Below are positions 1 to 64,000 of a stretch of DNA of 64,000 nt, piece after piece (within the stretch, counting starts at the first letter, position 1; each line of letters starts with the position of its first letter). The stretch covers positions 3,410,001 through 3,474,000 of the forward strand of contig CP066225.1 in the NCBI GenBank assembly GCA_016350165.1, given 5' to 3'. Position numbers and translations under genes: made by a program. The notes under the pieces are model-generated. The model searched no databases. It was given only the letters and a program-made list of their open reading frames with translations, and was not told the origin of the DNA. This DNA is from Planctomycetota bacterium (GTDB lineage: Bacteria > Planctomycetota > Phycisphaerae > Phycisphaerales > Phycisphaeraceae).

Positions 1-62
1 ATGTTTTTCAATGAGATTAGGTAGAAGATAAGCGTCTACTCATTAAATATACCTGAAGTGTG

Positions 63-93
63 AACCGGTACCGAAAAATTGGTGCCGGTTTTT
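63..93 (+). terminator. Rho-independent terminator of a gene left of the window
   Basis: A 10-bp inverted repeat (63-72 with 81-90, one G-T pair) is followed directly by a T-run. The T-run is on the plus strand only, so it should end a plus-strand transcript that enters from outside the window. It is convergent with the MFS gene that ends at 119. Confidence 0.6.
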
Positions 94-118
94 ATTTACA
101 GGTTTAGTGGTATGATTT

Positions 119-1549
119 TTAATTCAATTGCATCTCTTCGAGTTGTTTGCCTTTGGTTTCGCGTATCCAAACGATGACGAAGATGAATGAAAGCAATGCA
201 AAGAACGTGTAAACGGAATAGGAACCCGCAAGGCCGATGGATGCAAGCATTGGAGGGAAGCTAAGTGTAATAAGAAAATTAGCTAACCACTGTGCTGCTG
301 CGCCGATTGACAATGCTGCTGCACGGATGCGGTTTGGGAACATCTCGCCAAGGAGTACCCATACTACGGGGCCCCATGAAACACCGAAGAAGAATACGAA
401 TAGGTTTATGACGGTGAGGCCGAGAATCGCTTGATTGCGTGAGAGTACCAGTCGACCATGTTCATCAAGATGCCCTGTAGAGAAAATGACCGTCAGTAGT
501 AAAAGGTTGAAGAACATGCCGAGTGATCCAGCTGCAAGCAATGGTTTTCTACCAATCTTGTCTATCAGCAAGATAGCCACGATGGTTGCAGAGACGTTAA
601 CGGCACCAGATAGAATATTTGTCTGCAGTGCTTGGGCTTCAGTAAAACCAGCTGCTTCCCATAGGTAAGCGCCGTAATAGATGACGACGTTGATGCCGAC
701 GAATTGTTGGAAGATGGAAAGGATTATCCCAATCCAAACGATGCCATGAACGCGTTTGGTTTTTGTGTGAATCAGATCGCGAAGACGCGGTGTGCGATCA
801 AATTCGAGCGTATCTTTAATTTGTTCAATAAGCAGATGTACGTTGCCGCCACGTGTTTTAAGGAAGATTGATTTTGCTTGTTCATGGCATCCGCAAGCAA
901 CAAGATGTCGTGGAGACTCTGGTACGAGTATTGCGCCAATAAAGAAAACGGCTGATGGTATGGCTTCCATCCAGAACATCCATCGCCATGCCGCAAATCC
1001 GAGTATCCATGGTTGAATTGCGCTGCCTGCGGATTTAGCGATGAAGTAGTTTGCTATAAACGCAGAGAAAATACCCAGAACGATTGCGAGTTGCTGTAGT
1101 GAGCCGAGTCCGCCTCGAATATGTTTAGGCGCAATTTCAGCGATATATGCTGGTGAGATAACTGAGGCTGCTCCGACAGCGATGCCGCCAATGATACGTG
1201 CGGTGACAAAGACTCCCGAATCGTTTGCCATGCCAGAACCGAGCGCTGAAATCATAAACGCGATTGCAGTCACAATCATCGTTGGTTTGCGGCCAAATTG
1301 ATCTGCGCACCGACCTGCAATCAATGCACCGAAAACACAGCCGAGTAAGATGGAGGCAACGTTAAAGCCTGTGCCGATGTTTGAAGCATCGAATGCCATT
1401 TGTAACGCAGGAATAGTGCCGTTAATGACACCTGAATCGTATCCAAAAAGAAAACCACCGACTGCCGCGACACACGAAAGCATGATCACGTAGAAGAGGT
1501 TTCCCGTTGGATGGGATTCATGACTGGATGACTGTTCTTGTTCGCTCAT
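119..1549 (-). CDS. MFS sugar porter (sugar:H+ symporter family)
   Basis: Inner-membrane transporter of the sugar-porter branch of the major facilitator superfamily (XylE/GalP/AraE-like). Its 476 residues match the usual 450-500 and contain about 12 hydrophobic segments. Family signatures are visible: FGYDSGVINGT in the first membrane segment, DQFGRKPT after the second, PESPR before the central loop, IDKIGRKPL in the second half, and RETKG near the C-terminus. The substrate is probably a hexose or pentose taken up with protons, but it cannot be read from the sequence. It is a close paralogue of the next gene on the same strand (1756-3183), with a 206-base gap, which suggests a tandem duplication. 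Confidence 0.88.
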   Translation of the reverse strand: MSEQEQSSSHESHPTGNLFYVIMLSCVAAVGGFLFGYDSGVINGTIPALQMAFDASNIGTGFNVASILLGCVFGALIAGRCADQFGRKPTMIVTAIAFMISALGSGMANDSGVFVTARIIGGIAVGAASVISPAYIAEIAPKHIRGGLGSLQQLAIVLGIFSAFIANYFIAKSAGSAIQPWILGFAAWRWMFWMEAIPSAVFFIGAILVPESPRHLVACGCHEQAKSIFLKTRGGNVHLLIEQIKDTLEFDRTPRLRDLIHTKTKRVHGIVWIGIILSIFQQFVGINVVIYYGAYLWEAAGFTEAQALQTNILSGAVNVSATIVAILLIDKIGRKPLLAAGSLGMFFNLLLLTVIFSTGHLDEHGRLVLSRNQAILGLTVINLFVFFFGVSWGPVVWVLLGEMFPNRIRAAALSIGAAAQWLANFLITLSFPPMLASIGLAGSYSVYTFFALLSFIFVIVWIRETKGKQLEEMQLN

Positions 1550-1755
1550 CTGCCCACACCTATAAATAAAAGGAAGGCCACGAAAAGAAGATCGGCATAG
1601 CGGCGTGGATGGATGACGTTATTTGAGTGATCTGAGGTAAGACAGGATATGCTTGCGGGAGAGCGTGTAATGGGCAGTAGGTAAGAGATCGGATGTGTTA
1701 TTGGGATGGTGCCGCAGGCAACATATTCCATGACCAATAATAGGCTGCAGCGGGA

Positions 1756-3183
1756 CTACATTTCCTCAAGATGCTTGCCTTTGGTTTCTCGTACGAAAAT
1801 TAGAGTAAAGATTAGTGAAAGTATTGCGAAAAAAGCGTAAATGAGATATGAACCGGACAGTTTAATTGTTGAAAGAAGTAATGGGAATGTCAGTGTAACC
1901 AGGAAATTGGCTATCCATTGAGCAAAAGCTGCGATACCAATTGCTGCTCCTCGAATCCGATTGTTAAAGATCTCTCCGAGCAGTGTCCAGACAACCGGTC
2001 CCCACGAAAAGCAGAAAAATGCCACATAAATCATCGCCGCGGTTAGTGCCGTGATGCCTTCAGTCCGTGTTAAGCTCAGTTTGCCATCAGGTGAAACTGC
2101 TGCAAAGGCAAACGTAATCGCCATCGTAGTTAAGGAGATTGCCATGCCGATAGAACCAATCACCAGCATTGGCTTGCGTCCAATCTTATCTATCACAAGA
2201 ATAGCTACGATAGTTGCAGAGATATTGACGATCCCGGTAATAACATTTGTGATAAGTGCTTGCGATTCTGAAAAGCCCGCAGCTTCCCAAAGAACTTCAC
2301 CATAATAAAAGACGACATTGATGCCGATAAATTGTTGGAAAATCGAAAGGCCGATGCCGAGCCAGATAATGGGGAGAAGAATAGGTGTCTTTGGTATGAA
2401 CAGATCGCCAAAGATAAGCTTTGGAGAATTCAAAACAGATTGTTTGACGTCTTCGAGTAGTTTTCGTGAATGTTCGCCGATCATTTTATGGAAGATCTTG
2501 CGTGCTTTTTCGTAGTGCTTTCGGCGAACGAGATAGCGCGGTGATTCAGGGATGATCAGCGACCCAATAAGAAAGACGATAGCAGGTATACCTTCCATCC
2601 AGAACATGAATCGCCACGCAGGGATGTTGAATGCTAACGGCATTGTTGAAGAGCCTGCGATATGTGCAATCAGATAATTCGCTAGGTAAGCACAAAACAA
2701 CCCCGTTACGATGGCGAGTTGTTGTAGTGAAGCAAGACGTCCGCGTAAATGAGCAGGCGCGATTTCTGAGATATATGTAGGAGAGAGTACGGATGCTGCG
2801 CCAACCGCAAGGCCGCCGATCAGTCTATATGTTGCAAAGCCGAATGACGAGGAGACTGCTCCAGAGCCGATGGCTGAAATCAAAAACAGAACAGCTGTAA
2901 TAAGCATGCAAGGCTTTCGACCGATCTTGTCAGCCGTTGGTCCGGCAATAATTGCACCGGCTGCACAGCCAAGCAAAATCGAAGCAACATTGAAGCCTGT
3001 TCCCACGGTTGAGGATGTGAAAGCCTGTTGGATGGCTGTGACAGCGCCATTGATGACGCCTGAGTCGTATCCAAATAGAAACCCGCCAATAGCAGCAACG
3101 GATGCGAGTGTGTAAACGTACAGGAGCGATTCGGCATGCACGAGGTGTGGCGTTGGGTGTTGATCAGGATATTGATCGTTCAT
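1756..3183 (-). CDS. MFS sugar porter, tandem paralogue
   Basis: Second sugar-porter MFS protein, 475 residues, aligning end to end with its neighbour at 119-1549 (same FGYDSGVING start, ADKIGRKPC, PESPRYLVRR, IDKIGRKPM and RETKGKHLEEM end). It should import a sugar by proton symport across the inner membrane. The copies differ mainly in the central cytoplasmic loop and in the external loop after segment 9, so they may differ in substrate or expression. No sugar kinase, isomerase or regulator is adjacent; galK is 24 kb away. Confidence 0.88.
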   Translation of the reverse strand: MNDQYPDQHPTPHLVHAESLLYVYTLASVAAIGGFLFGYDSGVINGAVTAIQQAFTSSTVGTGFNVASILLGCAAGAIIAGPTADKIGRKPCMLITAVLFLISAIGSGAVSSSFGFATYRLIGGLAVGAASVLSPTYISEIAPAHLRGRLASLQQLAIVTGLFCAYLANYLIAHIAGSSTMPLAFNIPAWRFMFWMEGIPAIVFLIGSLIIPESPRYLVRRKHYEKARKIFHKMIGEHSRKLLEDVKQSVLNSPKLIFGDLFIPKTPILLPIIWLGIGLSIFQQFIGINVVFYYGEVLWEAAGFSESQALITNVITGIVNISATIVAILVIDKIGRKPMLVIGSIGMAISLTTMAITFAFAAVSPDGKLSLTRTEGITALTAAMIYVAFFCFSWGPVVWTLLGEIFNNRIRGAAIGIAAFAQWIANFLVTLTFPLLLSTIKLSGSYLIYAFFAILSLIFTLIFVRETKGKHLEEM

Positions 3184-3222
3184 ATAGCCTCCAGAGTCTG
3201 TTGGGGTAGGGGGCTGATGTTG

Positions 3223-3897
3223 TTATGGATTCATAGCATGTTGAATTGTTATGAAGTCGTGTGTGACATTTGAAAAGCCAACTAGTATGAATTGAACTGC
3301 CATTGCGACAAGTATTAATCCGAACAGCCGTGTACAGATTTCCATACCAAGGGAGCCAAGAACTTTTTTAATTGCAGTAGAACTGAGCAGAATCACGATC
3401 GTTAGGCCTGCCACTACTGTTATGGCTGACATTGCTCCAAATCGTGTCGCCCATGAGTCGGGGTATTGCGATGAAAGGATGATGGCTGTGGAGATGGAGC
3501 CTGGTCCTACGAAGATGGGGAAGACAAGTGGGATGAAAATGGTCTGAAATCGTGATGCTGCCTGTTTGATTGCGGATTTTCGATGCTCAGGGGCATTGGG
3601 GTGTGTGATGTCGGATTGAGCGGTATTGAGCATTTTTATACCCGTGAGGAGAAGGACGATCCCGCCAGCTATGCGGAAGGCCGGTAATGAGACTTCAAAG
3701 AAGTGTAAGATGGCTGTGCCGGTGAGGTAGAAGATCGCTAAGCCTAGAAAAATGAAAATACCCATGAAGATTGCAATAACGTTGCGAACTCGTGGTGGAT
3801 CGGTGTGGGTACAGGCAACAAAAACGGGGAGGCAGCCGATTGGGTTGACTATTGAAAAGAGTGTGATGAAAAAGATTGCAAAATGAGTGGCATGCAT
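3223..3897 (-). CDS. MarC family (UPF0056) integral membrane protein
   Basis: A 224-residue protein with about six membrane segments and the MarC/UPF0056 start (FSIVNPIGCLPVF, here at residues 14-26) plus the PIFVGPGSISTAI motif in the fourth segment region. The family is widespread, and its old link to multiple antibiotic resistance is not supported, so the function is unknown. It lies 39 bases downstream of the MFS pair on the minus strand and is divergent from rpoB. The ATG start puts the conserved N-terminal motif at the expected position. Confidence 0.82.
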   Translation of the reverse strand: MHATHFAIFFITLFSIVNPIGCLPVFVACTHTDPPRVRNVIAIFMGIFIFLGLAIFYLTGTAILHFFEVSLPAFRIAGGIVLLLTGIKMLNTAQSDITHPNAPEHRKSAIKQAASRFQTIFIPLVFPIFVGPGSISTAIILSSQYPDSWATRFGAMSAITVVAGLTIVILLSSTAIKKVLGSLGMEICTRLFGLILVAMAVQFILVGFSNVTHDFITIQHAMNP

Positions 3898-4426
3898 TGG
3901 CGTTACATCCTTGTCTCGTCGCCCTTTTTGGTAAGAATCGCATAATTGGGAATTTTTTGTGGGAAATCAGGTCATGCCGGGCCTTAGGGGTGATCGGTTT
4001 GGCTGGGGTAAAAAAAATAATTGAAAGTAACGAGTGTATAATCGCGAAAAATGGATAGGGAAAATCCATAAATTGACTTATGATTTTTCATGAGTTGTTG
4101 ATTTTTAAGGACTTATAAGCGTAGTAAGGGGCTGTGGATGGCCGATGGGGGCATTTGGTGGATAAATGTTGGGGAAACTGATGGACTTGTGTAATAAGCT
4201 CGGTAACTATAAAACATTAGGTAATTAGGAACGAAAGCGCGAAGCTCGCGCAGGCAAAATCTGGACCAAAATTGAAATAGTTTTGGGAAAGGCGATGTCT
4301 GTCGGGCTTGTGGGTATGTATACATGGGTGTATACTGTTTCGTTCGCGGCGTGGAAACGGTACTGATCTGGGCGTGTAACTCCCTATACAGTATGAACTT
4401 AGAGATCTCTTAAGCCGAGGATATCG
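3898..4426. other. Intergenic region carrying the rpoBC promoter and leader
   Basis: No convincing gene. This 530-base divergent spacer must hold the promoter(s) for rpoBC and for the minus-strand marC gene. There is no rplJ or rplL and no L10-leader-like gene upstream of rpoB, as would be expected from most bacteria. A purine-rich SD (GAGG at 4410-4420) precedes the rpoB ATG. Confidence 0.6.
4318..4335 (+). promoter_or_regulatory. Perfect 7-4-7 palindrome upstream of rpoB
   Basis: GTATACA and TGTATAC are separated by TGGG, about 90 bases before the rpoB start. The right arm contains TATACT, which resembles a -10 box. It could be a protein-binding site overlapping the promoter or a small hairpin in the leader. 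The role is inferred from symmetry and position only. Confidence 0.35.
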
Positions 4427-8230
<3,804 letters not shown>

Positions 8231-8239
8231 GCAAGCAAT

Positions 8240-8268
8240 AGCAGTCGTCGATTAGACGGCTGCTTTTT
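8240..8268 (+). terminator. Terminator-like hairpin between rpoB and rpoC
   Basis: A 10-bp stem (8240-8249 with 8255-8264, one G-T pair), a five-base loop and a T-run begin 9 bases after the rpoB stop. This is the form of an intrinsic terminator inside what is normally a single operon. It may attenuate rpoC, or rpoC may have an additional promoter in 8270-8340. Confidence 0.6.
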
Positions 8269-8356
8269 CCCCTTCCTTCGTTAATGAATTCGACTGCTGT
8301 TAGAGTTCAATACAAACTGAATTTAATAAACGCTCAGTTATGGAGTGTTTCAAGAT

Positions 8357-11300
8357 ATGGCTGAAATAGCTTACGATCGTGTAAATGATTATGCTGCGGT
8401 GAAGATCACTCTCGCTTCCCCGAACGATATCCGTTCGTGGTCCTTCGGCGAGGTGAAGAAGCCCGAGACAATCAACTACCGTACGTACCGTCCAGAAAAA
8501 GATGGTTTGTTCTGCGAACGCATCTTTGGCCCTGAACGTGACTACGAATGTGCTTGCGGTAAGTACAAAGGCACGAAATTTAAAGGCATCATCTGTGACC
8601 GTTGTGGTGTTAAGGTAACTCACTCCCGCGTACGTCGTAAACGTATGGGGCACATCAACCTTGCTGCACCAATCGTTCACATCTGGTTCTTCAAAGCAAT
8701 CCCTTCCCACCTCGGCAACCTCCTGGGGATGAAGACTAGCGACATCGAAAAAGTCGTTTACTTCCAGGATTACGTCGTCACCGAGCCAGGCGATACACCT
8801 CTCAAACCTCAACAGGTTCTAACAGAGGAAGAATACCGCCAAGCATACGAATCTTACGGTGCTGGCTTCCAAGCCATGATGGGTGCTGAAGCAGTCAAAG
8901 AACTGCTCTCTCGTATGGACCTCAACGCCGTCGCTGGCGAGCTTCGTAACGAGCTGAAGAACACCAAATCAAAACAAAAGATCAAAGACCTTTCCAAGCG
9001 TCTGAAGATCATTGAGCAGATTCGCCACTCAGAAAACGATCCAGGTTGGATGGTTATGGACGTCGTTCCAGTCATCCCTCCAGACCTGCGTCCACTCGTT
9101 CTTCTCGAGTCCGGCAACTTTGCTACGTCTGACTTGAACGACCTCTACCGTCGTATCATCAACCGTAACAACCGTCTCAAGAAACTCATCGACCTTAACG
9201 CTCCTGAAGTCATCATTCGTAACGAAAAACGTATGCTTCAGCAGTCCGTCGATGCACTCTTCGATAACGGTCGTTGCCGTCGTCCAGTGCTCGGCTCATC
9301 CAGCCGCCCACTCAAGTCACTCACCGACATGATCAAGGGCAAGCAAGGCCGCTTCCGTGAAAACCTTCTCGGTAAGCGTGTCGACTATTCTGCTCGTTCA
9401 GTCATCGTTGTCGGTCCTAAGCTGAAACTACACCAGTGTGGTCTTCCTAAAAAGATTGCGTTGGAACTTTACCAGCCGTTCATCATCCGCAAGCTCAAAG
9501 AGCATGGCCTCGTCGACACAATCAAGTCTGCGAAGAAAATGCTCGAGCGTCGTGATCCAGAAGTCTGGGACATCCTCGAAGAAGTCATCCACGAGCATCC
9601 AGTTCTCTTGAACCGTGCTCCGACTCTTCACCGTATGGGTATCCAAGCTTTCGAACCAGTACTCGTCGAAGGTAACGCGATTCGCGTCCACCCACTCGTC
9701 TGTACCGGCTTCAACGCTGACTTCGACGGTGACCAGATGGCGGTCCACCTCCCACTCTCAGTTGAAGCTCAAGCTGAAGCTTCACTGCTCATGCTCTCAC
9801 CACACAACATTTTCTCCCCAGCGAATGGCAACCCGATTATTTCGCCTTCGCAGGACATCCTCCTCGGTGCTTACTACCTCACCATGAAGCATGGCAATGA
9901 GAAGCCTGACACCGAGAAGATGATGAAGTTCCACACGCCGCACGAAGCATTCCTCGCTTACGATCTCAAGAAGATCGAAATGCACGACTGGATCGAAGTC
10001 CGTCTGCCTGAGGGACGCTGGGTTGGCCTCGTCAACGATCAGAAGGATCAGGCTGTTGCTATGCCTAAGAACCTTCGTATCAACACGACCGTTGGCCGCC
10101 TTATGTTCAACGAAATCCTTGCCGACGGAATGCAGTACTACAACTGTGCTCTCGGTTCTAAGGGTTGCAGCCGTGTGATTGACGATACATACGCAATCTC
10201 GGGCCGTCCTGCTACGATCGATCTGCTTGATAACATGAAGAACATCGGCTTCAAGCACTCAACGATCTCAGGTCTCTCCTTCGGCCTCACCGACCTCCGT
10301 ATTCCAGAGAAGAAGAAAGAGCTCATCGACAAGACCCAGAAGAAGGTCGATCGCGTCGAAAAAGCTTTCATGGCCGGTGCTATCACCGAACGTGAACGTT
10401 ACAACCAGCTCCTCGACCTCTGGACACACTGTCGTGAAGCGGTCACCAAGGAACTCCTCAAGGAACTCCGCAAAGACCGTCGTGACGAATTCAACAACCA
10501 CCTCCCAGTCGATTCTGAAGAAGGCGAGTTGTACATCAACCCAGTCTTCATCATGTCGAAAGACGCGTCTGGTGCTCGTGGTAACGTCTCGCAGGTTCAG
10601 CAGCTCGCTGGTATGCGTGGTCTGATGTCTAAGCCTTCTGGTGAAATTATTGAAACACCTATTAAGGCGAATGCTCGTGAAGGTCTATCCGTTCTCGAGT
10701 ACTTCTCATCAACCCACGGTGCTCGTAAGGGCTTGGCTGACACCGCGTTGAAGACCGCTGACTCCGGCTACCTTACACGTAAGCTCGCCGACGTCGCACA
10801 AAACGTCTTCGTCACCGGCGACGACTGTGGCACACACAAGGGTGTCACTAAGCACGCGATCTATAAGGGTGAAGAAATCGACGTTGCACTCAGCCAACAA
10901 ATCATTGGCCGTACATCGCGCGAAACCATCCGTAACATGATCACTGACCAGTTGATCGTTGGCGAAAACGACATCATCACTGAAGAAGCCGCTCGTGCCA
11001 TCGAAGCACTCGGCATCGAATCAGTCATGGTCCGTTCACCACTTTCATGCGATTCCGCACACGGTATCTGTGCACGCTGCTACGGCCGCGACCTCTCAAC
11101 CGGCCGCAAGGTCGAAGAGGGCCTCGCTGTCGGCATCATCGCTGCTCAGTCAATCGGTGAGCCTGGCACGCAGCTAACCATGCGTACCTTCCACACCGGT
11201 GGTGTTGCGACAACCGCAACCATCGATACCAACTTCCAGGCATCTACCGCTGGTAAGATCATGATCCGCGACGCCAACGCTGTCCCAACCAAGGACGATG

Positions 11301-12763
11301 ATGGCAACGAGTGTTTGGTTGCTCTTAAACGTAACGGTGAAGTACTCGTTGTTGATGATAAGAAACGTGAGCTTGAGAAATTCAAAGTTCAGTACGGTGC
11401 TTACATCATGGTCAACGAAGGCGATGACGTTAAACGCGGCCAAGTCCTCGTTAAATGGGACCCTCACCGTACCGTTATCCTCGCAGAAAAAGGCGGTAAC
11501 ATCCGCTTTGAAGATATCGTCCTCGGCGAAACCGTGCGTCAGGAAAAAGCAGGTGACATCGAACAGCTCGTCGTTATCGAACACAAGGGTGAAATGCACC
11601 CACGTATCGTTATCGAAGACGCTGCCGGCAACATCCTCGACTTCCACTACCTTCCTGCGAAAGCTCGTATCGACGTCAAGGAAGGCGATAGCGTCGATGC
11701 TGGCCAGCTACTCGCTCGTCAGCCTCGTGAAGCATCTGGTTCTGCTGACATCGTCGGTGGTCTACCACGTGTTACCGAGATCTTCGAAGCTCGTAAACCG
11801 AAGGAATCAGCAATCATGGCTGAGATCTCCGGTAACGTCGAACTTCGTTCCGACCGTCGCCGCGGTAAGATGACCGTTATCGTTAAGTCCGAAGCAGGCC
11901 TCGAAGTTGAACACCACGTGCCACAGGACAAGCATATGCTCGTCCACACAGGTGACTACATCGAAGCCGGTGACCCACTCATCGATGGCCCACTCATCCC
12001 ACAAGACATCCTTCGCGTTAAGGGTGAAGAAACACTCTTCGCTTACCTCATCGACGAAGTCCAAAACGTCTACCGTGCACAGGGCGTACCAATTGACGAC
12101 AAGCACATCGAGATCATCGTGTCTCAGATGTTGCGTAAGGTCCGCGTTGATAACCCAGGTGACACCAACCTCCTGCCAAACGAAGTTGTCGACAAGTTCC
12201 GCTTCCGCGAAGCAAACTCGACCGTCGCAGGCATGGGCAAGGTCAAAGATCCTGGCGATTCAAATCTTCCTCTCGAAGCTATCGTTTCCAAGAGTGAACT
12301 CAAAGATGCGGTCGCAGAATGCGAAGCCGAAGGACAAGTCCCACCGAAGGCTGCTAAGTGCCGCCCAGCAAATGGTCAAACCCTCTTGCTCGGCATCACC
12401 AAAGCATCACTTCAGTCCGAATCCTTCCTCTCCGGTGCTTCCTTCCAGGAAACCACAAAGGTTCTCACAGAAGCAGCACTCGCAGGCAAGCAGGACACAC
12501 TCGTCGGCCTCAAGGAAAACGTTCTCCTCGGCCACCTCATCCCAGTCGGTACTGGTTTTATCAAGTACTCAGGCATGAACGTCGTCAAGCTCGCAGAACC
12601 TCCTTCACAAGAGAAACTCTCTCGCGAAGAGGAACTCGAATACGCAGCCGCACTAGCGGAAGCTGCTGGTGCAATCACACCAGATCAGATCAAGACGACC
12701 GTCGGCGAATCACGCCTCGTCGCCCAAATGCTCGGCGAAGACGGCAAGAAACGCATGCGATAA
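8357..12763 (+). CDS. rpoC: RNA polymerase beta' subunit
   Basis: Largest core subunit of RNA polymerase, 1468 residues from the ATG at 8357. That start is preferred over an in-frame GTG at 8345 because a GGAG SD sits 11 bases before it. Features in order: the N-terminal zinc site ([11 protein letters not shown] with CDRCG) near residues 65-85, the clamp/lid region, the Mg-binding catalytic loop [12 protein letters not shown] near residue 453, the second zinc site ([13 protein letters not shown]), [16 protein letters not shown] of the bridge/trigger region, and the C-terminal [13 protein letters not shown]. The ORF is intact, with strong C-ending codon bias. A clear terminator follows. Confidence 0.99.
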
Positions 12764-12793
12764 TCGCAATCGCTCAACCCACCTAAATACAAC

Positions 12794-12825
12794 AGGCCCT
12801 TGGTTTCTACCAAGGGCCTTTTTCT
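12794..12825 (+). terminator. Terminator of rpoBC
   Basis: Perfect 10-bp stem (12794-12803 with 12810-12819), a six-base loop, then a T-run, 30 bases after the rpoC stop. Confidence 0.9.
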
Positions 12826-12924
12826 ATGCCTCAATCCCTAATCATATATCTCAGAATCAAATCAATGTATAATAGCAATCACATAATTATGATTTAAACC
12901 AGTAAATCAATTACCGGGTGCAAT

Positions 12925-13416
12925 ATGTTAACTTCAAAAAACTACAAAGAATCACTTCTTCTAATCACGATCAGTGCATTTACATTCTTCTTCTTCGGCT
13001 GCTACTTATGGTTGCATGATGAAGTTGATCAAATCAACATCGTGACGATTAGCGAATCATTTATGATGGGCCTTATGTTCATTTTATTGATTGCACTGCT
13101 CGTAAGTATCGTCGCAGCAATCGCTTTCGCCATAACACTCTTTGTTATTCATCGGCCCGGCCAAAAAACTAAATCCCCCGGGCTCATTTACCTGAAAATA
13201 TTCACCACGATCTATCTAATAATTTCTACAATAATACTCATGGCCAACTCAGATGTTCCATCTTATTATGTGCCAATCGTTGTGCCGACGCTTTTAACTT
13301 TTGTATTGATGTGTCTGTTCTTAGATAAACTGCGGATCTTGTTTTATATTCTTCTCGTCTCCTTTTACATCTATCGATTTATCAACGTCGAGTATTATTT
13401 TGATGTTGTTAGATAG
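12925..13416 (+). CDS. Small integral membrane protein, unknown
   Basis: 163 residues with four predicted membrane segments (about residues 9-29, 48-75, 88-108 and 114-150) and almost no soluble domain. No family was recognised. The composition is AT-richer than rpoC. It sits alone between the rpoBC terminator and a bidirectional terminator. SD quality is weak (ACCGGGTG ahead of the ATG). It could be a genuine orphan or a lineage-specific gene. Confidence 0.55.
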   Translation: MLTSKNYKESLLLITISAFTFFFFGCYLWLHDEVDQINIVTISESFMMGLMFILLIALLVSIVAAIAFAITLFVIHRPGQKTKSPGLIYLKIFTTIYLIISTIILMANSDVPSYYVPIVVPTLLTFVLMCLFLDKLRILFYILLVSFYIYRFINVEYYFDVVR

Positions 13417-13442
13417 CCCGTAATAACATAAACATTAAAGAT

Positions 13443-13475
13443 AAAGCCCTTAGCAAATCGTTAAGGGCTTTATTC
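13443..13475. terminator. Bidirectional terminator
   Basis: A 10-bp stem (13443-13452 with 13462-13471) carries A-runs on its left and T-runs on its right. It serves the plus-strand membrane-protein gene and the convergent minus-strand SDR gene. Confidence 0.8.
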
Positions 13476-13495
13476 ATTAAAACTCACGAACCGAA

Positions 13496-14269
13496 TCACC
13501 ACTGCATCGGCATCCTCATCTGATTCATCCCACCATCTGCCTGAACCTCACTGCCAAACATAAACGTTGAATCATCTGACGCTAAAAACAAAGCAGTTTT
13601 TGCCATTTCTTCAGGCCTTCCCACACGACCCGCTGCAAGAATATCTGCAAATGCCTGATTATGCTTCTCAATCTGTTCACCACTCATTCCGGAATTTTCA
13701 AGCACAGGTGTATCAATCGGCCCCGGACTCAATACATTAATTCTTGCTCCCTTACGCGCAAGGTCAGGTGTCAATGACCTCGCCAAAGATCGTATCGCCG
13801 CTTTCGTTGCGTTGTATAACGAATAACTCTCAGTACCCATCTCATCCAGGCAAGATGAAACAAGAATCACAGATGCGCCTTTTGTCAGTAATGGGAATGC
13901 ATACTGAACAGTAAAGAATGTACCTTTAAAGTTCACATCACTCATCCGATCAAAATCGCTCACGCTCACCTCTCCCAACGGCGTCGCTGGCACAATCCCC
14001 GCATTCGCAAATACAACATCAAGCTTCCCATATTTATCTCTAATCATCGAATAGGCTTCTTCAAGCGAACCTAAATCCGTGACATCTCCAATCACCGCCT
14101 CTGAATCCCCACCAATCTCCGACAATGCCTTATTCGCTTTCTCCTGACTGCGAGCCAGAATCACAACCGTTGCCCCTTGCTCAGCAAACTCTTTCGCAGT
14201 TGCCAAACCAATCCCACTGTTTCCCCCCGTCAGAAACGCGATCTTCCCATCAAGTCTCTTGTTGGACAT
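13496..14269 (-). CDS. Short-chain dehydrogenase/reductase (SDR)
   Basis: Classical SDR, 257 residues, NAD(P)-dependent oxidoreductase. Visible motifs: the glycine-rich TGGNSGIGLATA cofactor loop (residues 14-25), DVTDLGS, NAG at about residue 90, a catalytic Ser in VSSCLD, and the YNATK catalytic Tyr/Lys pair at about residues 152-156. The region after LSPGPIDTP matches the usual C-terminal half. It is divergent from the TetR gene at 14463, with 193 bases between, a common arrangement in which the regulator controls the reductase. The substrate is unknown. Confidence 0.88.
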   Translation of the reverse strand: MSNKRLDGKIAFLTGGNSGIGLATAKEFAEQGATVVILARSQEKANKALSEIGGDSEAVIGDVTDLGSLEEAYSMIRDKYGKLDVVFANAGIVPATPLGEVSVSDFDRMSDVNFKGTFFTVQYAFPLLTKGASVILVSSCLDEMGTESYSLYNATKAAIRSLARSLTPDLARKGARINVLSPGPIDTPVLENSGMSGEQIEKHNQAFADILAAGRVGRPEEMAKTALFLASDDSTFMFGSEVQADGGMNQMRMPMQW

Positions 14270-14405
14270 CTTTAATTTCCTTCCTTTGTTTATCTAACAA
14301 CACAGCGATAGCCACCACAACGACATAAACAGCATCGCAGCTTCACCAACGCTTAACTCACTATTTGATGCACGATCCGCTAGTAACATCAGGATTGATA
14401 TTTTG

Positions 14406-14417
14406 TAACGGACGTTA
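14406..14417 (+). promoter_or_regulatory. Candidate TetR operator in the SDR/TetR divergent promoter
   Basis: TAACG and CGTTA flank a GA dinucleotide, a perfect 5-2-5 palindrome that overlaps a TATAAT-like box at 14415-14420. A second imperfect palindrome (TTGTAAC with GGTACAA) covers the TetR start at about 14455-14473. Both fit autoregulation of the divergent pair. The assignment is inferred from symmetry and position. Confidence 0.45.
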
Positions 14418-14462
14418 TAATATTAGAGGTAGTAGATTGAGTGTCAAGGAGTTTTGTAACAA

Positions 14463-15065
14463 ATGGTACAAAAAAAAGTCGGCAGACCCCGCAATTTTGA
14501 TATGGATAAAGCCCTCGAAGCCGCAGTAAATGTCTTTTGGGCCAAAGGTTACGATGGAACGTCCATGCGTGATCTCACCGATGCGATGGGTATCAACAGC
14601 CCCAGCCTCTATGCTGTCTTTGGCGACAAGCACAGCCTCTATCTCAAAGCCATTGAACGCTACACCACCAACGACGCATGCGAACCTCTCGTCGCGTTCG
14701 AATCAGAGCCCGACATCCGCAAAGCCGTCATTGCCTTCATGAACGCTGCCCTCGACTATGCCACCAAGCAAGGCGACGACCGTCTCGGTTGCTTCCTCGG
14801 TTCATGTGTCGCTACCACAGCGGGCTCCGTCGAAGGTGTTCAGGATCTCCTTCAGCAAGCTATTCTTGCAACCGACCTCCGCATCGCAGGTCGTTTCGAT
14901 CAGGAAAAAACGAAAGGCAACTTACCCAACGATTTTCCATCACTTCAGCGTGCCCGTCTTATGCTCGACTTGCGGCAAGGCCACGTCCTGCGTGCACGTG
15001 CAGGCCTCGATCGCAAATCCATGGCTGAGGATCTCGACCACCGCGCCCACATCATTCTTGATTAA
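14463..15065 (+). CDS. TetR/AcrR family transcriptional regulator
   Basis: 200 residues. The N-terminal HTH spans about residues 14-58, with the family pattern AVNVFWAKGYDGTSMRDL and GINSPSLYAVFGDKHSLY. The C-terminal ligand/dimer domain is helical and unassigned; it resembles the group that regulates adjacent reductases (YezE/AcrR-type). It is probably a repressor of itself and of the divergent SDR gene. The ATG start sits within a candidate operator. Confidence 0.88.
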   Translation: MVQKKVGRPRNFDMDKALEAAVNVFWAKGYDGTSMRDLTDAMGINSPSLYAVFGDKHSLYLKAIERYTTNDACEPLVAFESEPDIRKAVIAFMNAALDYATKQGDDRLGCFLGSCVATTAGSVEGVQDLLQQAILATDLRIAGRFDQEKTKGNLPNDFPSLQRARLMLDLRQGHVLRARAGLDRKSMAEDLDHRAHIILD

Positions 15066-15721
15066 AGAACTCCACAACCAAAACCCAAAACCTAAAATCC
15101 AATTTTTAGACAAAACCAAAATTCAAACGCTAGCAAGATCGTCAACACGAATTCCAATCACCACCTCACCTCAAAGCTAAACCTCAACATCAACGCGAGG
15201 CCAAATCAAAACCTCAGATTCCAACCAATCTCCCATCCAAAATCATTTCACACAAAACCGTCTCGACCTACGGTGCGAACAGTAGAGCGAATCTCATATT
15301 CAGCATGAAAATGAGATTTACGCGCACAAATACGCATGCGCTTTTATTCTCACGTGCGCTTTTTGGCCGATTTTTTGCCCGTTTTGCATCATTTCTCACA
15401 ATTCTTGAGCTGTTTTGATTCATTTCAGTCCATTTTTAAACCGTAAAAACAGCTCAAATTACATTTCGTGCGCGCAAAACCATCGCGACCAACGATTTTG
15501 TGCGCGTGTTTTAATGCAACCATCAACCCATTTGCGCGCACGATAAAACAATTTTCCAGACATGCAAAAATCCATACTTTAAAACCCAATTTTGCACTAT
15601 CTGAACAGATAACACTTTTTTATCGTAAATAATGAAATCTTAAGCCCTGTGTTCTGTCTTATTTAATGAGGACCGATTCATCCTTCATGTAATCTAAGTA
15701 GTTCAATATTGGGGCTTTAAC
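15066..15721 (+). other. Gene-free region with phased T-tract element A
   Basis: No credible ORF in 656 bases. The first 240 bases are A/C-rich without structure that I can interpret. 15319-15546 holds element A (separate entry). The last 170 bases contain the promoter and leader of the S41/Ig-like gene. Confidence 0.6.
15319..15546 (+). repeat. Phased T-tract / CGCGCACAAA element A
   Basis: Starts with CGCGCACAAA at 15321-15330 and has a related box CGCGCAAAAC at 15471-15480, 150 bases later; further CG-rich boxes lie at 15500 and 15533. Between the boxes (15361-15450), T-runs recur every 10 bases for about nine periods in degenerate form (pattern roughly xTTTTxxxCC). Homologous architecture is seen at 42600-42910 (opposite strand) and 62430-62750. 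The function is unknown; phased T-tracts predict intrinsically curved DNA. Confidence 0.6.
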
Positions 15722-17842
15722 ATGCATAACAAAATCATCTCTTCACTAAGCTTTTTTCTCATGCTGTGCATCATCACCACGGCCAGCGCAGCACCACCCA
15801 ATGTTCTGAAAATAACCCCAGAAAACGGCAAACAGGACGTCGATCCAAAAACAAATAAGATCATTATCGTCTTCGATCAAAACATGAATCGTCGCAGTTG
15901 GTCCGTCACCGGCGGCGGTGATCACTACCCCGAACTCAACGGAAAAATGCGCTGGACAAGCGCTCGCACATTTATGATTCCAGTGAAGCTAAAGCCTGAT
16001 CACGACTATGTTTTCGGGATTAACAGCAAATCATATAAGAACTTTAAATCACACAAAGACGAAGCAGTTGAGCCAGTTGTTGTGCGTTTTCGTACAGCAA
16101 AAGCAGGGGGAAATACATCGCAAGCAAAGCAGGTGCAAGAGGACGTTGTGAGTGCGGGGGTGACTTCGCAGGGTGTTGCGGGGAATGCGAGCAATGTGAA
16201 TGCGCCGAAGATTGTGACGATTACACCTGCGATTGGGGATGAAGATGTTGATCCGAATTTGAAAGAAATTATCGTGACGTTTGATAAGCCGATGACTGGT
16301 GGGCGATCTATGACGGGCGGCGGCGTTACTTTTCCAGAGATTAAGAAGATTTATTGGCGGGATGCGAAAACGTTCGTCGCGGAAGTTGAACTGTTTGAAG
16401 ATCATGAATATCGGTTTGGTGTGAACAGCAAATCGCATCGTAATTTTCGTGGCAAGAATGGTGTGTCAGTTGAGCCGACGTTAGTGACGTTTAAAACGCG
16501 AAAAGGCAGGGCTGGTGAAGTTGTTCGTAAGATGCCGACGGAGCCGCCGAAGGTCGTGTCGATTACGCCAGAAGATGGATCGCAGGGTGTTGATCCGAAT
16601 ACGAAAGAGATTGTGATTACGTTTGATCAGCCGATGTCGGGCGGCCGATCTGTGACGGGTGGTGGCGATGCGTTTCCTGAGATTAATGGTCAGTTGCAAT
16701 GGCGGGATGAGAAAACGTTTGTAATGCCGGTGAAATTGAAGGCGAATCATACGTATCAATTCGGTGTGAATAGTCCGTCGCATCAGAATTTCAAAAGTCG
16801 ATATGGGAAGCCGGTACAGTGGCGACGCGTGTCGTTTAAAACACGCGGGTTTAATCAGGCTGAGATTGATGAGCATGAGATTGCGATTGGTTCGCTGAAG
16901 ATTCTTTCGGCTGTGGAGCAAAAAGAGGCGTGGCGGAAGTTGGGTGAATTGATGGAAACGCAGTATTCGTATCGTGATCGCATGGGGATTAAGTGGGCGG
17001 AGATGTGCGAATCAATGGCTGGTGAAGTGACGGCTGCTCGGCCTGCGGAGTTGTTGGTTGAGAAGATGCGATGGCTACTGAGTCATGCACGTGATATGCA
17101 CTTGGGTATTGCTTACGAAGGTAAGCGATCGGGAACATCGATCAGTTATCCGAAGCATAATTCGAATGTGAACTGGGTATTGAGCCAGTTGAGTGAGCAA
17201 GAGAATCATGCACGTAAGGTAATTTCTGCGAAGACGCCCGACGGGTTTGGTTATATCTGGGTCGGTTCTTTGTCAGGTAATTTGAGTGCGACGGAGAACG
17301 GATTCTATGAGGCGCTTAGACGATTCAAAGATGCGCCGGGTGTGATTCTTGATTTGCGTAGTAATGGTGGTGGTGATGAGATTTTGGGTCGTAAGATTGC
17401 AGGCTGCTTTATTAAAGGGCAGTTGGCGTATGCGAAGAATATTTCTGTGAATCCTGAGTCTGAGACTGGTTTTAGTGATGTGCATACAAGGTACTTAAAT
17501 CAGAATGATTCGGGACCAGCGTTTGATGGGAAAGTGGCTGTGCTTATTGGTGGTCGATGTGTGAGTTCGTGTGAGGCGCTTGTGCTGATGATGAAAGCTG
17601 CTCCGAACGCGACCTTGATTGGTGATCGTACACGTGGTTCATCGGGGAACCCTCAACGTCATGATGTGATTGATGGGATTCAAGTGAGTTTGCCGAGCTG
17701 GCAGGCGATGACGATGGATGAGGTTTGTTTTGAAGGTGAGGGGATTGAGCCAGATGTTTGGGTGAGAGCTGAGGCTGATGAATTTGAGGATGGCGATCCG
17801 GTGTTTGAAGCTGGCGTGAAGTTTCTTGAGAGTAATAAGTAA
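15722..17842 (+). CDS. Secreted protein: three Ig-like (Big_5-type) domains plus S41 peptidase
   Basis: 706 residues with a signal peptide (cleavage probably after TASA, residue 23). There are three Ig-like repeats at about residues 24-135, 158-265 and 277-380, each with the P-x-NG-DVDP and I-x-FDQPM pattern of the Big_5 family. A C-terminal peptidase S41 (tail-specific protease) domain covers about 390-706: DLRSNGGGDE strand-turn, then VSSCEAL with the presumed nucleophile Ser615. The Lys of the classical CtpA Ser-Lys dyad is missing (GDRTRGSSGN at the expected place), so it may use another triad or be a binding domain. Neighbouring genes carry the same Ig-like domains. Base composition changes sharply near 16.08 kb within the first linker. 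Confidence 0.8.
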   Translation: MHNKIISSLSFFLMLCIITTASAAPPNVLKITPENGKQDVDPKTNKIIIVFDQNMNRRSWSVTGGGDHYPELNGKMRWTSARTFMIPVKLKPDHDYVFGINSKSYKNFKSHKDEAVEPVVVRFRTAKAGGNTSQAKQVQEDVVSAGVTSQGVAGNASNVNAPKIVTITPAIGDEDVDPNLKEIIVTFDKPMTGGRSMTGGGVTFPEIKKIYWRDAKTFVAEVELFEDHEYRFGVNSKSHRNFRGKNGVSVEPTLVTFKTRKGRAGEVVRKMPTEPPKVVSITPEDGSQGVDPNTKEIVITFDQPMSGGRSVTGGGDAFPEINGQLQWRDEKTFVMPVKLKANHTYQFGVNSPSHQNFKSRYGKPVQWRRVSFKTRGFNQAEIDEHEIAIGSLKILSAVEQKEAWRKLGELMETQYSYRDRMGIKWAEMCESMAGEVTAARPAELLVEKMRWLLSHARDMHLGIAYEGKRSGTSISYPKHNSNVNWVLSQLSEQENHARKVISAKTPDGFGYIWVGSLSGNLSATENGFYEALRRFKDAPGVILDLRSNGGGDEILGRKIAGCFIKGQLAYAKNISVNPESETGFSDVHTRYLNQNDSGPAFDGKVAVLIGGRCVSSCEALVLMMKAAPNATLIGDRTRGSSGNPQRHDVIDGIQVSLPSWQAMTMDEVCFEGEGIEPDVWVRAEADEFEDGDPVFEAGVKFLESNK

Positions 17843-17854
17843 GTGAAAAAATTG

Positions 17855-17887
17855 CAGATGCTACGAGAAATTGTGGCATCTGTTTTT
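17855..17887 (+). terminator. Terminator after the S41/Ig-like gene
   Basis: 10-bp stem (17855-17864 with 17873-17882, one G-T pair), an eight-base loop, then a T-run, starting 12 bases after the stop. Confidence 0.8.
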
Positions 17888-17981
17888 GAACTTATCGTTT
17901 TGTTGAACGTTTAAGAGGTTGATATTTTGGGACAGTGGGGTTGGAGGTGTGTTCATAGGGCACAATTTTCGAGGGTATGTT

Positions 17982-18326
17982 TTGAAGGCAAAAATAAGTA
18001 TAAGTGTACGAATGGTGATGTGCCTGATGCTGATGATGTTGGTTGTCAGTGCGTATGCTGTTGAGCCTTCACCTCGAGATGTGAAGACGACGCCTAAGGA
18101 TAGTACGGAGGAAGTTGATCCTGAGACGAATGAGATTGTTGTGAAGTTTGATCAGCCTATGAATAAAGGGTTTTCGTTTCCGAGGTTTGGTGATGATGCG
18201 GTGAGGAGTTACCGGTTTGGTGTGAACTGGGGTCGGTTTGATATGTTCAGGAATGAGGATGGTTTGCCTGTGGAAGATACGATGGTGAGCTTTACGACAA
18301 GTGGTGAAGCAACAGAAAAAGAGTGA
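17982..18326 (+). CDS. Short exported protein with one shortened Ig-like domain
   Basis: About 114 residues from a TTG at 17982 that has a GAGGG SD six bases upstream. The frame stays open back to 17919, but the extra residues do not look coded. A signal peptide (VMCLMLMMLVVSAYA) is followed by one Ig-like repeat of the GKGYSFPRFGDDA type. Compared with the fourth repeat of the next gene, about 25 residues are missing between FGDD and YRFGVNWGR, i.e. two central strands, without breaking the frame. The domain may not fold normally. This is either a decaying duplicate or a real minimal variant. The next gene follows after 28 bases. Confidence 0.55.
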   Translation: MKAKISISVRMVMCLMLMMLVVSAYAVEPSPRDVKTTPKDSTEEVDPETNEIVVKFDQPMNKGFSFPRFGDDAVRSYRFGVNWGRFDMFRNEDGLPVEDTMVSFTTSGEATEKE

Positions 18327-18354
18327 ATGAAACGAGGGGCGGCGTTGAAAGGAA

Positions 18355-20148
18355 ATGATGATGCGAATGTGTAGCAGAGTTTTGGGTGTTGCGTTAGCGA
18401 TGCTGTTAGTCGTGAGTGCGCATGCTGTGGCGCCGAAGGTTGTGAGTATGACGCCTCGGAATGGTGATAAGAATGTTGATCCGAATTTGAAAGAGATTGT
18501 GATCAAGTTTAATGTGCCGATGAGTGGCGGGCGGTCAATGACGGGGGGCGGTGATACGTTTCCTGAATTAACGGGGAAGGTGTATTGGCGAGATGAGAAG
18601 ACGTTTGTGGCGCCGGTGAGTTTGAAGCCTGATAAGAAGTATTATTTTGGCGTGAACAGTCCGTCGCATCGTAATTTTAAGAGTAAAGATGGGATTAGTG
18701 TTCATTGGGTGAAGGTGAATTTCAAGACGCGGAAGTTGAAGCCGGGTGAGACGTTGGATGAGTCGAAGGCGAGTGAAGATAAGCCGACGAATGGGCAGTC
18801 GGTGGTGCCTCGCGTTGTGAAGACGATCCCGCGTAATGGTGATATGAATGTTGATCCGAATCTTAAAGAGATGGTGATTGAGTTTAACGTGCCGATGAAT
18901 GGGGGGCGTTCGATTACAGGGGGTGGTGATTCATATCCTCCGGGGAATGGGAAGATTTATTGGCGTGATGAGAAGACGCTCGTTAGGCCTGTGAAGTTGG
19001 AAGAGAATAAGAAGTATTACTTTGGTGTGAACAGTCCGTCGCATCGCAATTTTAAGAGTAAAGGTGGTGTGAGTGTTAAGTGGACGAAGGTGAACTTTAA
19101 GACGAGGAAGTTGAAGCCTGGTGAAGAGTTTGTTGATTTGGAGGCGAATGATGGTGCGCCGAAGATTGTGAGTATTTTTCCGGTGAATGGATCGAAGAAG
19201 GTTAATCCGACGATCAATGAGATTGTTGTGAAGTTTGATCAGCCGATGAGTCAGGGGTATGCGTTTCCGAGCTTTGGTAATGATTCGCCTGCGGGGACGG
19301 GGAAGCCTAAGTGGAGAGATGAGAAGACGATTGTTTGGCCGGTGAAGTTGGAGAAGAATAAGGCGTATCGTTTTGCAGTGAACTGGAAGCAGTTTAATTC
19401 GTTCAGGAATGTGGATGGTGTTCCGGTGCAAGATACGATGGTGCGTTTTTGGACGGGTACTGGTGCACCGGGTGAGCATACTTTGGTGCCTATTCCGCCG
19501 AAAATTGTGAGTATTAGTCCGGCGAATGGTGCGAAGGATGTTGATCCTAAGACGAAGCAGATTGTTGTGAAGTTTGATCAGCCGATGGGTAAGGGTTATT
19601 CGTTCCCGAGGTTTGGAGATGATGCACCGAAGGGCTTGGGGACGCCGAAGTGGAAGGATGATAAGACGATTGTTTGGAGGGTGAAGTTGGAGCCGGGTAA
19701 GACGTATCGGTTTGGTGTGAACTGGGGCAGATACAACGCGTTCAGGAATAAGTCGGGTTTGCCTGTTGAAGATACGATGGTGAGCTTTACGACAAGTGGT
19801 GAGGGAAAAGTGAGTGAAGGTGAAGCGGGGGTAGCGCCGAAGATTGTGAGCATTACGCCGAGTAATGGGTCGATGGATGTTGATCCTGCGACGAATGAGA
19901 TTGTTGTGAAGTTTGATCAGCCGATGGGTAAGGGGTATGCGTTCCCACAGTTTGGTAATGATGCACCGAAGGGAGTTGGGAAGCCTGTATGGAAGGATGA
20001 TAAGACGATTGTTTGGCAGGTGCAGTTGGAGCCGAATAAGGCGTATCGGTTTGGCGTGAACTGGGGTAGGTTCAATGCGTTCAAGAATAAAGCAGGCGTG
20101 CCTGTGAAGGATACGAAGGTGCAATTCTGGACGGGCGAAAAGAATTAA
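18355..20148 (+). CDS. Secreted protein of five tandem Ig-like (Big_5-type) domains
   Basis: 597 residues: a signal peptide (to about residue 23, SAHA) followed by five Ig-like repeats at about 24-130, 143-250, 258-362, 372-478 and 490-597, and nothing else. Repeats 1-2 are of the GGRSMTGGGDTFP subtype (as in the S41 protein). Repeats 3-5 are of the GKGYSFPRFGDDAP subtype ending in NWGRFNAF. The repeats are very similar at DNA level, so the array grew by recent unequal exchange. Probably a surface or periplasmic binding/adhesive protein; no anchor or sorting signal is seen at the C-terminus. The start is one of three consecutive ATG codons at 18355. Confidence 0.8.
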   Translation: MMMRMCSRVLGVALAMLLVVSAHAVAPKVVSMTPRNGDKNVDPNLKEIVIKFNVPMSGGRSMTGGGDTFPELTGKVYWRDEKTFVAPVSLKPDKKYYFGVNSPSHRNFKSKDGISVHWVKVNFKTRKLKPGETLDESKASEDKPTNGQSVVPRVVKTIPRNGDMNVDPNLKEMVIEFNVPMNGGRSITGGGDSYPPGNGKIYWRDEKTLVRPVKLEENKKYYFGVNSPSHRNFKSKGGVSVKWTKVNFKTRKLKPGEEFVDLEANDGAPKIVSIFPVNGSKKVNPTINEIVVKFDQPMSQGYAFPSFGNDSPAGTGKPKWRDEKTIVWPVKLEKNKAYRFAVNWKQFNSFRNVDGVPVQDTMVRFWTGTGAPGEHTLVPIPPKIVSISPANGAKDVDPKTKQIVVKFDQPMGKGYSFPRFGDDAPKGLGTPKWKDDKTIVWRVKLEPGKTYRFGVNWGRYNAFRNKSGLPVEDTMVSFTTSGEGKVSEGEAGVAPKIVSITPSNGSMDVDPATNEIVVKFDQPMGKGYAFPQFGNDAPKGVGKPVWKDDKTIVWQVQLEPNKAYRFGVNWGRFNAFKNKAGVPVKDTKVQFWTGEKN

Positions 20149-20176
20149 TGCGTGGTTGGCAAATTAATGAAGAAGA

Positions 20177-20205
20177 AAACCCCTTGGAAACAAGGGGTTT
20201 TTTGA
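20177..20205 (+). terminator. Terminator after the five-domain Ig-like gene
   Basis: Perfect 10-bp stem (20177-20186 with 20191-20200), GAAA tetraloop, then a T-run. Confidence 0.9.
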
Positions 20206-20240
20206 TGTTTATCTTTAGGTTTGCTTTGTCTAACTATTGA

Positions 20241-20795
20241 TTAGTTGAGGTTTGGATCGTTGTTGAGCAGGTCAGGGTTTTGGTAGATTGTGGCTTGGCC
20301 GGGGTTGATTTTTTTGAGGATCTCCATCCATTGATTAGATGGGTTGTCATTGAAGATGAGGTTGGGTGTTGCGTCGATGGTGACCCATGAACCGATTTCA
20401 AGTTCGCCCTCGAGTTGGAGTGGGCCCCAGCCTGAGTAGCTGGTGAAGCATTTGATTTGGCCTGTGTGGTGTTCGAGGAGATATGCAATGTCTTCGGGTT
20501 CGGTGGTGAAGTAGACGCCTTCCATGACGGTTTCCTCAGCGTATTGGATGTTGTCGTGAAGGACCATGAGCGGGCCTTCGCAGGGGCCGCCGAGCATGAG
20601 GGGGCCGGTGTAGTTGCAAGGTGAATCAGCGACTTGTGCCCATGCGTCTTTGAAGTCGATTTCGAGAGGGCGGTTGAGGGTGAGGCCGAGGGCTCCCTGT
20701 TCGTCGTGCTTGACGAGTAAAGTGAGGGTCTGGTGAAAATTGGGGTCGAGCATGTCGGTTGAAGAGATAAGGATCTGCCCCTGCCGCTGTTGCAT
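20241..20795 (-). CDS. YqgE/AlgH family protein
   Basis: 184 residues from the ATG at 20795, which gives the usual family length and N-terminus (GQILISSTDMLDPNFHQTL). The longer open frame to 20933 adds 46 unlikely residues. Conserved features include LLVKHDEQGALGLTLNRP at about 26-43, GGPC, and the Trp-Gly-Pro-Leu-Gln-Leu-Glu-Gly-Glu stretch near residue 120. The molecular function of the family is unsettled (AlgH was named from alginate regulation in Pseudomonas). It is convergent with the Ig-like gene and divergent from the porin. Confidence 0.87.
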   Translation of the reverse strand: MQQRQGQILISSTDMLDPNFHQTLTLLVKHDEQGALGLTLNRPLEIDFKDAWAQVADSPCNYTGPLMLGGPCEGPLMVLHDNIQYAEETVMEGVYFTTEPEDIAYLLEHHTGQIKCFTSYSGWGPLQLEGELEIGSWVTIDATPNLIFNDNPSNQWMEILKKINPGQATIYQNPDLLNNDPNLN

Positions 20796-20912
20796 TTCTG
20801 TCTCGCTTTCGGATGTGTGTGTGTGGTTAATTATAGATTGCGAGGAACATGATACTGGAAATATTTTGATGGTCGTTTTAGGGGCGAAATTACGTTGTGG
20901 AGAGAAAGAAAA

Positions 20913-20990
20913 TTTTACGTAAAAACATGTCAACAGTGTTGTCAGATGTGAGTGGATATTAAGGCAAAATAGTCATTTTTACGCGTAAAA
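20913..20990. promoter_or_regulatory. Two perfect TTTTACG-type palindromes
   Basis: A 12-bp palindrome at 20913-20924 (TTTTACGTAAAA) and a 14-bp palindrome at 20977-20990 (TTTTACGCGTAAAA) lie 64 bases apart, just upstream of yqgE and about 210 bases upstream of the porin gene. The shared half-site TTTTACG suggests two operators for one regulator. The regulator is unknown. Confidence 0.4.
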
Positions 20991-21102
20991 GCAGGGTTAG
21001 GTTGAGAAAACTTGCGGGGTGGTCGGAAAACACTGAATTGCTTTAAGCGTAATATTTGCAGGGGGTTGCATAAGTCTTAGGAATAGGCAAAATATCTCGC
21101 CA

Positions 21103-21128
21103 AGGGATATTATCTAGATGATATCCCT
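21103..21128 (+). promoter_or_regulatory. 8-10-8 inverted repeat upstream of the porin gene
   Basis: AGGGATAT and ATATCCCT are separated by ten bases, 70 bases before the porin start. It could form a leader hairpin or bind a dimeric regulator. No T-run follows, so it is not a terminator. Confidence 0.4.
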
Positions 21129-21197
21129 GAGTGTGATCATTGAATAAATGGATTGTGTTTCAACGAGGGGTGGGGGTGAAGGAGTTGTGTTTACATC

Positions 21198-22589
21198 ATG
21201 TTAAAGAGAGTGTTTAGCTTTGCGGCTGCAGCTGCCGTTGCGCTGTTGTTCAGCCCGAATCATGTCGTCGCATCCGATTCTAGTGATGCGTTAGCAGCCC
21301 AGATTAAGGTTATGGAGCGTCGTGTTGCTGAGCTTGAACGTCAGCAGCTTGATGATGCTTTGACGAGTGCACAGACTCAGCAGGTGAAGGATTTGATTGC
21401 TGAGGTACTGGAGGATGCAGAGACACGTAGCAGCCTGCTTCAGGATGGCGTGTTGGCTGGTAATGAGAACGGTAAGTTTTTCCTTCGTTCAGCTGATGGG
21501 AAGTTTTATCTGAACATCGGTGCTCACTTACAGATTCGTTATTACTACAACGTGATGAACAATCGACCTGAGAGTGAGGGTGGTGACACGATCAGTGAGT
21601 TTCAGGTTCGTCGTGCACGTTTGATTTTTCAGGGTTATGCGGGTGATCCGAGATTGAAGTTCCGTTTTGATATTGGCACGAATCCGTATAACGGTTCGAA
21701 CATTATGGAGCTTGCGTTTTTCAAAGCGCAGTTGACAGAAGATTTTGCAGTGTTGGGTGGGCAATGGCAGTTGCCATTTTTGCGTGAAGAGTTGACCAGC
21801 CTCGCCCGTCAGTTGACTGTAGCACGTGCATCAGCGGCAGAATATTTCACGCTTGATGCTGCAACAGGTTTACAGTTCTACTACAACATCAGTGACGATC
21901 TGAAGTTTACTGGTGCGATCAGTAACGGTGAGTATGCAGCTTACACGAACGACTATAACGGCTTTGGTTCGAATGTATTTGATTATGCATTGACTGGTCG
22001 TTTTGATTGGAAGCTTGCAGGCGATTGGAAACAGATTTATGACTATGTTTCTTGGCCTGGCAGTGATACGGCGCTGTTCCTTGGTGGTGCGTTCCACTAT
22101 GAGAAGGGATTTGAGCCTGATGCATACACGACTGAGAAGCTGGACTATCTGGCTTGGTCGGCTGACATGATTTATAAGAACAAGGGTTTATCATTGATGG
22201 CGGCGGTGAATGGATCGCACATTATTGGTGCGGACGATCCGAAGTTTCTGGGCGGCGAGTTGGATGACGCCATTGGTGTTGTACTGCAGAGCGGTTACAT
22301 GATGACTGAAAAGATTCAGCCGTTTGTCCGCTATGAGTATTTTGATAAAGAAACAACAGGTTTTGAAGCGAATCAAGGTGTGACCGTTGGTGCAAATTAC
22401 TTCATCAACGGACATAACCTGAAGCTGTCGAGCGATGTTGTGTACTTCTTTGATGGTACAGCTCCGGGGTTGAATCCGTTTGGTAATGATCCGATGAGTG
22501 GCGCACTTGGTTTCAGTGCTGCAGAAGGTCAAGATTTTAGCCAAGACCCAATGATTGCTTGGCGAACGGAATTGCAGATCGCGTTCTAA
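21198..22589 (+). CDS. Phosphate-selective (OprP/OprO-type) porin
   Basis: 463 residues of outer-membrane beta-barrel type. The signal peptide ends near residue 26 (VVAS). A short coiled-coil stretch follows (AAQIKVMERRVAELERQQ, residues about 34-51), as in many OprP-like porins, and could trimerise or contact the wall. The barrel runs from about residue 95 with alternating strands such as LNIGAHLQIRYYYN and VRRARLIFQGY, ending in the C-terminal aromatic strand WRTELQIAF, whose final Phe is typical of BAM substrates. Substrate specificity cannot be read. It is transcribed alone, with a terminator behind and palindromes ahead. Confidence 0.85.
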   Translation: MLKRVFSFAAAAAVALLFSPNHVVASDSSDALAAQIKVMERRVAELERQQLDDALTSAQTQQVKDLIAEVLEDAETRSSLLQDGVLAGNENGKFFLRSADGKFYLNIGAHLQIRYYYNVMNNRPESEGGDTISEFQVRRARLIFQGYAGDPRLKFRFDIGTNPYNGSNIMELAFFKAQLTEDFAVLGGQWQLPFLREELTSLARQLTVARASAAEYFTLDAATGLQFYYNISDDLKFTGAISNGEYAAYTNDYNGFGSNVFDYALTGRFDWKLAGDWKQIYDYVSWPGSDTALFLGGAFHYEKGFEPDAYTTEKLDYLAWSADMIYKNKGLSLMAAVNGSHIIGADDPKFLGGELDDAIGVVLQSGYMMTEKIQPFVRYEYFDKETTGFEANQGVTVGANYFINGHNLKLSSDVVYFFDGTAPGLNPFGNDPMSGALGFSAAEGQDFSQDPMIAWRTELQIAF

Positions 22590-22616
22590 TTAACGGATAG
22601 ACGTGAAAATATGATC

Positions 22617-22652
22617 ACAAAAAAACCACGGCTGAGAAGTCGTGGTTTTTAT
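22617..22652. terminator. Bidirectional terminator between porin and acyltransferase genes
   Basis: 10-bp stem (22621-22630 with 22641-22650) with A-runs to the left and T-runs to the right, placed between two convergent genes. Confidence 0.85.
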
Positions 22653-22674
22653 ATGTATGAATTTTAGGGTGAGG

Positions 22675-24060
22675 TTAGAGTTTGATGCGGAAGCCACGCT
22701 TTGCGATGACACCTGTGAGGGCGACGACGAAGAGTGCGTAGACGATTGATTTTGTGATGCCGATGTACGGCTGGGTGAAGATGAGGTTGTCTGGGTTGCC
22801 GAGGAGGACGTCGTTGCCGAACCAGTGAGCGATTTCTCTGCCGAGTGAGAATGGTGAGTATGCGTTTGGAGAGGTGAGCTTATCGCAGATGCCGAAGAGC
22901 TTGTAGAGGATTGGTGCGAGCATGTATGCGAAGAGTGGGTTTGAGCCAGCAGGGCCGACGAGGAAGGTCCACTTCTGATATTTATAGATGTCGATGAGGA
23001 GGTACATGAAGAGCCAAATGACGATGGTGATTGCGGAGCAGTAGAGGCACCATGATAGTGTCGCGGTAGGTTTGTTGATGCCGTAGATAGGTTGGCAAGC
23101 GAGGCCGAGGAGTGCGAGTACGAGTGCGAATACGAGTGCATGAGTGATGCGTTTGACGGGGTCGGAGTATTTTGAGTTTTTGAGGAATGCGGTGCCAAAG
23201 AGGATGCCGGTCATGGTGATGGCTGCTTGTGAGCCGATGGTTTCACCGGTGAATCGGAAGGAGAGCCAGAGTGGTTCACCGTTCCAGTGAGGGGTCCATG
23301 AGAGTGGTGTGCCGGGTGCTCCTGAGAAGAGGAAGTTATCGCCGGTGCGGAAGAGAACGTAGACAGCATAGAGTGCGATGACTGCGGTTGCGAGGAAGTA
23401 TGGGTTGTTTCTAACGATGAGATAGATGAGTGCACAGAGGAGGTATGCCCAGCCGATGAGCCCGAGGATGCCCCACCATCTTGGTTGGATGGGGAGGTCG
23501 TCACGACGGTAGATGGTCATGAGGTAGAGGATGGTAATGCCTGCGACGATACGTATGGTGAGGCTGATGACTTTGCCGCGTTTTGTAGAGGTATTGACGT
23601 GATGCCACGCGAGGAGGACACAGGTGTATGTGACGAATGACCAGAGGTATGGGAGGATTTTGAGTAGTGTTTCGTTTTCGACGGTGATGAAATGGAATTT
23701 GACGGTGGCGGGGCCGGCGACGGTGAGGACGCCGAGCAGGATGAGTGAGAATGAACGTGAGAGGATGTGTGTGAGTAGTTGGAGGATGGAGCCGTTGTTG
23801 AGACGTTTGGAAAATGCGAGTGGCATGGACATGCCGACGATGAAGAGGAATGCACCGAAGACGATGTCGGGGAGCATCATGCCGTTGCCGTAGAAATGCT
23901 TGAGGAATGGGAAGACGTTGTGCGTGCTGGAGACGTCGTTGACGAAGATCATGAGGAGGATGATGAGGCCACGTGTGACGTCGAGTGAGAGTATGCGTTC
24001 GGAAGAGGCTTTGTCAGCAGCGAGGTCTGGAGGCGGGGCGGTTGCTTGTGCGGTGGACAT
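22675..24060 (-). CDS. DUF5009/HGSNAT-like multi-pass acyltransferase
   Basis: 461 residues from the ATG at 24060, which has an AAAGG SD; the frame is open upstream to 24273, but the start of the conserved domain favours this ATG. Signature: RILSLDVTRGLIILLMIFVNDV at residues about 20-41, followed by PDIVFGAFLFIVGMSMPLAF. This is the pattern of the heparan-alpha-glucosaminide N-acetyltransferase/DUF5009 group. Ten or more membrane segments. It probably transfers an acetyl group from cytoplasmic acetyl-CoA onto a sugar outside the membrane. Genes for a partner were not found nearby. Confidence 0.78.
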   Translation of the reverse strand: MSTAQATAPPPDLAADKASSERILSLDVTRGLIILLMIFVNDVSSTHNVFPFLKHFYGNGMMLPDIVFGAFLFIVGMSMPLAFSKRLNNGSILQLLTHILSRSFSLILLGVLTVAGPATVKFHFITVENETLLKILPYLWSFVTYTCVLLAWHHVNTSTKRGKVISLTIRIVAGITILYLMTIYRRDDLPIQPRWWGILGLIGWAYLLCALIYLIVRNNPYFLATAVIALYAVYVLFRTGDNFLFSGAPGTPLSWTPHWNGEPLWLSFRFTGETIGSQAAITMTGILFGTAFLKNSKYSDPVKRITHALVFALVLALLGLACQPIYGINKPTATLSWCLYCSAITIVIWLFMYLLIDIYKYQKWTFLVGPAGSNPLFAYMLAPILYKLFGICDKLTSPNAYSPFSLGREIAHWFGNDVLLGNPDNLIFTQPYIGITKSIVYALFVVALTGVIAKRGFRIKL

Positions 24061-24444
24061 TGGGAAACCTTTCAGGTGCACGTACAGTGCATGATTGGGT
24101 AAAAATGAAACTGATAAAACAGGCGACCAGTCAACCCTGTGAGGGAGTTGGAGCGAATGTGGCATGAAGCTGGTGTTGAATGTGATTGATCGTAAACAGT
24201 ATTGGGCGGCTGCTAAATAATCACCTGGGGGAGTGAGGGGGTGAAGCACATTGCTCGTGAGGGGGTGAAGCACATTGCTCGTGAGGGGTGCATTCTAAGA
24301 GAAGGGGGTGGGTTTGATAAGTTAAATGTGGGAGAGGTGGATTTCGCATGAATGGGGAAGGGGTTTAACTGAAAAGCATGACTGGTGAGGGATTTATGAT
24401 ATATTCAGGGTTCAAATAAGATTGATTTATTTCGGGAAGTTGAG
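24061..24444. other. Intergenic region with a 24-base tandem repeat
   Basis: Nothing coding was seen in 384 bases. It contains the acyltransferase promoter on the minus strand, the tandem repeat at 24233-24290 and, at its right end, an AT-rich stretch with a TATGATATAT box before the zinc-ribbon genes. Confidence 0.5.
24233..24290 (+). repeat. Tandem repeat, 24-base unit, about 2.4 copies
   Basis: Two exact copies (24233-24256 and 24257-24280) and a partial third of a unit beginning GTGAGGGGGTGAAGC. Units of 24 bases could expand by slippage. It lies upstream of the acyltransferase on its coding strand. Confidence 0.85.
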
Positions 24445-24511
24445 ATGCCACGTTCAGGTAAGTTGAAGTTAAATTTTTGTCGAGAAGAGGCATGAAGGAG
24501 ATTTAGTTACG

Positions 24512-24766
24512 CTGGATTGTCCATCATGTAATGCACATGTGATGTCTCAGTTTTATTATCCGGATACACTCGTGCAGATCGAATTTTGTACAAACTGCAG
24601 AGGGTTTTGGCTTGATGCGGATGAGATAAAAGAAATTCGAAATGTACTTCGATATTCAAAGAAAATGGGTAAGCGATCGGACAGGATGAATATAGTAACG
24701 GGGAGTGTGATCAAAAAGAGATTGATTGCAGTCGTTGGACGAGTGGTTGGTGCAATGAGGGCTTAG
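24512..24766 (+). CDS. TFIIB-type zinc-ribbon protein with non-standard start
   Basis: 84 residues if started at the CTG at 24512. The zinc ribbon needs the upstream DCPSC pair (24515-24529) as well as FCTNCRGFWLDADEI, yet there is no ATG, GTG or TTG in that frame before the first Cys pair. The first in-frame ATG (24539 or 24542) would delete half the ribbon. An AAGGAG SD lies 11 bases before the CTG. An ATG-started frame at 24445 reads 16 codons and stops at a TGA just before the SD, one frame off. So it is a CTG start, a programmed or recent +1 frameshift, or a decayed gene. It resembles the next gene and may be its partial duplicate. Confidence 0.5.
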   Translation: MDCPSCNAHVMSQFYYPDTLVQIEFCTNCRGFWLDADEIKEIRNVLRYSKKMGKRSDRMNIVTGSVIKKRLIAVVGRVVGAMRA

Positions 24767-24822
24767 TGATCAAGGGGCTTGTGGTAGGATGATGTCGAGA
24801 AGCATAATCAGGAGCAAAATGA

Positions 24823-25536
24823 ATGGCACGGTTTTCTTTTTCATCAGAGCGTAAATGTCCTTCTTGCATGACAACAGATTTGTCAGAGCTTGAGGTGAAG
24901 AAGTTGGGTATGAAGATCGATCAGTGTCCTTCATGTAAGGGAATCTGGTTTGATGCTGGGGAATTGGAAGCAGTGTTGGGGCAGGACGATAACTTGAAGG
25001 AGCGTAAAGATTCGATGCTCTCAGCTTGTAAGTGTCCAGCGTGTCAGACAAATTCGATGTCGCAGATTACGTATTCTGAAACGATGGTGCATGTTGATGT
25101 ATGCAAGCGTTGTCATGGTGTTTGGTTGGATGGTGGTGAGTTTGATGAGATAAAAGTTGTTATGAAGCAACGACGTGCAGCGGCTGTACAGAAAAAACAA
25201 ATTGCATCGCAACCAATGGGTGCGGAATCTCTGGAGCAGAAGGACGCCGCGGCAAATCGGCGTGTTGATGATATTAAAAAGCTGGAATATGGAAGTAATC
25301 GAACGAACTTACGGAAGTATCACAGCTATGAAGATGCAGCAGGTTATGATGAGTATACGCCTCCACGAAAGGTGCGCGTGCCTGAACATATGACAGATGA
25401 AAGTGATGGTGGGGTGATTCGTAAGCGTGGTTCGGATACGTGCAAAGATGAAAATCCTCGTCGGAGGACAAAGCGTCAAAGGTTCTTTGATGTGTTAGAA
25501 GATGTGTTTGAAGGTATGTTTGATATTTTGCACTGA
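24823..25536 (+). CDS. Protein with two TFIIB-type zinc ribbons
   Basis: 237 residues with two zf-TFIIB repeats: residues 12-48 (KCPSC ... QCPSCKGIWFDAGELE) and about 70-112 (KCPACQ ... VCKRCHGVWLDGGEFDEI). Each has CxxC-CxxC and the W-x-D-x-G-E-x-E tail typical of this bacterial family. The rest is charged and low-complexity, with no membrane segment. Function of the family is unknown. It follows the shorter zinc-ribbon gene by 56 bases and may be co-transcribed. A terminator follows. Confidence 0.8.
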   Translation: MARFSFSSERKCPSCMTTDLSELEVKKLGMKIDQCPSCKGIWFDAGELEAVLGQDDNLKERKDSMLSACKCPACQTNSMSQITYSETMVHVDVCKRCHGVWLDGGEFDEIKVVMKQRRAAAVQKKQIASQPMGAESLEQKDAAANRRVDDIKKLEYGSNRTNLRKYHSYEDAAGYDEYTPPRKVRVPEHMTDESDGGVIRKRGSDTCKDENPRRRTKRQRFFDVLEDVFEGMFDILH

Positions 25537-25541
25537 AAACA

Positions 25542-25575
25542 AAAACACCAGCCAAAATGACTGGTGTTTTTTTAT
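25542..25575. terminator. Bidirectional terminator
   Basis: Perfect 10-bp stem (25542-25551 with 25561-25570) flanked by A-runs and T-runs, between convergent zinc-ribbon and FabZ-like genes. Confidence 0.88.
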
Positions 25576-25600
25576 GCATATTTAATAGCGTTAAATGTGT

Positions 25601-26110
25601 CTATTCGACGTCAACGCCAGAGCGTTTGAGCAGGTCAATAAACATGCCAGTGAAGACGAAGTTGTGTTCGGGGAATTCGAGGCCAGCCATGTTGTGGTCG
25701 ATATGACTGAACATGATGGAGATTTCCGCGAGTGGTTTAGATTCGCCTGTGTCAGGGTCGATTAGCTCGGTGACGCCTTTGGTTGAAGCGCCGCTCTTGC
25801 CGAAGTTTTCCATGGTTGCGATGTGGCGGATTGTGTAGCCAGGTTTTGCAACTGCATGGAAGGTTGCTTTGGTGATCTTGGCGAGCAGAACTTTTTCTTT
25901 GAAATCACCAGCGTGGCCGACCATGATGCCGGCGGTTTGAGCCATGCCTTCGATGATCAGTGTGTTGGGCATGATAGGCATTGCAGGGCGATCGTCTGTT
26001 GCAGGGAAGTGATCGTGTACAACTTCCTCAGCAGCGGAGACATTCTTGATCGTAACGCAACGCTCACCTTTTTCGATCTCAACGATTCTGTCGATCCAAA
26101 TCCATCGCAT
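25601..26110 (-). CDS. FabZ/FabA-like 3-hydroxyacyl-ACP dehydratase
   Basis: 169 residues of hot-dog fold. The active-site pattern is visible: HDHFP with the catalytic His (about residue 34), then IIEGMAQTAG with the catalytic Glu about 20 residues later. It is longer than FabZ (about 145) because of an insert after HFP (ATDDRPAMP) and an extended C-terminus. It should remove water from a 3-hydroxyacyl-ACP. It is third in a minus-strand set with an ACP and a second FabZ-like gene (gap 111 bases). No ketosynthase is next to them, so it may serve a special acyl chain rather than bulk lipid synthesis. Confidence 0.82.
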   Translation of the reverse strand: MRWIWIDRIVEIEKGERCVTIKNVSAAEEVVHDHFPATDDRPAMPIMPNTLIIEGMAQTAGIMVGHAGDFKEKVLLAKITKATFHAVAKPGYTIRHIATMENFGKSGASTKGVTELIDPDTGESKPLAEISIMFSHIDHNMAGLEFPEHNFVFTGMFIDLLKRSGVDVE

Positions 26111-26221
26111 TTGTTCTATTCGACCTTTTAATAAAGCATTGACTGCTATATATAAACCAACAGCAAGACACTTTCATGTCCTGCTGAGGTTATGATTTCT
26201 TCAGTGTGCATAAAAGCTAGA

Positions 26222-26608
26222 TTATGCAGCAGCGAGCTTGTTCTCAATGAACTTGCAGACAGCGTCAACGGTGAAGACGTTTGAGAAGTCTTCAACTTTG
26301 CGGCTATCGTCGAATTCATCGAGGTTAGCGTGTGGCATACGGCTCTTAAGTTCAGCCATGCCTGCGTCGGTGACTTTGCCATCTTGGACGTAGTTAGCGT
26401 CGTTGAGCACGCCGTCAGGGAACAGTTCAGACTGTTCGATCTTGACGTCGAATGCTTTTTCAAGACGGAAAACGATGTCGAGGAAGTCGATTGACTCTGC
26501 ACCAAGATCGCCAACCAGCGTAGCCTCAGGCGTTACTTCATCATCATCAACGCCCAATGCGTCCTCGAGTACTTCCTGTACTTTTTCGAATACTTCTTCC
26601 TGAGTCAT
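26222..26608 (-). CDS. Acyl carrier protein, long form
   Basis: 128 residues, against about 78 for housekeeping AcpP. The phosphopantetheine site is clear: DLGAESIDFLD with Ser39 as carrier. Helices 1 and 2 look normal. An acidic insert of about 40 residues (after KIEQSELFPDG) precedes the last helix FTVDAVCKFIENKL. This long form is known from acyl carrier proteins that act in specialised cycles. Between two dehydratase genes on the same strand (gaps 111 and 53 bases), it is probably their dedicated carrier. Confidence 0.88.
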   Translation of the reverse strand: MTQEEVFEKVQEVLEDALGVDDDEVTPEATLVGDLGAESIDFLDIVFRLEKAFDVKIEQSELFPDGVLNDANYVQDGKVTDAGMAELKSRMPHANLDEFDDSRKVEDFSNVFTVDAVCKFIENKLAAA

Positions 26609-26661
26609 AGTCAGTCTCCAATTATCTCTAAGCGTCTGACTTGTACGCCAGCCTTCTGTGT

Positions 26662-27054
26662 TTATTCGGCCTTGTCCAGCTCAATCAGAGCGAACTTGCC
26701 TTTAACTGCCACCTGTCCGTCAACAGTGCCGACGCCGGTGAATTGATAACCTTTGGTTTCGTGGATGTCCTTCAGTGTGACTTCAACTTCAAGTGTTTGA
26801 CCTGGCTTGACCATGTTGCCGTACTTGATATTGCGAACTTCTTTCACAACCAGCGGCATCGCAGGTTTTGCTTCCTGCTCATCCGCTAACTTGCGGCCAG
26901 CTTGAACCAGTGTCTCAAGCATCATCACGCCCGGCAATACAGGAAAGCCTGGGAAGTGGTCCCCAAGGTATTCCTCTGCACTGGTGACGTTCTTGATCGC
27001 ACGGATCTTCGTCTCATTTTTTTCGATCACCCGATCGATCAGGTCAAAACGCAA
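26662..27054 (-). CDS. FabZ-like 3-hydroxyacyl-ACP dehydratase
   Basis: 130 residues, hot-dog fold. GDHFPGFPVLPGVMMLETLVQAG at about residues 31-53 contains the catalytic His and Glu in FabZ spacing. Start RFDLIDRVIE is family-typical. First gene of the operon FabZ-ACP-FabZ. It shares roughly the same core with the 25601-26110 protein but lacks its insert and C-terminal extension, so they may handle different chain lengths or one may have lost activity. Confidence 0.85.
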   Translation of the reverse strand: MRFDLIDRVIEKNETKIRAIKNVTSAEEYLGDHFPGFPVLPGVMMLETLVQAGRKLADEQEAKPAMPLVVKEVRNIKYGNMVKPGQTLEVEVTLKDIHETKGYQFTGVGTVDGQVAVKGKFALIELDKAE

Positions 27055-27310
27055 GTCTAAATCCTTGTCTATCAGTCAAAATCTCACGATGACAAAATCT
27101 GAGCAGGGTGCGAGTATTTCCACTGAGCCAAGACTATTCTAAGTCGATGCCCGTCTGTTGTACGAATTTCGACGGTCACGAATAGCGTCGAGTGGCTGGT
27201 GATTCATTTTGAGCCTGTACAATTAACGTGAAATCTGCGCAAAATATGCTCAGGGATGCGAGTTTAGCCACCACTACATAGATTCGCAACATCGCACTAC
27301 TCCAGATATC

Positions 27311-28495
27311 ATGACACGCATGACTGAAAACGCAATGATACAAGAGCAATTCAACGATTTATCAGAGAAATTCGAGCGGCAGTTTGGCCGCAAACCATCT
27401 TTTGCAGCCGTCGCTCCTGGGCGTGTGAATATCATTGGCGAGCATACAGATTACAACGATGGGTTCGTTCTTCCTATGGCTATTGAACGCCAAACCCTTA
27501 TTGTTGCTGATGTTAGAGATGATAATGAAGTGCGCCTCAGAACGACTGCTTTCGATGATGAAGCAGTTTTTGAACTCAATGATGATCTAAGTAAGGGTGA
27601 ACCTGGCTGGTCGAACTACCTCCGTGGCCCTCTTGCATATTGTTTTGAAAAAGGCATCAAGCCGAGTGGATTTGATGCACTTTTAGATTCAACTGTCCCC
27701 ACAGGCGGCGGTTTGTCCTCATCAGCATCACTCGAGGTCGCCATGGCAACACTAGCCGAGGCAATTTCTGGTACGAAACTCGATCCGGTACAAAAAGCAC
27801 TCCTTTGCCAAAAAGCTGAGCATAATTTCGCAGGCACACCCTGTGGCATCATGGACCAGTTCATCTCAGCCCTCGGCGAGGAAGGTTCAGCCCTCCTGAT
27901 CGACTGCAGATCTTACCAAACCCGCCAGGTCAAACTAGATGATCCGAATGTCGTTGTCATCATCATCAACTCAAACAAGGCCCATGAACTTTCAGGTGGC
28001 GAGTACGCTGAGCGTCGCTCACAGTGTGAAGAAGCAGCCAAAATCCTCGGCGTCAAAGCTTTACGTGATGCAACCCTCGATCAGCTTAAAGCCGCAAAAG
28101 ATCAGATGGATGATGTCACATTCAAGCGTGCTCATCACATCATTACTGAAAATGATCGTACGGTGAAAGCTGCCGATGCTCTGGATACAGGCAACTACCT
28201 TACACTCGGGCCGCTCATGTTTGCTTCACATGAATCCATGAAAAATGACTTCGAGATTACGACTCCCGAACTCGATTTGCTCGTCTCACTTGCTGCAGAT
28301 ATGGCAGAGCTGGGTGTCATCGGTTCACGCATGACTGGCGGTGGTTTTGGCGGCTGCACCGTCACTCTCGCTTATACCCAAAATGCTGAGCGAATCATGG
28401 ATATTATTTGTTCGAAATACGAACAGCAAACCGGCGTAAAACCAAGCCCATTCATCACAAGACCCGCTCAGGGCGCTCACCAGATACAACTCTGA
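27311..28495 (+). CDS. galK: Galactokinase
   Basis: 394 residues, GHMP kinase. It phosphorylates galactose at C1 with ATP (Leloir pathway, cytoplasm). The three family motifs are present: PGRVNIIGEHTDYNDGFVLP (residues about 38-57), PTGGGLSSSASLEVA (phosphate loop, about 130-144) and GSRMTGGGFGGCTV (about 337-350). The catalytic Asp lies in GIMDQF. Several ATG codons lie at the start (27311, 27320, 27335) and none has a strong SD. galT/galE are not adjacent. The sugar porters at the left end of the window could supply substrate, but this is only a guess. Confidence 0.95.
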   Translation: MTRMTENAMIQEQFNDLSEKFERQFGRKPSFAAVAPGRVNIIGEHTDYNDGFVLPMAIERQTLIVADVRDDNEVRLRTTAFDDEAVFELNDDLSKGEPGWSNYLRGPLAYCFEKGIKPSGFDALLDSTVPTGGGLSSSASLEVAMATLAEAISGTKLDPVQKALLCQKAEHNFAGTPCGIMDQFISALGEEGSALLIDCRSYQTRQVKLDDPNVVVIIINSNKAHELSGGEYAERRSQCEEAAKILGVKALRDATLDQLKAAKDQMDDVTFKRAHHIITENDRTVKAADALDTGNYLTLGPLMFASHESMKNDFEITTPELDLLVSLAADMAELGVIGSRMTGGGFGGCTVTLAYTQNAERIMDIICSKYEQQTGVKPSPFITRPAQGAHQIQL

Positions 28496-28537
28496 CCCAA
28501 AACACAGTACGTATTTCGTTTTATTTAACAAAAAAAC

Positions 28538-28570
28538 AAGCAGTTCGTTAATATACGGGCTGCTTTTCTT
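28538..28570 (+). terminator. Terminator of galK
   Basis: 10-bp stem with two G-T pairs (28538-28547 with 28556-28565), loop of eight, T-rich tail. Confidence 0.65.
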
Positions 28571-28694
28571 ATTGCCTCTTATGACTTCCTTGCCGCGGCA
28601 TTTGAATCTGTACAATTAATACTTATATAATCATGGTCTGATTTCAAAGCCCTTCGCCCCGGCTTCTTCATCCAAACAACAAAGGCGTTTTATC

Positions 28695-29564
28695 ATGAGC
28701 CAGGAATCAATAGTTTTTCTTAACGGTGAATACCTCTCTAAATCAGAAGCTTCTTTCCCTGTCGAAGAACGTGGCCTCCTTTTCGCTGAAGGCGTCTACG
28801 AAGTCGTTCGCATCTACGCAGGCAAAGACTATGAAATGACCCCTCACCTCGAACGCCTCGAACGTTCACTCAAGAAAACTGATATCGCCAAGCCAGCCGA
28901 CTTTGATCGCATTCCTGAAATCACAGCTGAACTGGTTAAGAAAAACAATCTTCCTGAATCAACTGTCTACGTTCAGATCACGCGTGGTAAATCACCACGT
29001 ACCCAACGTGACTACAACGGCCTCGAATCAACACTCTTCCTTATCGTCTATCCTGCCGCTGCATTCAATCCAGCTGCAGCAATGCCAACCATGACTTGTG
29101 CATTCGTTGATGATATCCGTTGGGAAATGTGTGACGTTAAGACAGTCATGCTCATGCCAAATATCTCTGCAGGCAACAAAGCTGCTGCAGTTGGCGCTGA
29201 CGATGCAATCATGCACCGTAATGGCACCGTCACTGAAGCAACTGCTGCAAACGCATTCGCAGTCAAAGGCGGCGAAATCTTCACACACCCAGCCGACAAC
29301 CACATCCTTCACGGCATCACTCGCGCAACTGTCATCAGTCTCGCAAAAGAACTTGGCTACACCGTCACCGAAAAAGCACTCACAACTGAAGAGTTTGCTG
29401 CTGCTGACGAAGTCTTCGTCTCAGGTACAACCAAGCACGTAACCGCGATCACCAAGATCGACGGCAAAGACGTTGGCAATGGTTCATACCCAATCGCTGA
29501 AAAACTCCACAAAGCATTTGCTGATCGTGTTGTTGAACTCTGCGAAATCGCTCAAAACGCATAA
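28695..29564 (+). CDS. Class IV aminotransferase, D-amino acid transaminase-like
   Basis: 289 residues, fold type IV PLP enzyme. FLNGEYLSKSEASFPVEERGLLFAEGVYEVVR is the N-terminal signature; the PLP Lys lies in CDVKTVMLMPN; GTVTEATAANAF and GITRATVISLAKELGY complete the cofactor site. The pattern fits D-alanine transaminase (Dat) better than IlvE, because of length and the short linker, but 4-amino-4-deoxychorismate lyase-like activity cannot be excluded. It would make D-glutamate/D-alanine for the cell wall. Strong AAAGG SD, strong C-ending codon bias, own terminator. Confidence 0.82.
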   Translation: MSQESIVFLNGEYLSKSEASFPVEERGLLFAEGVYEVVRIYAGKDYEMTPHLERLERSLKKTDIAKPADFDRIPEITAELVKKNNLPESTVYVQITRGKSPRTQRDYNGLESTLFLIVYPAAAFNPAAAMPTMTCAFVDDIRWEMCDVKTVMLMPNISAGNKAAAVGADDAIMHRNGTVTEATAANAFAVKGGEIFTHPADNHILHGITRATVISLAKELGYTVTEKALTTEEFAAADEVFVSGTTKHVTAITKIDGKDVGNGSYPIAEKLHKAFADRVVELCEIAQNA

Positions 29565-29589
29565 ACAAAAACATAAATTTACGTTAATA

Positions 29590-29617
29590 AACCCGTCACA
29601 TCGTGGCGGGTTTTCTT
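29590..29617 (+). terminator. Terminator of the aminotransferase gene
   Basis: 10-bp stem (29590-29599 with 29603-29612, one G-T pair), three-base loop, T-run. Confidence 0.85.
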
Positions 29618-29849
29618 TATGCAATTCTCCACAAATAGTAAACATCCTTTAAAGACGTATTCATACGGTTTAACAGACTGCAACTTCATATCCCATCAAT
29701 CATTCCACATAAAAACCCCTATTTTTATAGCACATTTAGTAAACCGTTTAAATAGTGATCAATTTACAAACCTCACAAAATTCATACACTTTGCCTTGTG
29801 GGATCATAGCTACTGACTCTTATCCTGCCTCGTTTAACGGTTGCGCACC

Positions 29850-30092
29850 ATGACCAAAGTACAAAAAATATTCATCTTTGTGGCCATCTATTTATCATTG
29901 GTGTTCGCTATTCAATATGCAGCCGCTCGCGCGATCCCCGACGATGTCACCATGTCTCGTATCGATAACGCCAAGCAGCTGATCGCCATCATGGACTTAA
30001 ATGCCCATCTCGTGACTCCCGAACAACGTAAACGTCTACTCCAATCCAACGGCGTCTACGAAGATTGGCAAACCGTTGGTATGAGAAAATGA
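29850..30092 (+). CDS. Small membrane-anchored protein, unknown
   Basis: 80 residues from the ATG at 29850 (a TTG at 29841 is also in frame). One N-terminal hydrophobic segment (about residues 6-27, ending AAARA), which could be a signal peptide or an anchor. The remaining 50 residues are soluble and charged. No family recognised. The preceding 230 bases are AT-rich and gene-free, apart from a spurious ORF. Confidence 0.5.
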   Translation: MTKVQKIFIFVAIYLSLVFAIQYAAARAIPDDVTMSRIDNAKQLIAIMDLNAHLVTPEQRKRLLQSNGVYEDWQTVGMRK

Positions 30093-30117
30093 AACGATCA
30101 AACTGTTAGATATGTAA

Positions 30118-30702
30118 TTACGAAGTTAGCGGTATTAATTCACTTCGACAAAATTCAGATTGATCAACCGCATCAATAAGCATCGCAATATAACTCGTCG
30201 TAATTAATGCTTCATGATCAAGCCCAAGTTTTTTACGAGCTTCATAAATCACTTCATCCGTTTTGCCTTCGATTTCAATAAATTGGCCAATCAAAGGTAG
30301 TTCATCAAGCTCTATTAAGCAGCCATAAAACTTCCAGCGCTTGCGCCTTTTTTCAAAACGTAGTACAGCTTCATAACCCAATCCATTGATTAGATGCTCC
30401 CCAGAATCTGCATGTTCAATAACCACCTCATTCTCCATTCTGCTCTTTAATTCTCCGCCTTCTCTCGCTCCCTTGTGTGTCATCACAACCTTCTTCGTAA
30501 TCTCATCACCAGCCTCATTGCAATGCTGTTCAATCCGAATACGTAACCCCTCATCTTTCTGCTTCAACTCACACGTCGGCGTATCAAAATAAGTATTAAT
30601 TTCAAAGATCTCACAAACAAACTCGCCATCCAGTTTACGCAGCTTCTCTTCAATCGCCTCCCGATCCGTCAGCTTCATCTTCGCTTCAATCTCATGTCCC
30701 AC
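30118..30702 (-). CDS. CYTH-domain protein (class IV adenylate cyclase CyaB/ThTPase-like)
   Basis: About 194 residues from a GTG at 30702 that has AAAGG seven bases upstream; a longer frame from a GTG at 30753 lacks an SD. The start then reads M-GHEIEAKMKL, placing the ExExK triphosphate-binding motif at the N-terminus as in the family. Other tunnel residues: RIRIE, TKKVVMTHKG, RRKRWKF, ELDELPLIGQFIEIEG. It acts on a triphosphate substrate: ATP to cAMP, thiamine triphosphate or inorganic triphosphate; the sequence does not decide. The gene after it in transcription direction is convergent. Confidence 0.83.
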   Translation of the reverse strand: MGHEIEAKMKLTDREAIEEKLRKLDGEFVCEIFEINTYFDTPTCELKQKDEGLRIRIEQHCNEAGDEITKKVVMTHKGAREGGELKSRMENEVVIEHADSGEHLINGLGYEAVLRFEKRRKRWKFYGCLIELDELPLIGQFIEIEGKTDEVIYEARKKLGLDHEALITTSYIAMLIDAVDQSEFCRSELIPLTS

Positions 30703-30793
30703 ATCAATACCTTTCAATGCAATATCAACCTCGCCAGCAGGGCAGGGTTCCACTTCCTACGTCATATCATATCGCCAACCAAATCTCTTATCT

Positions 30794-31399
30794 TTAACCA
30801 ACCATCTTCAGCGCCTCAGCAAGCGCTTTCTGTTCATCCGACACCACTTCATCATCAAGCTTCACATCCTCGCTCTTTCCCTCGCCGTGCTGTCCCTTCA
30901 CATAACCATCAAACAATTTCCCAGCTATCCGCTCAACATCATCCATCAACGCTTCAGGTTTCGGTATCGCGCGTGCTTCAACATACACACCTGCATGCAC
31001 AATCAAAGTCCCCGACGACATCATCAATGTCAGTGGTGTCGGCAGCCCTGTATACTTCGCAATCTTTCGCAATAACCACATTTCGCGTTTCTTTAAACCA
31101 GCCTGTTTACCCACACGATAAAACACCGTCATTGGCTGCGAACGTTCATGTCTCCCCTTCCACCACTGCACAAAACCAATCATGCCAAATGCAAACAACA
31201 CGATGCCGCCTGCAATCATGATCCATTCTGTCGGGATCATATTCCCCACTTCTTTATTTTTAAATGCTCTGCCGACATCACTCGATTTCGCGCGATTATC
31301 AACCACACCGTTCACAACTCTTTGCGCAACTTTACCAGCCGTGCCACCTGAAGCACTCTCAACCTTGGCAAGCAATAACAACATGCTATCCATCATCAC
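30794..31399 (-). CDS. Single-pass membrane protein, unknown, coupled to the HEAT-repeat gene
   Basis: 201 residues (GTG at 31399; ATG codons directly follow). One membrane segment at about 56-78, then a cytoplasmic region with KREMWLLRKIAKYTGLPTPL. This faintly recalls the N-terminal part of some PilZ proteins, but no PilZ RxxxR motif follows. Acidic C-terminal tail. The start overlaps the stop of the upstream HEAT-repeat gene by four bases, so translation is coupled and the two products probably work together. Confidence 0.55.
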   Translation of the reverse strand: MMMDSMLLLLAKVESASGGTAGKVAQRVVNGVVDNRAKSSDVGRAFKNKEVGNMIPTEWIMIAGGIVLFAFGMIGFVQWWKGRHERSQPMTVFYRVGKQAGLKKREMWLLRKIAKYTGLPTPLTLMMSSGTLIVHAGVYVEARAIPKPEALMDDVERIAGKLFDGYVKGQHGEGKSEDVKLDDEVVSDEQKALAEALKMVG

Positions 31400-33429
31400 G
31401 CTTCTCCCTCAGTCATAAACGCTTCGCCCACGCCCGCCTGATCCTCTGTCAGTTCAAGCTCAGCAGTGTCATTCATCATCCGCATTAATTCGTGCACGAC
31501 ACGATTTGCCCTTTCCTGAACGATTTTGCTCGGATCACTCACTGACATTTCCACCACATCCTTCGCCACTTCAACCAGCCCTAATACTTCAACCAGCCAA
31601 AGCGCGCTCGTTCGATGCGTCGCGCGTTTATCAATCAGCATACGCTTTAATTCATTCAATGCTTCTTCAGGTTGATTCTGCATCAGTACGCCAATCGCAT
31701 TCGCTCTCGCGCGATTCGCATCACCTTTCGCAAGCTCCAGTAGCTTCATTAATACTTCAGGTGATTGTGATACCGCAACCGCTTCAACAGCATTTGCTCT
31801 CACCCGATCATTCGAATGACTAAGCGCTGATTCGATGATCTTCGCAGCTTCCTGGCTTTCAACTGTCCCCAATGCTTTGATCGCACTCGCACGCACTTGA
31901 TTATCCATGTGATACGTCAGTTGAATAAGCTTCTGCCCGAAGAACTGACCTTGCCCCAACAAATCAATCATCGATATCGCACGAAGTTTGATCTGTACAT
32001 TCGCTTTGCGTAATTGCCCCTCAAGATGCACATGGAAGTCAGGTGAAATCTTAATTAATGCTCGCCCTGCAGCCATCCGCTTATTCACATCCATCACATC
32101 CCAATGATCCCAAAGCCGTTTGAATCCCAAAGGCCCCAAATGTCTACCCGCCAATACCCTCACACTTTCATGCTGCGAATTCACCAGACTCGCTAAAATC
32201 TTTGCAAGTCCCTTATATTTGCAGCTAATCAAATGCCATAACGCAATCCGTGCGATCTGCTCATCATCATCTCCACTGAACATCGCAATCGCATCATGCG
32301 CCACTTCTTCCTTATATTCCGTCGCTAGACGAATCAACATTCTTAGACCCATCAACCGCATCATCTTGTCATCCCAACGCGACAACTGCTTCAGATGATC
32401 CACCTTCTCTATCCAGCGCATAGGGATCGCATCTAACCATGCAATCAACCCGCGCCTTTGCTTACTTGTCATCCCCTCAGCCGCGCCCCAGCCAGGCCAC
32501 AACCCTTCGCAGGTTCGCAGTGTTTTTAGCCGTCCGCTTACTTTCTCCATCCGCAGTGCTTCCCAATGATCCAGGCAATCACCAAATCGGCCAATCGCGA
32601 TCATCGTACGCACACCCTCTAATGCAGCATTAGACAGCGTCCCAACTCCCATTAGTGGCAACGTCGCTCGTCTGACCTCTTCATCCTCAGCCTGTCTCAA
32701 CAGCCGTTCCATCGGTATCACCGCCGAGTGAGTCCCCACACTCAGTACATGCATCGACTCACGCATCCCCTTGCTGATCAATCCGCACATTGCCACCAGC
32801 ACACCCGGATGTCGATGCGTGTCAAACAACACCATCGCTTCATCGACCACCTTCACCAAATACGCAGCATCATCCGCTTCAATCGATCCCTCGTCCCCAT
32901 GCCGACCCACACAATCTTTCGCCAACTCAACAAACACATACGCCGCCGTATCACGCAGCACATCTGTTCCATGTCGCAGTTGTTCTCCAACCAGATAGCT
33001 CAGTTTAGTCGCCTTCGCCCGCCTGATAATCTCAAGCACATTCGCAGGCCCATCCGTATTGCGCCTGCTCGCCGCCTGACGCAACGGTGTAAACAATCGG
33101 TCCACCATCCCCAAAACCTGCTCACGCACTTCGCCCGGCAACCGGTGATAGTACAAAATCAGTCCCAATACACCTTCACCCTTACGCCGTCTCAATATCG
33201 TATGACAGACACCCACCAACTCATCACCACTCGCCGTCCCCAACGACGCAGCCAACGCGCGATCGACAACAACATCGTCGATTCCCACCACAGCTTCCAT
33301 GATCGCAGCGTTACTCGTCATCCTTGACCCGCCAGACGTCGCCTCTCCCTCCCTCAATACAGCAAACTTCCGTCCAGCGTCATCCTTCCTCAAAATCAAC
33401 TTCTCATCTGGCGAACCTTGTCCGCCCAA
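31396..33429 (-). CDS. HEAT-repeat protein
   Basis: About 677 residues of helical repeats. Several HEAT units are obvious in the C-terminal half, e.g. DNQVRASAIKALGTVE, NDRVRANAVEAVAVS and ANRARANAIGVLMQN. No enzyme motif, signal peptide or membrane segment. The frame opens at a TTG (33429) without a good SD; the first ATG is at 33321, 36 codons later, and may be the true start. Likely a scaffold for protein-protein contacts. The membrane protein at 30794-31399 overlaps its stop (GTGA). Confidence 0.7.
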   Translation of the reverse strand: MGGQGSPDEKLILRKDDAGRKFAVLREGEATSGGSRMTSNAAIMEAVVGIDDVVVDRALAASLGTASGDELVGVCHTILRRRKGEGVLGLILYYHRLPGEVREQVLGMVDRLFTPLRQAASRRNTDGPANVLEIIRRAKATKLSYLVGEQLRHGTDVLRDTAAYVFVELAKDCVGRHGDEGSIEADDAAYLVKVVDEAMVLFDTHRHPGVLVAMCGLISKGMRESMHVLSVGTHSAVIPMERLLRQAEDEEVRRATLPLMGVGTLSNAALEGVRTMIAIGRFGDCLDHWEALRMEKVSGRLKTLRTCEGLWPGWGAAEGMTSKQRRGLIAWLDAIPMRWIEKVDHLKQLSRWDDKMMRLMGLRMLIRLATEYKEEVAHDAIAMFSGDDDEQIARIALWHLISCKYKGLAKILASLVNSQHESVRVLAGRHLGPLGFKRLWDHWDVMDVNKRMAAGRALIKISPDFHVHLEGQLRKANVQIKLRAISMIDLLGQGQFFGQKLIQLTYHMDNQVRASAIKALGTVESQEAAKIIESALSHSNDRVRANAVEAVAVSQSPEVLMKLLELAKGDANRARANAIGVLMQNQPEEALNELKRMLIDKRATHRTSALWLVEVLGLVEVAKDVVEMSVSDPSKIVQERANRVVHELMRMMNDTAELELTEDQAGVGEAFMTEGEA

Positions 33430-34116
33430 TCATCCGTTCACCACCCTCAGCCCCAGCATCATCTCACGCTCAAACCCAATCTTCCCAACACTTGTCTCAC
33501 CCCTCATTCTCCCCGATCCTCCATTCTGTGACCCATCGGCGTGACTCCCCAATCCTGCCTATCTACTTATTCCGATCCCATGTTATCCCGAATATTCACG
33601 TTCATGATTTCGCCATACCGGAAAATTTTTTCACCATCTCCCCATGCGACAATCACAGCATAAGCCCCAGGATAGCCATGCTATAGCTCCCCTCCCTTAA
33701 CAATCTCCCCTGTTTTATCGGCCACTCAACCCTTCTAAACCCAAAAACAGCCCGAAAAACCGGACCTCCACACAAAAAACCGCACAAAATGACAAAAAAG
33801 GGGCTTCTCATGGGAAACCCCATCGCTATAATCACACCCGTAACATGAGTAAGCGTATCAATAAATTCAGGATTTAGCTTACTGTCAGACCTGTCTCTTA
33901 TTGAGCAACGGAGCCGCAGCAACCGTCAGTTGACCTGCCTGTCAACACTCCACGACGGCCAAGGATTGTAGTTTTTTCCAATCACCGCTTGCGCTTCTTT
34001 AAGGCTCAATGAACACTCAGCCTGGCAGCCTAGGCTCTCCGAGTGTTCACACCCGGCCTGATCATTCAAAATTTGGTTCTACAGGATCCCTAACTTTTTA
34101 TTTAGAGGGTTTTACT
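33430..34116. other. Intergenic region with phased A-tracts and a leader hairpin
   Basis: No gene was supported in 687 bases. Left part C-rich. At 33743-33800 A-runs recur at 10-base spacing (see findings). 33860-34010 probably contains the promoter of the DUF2617 gene. 34011-34048 is a stable inverted repeat in its leader. Confidence 0.5.
34011..34048 (+). promoter_or_regulatory. Leader hairpin before the DUF2617-like gene
   Basis: Outer stem GAACACTC with GAGTGTTC (34011-34018, 34041-34048) and inner stem AGCCT with AGGCT (34019-34023, 34032-34036). It lies about 70 bases upstream of the start codon and has no T-run. It could stabilise the mRNA or control translation. Confidence 0.5.
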
Positions 34117-34671
34117 ATGAGTGCAAGTCCAAAGACTTCAAGCGCACAAGTTTATCGTATGATGCTTTACAATCGCCCAATGCACCCCGAGCTTTTCGAT
34201 CTCGCAGCTCGCCGCATTGAACGTCATGGCGACTACGAAGTGGAAGCATGGATCACATCCATCGGCCACACCGTACGTTTCCAATACGAAGACCAGGTCA
34301 TGACTGAACTAGTCGTCGACCGTGGCGATCACCTGCCCGAAAACGGCCTCCTGCACGCCATCCCTTGTGTAGGTGAAAAGGACTACGAACGCGAAGCTGA
34401 AGAATCAACCATCGGCTTCATGACGACTGTCCAGACTGAATCGCTCACCGAAAACCTCTTCATGGCTTCACTCCGTGAAATGCAGGACTTCGCGAACGAA
34501 ACTGGCGCAATATGCCGTGAGTGGACCGCTCACAACGGTATCCCATGCCTCTCAGTCCTCGACACGCAAAAGTACCGCAAGGAATTCCACTTCCAGTCAT
34601 ACCACCTGCTCGGCGGTTGCTGCAATATCCTGCGTACTCAGTCCATCTTCGAAATTAACGAAGAGTTCTAA
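34117..34671 (+). CDS. DUF2617-like protein
   Basis: 184 residues from the ATG at 34117, which follows an AGAGGG SD; the open frame back to 34009 passes through the leader hairpin and is unlikely to be translated. HPELFDLAARRIERHGDYEVEAWI followed by GHTVRF resembles DUF2617, a family that I associate with planctomycetes and relatives; this assignment is from memory. Two Cys (GGCCN) near the C-terminus. No enzyme motif. C-ending codon bias suggests good expression. Own terminator. Confidence 0.65.
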   Translation: MSASPKTSSAQVYRMMLYNRPMHPELFDLAARRIERHGDYEVEAWITSIGHTVRFQYEDQVMTELVVDRGDHLPENGLLHAIPCVGEKDYEREAEESTIGFMTTVQTESLTENLFMASLREMQDFANETGAICREWTAHNGIPCLSVLDTQKYRKEFHFQSYHLLGGCCNILRTQSIFEINEEF

Positions 34672-34785
34672 ATCTACAAACAGCTTACACCGCTTCGACG
34701 GACGCAATCTCTTTGCATCCACGCCGCGGCCAGAGGAATCCTGTAACCATACCCTCTAAAAGCAAATTTTGAATACCAAATAAGA

Positions 34786-34822
34786 AAAACGCTGCTCGCA
34801 ACGGGCAGCGTTTTCTTTTTAT
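34786..34822 (+). terminator. Terminator of the DUF2617-like gene
   Basis: 13-bp stem (34786-34798 with 34802-34814, one G-T pair), three-base loop, T-rich tail. Its A-rich left side lets it also act on the convergent minus-strand gene ending at 34847. Confidence 0.9.
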
Positions 34823-34846
34823 CTTATCTCATTTAACTCTCGCCCC

Positions 34847-35299
34847 TCACTCCGCAAACCGCATTGTCGTCGGCTTCCTCTCAATCAACACCGACTCTTG
34901 CTCAAATCGCTCCGCATAATCACTCGCTGCCTTTTTAAGTGCATCCATCACCACTTCCCCTTCATCCTTCCTATATAGTACCGTCACCACATATGACCCC
35001 TCTTCAATCACTTCGCCGCTCGATAATCTGTACCGCCCCTCAGCCTTATAGATCGTCATCCCCCCAACGTGAGGCGTCACATACTCATCAATAAATCTTT
35101 CAAACGCATCTTCATCCACTTCCCCCTCATTGCCCATATCTCTCCCAAAATATAGATCCACACGATATGCTTCAATCCACCCGTCACCCACCACTTCTCT
35201 ATCACTAACGCATCCGCTCATCATCCCCATCGTCACCACAACACACATCAATACCGTGTGCCCAATCACACTACCTAACAAACGCTTATTCCCATTCAT
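34847..35299 (-). CDS. DUF3574-type secreted lipoprotein
   Basis: 150 residues from the ATG at 35299 (SD AGGGG); an earlier ATG at 35326 lies inside the end of the kinase gene. Lipobox-like end of the signal peptide, MMSGC (Cys about residue 29). The body matches DUF3574: VDLYFGRDM, FERFIDEYVTPHVGGMTIY and a final beta strand VVTVLYR. Function of the family is unknown; periplasmic or outer-membrane-anchored. It directly follows the histidine kinase gene in the same operon. Confidence 0.7.
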   Translation of the reverse strand: MNGNKRLLGSVIGHTVLMCVVVTMGMMSGCVSDREVVGDGWIEAYRVDLYFGRDMGNEGEVDEDAFERFIDEYVTPHVGGMTIYKAEGRYRLSSGEVIEEGSYVVTVLYRKDEGEVVMDALKKAASDYAERFEQESVLIERKPTTMRFAE

Positions 35300-35312
35300 G
35301 TCTATCCCCTGA

Positions 35313-36254
35313 TTAGTCCTTCTCATTCATCACACATTCACGTGGCAACAAAATCGCAAAATCCGTCCCTCTTCCTTCTTCTGCGTGTACCGACAAACTT
35401 CCCCCATGCTCTTCTGCAATCCTTCTCGACGTCGGTAACCCCAATCCCGACCCACCTCTTTTTGTTGAAAAATAAGGCTGAAACACTTTCCCAATCACCT
35501 CATCACTCATGCCAGGCCCCGTATCAATCACATGAATCACCAACACATCTTCACCTATCTTTTTCTCGTTCTCCGTACGAATGATCAGCTCACTCGCCCC
35601 GCCATGATCCTTCCCCCTCTCCTTCGCGTCACTCATTGCCTGTACCGCATTGATCATCAGATTCAAAAGCGCCTGCTTCAGTAACTTCCCATCAGCCGTA
35701 ATCACGCTGGGGTCTGCGGACAATTGTGTTCTTAAATGTACACCTGCTTCTTCAGCCTGAGGCCCAAAGAAATCCACTAACTCCTCAACTAAAACATGTA
35801 CGTCCGTCTTCGACGCTTCGAGTTTCATACGCCCCGCAAAACGAAGAAAATCCTCGAGAATATCTTTCAGTCGCTGCGTCTCACGACCAAGCGCACCAAA
35901 GACACGCTGTGTTCTCACAATCTTATTTTCAGTCTCCATCCCCTCAGGCAACTCCTTTACAAGGTCATCCAAGTCCTCATGCAAAAGCTGCAGATTCAAA
36001 CCAATCGTCGAAAGCGGATTCTTGATCTCATGTGCAAGCCCGCTGGTCATCCCACCTAACTCAGCAAGTCGCTCGCTTCTTCTCGATTGTCTCATTAACT
36101 CGCGTGTACGCTCATCTGCGCGTCGCGACAACTGCCGAGCAATCACGCCCATTACCAGCACCCCCAGTGCAAATCCGATTGTTAGCCATAACATCAACAT
36201 CCCACAAGCATACCCGCTCACCCCCACCTCGTCATCCCCATGCCACCGATTCAC
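35313..36254 (-). CDS. Sensor histidine kinase
   Basis: 313 residues starting with a GTG (36254); an ATG at 36200 would leave the membrane helix MLMLWLTIGFALGVLVMGVI at the very start. H-box LAHEIKNPLSTIGL with the phospho-acceptor His near residue 75, N-box ALLNLMINAVQAM, G-boxes DTGPGMS and GGSGLGL. There is one N-terminal membrane segment and no sensory domain, so the signal is probably membrane-borne or provided by a partner. No response regulator is adjacent, so it is an orphan. Overall NtrB/ZraS-like. Confidence 0.88.
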   Translation of the reverse strand: MNRWHGDDEVGVSGYACGMLMLWLTIGFALGVLVMGVIARQLSRRADERTRELMRQSRRSERLAELGGMTSGLAHEIKNPLSTIGLNLQLLHEDLDDLVKELPEGMETENKIVRTQRVFGALGRETQRLKDILEDFLRFAGRMKLEASKTDVHVLVEELVDFFGPQAEEAGVHLRTQLSADPSVITADGKLLKQALLNLMINAVQAMSDAKERGKDHGGASELIIRTENEKKIGEDVLVIHVIDTGPGMSDEVIGKVFQPYFSTKRGGSGLGLPTSRRIAEEHGGSLSVHAEEGRGTDFAILLPRECVMNEKD

Positions 36255-36271
36255 TCTGAGAGAAATGCTCT

Positions 36272-36919
36272 TTAAAGTGCATACATTGCTTTGACTTTTT
36301 GAAAAAGATCAGCTTCCGTAACAGTTTCATCTAAATCCAATGTATGCAATCCCTCTTCTAATGTCTCCCGCCTGATTCTTTCCGTAAACAATCGATCCCT
36401 CTCTAAATAATTGCTAAGGGCTTTGCGAGGATTACTTGTTTTATTTGCAATATCCCATAGCGAGCCTCTGTTTTTAAAAGCTGATTCTCGAAATTTTGGC
36501 GTTGGGATTAACCAAATTGCTTGCGATGGCTTTGCTAAATAAGGCACAACATATTTAGGTAACAACCTGAAGCCCTCAACAATAGTTTTCTGTTCTGCAG
36601 GAAATGCTAGTAAATCATCAATGATGTATTTGAAACCTTCACCATTAAACCAATGAAACGTTTCTAGCATTTCCTGTGGCGTTCGAGTCACCCAACGTTC
36701 ATCCATACTCATGCCCATGAAAGCGTGTAGTAGCGGGCAATCTTTCTCGTTACTTCTACGTGCATGCTCTTTCATGACAGCATCTGTTTCGTAAAGATGT
36801 AGATTGCTTTCCGCTGCAATCATTTTAGCTACAGTTGATTTCCCTGAACCGCTACCACCTCCGATCCAGAAAACATTTGATAAGAGTTTTTTTACGCTCT
36901 TGTTATCCAATGGATACAT
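36272..36919 (-). CDS. P-loop kinase-like protein, unknown substrate
   Basis: 215 residues. Walker A GGGSGSGKST at residues 20-29, then a short nucleotide-kinase-like fold: YETDAVMKEHARR (possible acceptor-binding part), TIVEGFRLLP (Walker B-like with a following Glu/Gly), and basic residues RDRLFTERIRRE resembling a lid. It could phosphorylate a small molecule, but the family is not recognised. 17 bases separate it from the downstream histidine kinase gene. Lower GC than its neighbours; possibly acquired. Confidence 0.6.
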   Translation of the reverse strand: MYPLDNKSVKKLLSNVFWIGGGSGSGKSTVAKMIAAESNLHLYETDAVMKEHARRSNEKDCPLLHAFMGMSMDERWVTRTPQEMLETFHWFNGEGFKYIIDDLLAFPAEQKTIVEGFRLLPKYVVPYLAKPSQAIWLIPTPKFRESAFKNRGSLWDIANKTSNPRKALSNYLERDRLFTERIRRETLEEGLHTLDLDETVTEADLFQKVKAMYAL

Positions 36920-37900
36920 GATAAATAATCTCGCAGATTCAACTTATTCAAACGATAGCTAGTTAAAAATATGAGATATCTCTTACGTATGACGCCAGTC
37001 GGTTTCACTGTTTACTTTATTGTTGTGGGGGTTTGGGAATGCCCCATCAAACGGCCTCGCTTCTGCTGAAACAGTTGCTTTTATATACAAAAAATCTCTG
37101 GCTGATATGAGTGCGTCATCTAAAGCAGCCTATAAAAAAAGCTCATCTCGCGATGGCTTCATTTCGTTAATCTTTTCCCAACCCTTTTAATATCATTCTG
37201 CTGCTTGAAAAGACAGTATGCGACAGATTGAAACAGACACCACTAATGTGAGTCACATGATCATCATCTTTACGAACTCGAAATACTCGACCGACTTGCA
37301 GTCAAATCTCTCAGCCGTAACGACATCATCATGTATAACTCGAGGAATCCCTGTTCGGAGACCCACATCTCGTCAACTTTGACGTTCGGTCCGCTCACGT
37401 GGCGGGTGCCTATTTCCACCTGCCGCATACATGCCATATGTTGCGACTATGCATGGGTGGTTGTTGACGATCAAGGCAGCTCATCTTCTCTTGTGAATCA
37501 TCTAATACATCTGCCATAGATGTATTAAAATTGATACTTCACGCCGTCTAATGGACCGCTGTATCCTGATCGTTGAACGCGATGCTTCGTGGCAATAACG
37601 CCTCGCTTCTTAAACTATAAACAGCCTAAGTAACGACATGTCCTTGCCAGTGACCGTTCCTTGATCTCACGACAGCTTTGCCGATTAATACTCGGAACAC
37701 ACCACTGCTTCACACCTTGCAACAAAAACGAGATCCTGAATCATCTGCCTTTGTGGCAACCACGTTATGCTTGATTCGTAAACCAGAACTTGGGATATGC
37801 ACCACACACCACATGTTCTTGTCTTTTGCTTTGACATAACACCAGTTACAACGCCGCCTCCGGATTCAGCATCCCCCCATCTCCTCCTTCGTAGATGTGC
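36920..37900. other. Gene-free region downstream of cspA-like gene
   Basis: About 980 bases without a credible gene on either strand; the short ORFs here lack SDs and protein-like composition. Base composition is even and unlike the neighbouring skewed genes. It may contain degraded genes or long untranslated sequence. A weak hairpin lies at about 37138-37162. Confidence 0.5.
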
Positions 37901-38125
37901 CTACTGTGCAGCTGCTTTTTCTTTCGCACGCTCAACAGTACGTGCTTGGAAGCCTTTGTCAGACTCTACAAGCTCGTAGTCCACCTCTTCGCCATCTTTC
38001 AAAGAACGGAAGCCGTCTCCCTGAATCTGACTATAGTGAACAAACACATCCTGACCCTCTGGACCATGGATAAATCCATAACCCTTCTTTGGATCAAACC
38101 ATTTTACCTGGCCACGAGTTGACAT
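37901..38125 (-). CDS. Cold-shock domain protein (CspA family)
   Basis: 74 residues. The OB-fold RNA-binding motifs are plain: RNP1 KGYGFI (14-19) and RNP2 VFVHYS (27-32), with VKWFDPKKG before them. A short basic/Ala C-terminal tail follows. It binds single-stranded RNA/DNA as a chaperone. The SD GAGGAG is eight bases before the ATG. As with other csp genes, the leader may be long: the next 690 bases upstream hold no gene. Confidence 0.95.
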   Translation of the reverse strand: MSTRGQVKWFDPKKGYGFIHGPEGQDVFVHYSQIQGDGFRSLKDGEEVDYELVESDKGFQARTVERAKEKAAAQ

Positions 38126-38811
38126 AGTAAAAGTCTCCTCATGAAGGTCACGGAATCTTCATCTGGATATTGACCCTTGAAATGACTAAGTTCGTGCTCA
38201 CACACCATCAAAACGATTCTGCACTTCTCGCAATATACAAATCTACTCTTTGATTAGATAGGATCTGACCTGCAACTTGCGACCCGCGGAACAACTTAAT
38301 CCGTACTCTCAAAGCTCAACGCCGAAAATGCTTTACCGTGCCTCAACAAGATGCTGGACTTTGATATGAACCAGCATATCCCCCTAAAAGGGACAATCCC
38401 CGCGATCAATAACAGCGGCCGATCGCAATAGCCTGCGTGAACCCACGTTCACGACTTCTCTCGTTTTGACAATATCAATATACCCACTTTGACTCCTAAT
38501 AGGAAGATATTTTTCACTTTCTTGCTCGATACAAATTTATTACGCACTAACTTAATACCAATACACTAGGCTAATCCATATCCTCTAATGCCTTGTTAGT
38601 GCAATTTTTATAAACATCAATACTCACAAACAACATCTAGCACGTGATGAACTTTCGCTTTTTTGCTATATACAGAACATGCTAACCAACACGTTACTTA
38701 CACACAGTTAACCCATTTGAAATACATATCAAACTACTATTTAATCCTCTGTTCTATGCACCTAAGTAGCGCAGCATCTTTTTATCACTATCTATCAATC
38801 TGATGCGCATT
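38126..38811. other. Long gene-free region upstream of the cold-shock gene
   Basis: No ORF was supported. The first 200 bases next to the start probably form the 5' untranslated leader on the minus strand. The remainder is AT-rich with TTTACACA-like and TATAAA-like stretches and no obvious repeats. Confidence 0.5.
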
Positions 38812-38844
38812 AAAAAACTGTGAAGCTCGAAAGCTTCACAGTTT
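38812..38844 (-). terminator. Terminator of pnp
   Basis: Perfect 13-bp stem (38815-38827 with 38832-38844) and a four-base loop; on the minus strand it is followed by six T. It lies 38 bases after the pnp stop. Confidence 0.9.
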
Positions 38845-38882
38845 AATTGTCTAATCATCAGTTAGTACTGACTATTCAACGA

Positions 38883-41144
38883 TTAGTCGCGACGTCCGCC
38901 GCCACGACGATCACCACCGCGGCCACCGCCGCCACCGCGACGATCACCACCACGACCACCGCCGCCACCGCGACGATCACCGCCATTGTTTTCGCGTGGA
39001 CCGCTGCTCTTTATTTCTTCTACAATGCCGTCTTCATCAAGAACAGCCTTGCGGCTCAACTTCACGCGTCCCTGCTCATCAATATTGATGACCTTAACAC
39101 GTACCTCGTCGCCAACCTTCACAACATCCTGAACATTGTCAACATAACCGTTGCTCAGTTCAGAAATGTGGCACAAGCCATCCTGTCCAGGAATTACTTC
39201 AATGAATGCACCAAAGTCACGGATGCTTGATACTGTACCGTTATAGTAAGCACCAACCTTAACTTCTTCGCAAAGCTTCTCGATTTCTTCAAGAGCCTTC
39301 TCAGCCTTCTCGCCGCCAACTGAACTGACCAAGACAGTACCGTCTTCTTCAATCTCAATTGTCGCGCCGGTATCAGCTTCCAGTGCACGAATAGTCTTGC
39401 CACCAGGGCCGATCAGCTTGCCGATCTTATCTGGATGAATCTTAGTTGTAAGTAAGCGTGGAGCGTGGGTTGAAAGTTCACCAACCTCTGGCTGTGCTTC
39501 TTCAATCTTCTCAATGATCTGAATACGATTCTTCTTCGCAAGCTCAAAAGTCTTCGCGATCTGTTCCATATTCAAGCCACGAATCTTAAGGTCCAATTGG
39601 ATCGCCGTGATACCTTCACGAGTACCAGTCACCTTAAAGTCCATGTCGCCGAAGTGGTCTTCTTCGCCCTGAATGTCTGTCAGATAAATATCTTCTTGAC
39701 CTTCTTCATCAGCTTGGATCAAACCAATACTGATACCACCGATTGGTGCACTCAGAGGTACGCCAGCATTCAACAATGCCAAGCAGCCACCACATGCAGA
39801 AGCCATCGAGCTTGAACCATTGGATTCCATAATGTCAGAAACAAGTCTAACTGTGTATGGGAACTCTTCAGGTTCAGGCATCACTGGCATCAAAGCCTTC
39901 TGAGCCAGCATACCGTGACCGATTTCACGACGACCTGGACCCATGATGCGCTTCGCTTCGCCAACACTGAATGGAGGGAAGTTATAGTGCAGGTAGAATT
40001 TTTCACTGTACTCTTCGCCAAGACCATCAATGATCTGCTCTGCTTTGGTTGTACCCAATACTGCAGTAACCAATGCTTGTGTCTCGCCGCGAGTGAATAG
40101 GCCAGAACCGTGAACGCGTGGTAGCAAACCAGTTTCACAATCAATATTACGTAGTTCATCAAACGTACGGCCATCAGTACGTGAACCGCTACGAATAATC
40201 ACACGTGTGATGTCTTCTTCAAGATCGTGGATCGCGTTCTTCGCCATCTTGAAGTCGCTCTTCCACTTGTTGTAAACACCAACACCCGCATCTTCAGCTG
40301 GCTCTGGGAAGTTTTCTTCCAAGAACTTCTTGGTAGCTTCCTTCACTGCTGTTGAGCGGTCAGCTTTGTCGCCTTCAGTTGTCTTCGCAGCACGAAGGTC
40401 ATCGCCGAACTTAGCAACGATTTCGCGTACTTCATCGCTGATTGATGGTTCAGGAATAATCTTTTCCTTACCACACTTCGCAACAAGCTCGTCGATCATT
40501 GCGACGACACCCTTGATGTGGTCATAGCCAAACTCAATTGCTTTGAGCATTTCATCTTCAGGGATTTCGTATGAACCGACTTCGATCATGTTCAGGCCGT
40601 CTTTGTGACCGCAGAGAAGCATGTCTAAGTCGCTGTATTCGTCTTGTGCAACCGTTGGCATGATGACGAACTCGTCTTCAACACGACCAACGCGAACGTT
40701 ACCAACTGGGCCTTGGAAAGGAACTGAACTGATTGACAGTGCAGCACTTGCAGCGATACCAGCTAGAACGTCAGGTTCATTTTGGCCATCGTAAGCGAGG
40801 ACCCAACACTGGATCTGCACTTCGTCAAAGTAGCCCTTCGGGAAGAGTGGGCGAATTGGACGGTCGATGTTACGCATCGTGAGGATTTCTTTTTGGTTCG
40901 GAGCACCTTCACGTTTGCGGAAACCGCCTGGGAATTTACCTGCAGCACTGAGCTTTTCGCGGTAATCGACGGTTAGTGGGAAGAAATCAATACCTTCGCG
41001 TGGGTCAGCGTGGACAGCTGTACCGAGAACGACGGTTTCGCCGTATTGGACGAGGACTGCACCGTCAGCTTGCTTGGCGATTTTGCCAGTTTCGATGCTG
41101 AGGGTACGACCGCCGATTTCCATTTCTACGCGGTGTTGTGCCAT
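38883..41144 (-). CDS. pnp: Polyribonucleotide nucleotidyltransferase (PNPase)
   Basis: 753 residues: two RNase PH domains (about 1-230 and 305-550; GGKTIRALE marks the start of KH), KH domain (about 555-620, containing KIGKLIGPGG) and S1 domain (about 625-695, GTVSSIRDFGAFIEV). Phosphorolytic 3'-5' exonuclease, homotrimer, degradosome member. The last 45 residues are a Gly/Arg-rich tail with repeats of GGDRRGGGGGRG, absent from most PNPases; such tails bind RNA or drive condensation. The gene is downstream of rpsO, as in many bacteria, but 830 bases of non-coding sequence separate them. Confidence 0.98.
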   Translation of the reverse strand: MAQHRVEMEIGGRTLSIETGKIAKQADGAVLVQYGETVVLGTAVHADPREGIDFFPLTVDYREKLSAAGKFPGGFRKREGAPNQKEILTMRNIDRPIRPLFPKGYFDEVQIQCWVLAYDGQNEPDVLAGIAASAALSISSVPFQGPVGNVRVGRVEDEFVIMPTVAQDEYSDLDMLLCGHKDGLNMIEVGSYEIPEDEMLKAIEFGYDHIKGVVAMIDELVAKCGKEKIIPEPSISDEVREIVAKFGDDLRAAKTTEGDKADRSTAVKEATKKFLEENFPEPAEDAGVGVYNKWKSDFKMAKNAIHDLEEDITRVIIRSGSRTDGRTFDELRNIDCETGLLPRVHGSGLFTRGETQALVTAVLGTTKAEQIIDGLGEEYSEKFYLHYNFPPFSVGEAKRIMGPGRREIGHGMLAQKALMPVMPEPEEFPYTVRLVSDIMESNGSSSMASACGGCLALLNAGVPLSAPIGGISIGLIQADEEGQEDIYLTDIQGEEDHFGDMDFKVTGTREGITAIQLDLKIRGLNMEQIAKTFELAKKNRIQIIEKIEEAQPEVGELSTHAPRLLTTKIHPDKIGKLIGPGGKTIRALEADTGATIEIEEDGTVLVSSVGGEKAEKALEEIEKLCEEVKVGAYYNGTVSSIRDFGAFIEVIPGQDGLCHISELSNGYVDNVQDVVKVGDEVRVKVINIDEQGRVKLSRKAVLDEDGIVEEIKSSGPRENNGGDRRGGGGGRGGDRRGGGGGRGGDRRGGGRRD

Positions 41145-41972
41145 TTTGTCTTTTCCTTGATTTGAAAAATGGGCTTCTGGATTGTCTGTTCGAGGATTTG
41201 CTTTTGAAGCCGGGCAGTGAATGATCTTTATGTATTTACTGCGTAATTAGTAGGCGTCATGTGAACGCGAAAAAGACCAGCTACCGAAATCGTATCGGAG
41301 CGGCTCGATTGGTTCGTTGCCTTACGCGTGCCTGGACAAAACTGTAAGCAATTGCCTCTTATCAGGTTGCAACAATCTAAGAAGCAGAGGACAGGGGGCT
41401 TACCGTACAAACTCAAGAAGTGCCAAAACGCATGAAAAAGCTGCGGAAGGATCTGAAAGCGGTTGTTTTGAGGTGAAAACCGTCAGATCATCTGGTTTTG
41501 GACTGATTCGGCCTTAGCTGTGCTTAGCTGAATCGATTCTGTCTATCCCACGAATTCCGGGAATGTCAGCCGCACTGGTAATCTGCGATGTTTGTAACTG
41601 ATGTTCAGGTAAAGACTTGCACTAGCGTGTCGGGGCCTGAGATCAGATAAGTCAAACGAAGGCAGCCCGGTACGGGTTGTGTGGTACCTACTTCGACCAC
41701 ACGGATTGCCAGAACTCATTCCCAGCCGTAACACGTTTGCCTGTAATGGCTTGTGTTTTCGGATGTCCCTCTTTGCCTTTGAGTTGGATTTTCCAAATCG
41801 TTTGGCATTAGGCTGCCGGCGTGGCCGGTTAACCGTGAAGCGGGGGTGTGGGATGAGTTTGTTGGAGAGCGGGTACGGTGAGTCTCCTACCGTCTGCTTC
41901 CATGAACAGACCCAACCTATAACATGGTCTGCTCGTACCCACGAGTTATCGACAAGATAAAACTGGGGTAAA
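41145..41972. ncRNA. Candidate large structured RNA between rpsO and pnp
   Basis: About 830 bases with no plausible ORF but many inverted repeats: 41476-41499 (AAAAC with GTTTT enclosing CAGAT with ATCTG), 41505-41534 (GATTC with GAATC), 41679-41702 (GTGTGGT with ACCACAC), a GTCTG/CAGAC hairpin near 41890-41910, and a long-range GGGTAC/GTACCC pair around 41872 and 41935. GC content stays high and even. It could be a pnp leader (minus strand) with autoregulatory structure or an independent ncRNA on either strand. I could not match it to RNase P RNA, tmRNA, SRP RNA, 6S RNA or a group II intron. Confidence 0.4.
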
Positions 41973-42008
41973 GAAAAAAGCCTGCATCAGCGTTAACTAC
42001 TGCAGGCC
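41973..42008 (-). terminator. Terminator of rpsO
   Basis: GCCTGCA with TGCAGGC (41980-41986, 42001-42007), 14-base loop, and TTTTTTC on the minus strand 14 bases after the rpsO stop. It would separate most rpsO transcripts from pnp. Confidence 0.8.
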
Positions 42009-42020
42009 TAATGATTTAGC

Positions 42021-42290
42021 TTATTTACGCAGGCCGAGCTTCTTGATGAGCTCGCGGTATGCGGTGTAATCATTCTTCTCGAGGTAACGGAGAAGACGGT
42101 TACGTTTTGAGACCATACCGAGGAGGCCACGGCGTGTTGAGAAGTCGTGTTTGTGTTCACGCATGTGTTCGGTGAGGTTGTTGATTCGTTCAGTGAGAAC
42201 TGCAACCTGTACCTGTGGTGAACCGGTGTCTTTGTCGCCCTGCTTGTTTTCGTCGATGAGGGCTGATTTTTTTGCTTCTGTAATTGACAT
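42021..42290 (-). CDS. rpsO: 30S ribosomal protein S15
   Basis: 89 residues from the ATG at 42290, exactly the normal S15 length and start ([12 protein letters not shown]); the frame is open ten codons further upstream. GDTGSP-type motif ([18 protein letters not shown]), [18 protein letters not shown] and [12 protein letters not shown] are family hallmarks. Binds the central domain of 16S rRNA. Unlike the usual tight rpsO-pnp pair, a terminator and 830 bases separate the two genes here. Confidence 0.98.
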
Positions 42291-43147
42291 ATTTGGCTGC
42301 CATTTGTGGGTGCATTGCACCGGATGTAAATTCTTGTTAATTGCGAGGTTACCGCATCCTGCTGCAACAATCGCGCCAATTAATCGCCAAAGGAACGAGA
42401 TAGTGTATCAAGGGGCGAGGTATAAGGCAATTATGAGCCAGAGGTTAGGGGCGATTATAGGTTCGTGGAGGGGGAGGGGAAAAGGCGTGTGTGGTGATGG
42501 GTAAATTGGGGGATTGAGGGATGGTCATGATTGCGGTTTTTGTGTTTCGGATTGGTGGGGTTTGAGGTGAGGATGGGGTAGTGTGAGATGGTTTATCGAG
42601 CGTGTTTTAGATTGAACCAAATCGTGCGCGCGTTCGCACGATTTGTGAGGACGGCGAACGAAATTTGAAAATTGTTTAGGCGCGCACGAACGCACACGTG
42701 AATTCTATGATTTAAGGTAATTGGTTGTGGTGTATGAATTTATAGCGGAAATTGAAAACGGTCAGAAATCGACTGAAAACGGCCAAAGATCGTCAGAAAC
42801 GGTGAGAAATAGCACGTTTTGGTTAAGAAATTGCGTTATACAGTGGTTGTCCACAACTGAATTTGCGCACAAATGTGCGCGTATAAGAGCTTTCGAGCGC
42901 ACAAAAGCGGGTTGTGGTGGCGGGTGAGTCACAGTTTCAGTTGGCGGGGCTGGAAGATGTAGTAATGTTGCAGCAACGTTGAAGAAGAATGTATTTGCTT
43001 CGAAATGATGAGAGTATAGGAAATGATGTAACTCATCCTGATAATTTCTTCTCGCCTTGCTTCACACTTAGATGTAGTTTTGTATGACATTGGAATTGAA
43101 CTCAATTATCAGTTTGTTAATGCATTTTATTTTCCGAGGTAAGGGTT
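42291..43147. other. Gene-free region with phased element B
   Basis: No credible gene in 857 bases. Left 300 bases are G-rich on the plus strand and hold the rpsO promoter region (minus strand). 42600-42910 holds element B. The last 200 bases are AT-rich and contain the promoter of the DUF3800 gene. Confidence 0.5.
42600..42910 (-). repeat. Phased T-tract / CGCGCACA element B (minus orientation)
   Basis: On the minus strand it starts with ACGCGCACATTTGTGCGC (42864-42881), followed by T-runs every 10 bases (42745-42815; on the plus strand these read GAAAACGGTC-like) and ends in GTGCGTTCGTGCGCGCC (42680-42696). A perfect 10-bp hairpin (42619-42628 with 42635-42644) lies beyond. Architecture, sequence words and order match element A at 15319-15546. 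Confidence 0.6.
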
Positions 43148-44335
43148 ATGGAATATACGGTTTTTGTTGATGAATCAGGGACTGAAGGTTTAGACCTTAA
43201 TTGCAGAGGTAATTCTAGGTTATTCGTTTTATGTGCAATTTTGATACCAACTTCGAGGTTGGCTGATATTCGCTCGCAATTTGAAACAGTTTGTATGAGG
43301 CATAGAGGGCAGGCAAAAGAACTAAAATATCAGAATGTGAAGAGAAGCTATCCAAAGCTTAGGCAACTAATTTCGGAGATATCTGAAATTGATTTTATTA
43401 CTAGATTTTTAGTAGTAGATAAACCTGACGCAATCAAAAAACTGAGAGATGATAAAAGGAAGCCTGTAAATTTTTTAAAAACTCTGCATAGATTGCTCTA
43501 TGAAGATATTGAAGAGATATGCCCGAATTTATCGATCATGTGTGATCAAGTAAAAAGTGGCACCACTATGCTTGAGTTAAAGGGTTATATAGATTCGATT
43601 ATGGAAACGACTCTATTTAGACGGTTTGAGTTTCAGTTTGTTCAGAGCGAGCAAGAGCCAGGTATACAGATTTCTGACATTCTGAGCGGTGTTTATAGGG
43701 AATATTTAGCTTATGGCTCTGAAACCGAACATGGTCAGGAAATGCGAAGTTGGTTGTCGCCTAGGATTGATGGAAAACGTGATTACCCATACCAATCTAA
43801 GCGCTTAGTAGTCGATACAAGTGAGATTGGATCGACAGAGTACGATTTAATGATAGATCATTATGCAATAGAATTAGCGGAGAGTTATTTAGAGGGAAAT
43901 CAATACGATCAGGACACAAACTATAAAGCATGTGTTTTATTTGTACATAAACTAATTGATGCCTATCAGCAATCAGAAAAAAAATGGGTTTATTTGAGCG
44001 ACTTGCGTAAAAGTTATGCACTTGCTTTTGGCAAGAATATTACAGAACAACAATATCGATCGGAAGTGATTGGTTCGCTTAGGGATGAAGGCTTGTTGGT
44101 TGTGAGTAAAAGTACTGGTGGCTACAAATTACCAACATGTTATAGAGATATGATTGAATACATTAACACAAATAATAAAAGCTTAGTAAAAATGGTTGAG
44201 CGAATTGATAAAGCTCGCAGAGGTATTTTGGCTGCAACAGTAAACCAATTAGATATTTTAGATAACGAAGAGTACATTAGGCTGCGGGAATTTGTAGATA
44301 CGCTCGAAAATTCTAGTTTATCAAGTGTAAGGTGA
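43148..44335 (+). CDS. DUF3800 protein with C-terminal winged-helix-like extension
   Basis: 395 residues. The N-terminal 230 residues match DUF3800: YTVFVDESGTEG at 3-14 (acidic FVDESG motif), FVLCAILIP, and the late IQISDILSGVYREY motif. This RNase H-like fold is often found on mobile DNA and near defence genes; its activity is not established. The C-terminal 150 residues (from CVLFVHKLID) look helical, with WVYLSDLRKSYALAFG ... SLRDEGLLVVSKSTGGYKL resembling a winged helix. Clearly AT-richer than neighbouring genes, with A/T-ending codons, which suggests horizontal transfer. It stands alone. Confidence 0.75.
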   Translation: MEYTVFVDESGTEGLDLNCRGNSRLFVLCAILIPTSRLADIRSQFETVCMRHRGQAKELKYQNVKRSYPKLRQLISEISEIDFITRFLVVDKPDAIKKLRDDKRKPVNFLKTLHRLLYEDIEEICPNLSIMCDQVKSGTTMLELKGYIDSIMETTLFRRFEFQFVQSEQEPGIQISDILSGVYREYLAYGSETEHGQEMRSWLSPRIDGKRDYPYQSKRLVVDTSEIGSTEYDLMIDHYAIELAESYLEGNQYDQDTNYKACVLFVHKLIDAYQQSEKKWVYLSDLRKSYALAFGKNITEQQYRSEVIGSLRDEGLLVVSKSTGGYKLPTCYRDMIEYINTNNKSLVKMVERIDKARRGILAATVNQLDILDNEEYIRLREFVDTLENSSLSSVR

Positions 44336-44486
44336 ATGTTTATGCCATGGATCTTCAATGATGTTGGGCGGGTTGGTGATGAGGTTGCGGTTTGTGAGTG
44401 AATGGGATGGTTGGGTTGTGGGTTAGCTTGTAGAATGTGAAAGTGAAGTAATTGATTGTCTATTAGATGATTAGCCGGGAGCGAAT

Positions 44487-45086
44487 ATGTCGGAATGGAT
44501 TGCGTTTGGTATTGAATGGACAGCTGCATTGTTTGGGGTGTTGTGTGTGGTATTAACGATCAGACGGAATGTCTGGTGTTGGCCTGCGGGGTTAGTGCAG
44601 GTGCTTTTATTTATTTATATTTTTTATAATGCGAAGTTGTATTCGGATTTGTTGTTGCATGTAGTTTATGTGGTGTTGCAGTTTTATGGATGGTGGGCAT
44701 GGTTGCATGGCGGAGGAGAAGGGAAGCCTTTAGAAATAAGCAGGTTGTCGATGGTTAGTGCTATTGGGTGGGTGTGCGCGGGGTTGTTTGGTGTGTTTGG
44801 ATTGGGATATGTGATGGATACGTGGACGGATGCATCGTTGGCGTATTGGGATGCTGCGACTACTGTATTAAGTTTGATTGCGACATATTTGCTGGCGAGA
44901 AAAGTACTGGAAAACTGGGTGGTTTGGATCAGTGTTGATGTGTTGTGTATAGGGATATATTCATACAAGGGGTTACATGTCACGACGGGTTTGTATTCGA
45001 TCTTTTTAGTTTTAGCAATAACGGGTTTGATTACATGGGTTCGAACATTGAAAAAAGAAGTGAAGCAAGTCCCAGTCGCGGTATGA
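44487..45086 (+). CDS. pnuC: Nicotinamide riboside transporter PnuC
   Basis: 199 residues with about seven membrane segments. RRNVWCWPAGLVQVLLFIYIFY and YSDLLLHVVYVVLQFYGWWAW are the PnuC signatures. It moves nicotinamide riboside across the inner membrane by facilitated diffusion, trapped by phosphorylation in the cytoplasm. It overlaps nadR, whose kinase domain performs that phosphorylation, so the pair forms a complete NAD salvage route. No riboswitch recognised upstream. Confidence 0.93.
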   Translation: MSEWIAFGIEWTAALFGVLCVVLTIRRNVWCWPAGLVQVLLFIYIFYNAKLYSDLLLHVVYVVLQFYGWWAWLHGGGEGKPLEISRLSMVSAIGWVCAGLFGVFGLGYVMDTWTDASLAYWDAATTVLSLIATYLLARKVLENWVVWISVDVLCIGIYSYKGLHVTTGLYSIFLVLAITGLITWVRTLKKEVKQVPVAV

Positions 45087-46069
45087 TTTTGGGCAAGTTT
45101 ATGCCGCCGCATATGGGGCATAAATACTTGATAGATTTTGGTCGTCATTATGTTGATGAGTTGACGGTGTTGGTTTGTACGCGCGGGTGTGAGGAGATTG
45201 ATGGTGAAAAGCGGTGGCGATGGATGAATGAAATGTTTGGTGGTGCTGGGGTGAAGTTGGTTCATGTGACGGATGATCTGCCGCAGGTGCCTGAAGATGA
45301 TGAGCGGTTTTGGGAAATTTGGCGGGGTGTTGTGCTTGAGCATATGCCAGAGGGGACGGATTATGTTTTTGCGTGTGAAGCGTATGGGTATCAGTTAGCT
45401 GATGTGTTAGACGCGAAGTATGTGCCAGTGGATCGAGCGCGAGAAATGGTGCCTGTATCAGCGACGATGATCAGAGAAGATCCATTAAGGCATTGGGAGT
45501 ACTTGCCAGAATGTGTGCGGCCGGAGTATGTGAAACGTGTTTGTTTGTTTGGTCCTGAATCGACAGGTAAGAGTACGCTGGCGGCAGGTTTGGCGAAGCA
45601 TTTTGAAACGGTGTGTGTTGGTGAGCATGCACGTCCGTTGTTGGATCATAAGGAAGGTGTGTGTGAGGAAGTTGATATTCCCTTGATCGCAAAGGGGCAG
45701 CGAACGTCGGAGGATGCGCTGGCTTTGCAAGCAAATCGTTTGTTGATTTGCGATACGGATGCGTTGTTAACATGTGTTTGGAGTGAGAAGTTGTTTGGGG
45801 GGTATTCGGATTGGCTGTATGGGTTTGCAATGGAACGTGAGTATGACCTTTACTTGCTTTTAGATATTGATGTACCTTGGGTGAATGATGGGCAGCGGTA
45901 TTTGGAAGAAGCGCGTGAAGATTTTATGGTGAGGTGTGTGAGAATGTTAGAGAAGGCGGGGCGGCCTTACCTTAAGGTGAGTGGTGATTGGGGTGAGAGA
46001 TTTGAGGTTGCGGTACGTGCGTGTGATGAACTGATCGAGTGTCATAGAAGCAAGTATTCACAGCTTTAG
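45083..46069 (+). CDS. nadR: NadR-type NMN adenylyltransferase / ribosylnicotinamide kinase
   Basis: About 328 residues from the ATG at 45083, which overlaps the pnuC stop (ATGA) and implies coupling; an ATG at 45035 would add 16 residues and overlap by 52 bases. Nucleotidyltransferase domain first (ILGKFMPPHMGH, with the GxFxPxHxGH signature, and SATMIREDP near residue 130), then the kinase domain with Walker A FGPESTGKST at about 156. It turns nicotinamide riboside to NMN and NMN to NAD. It lacks the N-terminal HTH of enterobacterial NadR, so it is not a repressor. Confidence 0.92.
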   Translation: MILGKFMPPHMGHKYLIDFGRHYVDELTVLVCTRGCEEIDGEKRWRWMNEMFGGAGVKLVHVTDDLPQVPEDDERFWEIWRGVVLEHMPEGTDYVFACEAYGYQLADVLDAKYVPVDRAREMVPVSATMIREDPLRHWEYLPECVRPEYVKRVCLFGPESTGKSTLAAGLAKHFETVCVGEHARPLLDHKEGVCEEVDIPLIAKGQRTSEDALALQANRLLICDTDALLTCVWSEKLFGGYSDWLYGFAMEREYDLYLLLDIDVPWVNDGQRYLEEAREDFMVRCVRMLEKAGRPYLKVSGDWGERFEVAVRACDELIECHRSKYSQL

Positions 46070-46089
46070 ATGGGGGCTATGATTTGTAG

Positions 46090-47073
46090 ATGGCTGATTG
46101 GAAGAAATGGAATAAAAAACGGTTTTTGATTTGGGGTAGTGGGATGGTTGTGGTGCTAGCTATCTTGTGGTTAGGTGTTGCGATGGGTGGGGTTTGGTTA
46201 GTCTCGACGCGTGATGGCATGAAGGTGGTGAGTTGGTTGCGTGGAAAAACGGTGAGTGTGGATGAGAAGGAAGTTTTGCCTGCGATTGATTGGGGGGAGT
46301 ATGAGAATTTGGAATTAGTGACAGCGGATGGTGAGCTGATTGTGACGACGGTGATTGCACATGATGATGAAGAAAGTGCTATAAAAAAAGGGGTAGATGA
46401 TCCTGTGGTGCTGTTGATGCATGGGAAGGGAGGGAGCCGGAAGAGTATGTTGAAGGTGGCGGAGTGGTGGTATGAATTGGGGGCGGATGTTGTTTTGATT
46501 ACGCTACGCGGGCATGGCGATTCTTCGGGTGAATGGTTTGATGGGTATGGGGTAAGGTTAGATGCTGAACGAGCGGTGAGGTTTATTAAGGAGCGATTTG
46601 GGGAACGGCCTTTGATATTGCATGGACAGTCGATGGGTGCGGGGGCAGCGATGTATATGGATGAAAAAGTGGCTGAGGGTGTGGATGGGTATGTGTTTGA
46701 TTGTTTGTATGACGATATGAGGCATGCGATTAGGAATCGGGCGGGGATGTATTTGCCTTGGGGTGTGGAGTGGATGGCTTATGAGACTATATTGGTTGGT
46801 GGGAAATTGTGGGGAGGTGAGGTTGGTGAGATGGTTCCTTTGGATTATGTAGAGGGGTTGCCGAGGGATGCGTATGTTGCGTTTGTGCCGGGGAAATACG
46901 ATGAACATGCGAAGGCAGTGGAATCAGATCGGATGTATGACAAGTTGATGGAGACTGGGATTGCAGGGGAATTAACGGTGCTTAACGGTGGGCATACGAC
47001 GTTAGAACATGAAGACCCGGAGGGTTATAAAAAAGTGATCGAGCGTGTCTATTCGAAGGTTAGAAGTGAATAG
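46090..47073 (+). CDS. Membrane-anchored alpha/beta hydrolase
   Basis: 327 residues. N-terminal membrane segment (about 14-37), then an alpha/beta-hydrolase fold: LLMHGKGGSRKSM (oxyanion region), LRGHGDSSG, nucleophile elbow HGQSMGAG with Ser near residue 178, and a late catalytic His in NGGHTTLEHEDPEG. BEM46/YfhR-like. The substrate is unknown. It starts 20 bases after nadR and so is probably in the pnuC-nadR operon. It also lies 350 bases before the YcaO locus, but nothing specific ties it to that. Confidence 0.8.
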   Translation: MADWKKWNKKRFLIWGSGMVVVLAILWLGVAMGGVWLVSTRDGMKVVSWLRGKTVSVDEKEVLPAIDWGEYENLELVTADGELIVTTVIAHDDEESAIKKGVDDPVVLLMHGKGGSRKSMLKVAEWWYELGADVVLITLRGHGDSSGEWFDGYGVRLDAERAVRFIKERFGERPLILHGQSMGAGAAMYMDEKVAEGVDGYVFDCLYDDMRHAIRNRAGMYLPWGVEWMAYETILVGGKLWGGEVGEMVPLDYVEGLPRDAYVAFVPGKYDEHAKAVESDRMYDKLMETGIAGELTVLNGGHTTLEHEDPEGYKKVIERVYSKVRSE

Positions 47074-47420
47074 AAGGTTGATCGGTTAAAGATTGGGTAG
47101 GCTGTTTCTATATTGGAATGTCGGGTCGAATGTATGAAAGTCACGTGCTGGGTTGATGCGGTTTTAGTTATTTAGAATATTGCAATTTAGCTGGTTTGTA
47201 GTAGCGGTGTGGGGGGAATCAAGTGGAAGTAAATCCTGAAAATGTGGGAAATCCGTTGGGGTTTACGTGAGATTGTGGGATTGATTGGTTTTGTAAATGT
47301 CAGCTAAGATTGGCTGTATTTGCGTAAGAATACCTTTCGTGTGAGTTGAAGCGTCCTTACTAATTTAACAAAAATAGCTGCATGGGCTGCCATGCGCTGA
47401 TACATATTTAGGAGAATCCT
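47074..47420 (+). other. Intergenic region before the small Cys-rich peptide gene
   Basis: No ORF of note in 347 bases. Contains AT-rich stretches that could be promoters of the small peptide gene (for example TTGAAG and TAAGAT-like elements near 47340). No terminator seen for the hydrolase gene. Confidence 0.4.
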
Positions 47421-47567
47421 ATGGGATCATGTTACACAGGCACTTGGAACTGTTGCGGTAGGGCGGGGTCAAATCTGAAGAAGAATCGTCTGACTAAGAA
47501 GGAAGCAGAGATTATTAAGAAGGCTTCTAAGGCTGAGCTAAAGAAGGTTTCTTCTAAGACACGGTAA
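47421..47567 (+). CDS. 48-residue Cys-rich peptide, candidate RiPP precursor
   Basis: Short ORF with a strong AGGAGA SD six bases before its ATG. The N-terminal part, right after Met, is GSCYTGTWNCCGRAGSN with Cys at 4, 11 and 12 plus Ser, Thr, Trp and Gly. Residues 19-48 form a Lys-rich amphipathic helix-like tail (LTKKEAEIIKKASKAELKK). A modifiable N-terminus and a C-terminal recognition tail are the arrangement of bottromycin precursors (core first, follower behind). The next gene is a YcaO enzyme, and a hairpin lies between. No homologue was recognised. It could instead be an unmodified small nucleic-acid-binding protein. Confidence 0.65.
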   Translation: MGSCYTGTWNCCGRAGSNLKKNRLTKKEAEIIKKASKAELKKVSSKTR

Positions 47568-47616
47568 AAAGTGATTGTAATTATTGGGGACGTGGATTGA
47601 GTGAATAGTGAAATCA

Positions 47617-47652
47617 AAAGCGGCACGGACGTGAGTCTTTGCCGCTTATTTT
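47617..47652 (+). terminator. Terminator-like hairpin between the peptide and YcaO genes
   Basis: AAGCGGCA with TGCCGCTT (47618-47625, 47640-47647), then ATTTTA. Its strength is moderate. In RiPP loci such a hairpin often lets the precursor be transcribed more than the enzyme. Confidence 0.6.
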
Positions 47653-47751
47653 ATGGTGATGATATGGAGTGAGTCGAAGTAGATTTTGGCGACTAAAGCG
47701 GCATATGATTGTATGTTGACGTGATTGTTTTTACTGGAAGGATTGCGGTTT

Positions 47752-49014
47752 ATGGTAACGCAGGATTTTGAACGAAGTGTGTCAGCCTTGAAAGCGATTG
47801 AAGTTGCGCGTGAGGAAATTCGTGCACTGGGTTATGCGTACAAAGTGAAGAGATACGGGGATTATATGCCTATATATGAAGTGAATATTGAGCGGGGTGG
47901 TGATCGTGTCGTGAGTGGTGTGGGGAAGGGGGGCGAGCCGTTTTGTGAGGCTGGTGCTTATTTTGAGGCGATCGAGCATTTGTATGGCGAGACGATTATA
48001 CCGATGCCTGAGAAGTTGGTTGTGAAGCATACGCATGAGTTGGCGAAACAGGATGTTGGTGGGAAGAGTTTGCCTTTGGAAATGTTGTTGGAGTTTCCGG
48101 ATCAGCGCGTGTATTGCACAGCGTTGCATGAGTATGGTGGGGAAGGGCGTGTGATGTATGTGCCGACGTTTTTCTGGTCGCCGAGTTTGTTGATGGATCG
48201 GAGGTATGTTTGTGATGATGCGAATGTTGAGTTGTATGAGTACATGTTGAAGTATGCTAGTAATAGTGGTGTTGCATCGGGTATGACGAAAGAAGATGCG
48301 GTGTTGCATGGAATCAATGAGGGGATTGAAAGGGATGGGTATGGAACGCTACTGTATCGATATTTTTATTGTGATGAGGTGAGGCCGTTACCGGTGCTGG
48401 ATAAGGGGTCGTTGTCAAAGGAATTGAAGTATGAAATATTGGATATTGAGCATCACGTTAAGCATGAAGTTGTGTTGATTGATGCAACGACGAATTTGGG
48501 TGTGCCTGTGGTTGGTGCTGTGTTTAAAGGGGCGAGGTATGGTGGAGGGCATTGTACGCCGGGGTTTGGGTGTTCGCTGTATCCGGAGATTGCGATTAAG
48601 CGAGCGGTGTATGAGGCATTGCAGATTGTGTATGGGACGCAGGCGTATGCCGATGAATATCAGATGATGCATGAGCGAGATTTGGAGCGGATTGATTTTG
48701 ATGATCGGTTTGCGAAGTGTATGCGATTTGATTTGTCGGTGTATGAGAAGGGTCTTGGCTATGAGATGGTGGATTATGATGATCTTGGTGATCGGAAGGT
48801 GAAGTTGGATAAGCCTTATTCGACGATGGAGCAGGTGGCGAGGTTAGTGGGGTTGCTTGAGAAGAAGGGGATGCGAGTTTATGTGCATGAACTGAAGGCA
48901 CTGGCGCATGGTGCGCATGTGATGTGTACACAGATACCGGGGTTGAGCCTGTTTTTCCTTGCGGCTGGTGGGATGATGGTACCGCCGGAGGGGCGAACGG
49001 TGGAAGCCTATTGA
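47752..49014 (+). CDS. Stand-alone YcaO-domain enzyme
   Basis: 420 residues from the ATG at 47752 (GGAAGG SD; a TTG at 47725 is also in frame). YcaO motifs: GVGKGGEP at 56-63 followed by EAIEHLYGE (72-80), SNSGVASGMT (171-180), NEGIERD (190-196), GGGHCTPGFGC (265-275) and RAVYEALQ (285-292). These are the ATP/Mg-binding elements of the family, which activates peptide amides to make azolines, thioamides, amidines or to assist other modifications. No fused or adjacent E1/ocin-ThiF partner or dehydrogenase, and no C-terminal PxPxP motif (VPPEGR instead), so it is not a standard azole-forming cyclodehydratase. The small Cys-rich peptide upstream is its likely substrate. Confidence 0.88.
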   Translation: MVTQDFERSVSALKAIEVAREEIRALGYAYKVKRYGDYMPIYEVNIERGGDRVVSGVGKGGEPFCEAGAYFEAIEHLYGETIIPMPEKLVVKHTHELAKQDVGGKSLPLEMLLEFPDQRVYCTALHEYGGEGRVMYVPTFFWSPSLLMDRRYVCDDANVELYEYMLKYASNSGVASGMTKEDAVLHGINEGIERDGYGTLLYRYFYCDEVRPLPVLDKGSLSKELKYEILDIEHHVKHEVVLIDATTNLGVPVVGAVFKGARYGGGHCTPGFGCSLYPEIAIKRAVYEALQIVYGTQAYADEYQMMHERDLERIDFDDRFAKCMRFDLSVYEKGLGYEMVDYDDLGDRKVKLDKPYSTMEQVARLVGLLEKKGMRVYVHELKALAHGAHVMCTQIPGLSLFFLAAGGMMVPPEGRTVEAY

Positions 49015-49063
49015 TGAGTTAGACAGATTGTGAAGATAAAGTGTGTTGTGAGTGTGGGGTAAG

Positions 49064-49090
49064 AAAAACGCTGAGCCTGGTGGCTCAGCG
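49064..49090 (-). terminator. Terminator of the YeeE/YedE genes
   Basis: Perfect 9-bp stem (49069-49077 with 49082-49090), TGGT loop; on the minus strand a T-run follows. It sits between convergent YcaO and YeeE genes. Confidence 0.85.
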
Positions 49091-49147
49091 TGACTCGGGG
49101 TATGCGAGAAGAGGGATGTGTTGAGGACTTGTTGAAATTTGTTTTTG

Positions 49148-49774
49148 TTATGCGGCGACGGTTGTTGGCGAGGCTGATGTTGAAGGTTTGTTGAGTTTTG
49201 GTTCGAGTACTTTCTCGATGAGCGTGAAGACACCCAGAGCGATAATGATGAGGGCGATGATGAAGTACCAGGGTGAGATTTGTGTGAGGTCAACGAATGT
49301 AATTTTGGTTGTTGATTTGCCAGCGACTTCGGCAGTGACGCCGATCCATTTGAGGAGATTGCTGGAGATGGATGGGTAGACTTCAGCAAAGATGCCGCCG
49401 CCGACGATCATGCCGAGGATACCGGGGTAGATGTCACGTGAACCATCACCGATGGCTGCGATACCAGTGCCGGGGCAGAAGCCGAGCATGGCCATGCCGA
49501 TTCCGAAGATGAGTCCGCCGACGATGTTGGCTGCGAGTGCAGCGGATTTAACGTGCATTGGGAAATCGATGCCGATGGCTCTCATGCCCCATATGCCGAC
49601 AGCGCCGGTGATGATGGCGGTGAGCATGACTTTGAGGACGGTGTAGTCGCGAAAGAGGAATTGGTTGAGGATGGTATGGTAGCGTGTGACGTGTGCTTTT
49701 TGGAGTAGGAAGCCAAAGATAAGGCCTGTTGTGAGACCGGCAATGATCATGAATGGTGTGGTTATACTAAGCAT
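49148..49774 (-). CDS. YeeE/YedE family sulfur transporter, half-size, second gene
   Basis: 208 residues, about five membrane segments. Contains the conserved Cys motif in LGFCPGTGIAAIGDGSRD, the pore signature of YeeE/YedE (TsuA) proteins that import thiosulfate or related sulfur species. Half-size members act in pairs; the partner is 66 bases upstream (49841-50386). Likely co-transcribed and controlled by the divergent ArsR gene. Confidence 0.83.
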   Translation of the reverse strand: MLSITTPFMIIAGLTTGLIFGFLLQKAHVTRYHTILNQFLFRDYTVLKVMLTAIITGAVGIWGMRAIGIDFPMHVKSAALAANIVGGLIFGIGMAMLGFCPGTGIAAIGDGSRDIYPGILGMIVGGGIFAEVYPSISSNLLKWIGVTAEVAGKSTTKITFVDLTQISPWYFIIALIIIALGVFTLIEKVLEPKLNKPSTSASPTTVAA

Positions 49775-49840
49775 TTGATTAGACTCCTTGTTAGGAGGTT
49801 GTTGATAAGTTGAAAACCTGTTGATATGTCTAACTGATGA

Positions 49841-50386
49841 TTAGGTAGCCGCAGGTTTTTTGAGGCCGAACATGAGGAAGGCGGTGATGACGCCTGAACC
49901 GAACATTGCGAAGAAGAATGTCCATGAGCCGAGTGCAAGTTGGAGGCCGCCTGATATGCCGTGGCCTGAAGTACATCCACCGGCCATGCGTGCGCCGAAG
50001 AGCATGATGACGCCGCCGAGGAAGGCGACTGCGTAGCGTTTGAGTTTTGAAGGGCCAAATCGCTGTTCCCAAAGGGGCGGAACAGATGCTTTATAGGGTT
50101 GCTTCGCGAGTTTGGCTGCGATGAATGCACCGATGGGCATTGTGAGGACGAGGAAGAATTGCCAATCGAACATCATCTTTTTCGGTGGGTTGAAGTATTT
50201 GCTGTAGTAAGGATTGGCTTCAACGTGTGCAGGTGCGACGACGGCGGTTGCGAGGCCGGCAGTTTTTGCCATGGTTGTGGAGGTACCGATGGCTTTGCCG
50301 AAACCTGCGAAGACGATCCAACTGAGAACACCGATGCCGATGCCGACGACGTAGGGGTTCGATCGCTTGCGTAAGATGCTGCTCAT
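49841..50386 (-). CDS. YeeE/YedE family sulfur transporter, half-size, first gene
   Basis: 181 residues from the ATG at 50386 with a GAGGAG SD; the open frame continues to 50491 but would be poorly initiated. Four or more membrane segments, with the Cys motif RMAGGCTSGHGISG that lines the sulfur path in the family. An extended periplasmic loop (EANPYYSKYFNPPKK) separates the first two segments. Forms a pair with the next gene. Confidence 0.83.
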   Translation of the reverse strand: MSSILRKRSNPYVVGIGIGVLSWIVFAGFGKAIGTSTTMAKTAGLATAVVAPAHVEANPYYSKYFNPPKKMMFDWQFFLVLTMPIGAFIAAKLAKQPYKASVPPLWEQRFGPSKLKRYAVAFLGGVIMLFGARMAGGCTSGHGISGGLQLALGSWTFFFAMFGSGVITAFLMFGLKKPAAT

Positions 50387-50453
50387 GTTTTGCTCCTCGT
50401 GTGTTATTTGCTTGATGTGTTTTTGTGTGTGAATCAAAAATTGTTTCTTGATA

Positions 50454-50481
50454 ATGTGAGTATATGATAAAATAATCACAT
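50454..50481. promoter_or_regulatory. Candidate ArsR operator in the YeeE/ArsR divergent promoter
   Basis: ATGTGA and TCACAT (50454-50459, 50476-50481) flank an AT-rich core containing TATATGATAAAAT. It lies 70 bases upstream of the transporter start. ArsR proteins commonly bind AT-rich imperfect palindromes in such spacers. Confidence 0.35.
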
Positions 50482-50648
50482 AGTAATACAAGCATACTTT
50501 CGGTAATTACGGTAGAATTGCGACAGTAAAAGCGGTTAAAAAGTGATTGATCGGTCGGAGAGGGTGGGTGAATGTCTTCTGGAGCATCGAGAGTTGCGAA
50601 TAGAAGACGCCCGTGTCTTTAGTAAAATTTTTGTGAAATTGGCAAAAA

Positions 50649-50969
50649 ATGAAGAAGCGAGATCAAAAACGATACGAAAAGCAGGCGGAAATGCTTGCTT
50701 CGATTGCGCATCCAATACGTGTGGGGATTGTTGATTATCTAACGAAGGGTGAAGCGTGTGTTGCGGATATTGCGGCACATGTTGATAGTGAGCGATCGAA
50801 TGTTTCGCGTCATTTGAGTTTGATGTTGAAGAGCGGTGCGCTTGTTTGTCGTAAGGATGGCTTGCAGGTTTACTATTCTTTGTCGACGCCTTGCACTGCG
50901 AAGTTTTTAGAATGTGCTAATCGAGTGTTAGAGCATAAGTTTAAAGAAGATGCGAAACTGTATGATTGA
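50649..50969 (+). CDS. ArsR family transcriptional regulator
   Basis: 106 residues with a winged helix: LASIAHPIRVGIVDYL, ACVADIAAHVDSERSNVSRHLSLMLKSGAL (recognition helix about 43-61) and the wing GLQVYYSL. Cys at 37, 67, 82 and 89. Cys37 in the ACVAD position and a Cys in the last helix recall the two-Cys persulfide sensors (BigR/SqrR) as well as metal sensors; with sulfur transporters divergent from it, a sulfur signal is the more likely guess. Probably represses the YeeE genes and itself. Confidence 0.88.
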   Translation: MKKRDQKRYEKQAEMLASIAHPIRVGIVDYLTKGEACVADIAAHVDSERSNVSRHLSLMLKSGALVCRKDGLQVYYSLSTPCTAKFLECANRVLEHKFKEDAKLYD

Positions 50970-50992
50970 TTTGCATGAAAAATGAGCAAATA

Positions 50993-51024
50993 AAAAGGCA
51001 TGGATTTTAGTCCATGCCTTTTTT
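50993..51024. terminator. Bidirectional terminator
   Basis: 13-bp stem (50993-51005 with 51012-51024) with A-run and T-run ends, between the ArsR gene and the convergent PEP-CTERM gene. Confidence 0.9.
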
Positions 51025-51042
51025 AGTTACTGAACAGAGATT

Positions 51043-51969
51043 TTATTTGCGACGCTTGAGAGCGAGCAGGCCGCCAAGACCGAGCAGTACGAGTGATGCT
51101 GGTTCTGGGATAACTTGTGTAACGACGATACCGTCGATGTTGAAGTTGGTTGCTTCACCAGCAATGCCTGCGCCACCCAAAGTGAGTGTTAGTGCTTGTG
51201 CTGAATCGTTGCTGACATTGAGTTCCCAAACATGCTTGCCTTTGATTGAGTCGCCACTCTGGCTTGTAATGATAGATGTCGTAGCGGCTGTTGCGGCACC
51301 GTCGTCAAGAGCAGCGGTAAGGTCAACTGTCATACCATTGTTGTTCATGAAGAGGTAAACGGTGTAGTCGCCAGCATCAAGATTAACTGTGGTTGCAACG
51401 TCAGCGGTCACACTAGAATCATGTGATTTTGCGAATGCAACGCCGAGGCGCCCACTGTCTTCATCACGTTCGACAGCTTCTTCTACGAGTTCGCCTTCAC
51501 CATTGTCAACGAGTTGGAAGACAGGGCCATCACCATCACTGAAGAACCAGCCAGCGTTATGCTTGGAGAAGTTGGCGCTAGATTTATATGTTGATGGGAG
51601 CGGTTTTTTAGCAAAAGACCACCAGCCGTAACCGCGGCTATCGTTGGACTTTGTAATCGTTAGGGTATTTGAGATGATGCCAGCATCTTTTGTGATTGAG
51701 AAGTAAGCATCTTCTTGTGCTGGGGGTGAGAATGCAGCATTATCAGGATCAAGCGGAGCGACAGCATCAGTTGTTGCACGCCAGTAACTCCAATCGACAA
51801 CATCAGGAATAGAGTTCATGTCAGCAGCATCGCCACCGACAACTTCCGTGACGCTTAAATCTTTTGCTAAGAAGTCATTGTCGAGTGTTCCGTTGATTGT
51901 GCTTGCAGACAATCCACTTGCGCAAAGCAGACCGGCTGCGGTTAATGTTGCGAGTTTTGTGATATGCAT
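51043..51969 (-). CDS. PEP-CTERM exported protein
   Basis: 308 residues from the ATG at 51969 (SD GGAGGA); the frame is open to 52074 without a better start. Signal peptide to about residue 22 (SGLSAS). The body is a beta-rich extracellular domain without an enzyme motif. The C-terminus has the PEP-CTERM sorting signal: VIPEPASLVLLGLGGLLALKRRK, i.e. PEP motif, membrane helix, basic end. It would be processed by an exosortase (not in this window) and sent to the cell surface or matrix. Confidence 0.88.
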   Translation of the reverse strand: MHITKLATLTAAGLLCASGLSASTINGTLDNDFLAKDLSVTEVVGGDAADMNSIPDVVDWSYWRATTDAVAPLDPDNAAFSPPAQEDAYFSITKDAGIISNTLTITKSNDSRGYGWWSFAKKPLPSTYKSSANFSKHNAGWFFSDGDGPVFQLVDNGEGELVEEAVERDEDSGRLGVAFAKSHDSSVTADVATTVNLDAGDYTVYLFMNNNGMTVDLTAALDDGAATAATTSIITSQSGDSIKGKHVWELNVSNDSAQALTLTLGGAGIAGEATNFNIDGIVVTQVIPEPASLVLLGLGGLLALKRRK

Positions 51970-52427
51970 CAATTGTTCCTCCGAGGTGTAAATTAACGAA
52001 TCTCTCTGTGAAAAATGAAAGTAAATCGGCCGTGTTATAGAAACAGTGGCCACTAATGAGGCGAATTCCATCATTTTGCAGTGATGGAGTAGCTGTGAAG
52101 CATGTGAAATGCTTGAACTGAAACAGCTACAGTAGGAGCAAGTGGAATTGCGGAGCGCTCCGAAACTTTTTTAAGTGTAATGCAAAGAATTGTAAAAGCA
52201 AGAATTTACTCGCATAAATGTTCGATTTTATGATGCTTTTAGTATGGTCTTAGGTTGTTTGAATGTGGTAGTGGGTAGGGCCTAGTTGGACTCGTGGCTC
52301 TAAAATCATGTAAGATAGTAAGATGCGCTGCCACGCGGGGCGGCGATGAACTTGATTTCATATGAAGAATGGCAGTTTATGCGATTCTGATCTGGTTGGT
52401 TGGCAACCAATAAGTAAGGTAAATTTG
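51970..52427. other. Intergenic region between PEP-CTERM and DEAD-box genes
   Basis: 458 bases with divergent promoters. An imperfect dyad around GTAGCTGT ... ACAGCTAC (52089-52096 with 52125-52132) is visible. An in-frame ATG at 52362 could extend the helicase by 22 unlikely residues. Nothing else found. Confidence 0.45.
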
Positions 52428-54044
52428 ATGCGATTTGAAGACATGGGCTTGATTGAGCCGCTGATGAAGGCGGTGGATAAGAAGGGCTACGAAGCTCCGA
52501 CAGAGATTCAGCGTGAGGTATTCGCTGACGTCATGGCGGGGAACGATGTTCTCGGAATCGCTCAGACCGGCACTGGTAAGACAGCTGCGTTTGCTTTGCC
52601 GATTTTACAGAAGCTCACGCAGAATGCGCCTAAGTTTAAACTGAAACCTGGTGCGAAACCATCCAGACGAGGTGGTGGACGTCGGCGTGATGCGAGTGAT
52701 GATCGACCCATTCGAGGGTTGGTGATTGTGCCGACACGTGAGCTTGCTGAGCAAGTTGGTGAAAGTTTCCAAGACTACGGCCGATATACCGGCTTGCGTC
52801 GCGCGGTGGTTTATGGTGGTGTGAAACAAGGTAGGCAAGTCCAGGCATTACAGCGAGGCGTGGATATTGTAGTTGCGACGCCGGGTCGTTTGTTTGACTT
52901 GATGGAGCAGGGGTATGTGAATCTGAAGCATGTAGAGATATGTGTTTTGGATGAAGCGGACCGCATGCTTGATATGGGTTTTCTTCCTGATATCCGAGCG
53001 CTTCAAAAAGCATTACCTAAGAAGAATGGTGGTGTTCAGCATCTGATGTTCTCAGCAACACTCCCGAACTCTATCCGTGGGTTAGCTGATTCAATTTTGA
53101 ATGAACCTGAGTTTATTGAAATTGAGCCAGAGACGATTGCTGCGGAAACCGTGCAACAAGTCCTGTATGAAGTTGAACGAAAAGATAAACCTGCACTGTT
53201 ACGTCAGCTACTCAGTGAAGATCACCTTAAGCGCGTACTCGTTTTCTGTAGGACGAAACGTAATGCGGATAAGTTGGTACAGCGTCTAGCCAAGTTTAAT
53301 TTTTCAGCTGAATCTATTCACTCAGACCGTTCACAGGCTGCAAGACAGCGTGCGTTGGATGGTTTTAAGAATGGTGATGTTGACGTTCTGATTGCGACAG
53401 ATATTGCTGCACGTGGTATTGATGTTCAGGATATTTCGCATGTTGTGAACTACGATTTGCCTGAAGATCCTGAAACGTACATCCACCGTATTGGCCGAAC
53501 GGGTCGTGCTGGAGCGAATGGTGATGCAATTTCATTTGTTAGTCATGATGATAAAAAATCGCTGCGACAAATTGAACGACTTTTAGGTTGGCACATCCCG
53601 ATCCGTCAGCATCAATTTGAGAAAGAGGACTTGGCTGAGATCCTTGCACGTGGTGGCAAGAAGAAGGCTGAGCTTAAGAAGAAGAAAGTGAAAACACGTC
53701 CGGGCGTTGGCCGTGTAAGTGGTGGTAGTGCTGCCAAGCCAAAGGGTAAAAGTAATCGCAAAGCTGTTTCCAATAAGAAACAAACTAAGCGTACGGTAAC
53801 TAAGAAAGTTACCAAGAAGAAAGCGACAGTTAAGAAGAACACCGCTCCGAAGAAGAAAGCTGCTCCAAAGAAAAAGGCATCTGCAACGAAGCCTAAGAAA
53901 AAGGCGGCTTTCAAGAAGAAGGCTGCTAAAGGCGTTAAAAAGGGTGGGGCAAAGCGTAGCAGCAAGGGTATGCGTAAGAAGGCATCACGTTCAGGTGCTG
54001 TCAAGCAGCGTAAAGGTGGCGGCGTCAAGAAAAAACGCAGTTAA
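52428..54044 (+). CDS. DEAD-box RNA helicase with Lys-rich tail
   Basis: 538 residues from the ATG at 52428 (AAGG SD), where the Q-motif region FEDMGLIEPLMKAVDKKGYEAPTEIQ begins. Motif I AQTGTGKT, Ia VPTREL, II DEAD, III SAT, then DIAARGIDVQDI and HRIGRTGRAG. RhlE-like core to about residue 395. The last 140 residues are a low-complexity Lys/Ala tail (KKK, PKKKA repeats), like histone H1 tails and longer than usual in RhlE, probably an RNA-binding anchor. Between motifs I and Ia is a basic insert (SRRGGGRRRD). ATP-dependent RNA remodelling in ribosome assembly or decay. Confidence 0.95.
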   Translation: MRFEDMGLIEPLMKAVDKKGYEAPTEIQREVFADVMAGNDVLGIAQTGTGKTAAFALPILQKLTQNAPKFKLKPGAKPSRRGGGRRRDASDDRPIRGLVIVPTRELAEQVGESFQDYGRYTGLRRAVVYGGVKQGRQVQALQRGVDIVVATPGRLFDLMEQGYVNLKHVEICVLDEADRMLDMGFLPDIRALQKALPKKNGGVQHLMFSATLPNSIRGLADSILNEPEFIEIEPETIAAETVQQVLYEVERKDKPALLRQLLSEDHLKRVLVFCRTKRNADKLVQRLAKFNFSAESIHSDRSQAARQRALDGFKNGDVDVLIATDIAARGIDVQDISHVVNYDLPEDPETYIHRIGRTGRAGANGDAISFVSHDDKKSLRQIERLLGWHIPIRQHQFEKEDLAEILARGGKKKAELKKKKVKTRPGVGRVSGGSAAKPKGKSNRKAVSNKKQTKRTVTKKVTKKKATVKKNTAPKKKAAPKKKASATKPKKKAAFKKKAAKGVKKGGAKRSSKGMRKKASRSGAVKQRKGGGVKKKRS

Positions 54045-54074
54045 TAGGTCTTGTACCACAATCAGTAAACCATC

Positions 54075-54106
54075 AATAGTCACGCAAAAGCGTGGCTATT
54101 TTTTAT
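54075..54106 (+). terminator. Terminator of the DEAD-box gene
   Basis: 11-bp stem (54075-54085 with 54090-54100, one G-T pair), AAAA loop, T-run. Confidence 0.9.
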
Positions 54107-54270
54107 GGACTTTAAACAACCTGAAAAATTGTCACGACAGGGTGTTGAACAAGTTTGAGATTAGTCTATATTGTGTTCACCTTTACCGGGTTACTTGTAT
54201 TGAGTGTGTAGGGCTATGCGGTCGTATGTATAGCTTTTATCGCTGTTGTTCAATTTGAACAGGTGGCCTT

Positions 54271-56955
54271 GTGAACCATTTCAAAGCTTGTTTGTGTTCT
54301 GCTCGTGTATGGATGCTTTTGATCCTCGCACTACTTTTATCAAACCAACCTTCAATTATTCTTGCCCAATCCACCGGCCCAGCCGTTGACGATAACAATG
54401 TGCTCTATGCACAGGATGTTCTTTTCGATGGCAGTGAGGCTCGCCTTGTCAGCGAAGAAGGCTCCGAATTCGTCGGCTACTGGGATGGACTTGAGACTTC
54501 AATCTATTGGAATGTTAGAGTCGTCAAAGGTGGTAAAGCAAAAATCATCGTCAAGCAAGGCGTGATCGAAGAAAACGCAGGCAGTGACTATGCGATCATC
54601 ATCGGTGATCAAACATTCAATGCAAAAACAGTAGGCACTGAAAAGTGGACCTCACTTATTGATGTGTCTGTTGGTGATGTTGAGCTAAAAGCAGGTGACA
54701 CAATCACCGTACGTGTAAAGCCTGTTAAGCATGCGAAGCCAAACCTGTTTATGTGTTTGGGGTCAGTGCGTTTTGATGGTGATGTCATCGTTGAACTGCT
54801 CGGTGAAGATGTTGATTTTGCACCAGTCCAAAGCGGTAAAGCTGGTTACGCACAAGTAGATGTGAGCGTGTATTATCCTGCAGCGATTACCGATCACGAT
54901 CAGTATCAATCACTCATGATGCTTGAGCCACTGACGATCAATCGTCCAATCTATAATAAGCCGAGTTTCGCACCTCGCTTCGAACAAAACGAAACGCGTT
55001 ATCGTGCAATCATTGATATTCCTGAAGGCGCAAATGTGTATGGCGGCGGAGAAGTCTATGGAGGACTTGAAAGAACTAACGTCGAAACTCGCTTCTGGAA
55101 TTCAGACAATTTTGCATACGTACGTGATCGTGGCAGGCGTCTTTATCAAACCCATCCTTGGATGATGGTTGTTCGTAAAGACGGTACATCCTTTGGCATT
55201 ATTGCCGATACAACTTGGCGTGGCAAAGTTCAAACCACAAACAAAACCATTACCTATACTTTCGATGGTGAGCCGTTTCGCGTCGTCATCCTTGAAGGTG
55301 ATACGCCGCAACAAGTTGTGCAGAAACTCGCTGATTTAACAGGTAAAATGAAGCTCCCACCTAAGTGGGCGCTTGGTTATCAGCAATGCCGTTGGTCATA
55401 CGAGCCAGATTCGCGTGTGAAGGAAATCGCAGATGAATTTCGCAAGCGTAAGTTGCCTTGTGATGTGATTTGGATGGACATCGACTACATGGACGGCTTC
55501 CGAGTCTTCACTTTCGATGGCACAAAATTCCCCAACCCTAAAGAGCTGAATACCTACCTCAACGATCGCGGTTTCAAAGGTGTTTGGATGATCGATCCCG
55601 GCGTTAAAGTTGATGACGAAACCGGTTACAAAGTTTATGAGTCCGGCAACGAAATCGATGCATGGGTTAAAGATAAAGATGGTAATACATATGTCGGCAA
55701 CGTTTGGCCCGGTGCATGTGTTTTCCCAGACTACTCACGCAGCGATGTACGCAAGTGGTGGGCAGGTCTTTACAAAGATTACATGGCTACCGGCATCAGT
55801 GGTGTTTGGAACGATATGAATGAACCTGCTGTTTTCGACGGCCCTGACTGGACCATGCCGATGACCAATCAGCACGCAGGTGACCACAACATCAAGCCCG
55901 GTACACATCGTCAGTACCACAACGTTTATGGCTTCCTCATGGTTCAAGCCAGTTACCAAGGCATCATGGAAGCCAACCCAGACAAACGTCCATTCCTTCT
56001 CACACGCTCAAACTATCTCGGCGGCCAACGTTACGCCGCAACATGGACTGGCGATAACAAGTCATCATCAGCTCACATGAAAATGTCAGTACCCATGACA
56101 TTAACACTTGGCCTATCAGGTCAACCATTCAATGGCCCCGACCTTGGTGGTTTTTCTGAAACACTTGAAGGTGAACTCTGGTCACAATGGATCGGCTTCG
56201 GCACACTTTTCCCATTCGTGCGTGGCCACGCAATCAAAGGCAGCAACGACAAAGAGCCTTGGGCTTTCGGCGAAGAAATCGAAGACATCTCACGTGTCGC
56301 ACTCGAACGCCGTTACCGTCTTATGCCTTACTTCTACACAGTCTTCGAAGAATCCAGTCGTAACGGCCTCCCAGTCATGCGACCAATCTTCATGGCTGAC
56401 CCAACCGACCTCGATCTTCGTAACGAAGAAAAAGCCTTCCTTGTTGGCAAAGATTTACTCGTAATCCCACGTTGGGCAGAGGATGTGAAACTCCCGCAAG
56501 ACACTTGGGAAAGCGTTTCACTTGTTGGCGAAGAGATTGACGACGAACCATATCAAGCCGACATCAAAATCCGCGGCGGCGCTATCGTCCCTGTTGGCAA
56601 AGTCGTTCAAAACACAACCGAAAACTCATTCGACCCACTCACTCTCATGATCGCACTCGACGACAACGGCCAAGCCACTGGCACCCTTTATGAAGATGCT
56701 GAAGACGGTTTTGCCTATCAAAATGGTGAATTCCTTCGTACCACATACCACGCTCAGCTCGACCCACTCAGCAACAAAGTCACCGTTCGCATCATCGAAC
56801 AGCTCGGCAATTGGCAGCCAGCCGATCACGCCGTCGTCATCGAACTCTGGAAAGATGGCACCCCTACAGGCACACAAATCAAATCCGAGCAACTCCTCAA
56901 AACCCCTGAAGGCGTTAGCTTCTACCTCGAACAGGTACCTGCCACCGTCAATTAA
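54271..56955 (+). CDS. Exported GH31 alpha-glucosidase
   Basis: 894 residues starting at a GTG (54271) with an AGGTGG SD. Signal peptide to about residue 33 (IILAQ). An additional N-terminal beta domain (about 40-195; it looks like a carbohydrate-binding or NPCBM-type module) precedes the GH31 N-terminal galactose-mutarotase-like part and barrel. Catalytic nucleophile Asp in GVWNDMNEPAVF, acid/base Asp in TWTGDNKSSS, substrate motif WMDIDYMDGFRVFTFD. C-terminal beta domains end near 890. It should release alpha-linked glucose or xylose from oligosaccharides in the periplasm. Codon use becomes strongly C-ending after about 55.4 kb. Confidence 0.93.
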   Translation: MNHFKACLCSARVWMLLILALLLSNQPSIILAQSTGPAVDDNNVLYAQDVLFDGSEARLVSEEGSEFVGYWDGLETSIYWNVRVVKGGKAKIIVKQGVIEENAGSDYAIIIGDQTFNAKTVGTEKWTSLIDVSVGDVELKAGDTITVRVKPVKHAKPNLFMCLGSVRFDGDVIVELLGEDVDFAPVQSGKAGYAQVDVSVYYPAAITDHDQYQSLMMLEPLTINRPIYNKPSFAPRFEQNETRYRAIIDIPEGANVYGGGEVYGGLERTNVETRFWNSDNFAYVRDRGRRLYQTHPWMMVVRKDGTSFGIIADTTWRGKVQTTNKTITYTFDGEPFRVVILEGDTPQQVVQKLADLTGKMKLPPKWALGYQQCRWSYEPDSRVKEIADEFRKRKLPCDVIWMDIDYMDGFRVFTFDGTKFPNPKELNTYLNDRGFKGVWMIDPGVKVDDETGYKVYESGNEIDAWVKDKDGNTYVGNVWPGACVFPDYSRSDVRKWWAGLYKDYMATGISGVWNDMNEPAVFDGPDWTMPMTNQHAGDHNIKPGTHRQYHNVYGFLMVQASYQGIMEANPDKRPFLLTRSNYLGGQRYAATWTGDNKSSSAHMKMSVPMTLTLGLSGQPFNGPDLGGFSETLEGELWSQWIGFGTLFPFVRGHAIKGSNDKEPWAFGEEIEDISRVALERRYRLMPYFYTVFEESSRNGLPVMRPIFMADPTDLDLRNEEKAFLVGKDLLVIPRWAEDVKLPQDTWESVSLVGEEIDDEPYQADIKIRGGAIVPVGKVVQNTTENSFDPLTLMIALDDNGQATGTLYEDAEDGFAYQNGEFLRTTYHAQLDPLSNKVTVRIIEQLGNWQPADHAVVIELWKDGTPTGTQIKSEQLLKTPEGVSFYLEQVPATVN

Positions 56956-57002
56956 CGCAAGATAAACCCCCACTTGTTTAAATTTTGCTGAAAAAGAACC
57001 AG

Positions 57003-57030
57003 CCGCTCGAATGCTTTGGTATTCGAGCGG
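57003..57030. promoter_or_regulatory. Perfect 10-8-10 inverted repeat before hemL
   Basis: CCGCTCGAAT and ATTCGAGCGG with an eight-base loop, 48 bases after the GH31 stop and 24 bases before the hemL start. No T-run on either side, so it is not a standard terminator; it may slow ribosomes, act as an operator, or stabilise mRNA ends. Confidence 0.55.
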
Positions 57031-57053
57031 CATATCGTGATATATTGAGGCCC

Positions 57054-58388
57054 ATGAACAAAGACCAGGTAAAAGTCGATCGATACGCAAAGTCACGTGA
57101 CGCCTACACGTGGGCATGTGAAGTCATGCCCGGCGGCGTCAACTCGCCTGTACGTGCTTTCAAATCTGTCAACACAGAGCAGGGCGACATCGTCCCCGTC
57201 ACCGTCAAGTCAGGCAAAGGTGCATACGTCACCGACATCGACGGCAACAACTACATCGACTACATCCTCTCATACGGCCCCCTCATCCTCGGCCACACCC
57301 CCGAGTCCGTCTCAGCAGCCATGTCCAAAGTCATGCGCTCAGGCTGGACCTTCGGCATGCCTACTGAACTCGAAACACAACTCGCTCAACTGGTCACAGA
57401 CGTCGTACCAAGCATTGACATCGTCCGCTTCGTTAACTCAGGCACCGAAGCAGTCATGTCAGCGATTCGCCTCGCACGCGCCGCAACCAGTCGCAACAAA
57501 GTCATCAAATGCACCGGCTGCTACCACGGCCACTCGGACTCACTCCTCGTTCAAGCAGGCTCCGGCGCGACAACCCTCGGCGTCCCCTCATCGCCCGGCG
57601 TCCCCGAATCCATCACACAAAACACCATCCTCATCCCATTCAACGACCTCGAAGCCCTCGACTCAGTCCTCAAAGAACAAAGCGAAGAAATCGCCTGTTT
57701 CGTCATCGAACCCATCGCAGGCAACATGGGCTGCATCCCACCAAAAGAAGATTACCTCGAAGTCGTTCGCGAACTCTGCGACCGTCACGGCGTCCTCCTC
57801 ATCTTCGACGAAGTCATGACCGGCTTCCGCGTTGACCTCGGTTGCGCACAAAAACGCTTCGGCGTCATGCCCGATCTCACATGCCTCGGCAAAGTCGTCG
57901 GCGGTGGACTCCCATGTGCAGCCTACGGCGGACGCGAAGACCTCATGCGGCAAGTCGCTCCAGACGGCCCTGTCTACCAAGCCGGCACACTCTCCGGCAA
58001 TCCACTCGCCATGGCAGCAGGTCTCGCCACCCTCGAAGCACTTCGTGACACCGACGCCTACGGCATCCTCGAAACAAACACAGCCAAACTCCAGGAAGGC
58101 CTCGAAAAAGCCGCATCTGACGCCGGTGTATCCATTTACACCACGCGCGTCGGCTCCATGTTCGGCCTCTTCTTCTCAGACACACCAGTCCTCAACTACC
58201 AAGACGCCACCAACTGCCGTACCGACCACTACGCAATTTTCTTCCAAACTATGCTCGAACAAGGCATTATGCTCGCACCAAGCGCCTTCGAAACTTGGTT
58301 CACCTCCACGCAACACGACGAAACCGTCATCAGCAAAACCATCGAAGCTGCCTCCATCGCATTCCAGAAGATCGCAGAAGCTGAATAA
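57054..58388 (+). CDS. hemL: Glutamate-1-semialdehyde 2,1-aminomutase
   Basis: 444 residues from the ATG at 57054 (GAGG SD); the longer open frame from 56985 runs through the inverted repeat. Fold type I PLP enzyme. PGGVNSPVRAF start, FVNSGTEAVMSAIRLAR, YHGHSDSLLVQAGSG, IFDEVMTGFR, and the PLP Lys in LGKVVGGGLP. It makes 5-aminolevulinate in the C5 tetrapyrrole route. Strong C-ending codon bias. serA follows after a terminator. Confidence 0.97.
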   Translation: MNKDQVKVDRYAKSRDAYTWACEVMPGGVNSPVRAFKSVNTEQGDIVPVTVKSGKGAYVTDIDGNNYIDYILSYGPLILGHTPESVSAAMSKVMRSGWTFGMPTELETQLAQLVTDVVPSIDIVRFVNSGTEAVMSAIRLARAATSRNKVIKCTGCYHGHSDSLLVQAGSGATTLGVPSSPGVPESITQNTILIPFNDLEALDSVLKEQSEEIACFVIEPIAGNMGCIPPKEDYLEVVRELCDRHGVLLIFDEVMTGFRVDLGCAQKRFGVMPDLTCLGKVVGGGLPCAAYGGREDLMRQVAPDGPVYQAGTLSGNPLAMAAGLATLEALRDTDAYGILETNTAKLQEGLEKAASDAGVSIYTTRVGSMFGLFFSDTPVLNYQDATNCRTDHYAIFFQTMLEQGIMLAPSAFETWFTSTQHDETVISKTIEAASIAFQKIAEAE

Positions 58389-58415
58389 GTTCCCCACCTA
58401 AATCCACAATCTACC

Positions 58416-58468
58416 AAGTGTCAGAAGCCCTTTTTGCCTCACAAAAATCGGCTCCTGACACTTTTTTT
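58416..58468 (+). terminator. Terminator of hemL
   Basis: Long imperfect hairpin: outer stem AAGTGTCAG with CTGACACTT (58416-58424, 58455-58463), inner AGCC/GGCT pair, then a T-run. Confidence 0.75.
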
Positions 58469-58579
58469 CGTCCTTTTTGCCCCTCGCCTCACCTCGGGTA
58501 CAATGTTCCTTCTAAGCGGTGCAATGCCGCAATTTATAACCCCAATTTTTCTCCACGAATCGGAGAGAAGGGAACAACA

Positions 58580-60205
58580 ATGAGCACATTTCGTATTTTG
58601 GCAGCTGACAAGCTCGCCCAAGAAGGCCTCGACTACATCACCAAACAAGACGACTGTGAACTGGTCAACAAGCCAGGTCTCACAGAAGAAGAATATGCAG
58701 AACTGATTCAGGACTGTGACGCCATGATCGTCCGCTCCGGCATCAAGGTCACTGCAAAAATCCTCGAAAACCCCGGCAAGCTCAAAGTCATCGCTCGTGC
58801 AGGCGTAGGCGTCGACAACATCGACCTCGCAGCCGCCACCGAGAAAGGCATCCTTGTCGTTAACACCGCTGCCGCATCAACCATCACAACAGCCGAACAC
58901 GCGTTCGCGCTCATGATGTCTCTCATGCGTAACATCGGCCCAGCCTACAAAGGCATGACCGAAGGCAAGTGGGATCGCAACAAGTACACCGGCCGCCAAC
59001 TCATGGGCAAGACCCTCGGCGTCGTCGGCTTCGGTCGCATCGGTCAAACCATGGCAGAACGCGCTCTCGCCTTCGGCATGGACGTTGTTGCATACGACCC
59101 ATTCATCAATGCTGAAACCATGATGGATGGCCGCGTCAAGATGTTCAACAACTTCGAAGACATCCTCCCACTCATCGACATCATCTCATTCCACGTTCCT
59201 TTGAACGATGCAACACGTGGCATCCTCTCAGCTAAAACATACCCCAAGTGCAAAGACGGCCTCTACGTCGTTAATGCTGCACGTGGCGGCGTCGTCGATG
59301 AAGCTGACCTGCTCGAAGCACTCGAGTCTGGCAAAGTTGCCGCAGCTGCAATGGACGTCTTCTCATCTGAACCACCAGCCGCTGATGATCCACTACGCAA
59401 CCACCCACGCGTCCTCATCACACCTCACCTCGGCGCTTCAACCAAAGAAGCACAACAAGCCGTCTCAGTTGACGCTGCAGACAACTGCATGACCTACCTT
59501 CGTGGTGATGGCATCGTCGGTGCAGTCAACGCAGGCAACCTCAAGATCAACCTCAGCCCAGTTCAAGAGAAGTACGTTGACCTCTCAAATCGCATGGCCA
59601 AACTGCTCAGCCCAATGATTACGCGTGGCATCGCAGAAGTCACCATCGAACTCGCAGGCAAGTCTCTCGCTGCAGGCCAATCAATGATCGAGCGTACCGC
59701 TCTCGTCGGCCTCTTCGAGCATCACCTCACCGACCCAGTTAACATCATCAACGTTAATCAAGTCGCTGAAGCACGTGGTATCAAGGTTAAAACTATCACT
59801 TGTGATGATGACAAAGCTTCTGGCCTCACAATCGAAGTCACCGGTCCAGCCGGCGCTGTCGATGACGAAACCAATGCTGAAGACAAGACCCGCCGCATCG
59901 TTGGCCGCGTCTATGACGACCTCAAGCCACGTATCGTCGAGATCAACGGCTACCACATGGACATGATCCCAGAAGGCCCAATGATCCTTCTCCTCAACAA
60001 CGACAAGCCCGGCATGATCGGCCTCGTCGGCTCAACCTTCGGCAGCGAAAACGTCAACATCGCTGACATGACCATCTCACGTCGTGGCGAAACCGCCATG
60101 ATGGTTCTCAAAGTCGACAGCGAACCAACCGCTGCTCAACTCGAAACCATCAAGACTAAAGATGGCATCCTGAAAACTGCCGCTGTCCAACTCGAAAATG
60201 CCTAA
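58580..60205 (+). CDS. serA: D-3-phosphoglycerate dehydrogenase
   Basis: 541 residues from the ATG at 58580 (GAAGGG SD); upstream open frame to 58418 overlaps the hemL terminator and is not real. First step of serine synthesis. NAD-binding LGVVGFGRIGQTMAERA, catalytic Arg/Glu/His in NAARGGVVDE and PHLGAST, then the allosteric-substrate-binding domain (about 320-445) and the C-terminal ACT domain (about 465-541, LLNNDKPGMIGLVGSTFG) for serine feedback. The length is typical of the long (type I) form. C-ending codons, own terminator. Confidence 0.97.
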   Translation: MSTFRILAADKLAQEGLDYITKQDDCELVNKPGLTEEEYAELIQDCDAMIVRSGIKVTAKILENPGKLKVIARAGVGVDNIDLAAATEKGILVVNTAAASTITTAEHAFALMMSLMRNIGPAYKGMTEGKWDRNKYTGRQLMGKTLGVVGFGRIGQTMAERALAFGMDVVAYDPFINAETMMDGRVKMFNNFEDILPLIDIISFHVPLNDATRGILSAKTYPKCKDGLYVVNAARGGVVDEADLLEALESGKVAAAAMDVFSSEPPAADDPLRNHPRVLITPHLGASTKEAQQAVSVDAADNCMTYLRGDGIVGAVNAGNLKINLSPVQEKYVDLSNRMAKLLSPMITRGIAEVTIELAGKSLAAGQSMIERTALVGLFEHHLTDPVNIINVNQVAEARGIKVKTITCDDDKASGLTIEVTGPAGAVDDETNAEDKTRRIVGRVYDDLKPRIVEINGYHMDMIPEGPMILLLNNDKPGMIGLVGSTFGSENVNIADMTISRRGETAMMVLKVDSEPTAAQLETIKTKDGILKTAAVQLENA

Positions 60206-60233
60206 TCACTGATTAGACATCAAAATAAAAACT

Positions 60234-60268
60234 AAAAAACTCTGTGGCTTCATGTCACAGAGTTTTTT
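60234..60268 (+). terminator. Terminator of serA
   Basis: 13-bp stem (60234-60246 with 60256-60268) made of A-run/T-run ends and CTCTGTG/CACAGAG, 28 bases after the stop. Confidence 0.9.
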
Positions 60269-60289
60269 ACATACATATATCAATCAACC

Positions 60290-60312
60290 AACGATACGCT
60301 TAAGTGAAACAA
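60290..60312 (+). repeat. Short dispersed repeat ACGATACGCTTxAGTGAAAC, copy 1
   Basis: One of four copies near the zinc-ribbon membrane-protein gene (others at 60388-60413, 62176-62198 and 62223-62245). The core is ACGATACG followed by CTTxAGTGAAAC, with one or two changes per copy. All have the same orientation. Confidence 0.7.
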
Positions 60313-60363
60313 CTCAACAATAGCCGGCGAGCCACGCTCGCCGTGCTCACGACCTCATCCCTC
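60311..60363 (+). repeat. Palindromic element, copy 1 (diverged)
   Basis: AACTCA lead, then the perfect hairpin CGGCGAGC-CAC-GCTCGCCG, then a pyrimidine-rich tail containing ACCTCA. A diverged member of the family seen at 60444-60499 and 61394-61449. Confidence 0.55.
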
Positions 60364-60387
60364 TGCCTCTCATTCATTTCTCAAACC

Positions 60388-60413
60388 AACGACACGTTTC
60401 AGTGAAACATCTC
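60388..60413 (+). repeat. Short dispersed repeat, copy 2
   Basis: ACGACACGTTTCAGTGAAAC, same family as 60290-60312 with changes in the middle. Confidence 0.6.
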
Positions 60414-60443
60414 ACCTCAAAAAACAACCAATACATTTCCTAT

Positions 60444-60499
60444 AACTCAAGTAGTCAGCGATCCTTGATCGCCGGAAGCTCTCACCCCTCATACCTCAC
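60444..60499 (+). repeat. Palindromic element, copy 2
   Basis: 56 bases: AACTCAAGTAG, hairpin GCGATC-CTT-GATCGC, CGGAAGC, then a pyrimidine-rich tail ending ACCTCAC. It has the same length and the same ends as the copy inside the gene at 61394-61449. Confidence 0.7.
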
Positions 60500-60596
60500 T
60501 CATCGCCCAATTCAAAAACTAAAATACCATTTTTCCTGCAACAATCCCCACCCCATCACGTCTACCTAATAGACCACCGCACGCAGGAGCAATCTC

Positions 60597-62150
60597 ATGC
60601 CGCAACAACCAGCCACACAACTCAAACCCTATTGCCCCCCATCTCGTCCAGCCCCAGTCTCCTTCATCCGCTTCATCCTCTTCTCCCTCATTCGCCCCCT
60701 CAAAACCGCTCACCTCGCAGAGCACACCAAACTCCTCCCTTTCATCCTCCGCATTCTCATCGCCCTCACACTCGCCATTTCCATCCTTTACCTCCTCAGC
60801 TACTTTGAACACCCACACGAACTCCAATCCATCTACACCATTAAAAGCAAAACCATAACCCCCTTCACTCTCTTTGCAGGCTCAATCATCTCACTCACCT
60901 TCCTCGCCATCACAACCTTCATCACCATCCCTCGTCTCACCACACCCACCTCCTCCATCTACCAAGCAGCAATACCAACCTTCAAACGCCTCCTCGCATT
61001 GCTCCCCAACATCATCCTCATCCTCTGCCTCATCAACATCCTCCGCATCCCCTTCTACACCTCAGCCAACAACTACTGGATTAAACAAAACAGATTCAAT
61101 CCCCAGCCTCAAATTGGTATGAGTGCTGATTCCTGGGTTGATAAGCAGCAACTTTATCTTGAAGAACTTGACCAGTGGCAACAACAAGACGCAAAAAATT
61201 GGCACGCTGCTCCCTTCCTCACCCGCTACGTCGGCATCTACCAAACATTCCAAAACACAACCCTCTACCTCTACCCAACCCTCCTCGTCCTCTTCGCCAT
61301 CCGCAAACCCCGCATCGGCTCATCCTCCCCTTACCCACGCAAATGCCCAAACTGCAACTACCTCCTTTACCCAATCCAACATAAGTATGCAACAACTCAA
61401 GTAGCCGCGGACCTACGGGCCGCGGAAGCCTCAGAGCTCCTAACCTCACAACTCAGAACTCGACATCACTCATCTAATCCAATCAATGAAGTCTCTCAAC
61501 CATGCCCCGAATGTGGCCACGCCCCTAACCAATCTCCACTACTAAAACCCAACCTCTTCACATACCTCTACCTCCCTATCCGTAGCCCAAAACAATTCGC
61601 AAAACACATCCACCCCAACAACACCAACCCACATCATCACAATCTTTTTATCACTTCAACCACCCTCGCATTTATCCTCGCATTCATCATCTTCACCTTA
61701 CGCTACACCTTCGGCACCTCCGTCCTCTCAGGCATGTCTTTCGATGAACCCGGCTCCTCCCCCTTTTCGCTTCGCGCTGATTGGAAAGGCATCACACAAC
61801 GCGCACTCTCAACCCTCCCAATCTACCTCCTCATCCTCACTCTTTTCCCCTTCATCCAATCAACCTACCACCGCCTTCGCTTCAAAACCCACACGACCTT
61901 CACCGTTGTAAAAACCCTCAATGACCTCACACCCTTAGCGACCATTTTCTTCACCATCGCCCTCAGCCTGCAATATTTCTTCAGCACACGAATCGGCAAT
62001 CTATTCCTCGAGCACACACTTCCATTTATTTTCTACAACAGTATGAGTTACAAAACCTACCACCTCATCATCAACACATCACTCATCACCCTCCCAACCT
62101 TAGCCCTCTTCATCATCTACCACCGCACCCTAAAATACCTTCGCCAATAA
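60597..62150 (+). CDS. Multi-pass membrane protein with zinc ribbon, interrupted in frame by a palindromic element
   Basis: 517 residues with an AGGAG SD before the ATG. About eight membrane segments (first near 47-68, then 85-110, 125-150, 212-235, later ones from 350 on). A cytoplasmic zinc ribbon is split: YPRKCPNCNYLLYP at about 244-257, and PCPECGHAPN at about 301-310. Between the two Cys pairs lie about 44 residues, of which some 19 come from a 56-base palindromic element (61394-61449) also found outside the gene. The pattern of zinc ribbon plus membrane bundle is common in planctomycetes; function unknown. Strong C-rich coding strand. Confidence 0.72.
   Translation: MPQQPATQLKPYCPPSRPAPVSFIRFILFSLIRPLKTAHLAEHTKLLPFILRILIALTLAISILYLLSYFEHPHELQSIYTIKSKTITPFTLFAGSIISLTFLAITTFITIPRLTTPTSSIYQAAIPTFKRLLALLPNIILILCLINILRIPFYTSANNYWIKQNRFNPQPQIGMSADSWVDKQQLYLEELDQWQQQDAKNWHAAPFLTRYVGIYQTFQNTTLYLYPTLLVLFAIRKPRIGSSSPYPRKCPNCNYLLYPIQHKYATTQVAADLRAAEASELLTSQLRTRHHSSNPINEVSQPCPECGHAPNQSPLLKPNLFTYLYLPIRSPKQFAKHIHPNNTNPHHHNLFITSTTLAFILAFIIFTLRYTFGTSVLSGMSFDEPGSSPFSLRADWKGITQRALSTLPIYLLILTLFPFIQSTYHRLRFKTHTTFTVVKTLNDLTPLATIFFTIALSLQYFFSTRIGNLFLEHTLPFIFYNSMSYKTYHLIINTSLITLPTLALFIIYHRTLKYLRQ
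61394..61449 (+). repeat. Palindromic element, copy 3, inside a coding gene
   Basis: AACTCAAGTAG, imperfect hairpin CCGCGGACC-TAC-GGGCCGCGG, AAGC, tail ending ACCTCAC. Same 56-base length and ends as 60444-60499. The reading frame stays open through it (TTQVAADLRAAEASELL). Confidence 0.7.
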
Positions 62151-62175
62151 CAATACTGTAACCAACTAACCAACA

Positions 62176-62198
62176 CACGATACGTTCTAGTGAAACAA
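62176..62198 (+). repeat. Short dispersed repeat, copy 3
   Basis: ACGATACGTTCTAGTGAAAC; see 60290-60312. Confidence 0.7.
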
Positions 62199-62222
62199 TA
62201 GTGACATTCAAATTTCCAACTA

Positions 62223-62245
62223 GACGATACGCTTTAGTGAAAGGA
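62223..62245 (+). repeat. Short dispersed repeat, copy 4
   Basis: ACGATACGCTTTAGTGAAAG; see 60290-60312. Separated from copy 3 by about 24 bases. Confidence 0.7.
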
Positions 62246-62429
62246 CTAACCGCTCACCCCTCAAACCAAAACATCGACGCATCCCCTCAACCCGCCGCCC
62301 CATCTTAAGCTCAATTCTTTGCTCAAAACCTCAATGGCCGGTCCGGCCCCATAGAGGACACCGCAATTTATGACTCTTAAAACACTCCCCACAGCAAAAG
62401 CCATACCAAATCAACATCAAAACAAAACG

Positions 62430-62750
62430 CGCGCACAAACACGCAATCACCTAAAAAAAGCGCGCCATTCTTTAACCACTTCTAACCAAACCTAACCCAT
62501 TGCGCGCCGTTTCTGCTCATTCTTGACCCATTTCGACCTATTTCCATCTACGGGTAAATCATCAAAATCAAAAAAACGCGCGCACAAAAGCGCATCAAAC
62601 TTTCAATTTCCCCTTCATTTTTAGCTCTTTTTTACTCATTCCGCATCATTTCAACTAAAAACCATCAATTCCCATATCAAAACTCAATTTTAAACCCATC
62701 ATTTTCACACCTTCCAAAAACCAACTTTCAATCAAAACGTGCGCACAAAG
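62430..62750 (+). repeat. Phased T-tract / CGCGCACAAA element C, two units
   Basis: Three boxes, CGCGCACAAA at 62430-62439 and 62579-62588 and TGCGCACAAA at 62740-62749, are spaced 149 and 161 bases. The interval after each box holds degenerate pyrimidine words every 10 bases (e.g. CATTCTTGAC, CCATTTCGAC, CTATTTCCAT). So it is a tandem duplication of the unit seen singly at 15319-15546. It has no ORF. Confidence 0.6.
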
Positions 62751-62860
62751 TCGCAAACCATAGGGTGATTCACAACCACCGCTCGGGAGATCAACACATG
62801 AAACCAACCCCACAACACGAATAATGTTTGTAGACCGCCAATCCCGACAGGAGCCCATAC

Positions 62861-63925
62861 ATGTCAAACACAAACACGACCAAGAGCACAAACAATAACC
62901 CATCACCATCAAACAGCATCACACGTCGCACCGCACTCACCACCATGACCGCAACTCTCGCCACAACCCCACTCCTCATCAATACCGCAAAATCATTCGC
63001 ACAATCCACGATCCCTGCAACACCTTTATCACCATCAAAACCCGTCGACACACTACAAGGTGCAGGTTTCTATCGCTTCAACCTTGGCACCATGCAATGC
63101 GCCATCATTTCCGACGGCCAAAACATGATGCCACCCTCAACCTTCGCGCAAAACATCCCCAAAACCCAAATCGATCAAGTCCTTCACGAAAACTTCCTGA
63201 ACAACAACGAAGTGCCAACACAGATCAACACCATGCTCTGCTGCGATGAAGGCATCAACATTCTCATTGATACAGGGCTCGGCCTCGACAGCGGGCCCGG
63301 CAACGGACTCACCGTTCCACACCTCGAACGCATGGGACTTAAACCCGAAGACATCGGCATCGTTGTCATCACGCATATGCACGGCGATCACATCGGCGGG
63401 CTCTTTGATCACAACGGGCAAAAAACATTCTCCAATGCGGAACTTGTGATTTCACAACAAGCCTTTGATTACTGGTCAAAAGCAAAGCCCGGCACGGGTG
63501 ATGCGCGAATGCAAGGACTCATCACCGGCGCACAAGAAGTACTAGAAAAATACAAAGATAATCTCCGTACAGTCGTCGGCGATGATGAAGTTGTTCAAGG
63601 CATGAAAGTCGTTCCGTTATTCGGGCATACGCCCGGCCATATCGGTTTGCAAATTGCACGTGGTAACGATCAGCTGTTTTATATCGCGGACACGGTTCAC
63701 ATGGTTTACATGCAAATGCCACACCCTGATTGGCAGGTTGCGTTTGATATGAATAAAGAACAAGCAGTCATGACGCGCAAACGTGTGTTTGCGCTTGCCG
63801 CTGAGGAACGATTACTTGTTGCTGGTTCGCATATCCCATTCCCCGCGCTCGGCCACGTTCGCAAACAAGCCCCCGCGTATATGTGGCAACCGATCATCTG
63901 GATCTGGAATCCAACTGTGGAGTGA
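62861..63925 (+). CDS. Tat-exported metallo-beta-lactamase-fold hydrolase
   Basis: 354 residues with an AGGAG SD. A twin-arginine-type signal (ITRRTALTTMTATLATTPLL; RR at about residues 22-23) suggests export folded with its metals. MBL-fold metal ligands: THMHGDHIGGL (HxHxDH) at about 170-180, a His in LFGHTPGHIGL, Asp in YIADTVH, and a late His in VAGSHIPFPALGH. Overall close to AttM/quorum-quenching-lactonase-like and PNGM-type periplasmic hydrolases. The substrate is not known; lactones or phosphoesters are possible. The intact ORF ends 75 bases before the window edge. Confidence 0.85.
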   Translation: MSNTNTTKSTNNNPSPSNSITRRTALTTMTATLATTPLLINTAKSFAQSTIPATPLSPSKPVDTLQGAGFYRFNLGTMQCAIISDGQNMMPPSTFAQNIPKTQIDQVLHENFLNNNEVPTQINTMLCCDEGINILIDTGLGLDSGPGNGLTVPHLERMGLKPEDIGIVVITHMHGDHIGGLFDHNGQKTFSNAELVISQQAFDYWSKAKPGTGDARMQGLITGAQEVLEKYKDNLRTVVGDDEVVQGMKVVPLFGHTPGHIGLQIARGNDQLFYIADTVHMVYMQMPHPDWQVAFDMNKEQAVMTRKRVFALAAEERLLVAGSHIPFPALGHVRKQAPAYMWQPIIWIWNPTVE

Positions 63926-64000
63926 TCGCAATTTTTACAGTTTTTATAGTACTTTTATTCTTCTGATTCAGATTCGGCTGTGACTTGTTTGATGTATTGA

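Follow-up and report, generated by a model that had tools for sequence, protein, structure and literature searches.

The 48-aa gene that lies just ahead of a stand-alone YcaO gene in the window (the whole 64,000-nucleotide stretch of DNA analyzed here) very probably encodes a follower-type RiPP precursor, with the neighboring YcaO as its enzyme. The gene pair, its conservation, the shared motif, and the enzyme fold come directly from computation, and from these we infer recognition, chemistry, processing, and role. The features of the locus are as follows.

47410..47414, + strand: Shine-Dalgarno (SD) sequence AGGAG of the peptide gene, read from the sequence
47421..47567, + strand: proposed precursor peptide gene, 48 aa, from the open reading frame (ORF) list, with an ortholog in the same-genus genome G001
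47421..47456, + strand: proposed core, residues 1-12, MGSCYTGTWNCC; MGSCYxGTxxCC is common to G001, and this is a low-confidence part of the model
47490..47516, + strand: proposed follower recognition motif LTKKEAEII, residues 24-32, at the start of the predicted helix 26-46
47618..47647, + strand: terminator- or attenuator-like hairpin with a U-rich tail to 47653, found by folding and kept in G001
47752..49014, + strand: stand-alone YcaO enzyme, 420 aa, by PF02624 and fold match

A sequence-only reading had described a 48-residue ORF with a strong SD ahead of the YcaO gene and a hairpin between them, and all of these elements are present. The peptide is MGSCYTGTWNCCGRAGSNLKKNRLTKKEAEIIKKASKAELKKVSSKTR, with Cys at positions 4, 11, and 12, and six bases separate its AGGAG from its ATG. 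Both genes lie on the same strand, as that reading had it, but the distance between them recounts to 184 bases rather than 185. Profile searches matched the window peptide to no Pfam or NCBIfam family. Its structure model (mean pLDDT, 67.9) shows a helix at residues 26-46 and an N terminus that is unstructured at low confidence, with pLDDT values of ~80 for residues 21-40 and ~57 for the first 20. A core-plus-follower precursor would be expected to combine an N-terminal part that varies with a C-terminal helix motif that is conserved, as is the case here; the N-terminal core and follower proposed earlier fit this layout, and the follower function is a prediction from sequence.

The region between the genes (47600-47665) folds at -21.6 kcal/mol (z, -4.0), with 1 of 200 shuffles folding equally well, and AUUUUA directly follows the hairpin. 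A simple terminator scan gave no entry for the hairpin, and Rfam returned nothing at gathering scores within 46900-49200. Relative to the window, the G001 hairpin has one pair altered on both sides (G-U to U-G) and two altered on one side. Excerpts from PMC7113386 describe RiPP operons in which the precursor gene is often first and an attenuating terminator behind it is common, and they give a predicted terminator after the bottromycin precursor gene (-21.22); the window hairpin fits this pattern of attenuation.

The start of the enzyme was taken as the ATG at 47752, where the G001 sequence aligns; the ORF list also offers a TTG at 47725. Membership in the YcaO superfamily is indicated by PF02624 (114.7 bits against a cutoff of 25.7; E = 7.1e-33) together with the AlphaFold model (21-row alignment; pLDDT, 89.5), which has a YcaO fold over its full length. 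Because the YcaO match covers the whole protein, there is little room for an added RRE. Residues E72, E75, E190, R194, E288, and Q291, which we take to be catalytic, are invariant across 26 YcaO rows. The nearest solved structure was MJ1094 (6peu and 6pe3; Z = 33.8; rmsd, 3.4 A; 355 residues aligned; 18% identity), and further structural matches were the Methanopyrus YcaO, the YcaO parts of LynD, MusD, E. coli YcaO, microcin synthetase, and TruD. A dsRBD-like match of residues 10-82 (Z, 7 to 8.5) lay near background and was given no meaning. MJ1094 is a methanogen enzyme of the McrA-modifying kind modeled by TIGR03266, against which the window YcaO scored 58 bits with a cutoff of 365. The PxPxP C terminus, a criterion for azol(in)e peptide (TOMM/LAP) systems, is absent from the window YcaO and, by the same pattern, from both TOMM controls too.

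Five neighboring genes were scanned with Pfam and NCBIfam: those for a DUF3800 protein, PnuC, a NadR-like protein, an alpha/beta hydrolase, and, on the other strand, a sulphur-transport-like protein. No E1, TfuA, dehydrogenase, protease, peptide exporter, or methyltransferase was recognized among these five, nor were an M17 aminopeptidase, an amidohydrolase, a P450, or the flavin-dependent dehydrogenase that serves as a streptamidine criterion. TfuA (PF07812) was found in neither the window's own genome (G000) nor G001, with the same probe firing in 1 of 14 control genomes, and the idea of a thioamide was rejected because TfuA is in neither genome. An E1-like partner was likewise rejected, as TIGR03882, a loose probe in that it fires below its cutoff in 6 of the 14 control genomes, was absent from both genomes and from the five neighbors. 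By these two profiles the YcaO has neither a TfuA partner nor, as claimed earlier, an E1-like one (PF07812 and TIGR03882 in 0 of 2 genomes and in none of the five neighbors). The alpha/beta hydrolase (46090-47073) was considered as a pathway enzyme but does not appear in the 1.5 kb upstream of the G001 peptide gene, the next ORF there being S15-like (by eye); since it is not at the G001 locus, we do not count it as part of the system. Upstream of the hydrolase, the consecutive PnuC and NadR-like genes (44487-46069) form a nicotinamide riboside uptake/NAD salvage pair. On the far side, 49148-50491 (- strand) holds the sulphur-transport-like membrane protein (49148-49774) and a second membrane ORF (by eye), beside which lies a divergent ArsR-like small regulator (50649-50969, + strand; by eye).

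When 61 genomes were searched with the peptide, a convincing match appeared only in G000 and G001 (39% identity; E = 4.8e-6), and matches in the others (E, 0.025 to 0.85) were taken as chance. At 1e-5 the YcaO was also confined to these two among the 61. The G001 peptide begins MGSCYSGTGICC and precedes the YcaO ortholog in the same order and with the same hairpin. The expectation that the peptide travels with this YcaO was thus confirmed in G001, the single close relative found, and a peptide spread widely without any YcaO, which would have spoken against the pairing, had no convincing match of that kind in the 61 genomes. The G001 ortholog is 66% and 61% identical to the window YcaO in two pieces, and its frame (L026 9262-10550) is interrupted first by an in-frame TGA and further on by one inserted base that leads into stops, while the peptide gene is intact; the enzyme has therefore probably been lost, which could make the pair dispensable, unless the assembly is at fault.

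Comparison of the two peptide genes shows that the core changes little between these sister genomes and that the helix tail changes fast. Codons 1-12 have a pN of 0.14 (4 changes in 29 sites) and a pS of 0.71 (5 in 7), which are small numbers; the spacer (codons 13-22) has a pN of 0.54 and a pS of 0.50; and codons 23-33 have a pN of 0.52 and a pS of 0.80, with only L24, K27, E28, and I32 kept. Cys4, Cys11, and Cys12 are all kept in G001. Across samples of the window's phylum, a full-length YcaO match was found only in G000 (1/294, or 3/343 counting two partial ones). The partial matches lay at two G085 loci, where the enzymes are 744-746 aa long (TOMM-type by eye), and at a single G095 locus whose frame is unclear, and none of these loci has a small MG or motif ORF with an SD.

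Both genomes of the genus also carry a second YcaO, 43-46% identical to the window YcaO, and PF02624 finds no YcaOs beyond the two per genome. In G000 the second enzyme lies at C1:104 kb, compared with 3457 kb for the window YcaO, and has its own peptides beside it: small SD-bearing ORFs downstream begin MNIKWKGGMIVPRVVNNLTNTENNLI and MSIKWKGGLIVPRTTNNTSKTERELLKK, and the one in G001 begins MNKWKGGFLASDNDDNKLTDSEREMI. Their KWKGG core is wholly unlike MGSCY, but these peptides resemble the window peptide in the C-terminal motif. Ahead of that motif, the first KWKGG peptide is devoid of Cys, Ser, and Thr, which makes an azoline impossible in it unless the core reaches into the motif; moreover, with MN or MS at the start of the KWKGG peptides, a Gly amine cannot serve as the nucleophile in every case. 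In both genomes this system is followed by a convergent gene on the opposite strand for a RimL-like N-acetyltransferase (second YcaO, KWKGG peptides, and RimL-like gene at L028 8144-11117 and L027 8459-10650), and since one KWKGG peptide begins MS, its N-terminal Ser could be acetylated.

Beyond the genus, 61 YcaO loci were assembled from six plasmid records and 55 loci from a pattern scan of a species-genome collection. A tblastn search of plasmids had matched 20 records (24-35% identity), of which 10 were fetched (six relatives and four outgroups), the remainder being copies or partial matches. An MG-starting ORF of 28-60 aa with an SD lay at most 700 bases upstream of the YcaO at 52 of the 61 loci and in 39 of 1050 control windows taken from the same loci. 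With the motif [LV][STN]xxExxx[LI] added, the counts became 34/61 versus 2/1050, under a rule whose MG-plus-motif idea preceded the fetching of the 55 loci and whose exact form was fixed after the loci were viewed. When Gly2 was not demanded, an SD ORF with the motif occurred at 34/61 loci versus 3/1050 windows, and Gly stood at position 2 in 35 of 40 motif-bearing upstream ORFs versus 40 of 451 control SD ORFs. These locus counts are not independent, since there are close kin among the 61; the peptide-bearing genome loci include 7 from Nonomuraea and 11 from Pseudomonas. Upstream candidates without the motif numbered 18 of the 52; one locus, L057, has its peptide downstream of the YcaO and none upstream; and eight loci (L071, L072, L081, L082, L083, L085, L086, and L098) yielded no candidate, four of them having MG ORFs with an SD elsewhere in which the motif is absent by eye. 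With L057 counted, motif-bearing peptides number 35 and span 15 genera; the full 53 peptides span 24. A system peculiar to planctomycetes, the setting named earlier, is contradicted by MG peptides beside YcaO in these 24 genera, and full-length YcaO matches are rare in the samples of the window's phylum. The window pair belongs to a wider set of candidate peptide-YcaO pairs in bacteria. Conservation of Cys4, Cys11, and Cys12, also expected, holds within the genus (G001) but not beyond it, where Cys is present in 7 of the 35 motif-bearing cores and is no family hallmark.

A table of peptides anchored on the motif was compiled from 37 of the 53, with 36 of the 37 anchored; 14 peptides of another type were left out on purpose (L042, L087-L095, L097, and L099-L101), L065 and L077 are also absent through the pattern used, and Gly2 is there by construction. 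Leu (35/36), Thr/Ser (33/36), Glu (35/36), and Leu/Ile (36/36) dominate the motif positions, partly by construction of the anchor, while Glu at +10 and Leu at +11 (22/36 each) were not demanded. In a 16-row alignment that includes peptides of the window genus, every row has Met1 and the motif Glu, and the motif Leu is almost invariant. Upstream of one YcaO in Actinomadura (L059, at -610 and -442 from the YcaO match), two MG peptides stand in tandem, their cores different and their followers nearly identical, and two tandem peptides are also present at the second G000 locus.

Phylogenetic analysis of the enzymes (52 rows, with rows of ≤250 aa omitted and 16 dropped by name as redundant, short, long-branched, or misframed) separated the 48 YcaOs of the set, the window's included, from four TOMM/TfuA-type outgroups (two TfuA-type and two fused TOMM-type) with support of 100/99. 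For five of the 48 rows, the locus has no MG candidate. The three YcaOs of the window genus form one clade (100/100) on a long stem, their closest kin in the tree are not resolved, and the window YcaO is 22-28% identical to relatives outside the genus. No relative of it was found in viral contigs or phages and no match to the peptide in viral contigs or plasmids, so carriage by phage or plasmid was rejected.

A scan of 87 of 105 listed neighboring ORFs, from 27 of the 61 loci, revealed no common partner, the commonest Pfam family occurring in 5. ABC transporters adjoin relatives at three Vibrio loci, one Pseudomonas locus, and one Atopobacter locus, methyltransferases do so in Pantoea, Pseudomonas, and Yersinia, and a SagB-type dehydrogenase does so in Streptomyces, all of which fits a tailored, secreted product. 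In Nonomuraea and relatives (L044, L048, and kin), pairs lie near NACHT NTPase (3 of 87), subtilisin-like (2), and trypsin-like (2) genes, reminiscent of conflict-system neighborhoods. A second kind of MG peptide, mostly MG[RKNS]KR[ST]EI (L042 4885-5004, L087-L095, L099, L100 2827-2952, and L101), lies ahead of YcaOs that are more distant, from Pseudomonas, Vibrio, Bacillota, and Bifidobacteriaceae; an ABC transporter gene adjoins at least five of these loci, and the peptides, in which the L[ST]xxE motif is absent, could form a separate RiPP family.

The motif was also sought with a follower HMM built from 30 segments, none from the window genus, and applied to the window and three loci, which supplied 971 short ORFs. 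The top three of the 971 were the G001 KWKGG peptide (E = 0.0037), one G000 KWKGG peptide (KWKGG-b; E = 1.8), and the window peptide (E = 2.2), with an unrelated ORF next at E = 2.7; single E-values are weak here, and it is the order of the matches that serves as evidence. Of the five window-genus peptides, two (G001_1 and G000_2a) were not among the HMM matches listed. The bottromycin precursor sequence used for comparison was accepted by NF033414 at 116 bits and scored E = 6 with the follower HMM. From residue 24 this precursor reads LSALEMEEL and the window peptide reads LTKKEAEII, so that the predicted follower of the window peptide resembles that of bottromycin. The earlier view that the two peptides are unrelated is right for the core, which differs, and for the absence of any match between the window peptide and NF033414 at E up to 10, but not for the follower, where both carry L[ST]xxExxx[LI] from residue 24.

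In the reading we prefer, Met would be removed, leaving the N terminus (about residues 2-12) as the modifiable core, and the C-terminal helix with LTKKEAEII would be the follower docked by the YcaO. The enzyme would activate a backbone amide of the core with ATP, and a peptide nucleophile would replace the oxygen. This nucleophile is most likely the freed N-terminal Gly amine, which would give a macrocyclic amidine as in bottromycin; we favor it, at a shade under an even chance, because Gly2 and the follower motif occur together at distant loci and because Cys is missing from most cores. Next most likely, though appreciably below even, would be Cys4, Cys11, and Cys12 as nucleophiles to give thiazolines, an option favored by the presence of these cysteines genus-wide. 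The hairpin after the peptide gene would serve as an attenuator that keeps substrate in excess of enzyme, and unlinked enzymes would then remove the follower and export the product.

An unlikely alternative is that the peptide is a cellular microprotein, structural or metal-binding through Cys4, Cys11, and Cys12, that is modified by the YcaO and stays in the cell instead of being released. YcaO enzymes do modify cellular proteins too, according to excerpts from PMC13063428 and PMC5589413, the Lys-rich tail would fit contact with nucleic acid or the ribosome, and there is no exporter among the five neighbors scanned; yet the distribution is narrow and patchy, the G001 YcaO is broken, the tail changes rapidly, and exporters or methyltransferases adjoin several relatives. 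Less probable still is a docking subunit, in which the peptide would be a partner or activator of the YcaO and the true substrate would lie elsewhere. The conserved helix motif would suit such a role, and that the peptide is the substrate is itself our reading, but a docking subunit is disfavored by a variable N terminus with Gly2, by different peptide types on related enzymes, by tandem peptides both in L059 and at the G000 locus of the second YcaO, and by a core kept within the genus, not the helix alone. That this is a chance small ORF beside an unrelated YcaO gene we regard as very improbable: the sequence is short and has no family match, but conservation in G001, the layout counts at 61 loci, the follower-HMM ranking, and the core pN/pS all argue against it.

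If the peptide is the YcaO substrate, as we favor, orphan YcaOs would become predictable enzyme-substrate pairs, and a minimal two-gene pair with a recognizable follower motif would offer a simple test bed for RRE-free substrate reading by YcaO. To our knowledge, characterized follower-guided RiPPs with partner-free YcaOs are rare, and these results suggest a wider family around bottromycin's odd precursor. More tentatively, and somewhat short of an even chance, bottromycin could be one branch of a large N-terminal-core RiPP superfamily in which a minimal YcaO, with neither RRE nor partner, directly reads a single follower code, L[ST]xxExxx[LI]; the window genus would then run two systems of this sort, distinguished by a Cys core and a KWKGG core. 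Were this true, the YcaO serving the KWKGG copy without Cys, Ser, or Thr before the motif would make a non-azoline, e.g., a Lys- or N-terminus-closed amidine.

Several characterized systems can be compared with this pair. The archaeal MJ1094 is, like the window YcaO, a single-domain YcaO fold. YcaO-TfuA thioamide systems also have a YcaO without an E1-like partner, but neither G000 nor G001 has TfuA, and the two TfuA-type YcaOs in the tree lie across the 100/99 branch. Spyrimidone needs an RRE. Streptamidine, as described in excerpts from PMC8442711, likewise combines a YcaO annotated as stand-alone with a small precursor, and its product is an amidine; unlike the proposed core of the window peptide, its core (HLSATH) sits between a leader and a follower. 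It also needs AmiB (E1/RRE-like), AmiC, and AmiE, including a hydrolase and a dehydrogenase (PMC8442711), none of which was recognized among the window's five neighbors. AmiB itself has no recognizable domain in that account, and the five neighbors belong to other families or, for the DUF3800 protein, to one of unknown function. That study began from 2574 actinobacterial stand-alone YcaOs; no description of this peptide family turned up in the open-access papers searched, and actinobacterial members may sit unnamed in the supplements of PMC8442711. Bottromycin is the closest comparison: excerpts from PMC7136475 and PMC10885120 describe an N-terminal core, a follower that binds the machinery, and two partner-free YcaOs. 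Like the proposed core of the window peptide, the core of its precursor (BtmD/BotA; NF033414) comes directly after Met, with Gly2, and its C-terminal follower has a predicted counterpart in the window peptide; its YcaO works without a partner protein (PMC7136475), as the window YcaO would by the genes present. Bottromycin differs in having two YcaOs at the locus versus one, the window's second YcaO sitting far off, and in its core and tailoring enzymes, with no methyltransferase, M17 aminopeptidase, amidohydrolase, or P450 recognized among the window's five neighbors. Without an NF033414 match or a tailoring cluster, the window pair is not a bottromycin; from these parallels, it looks as if it works like one.
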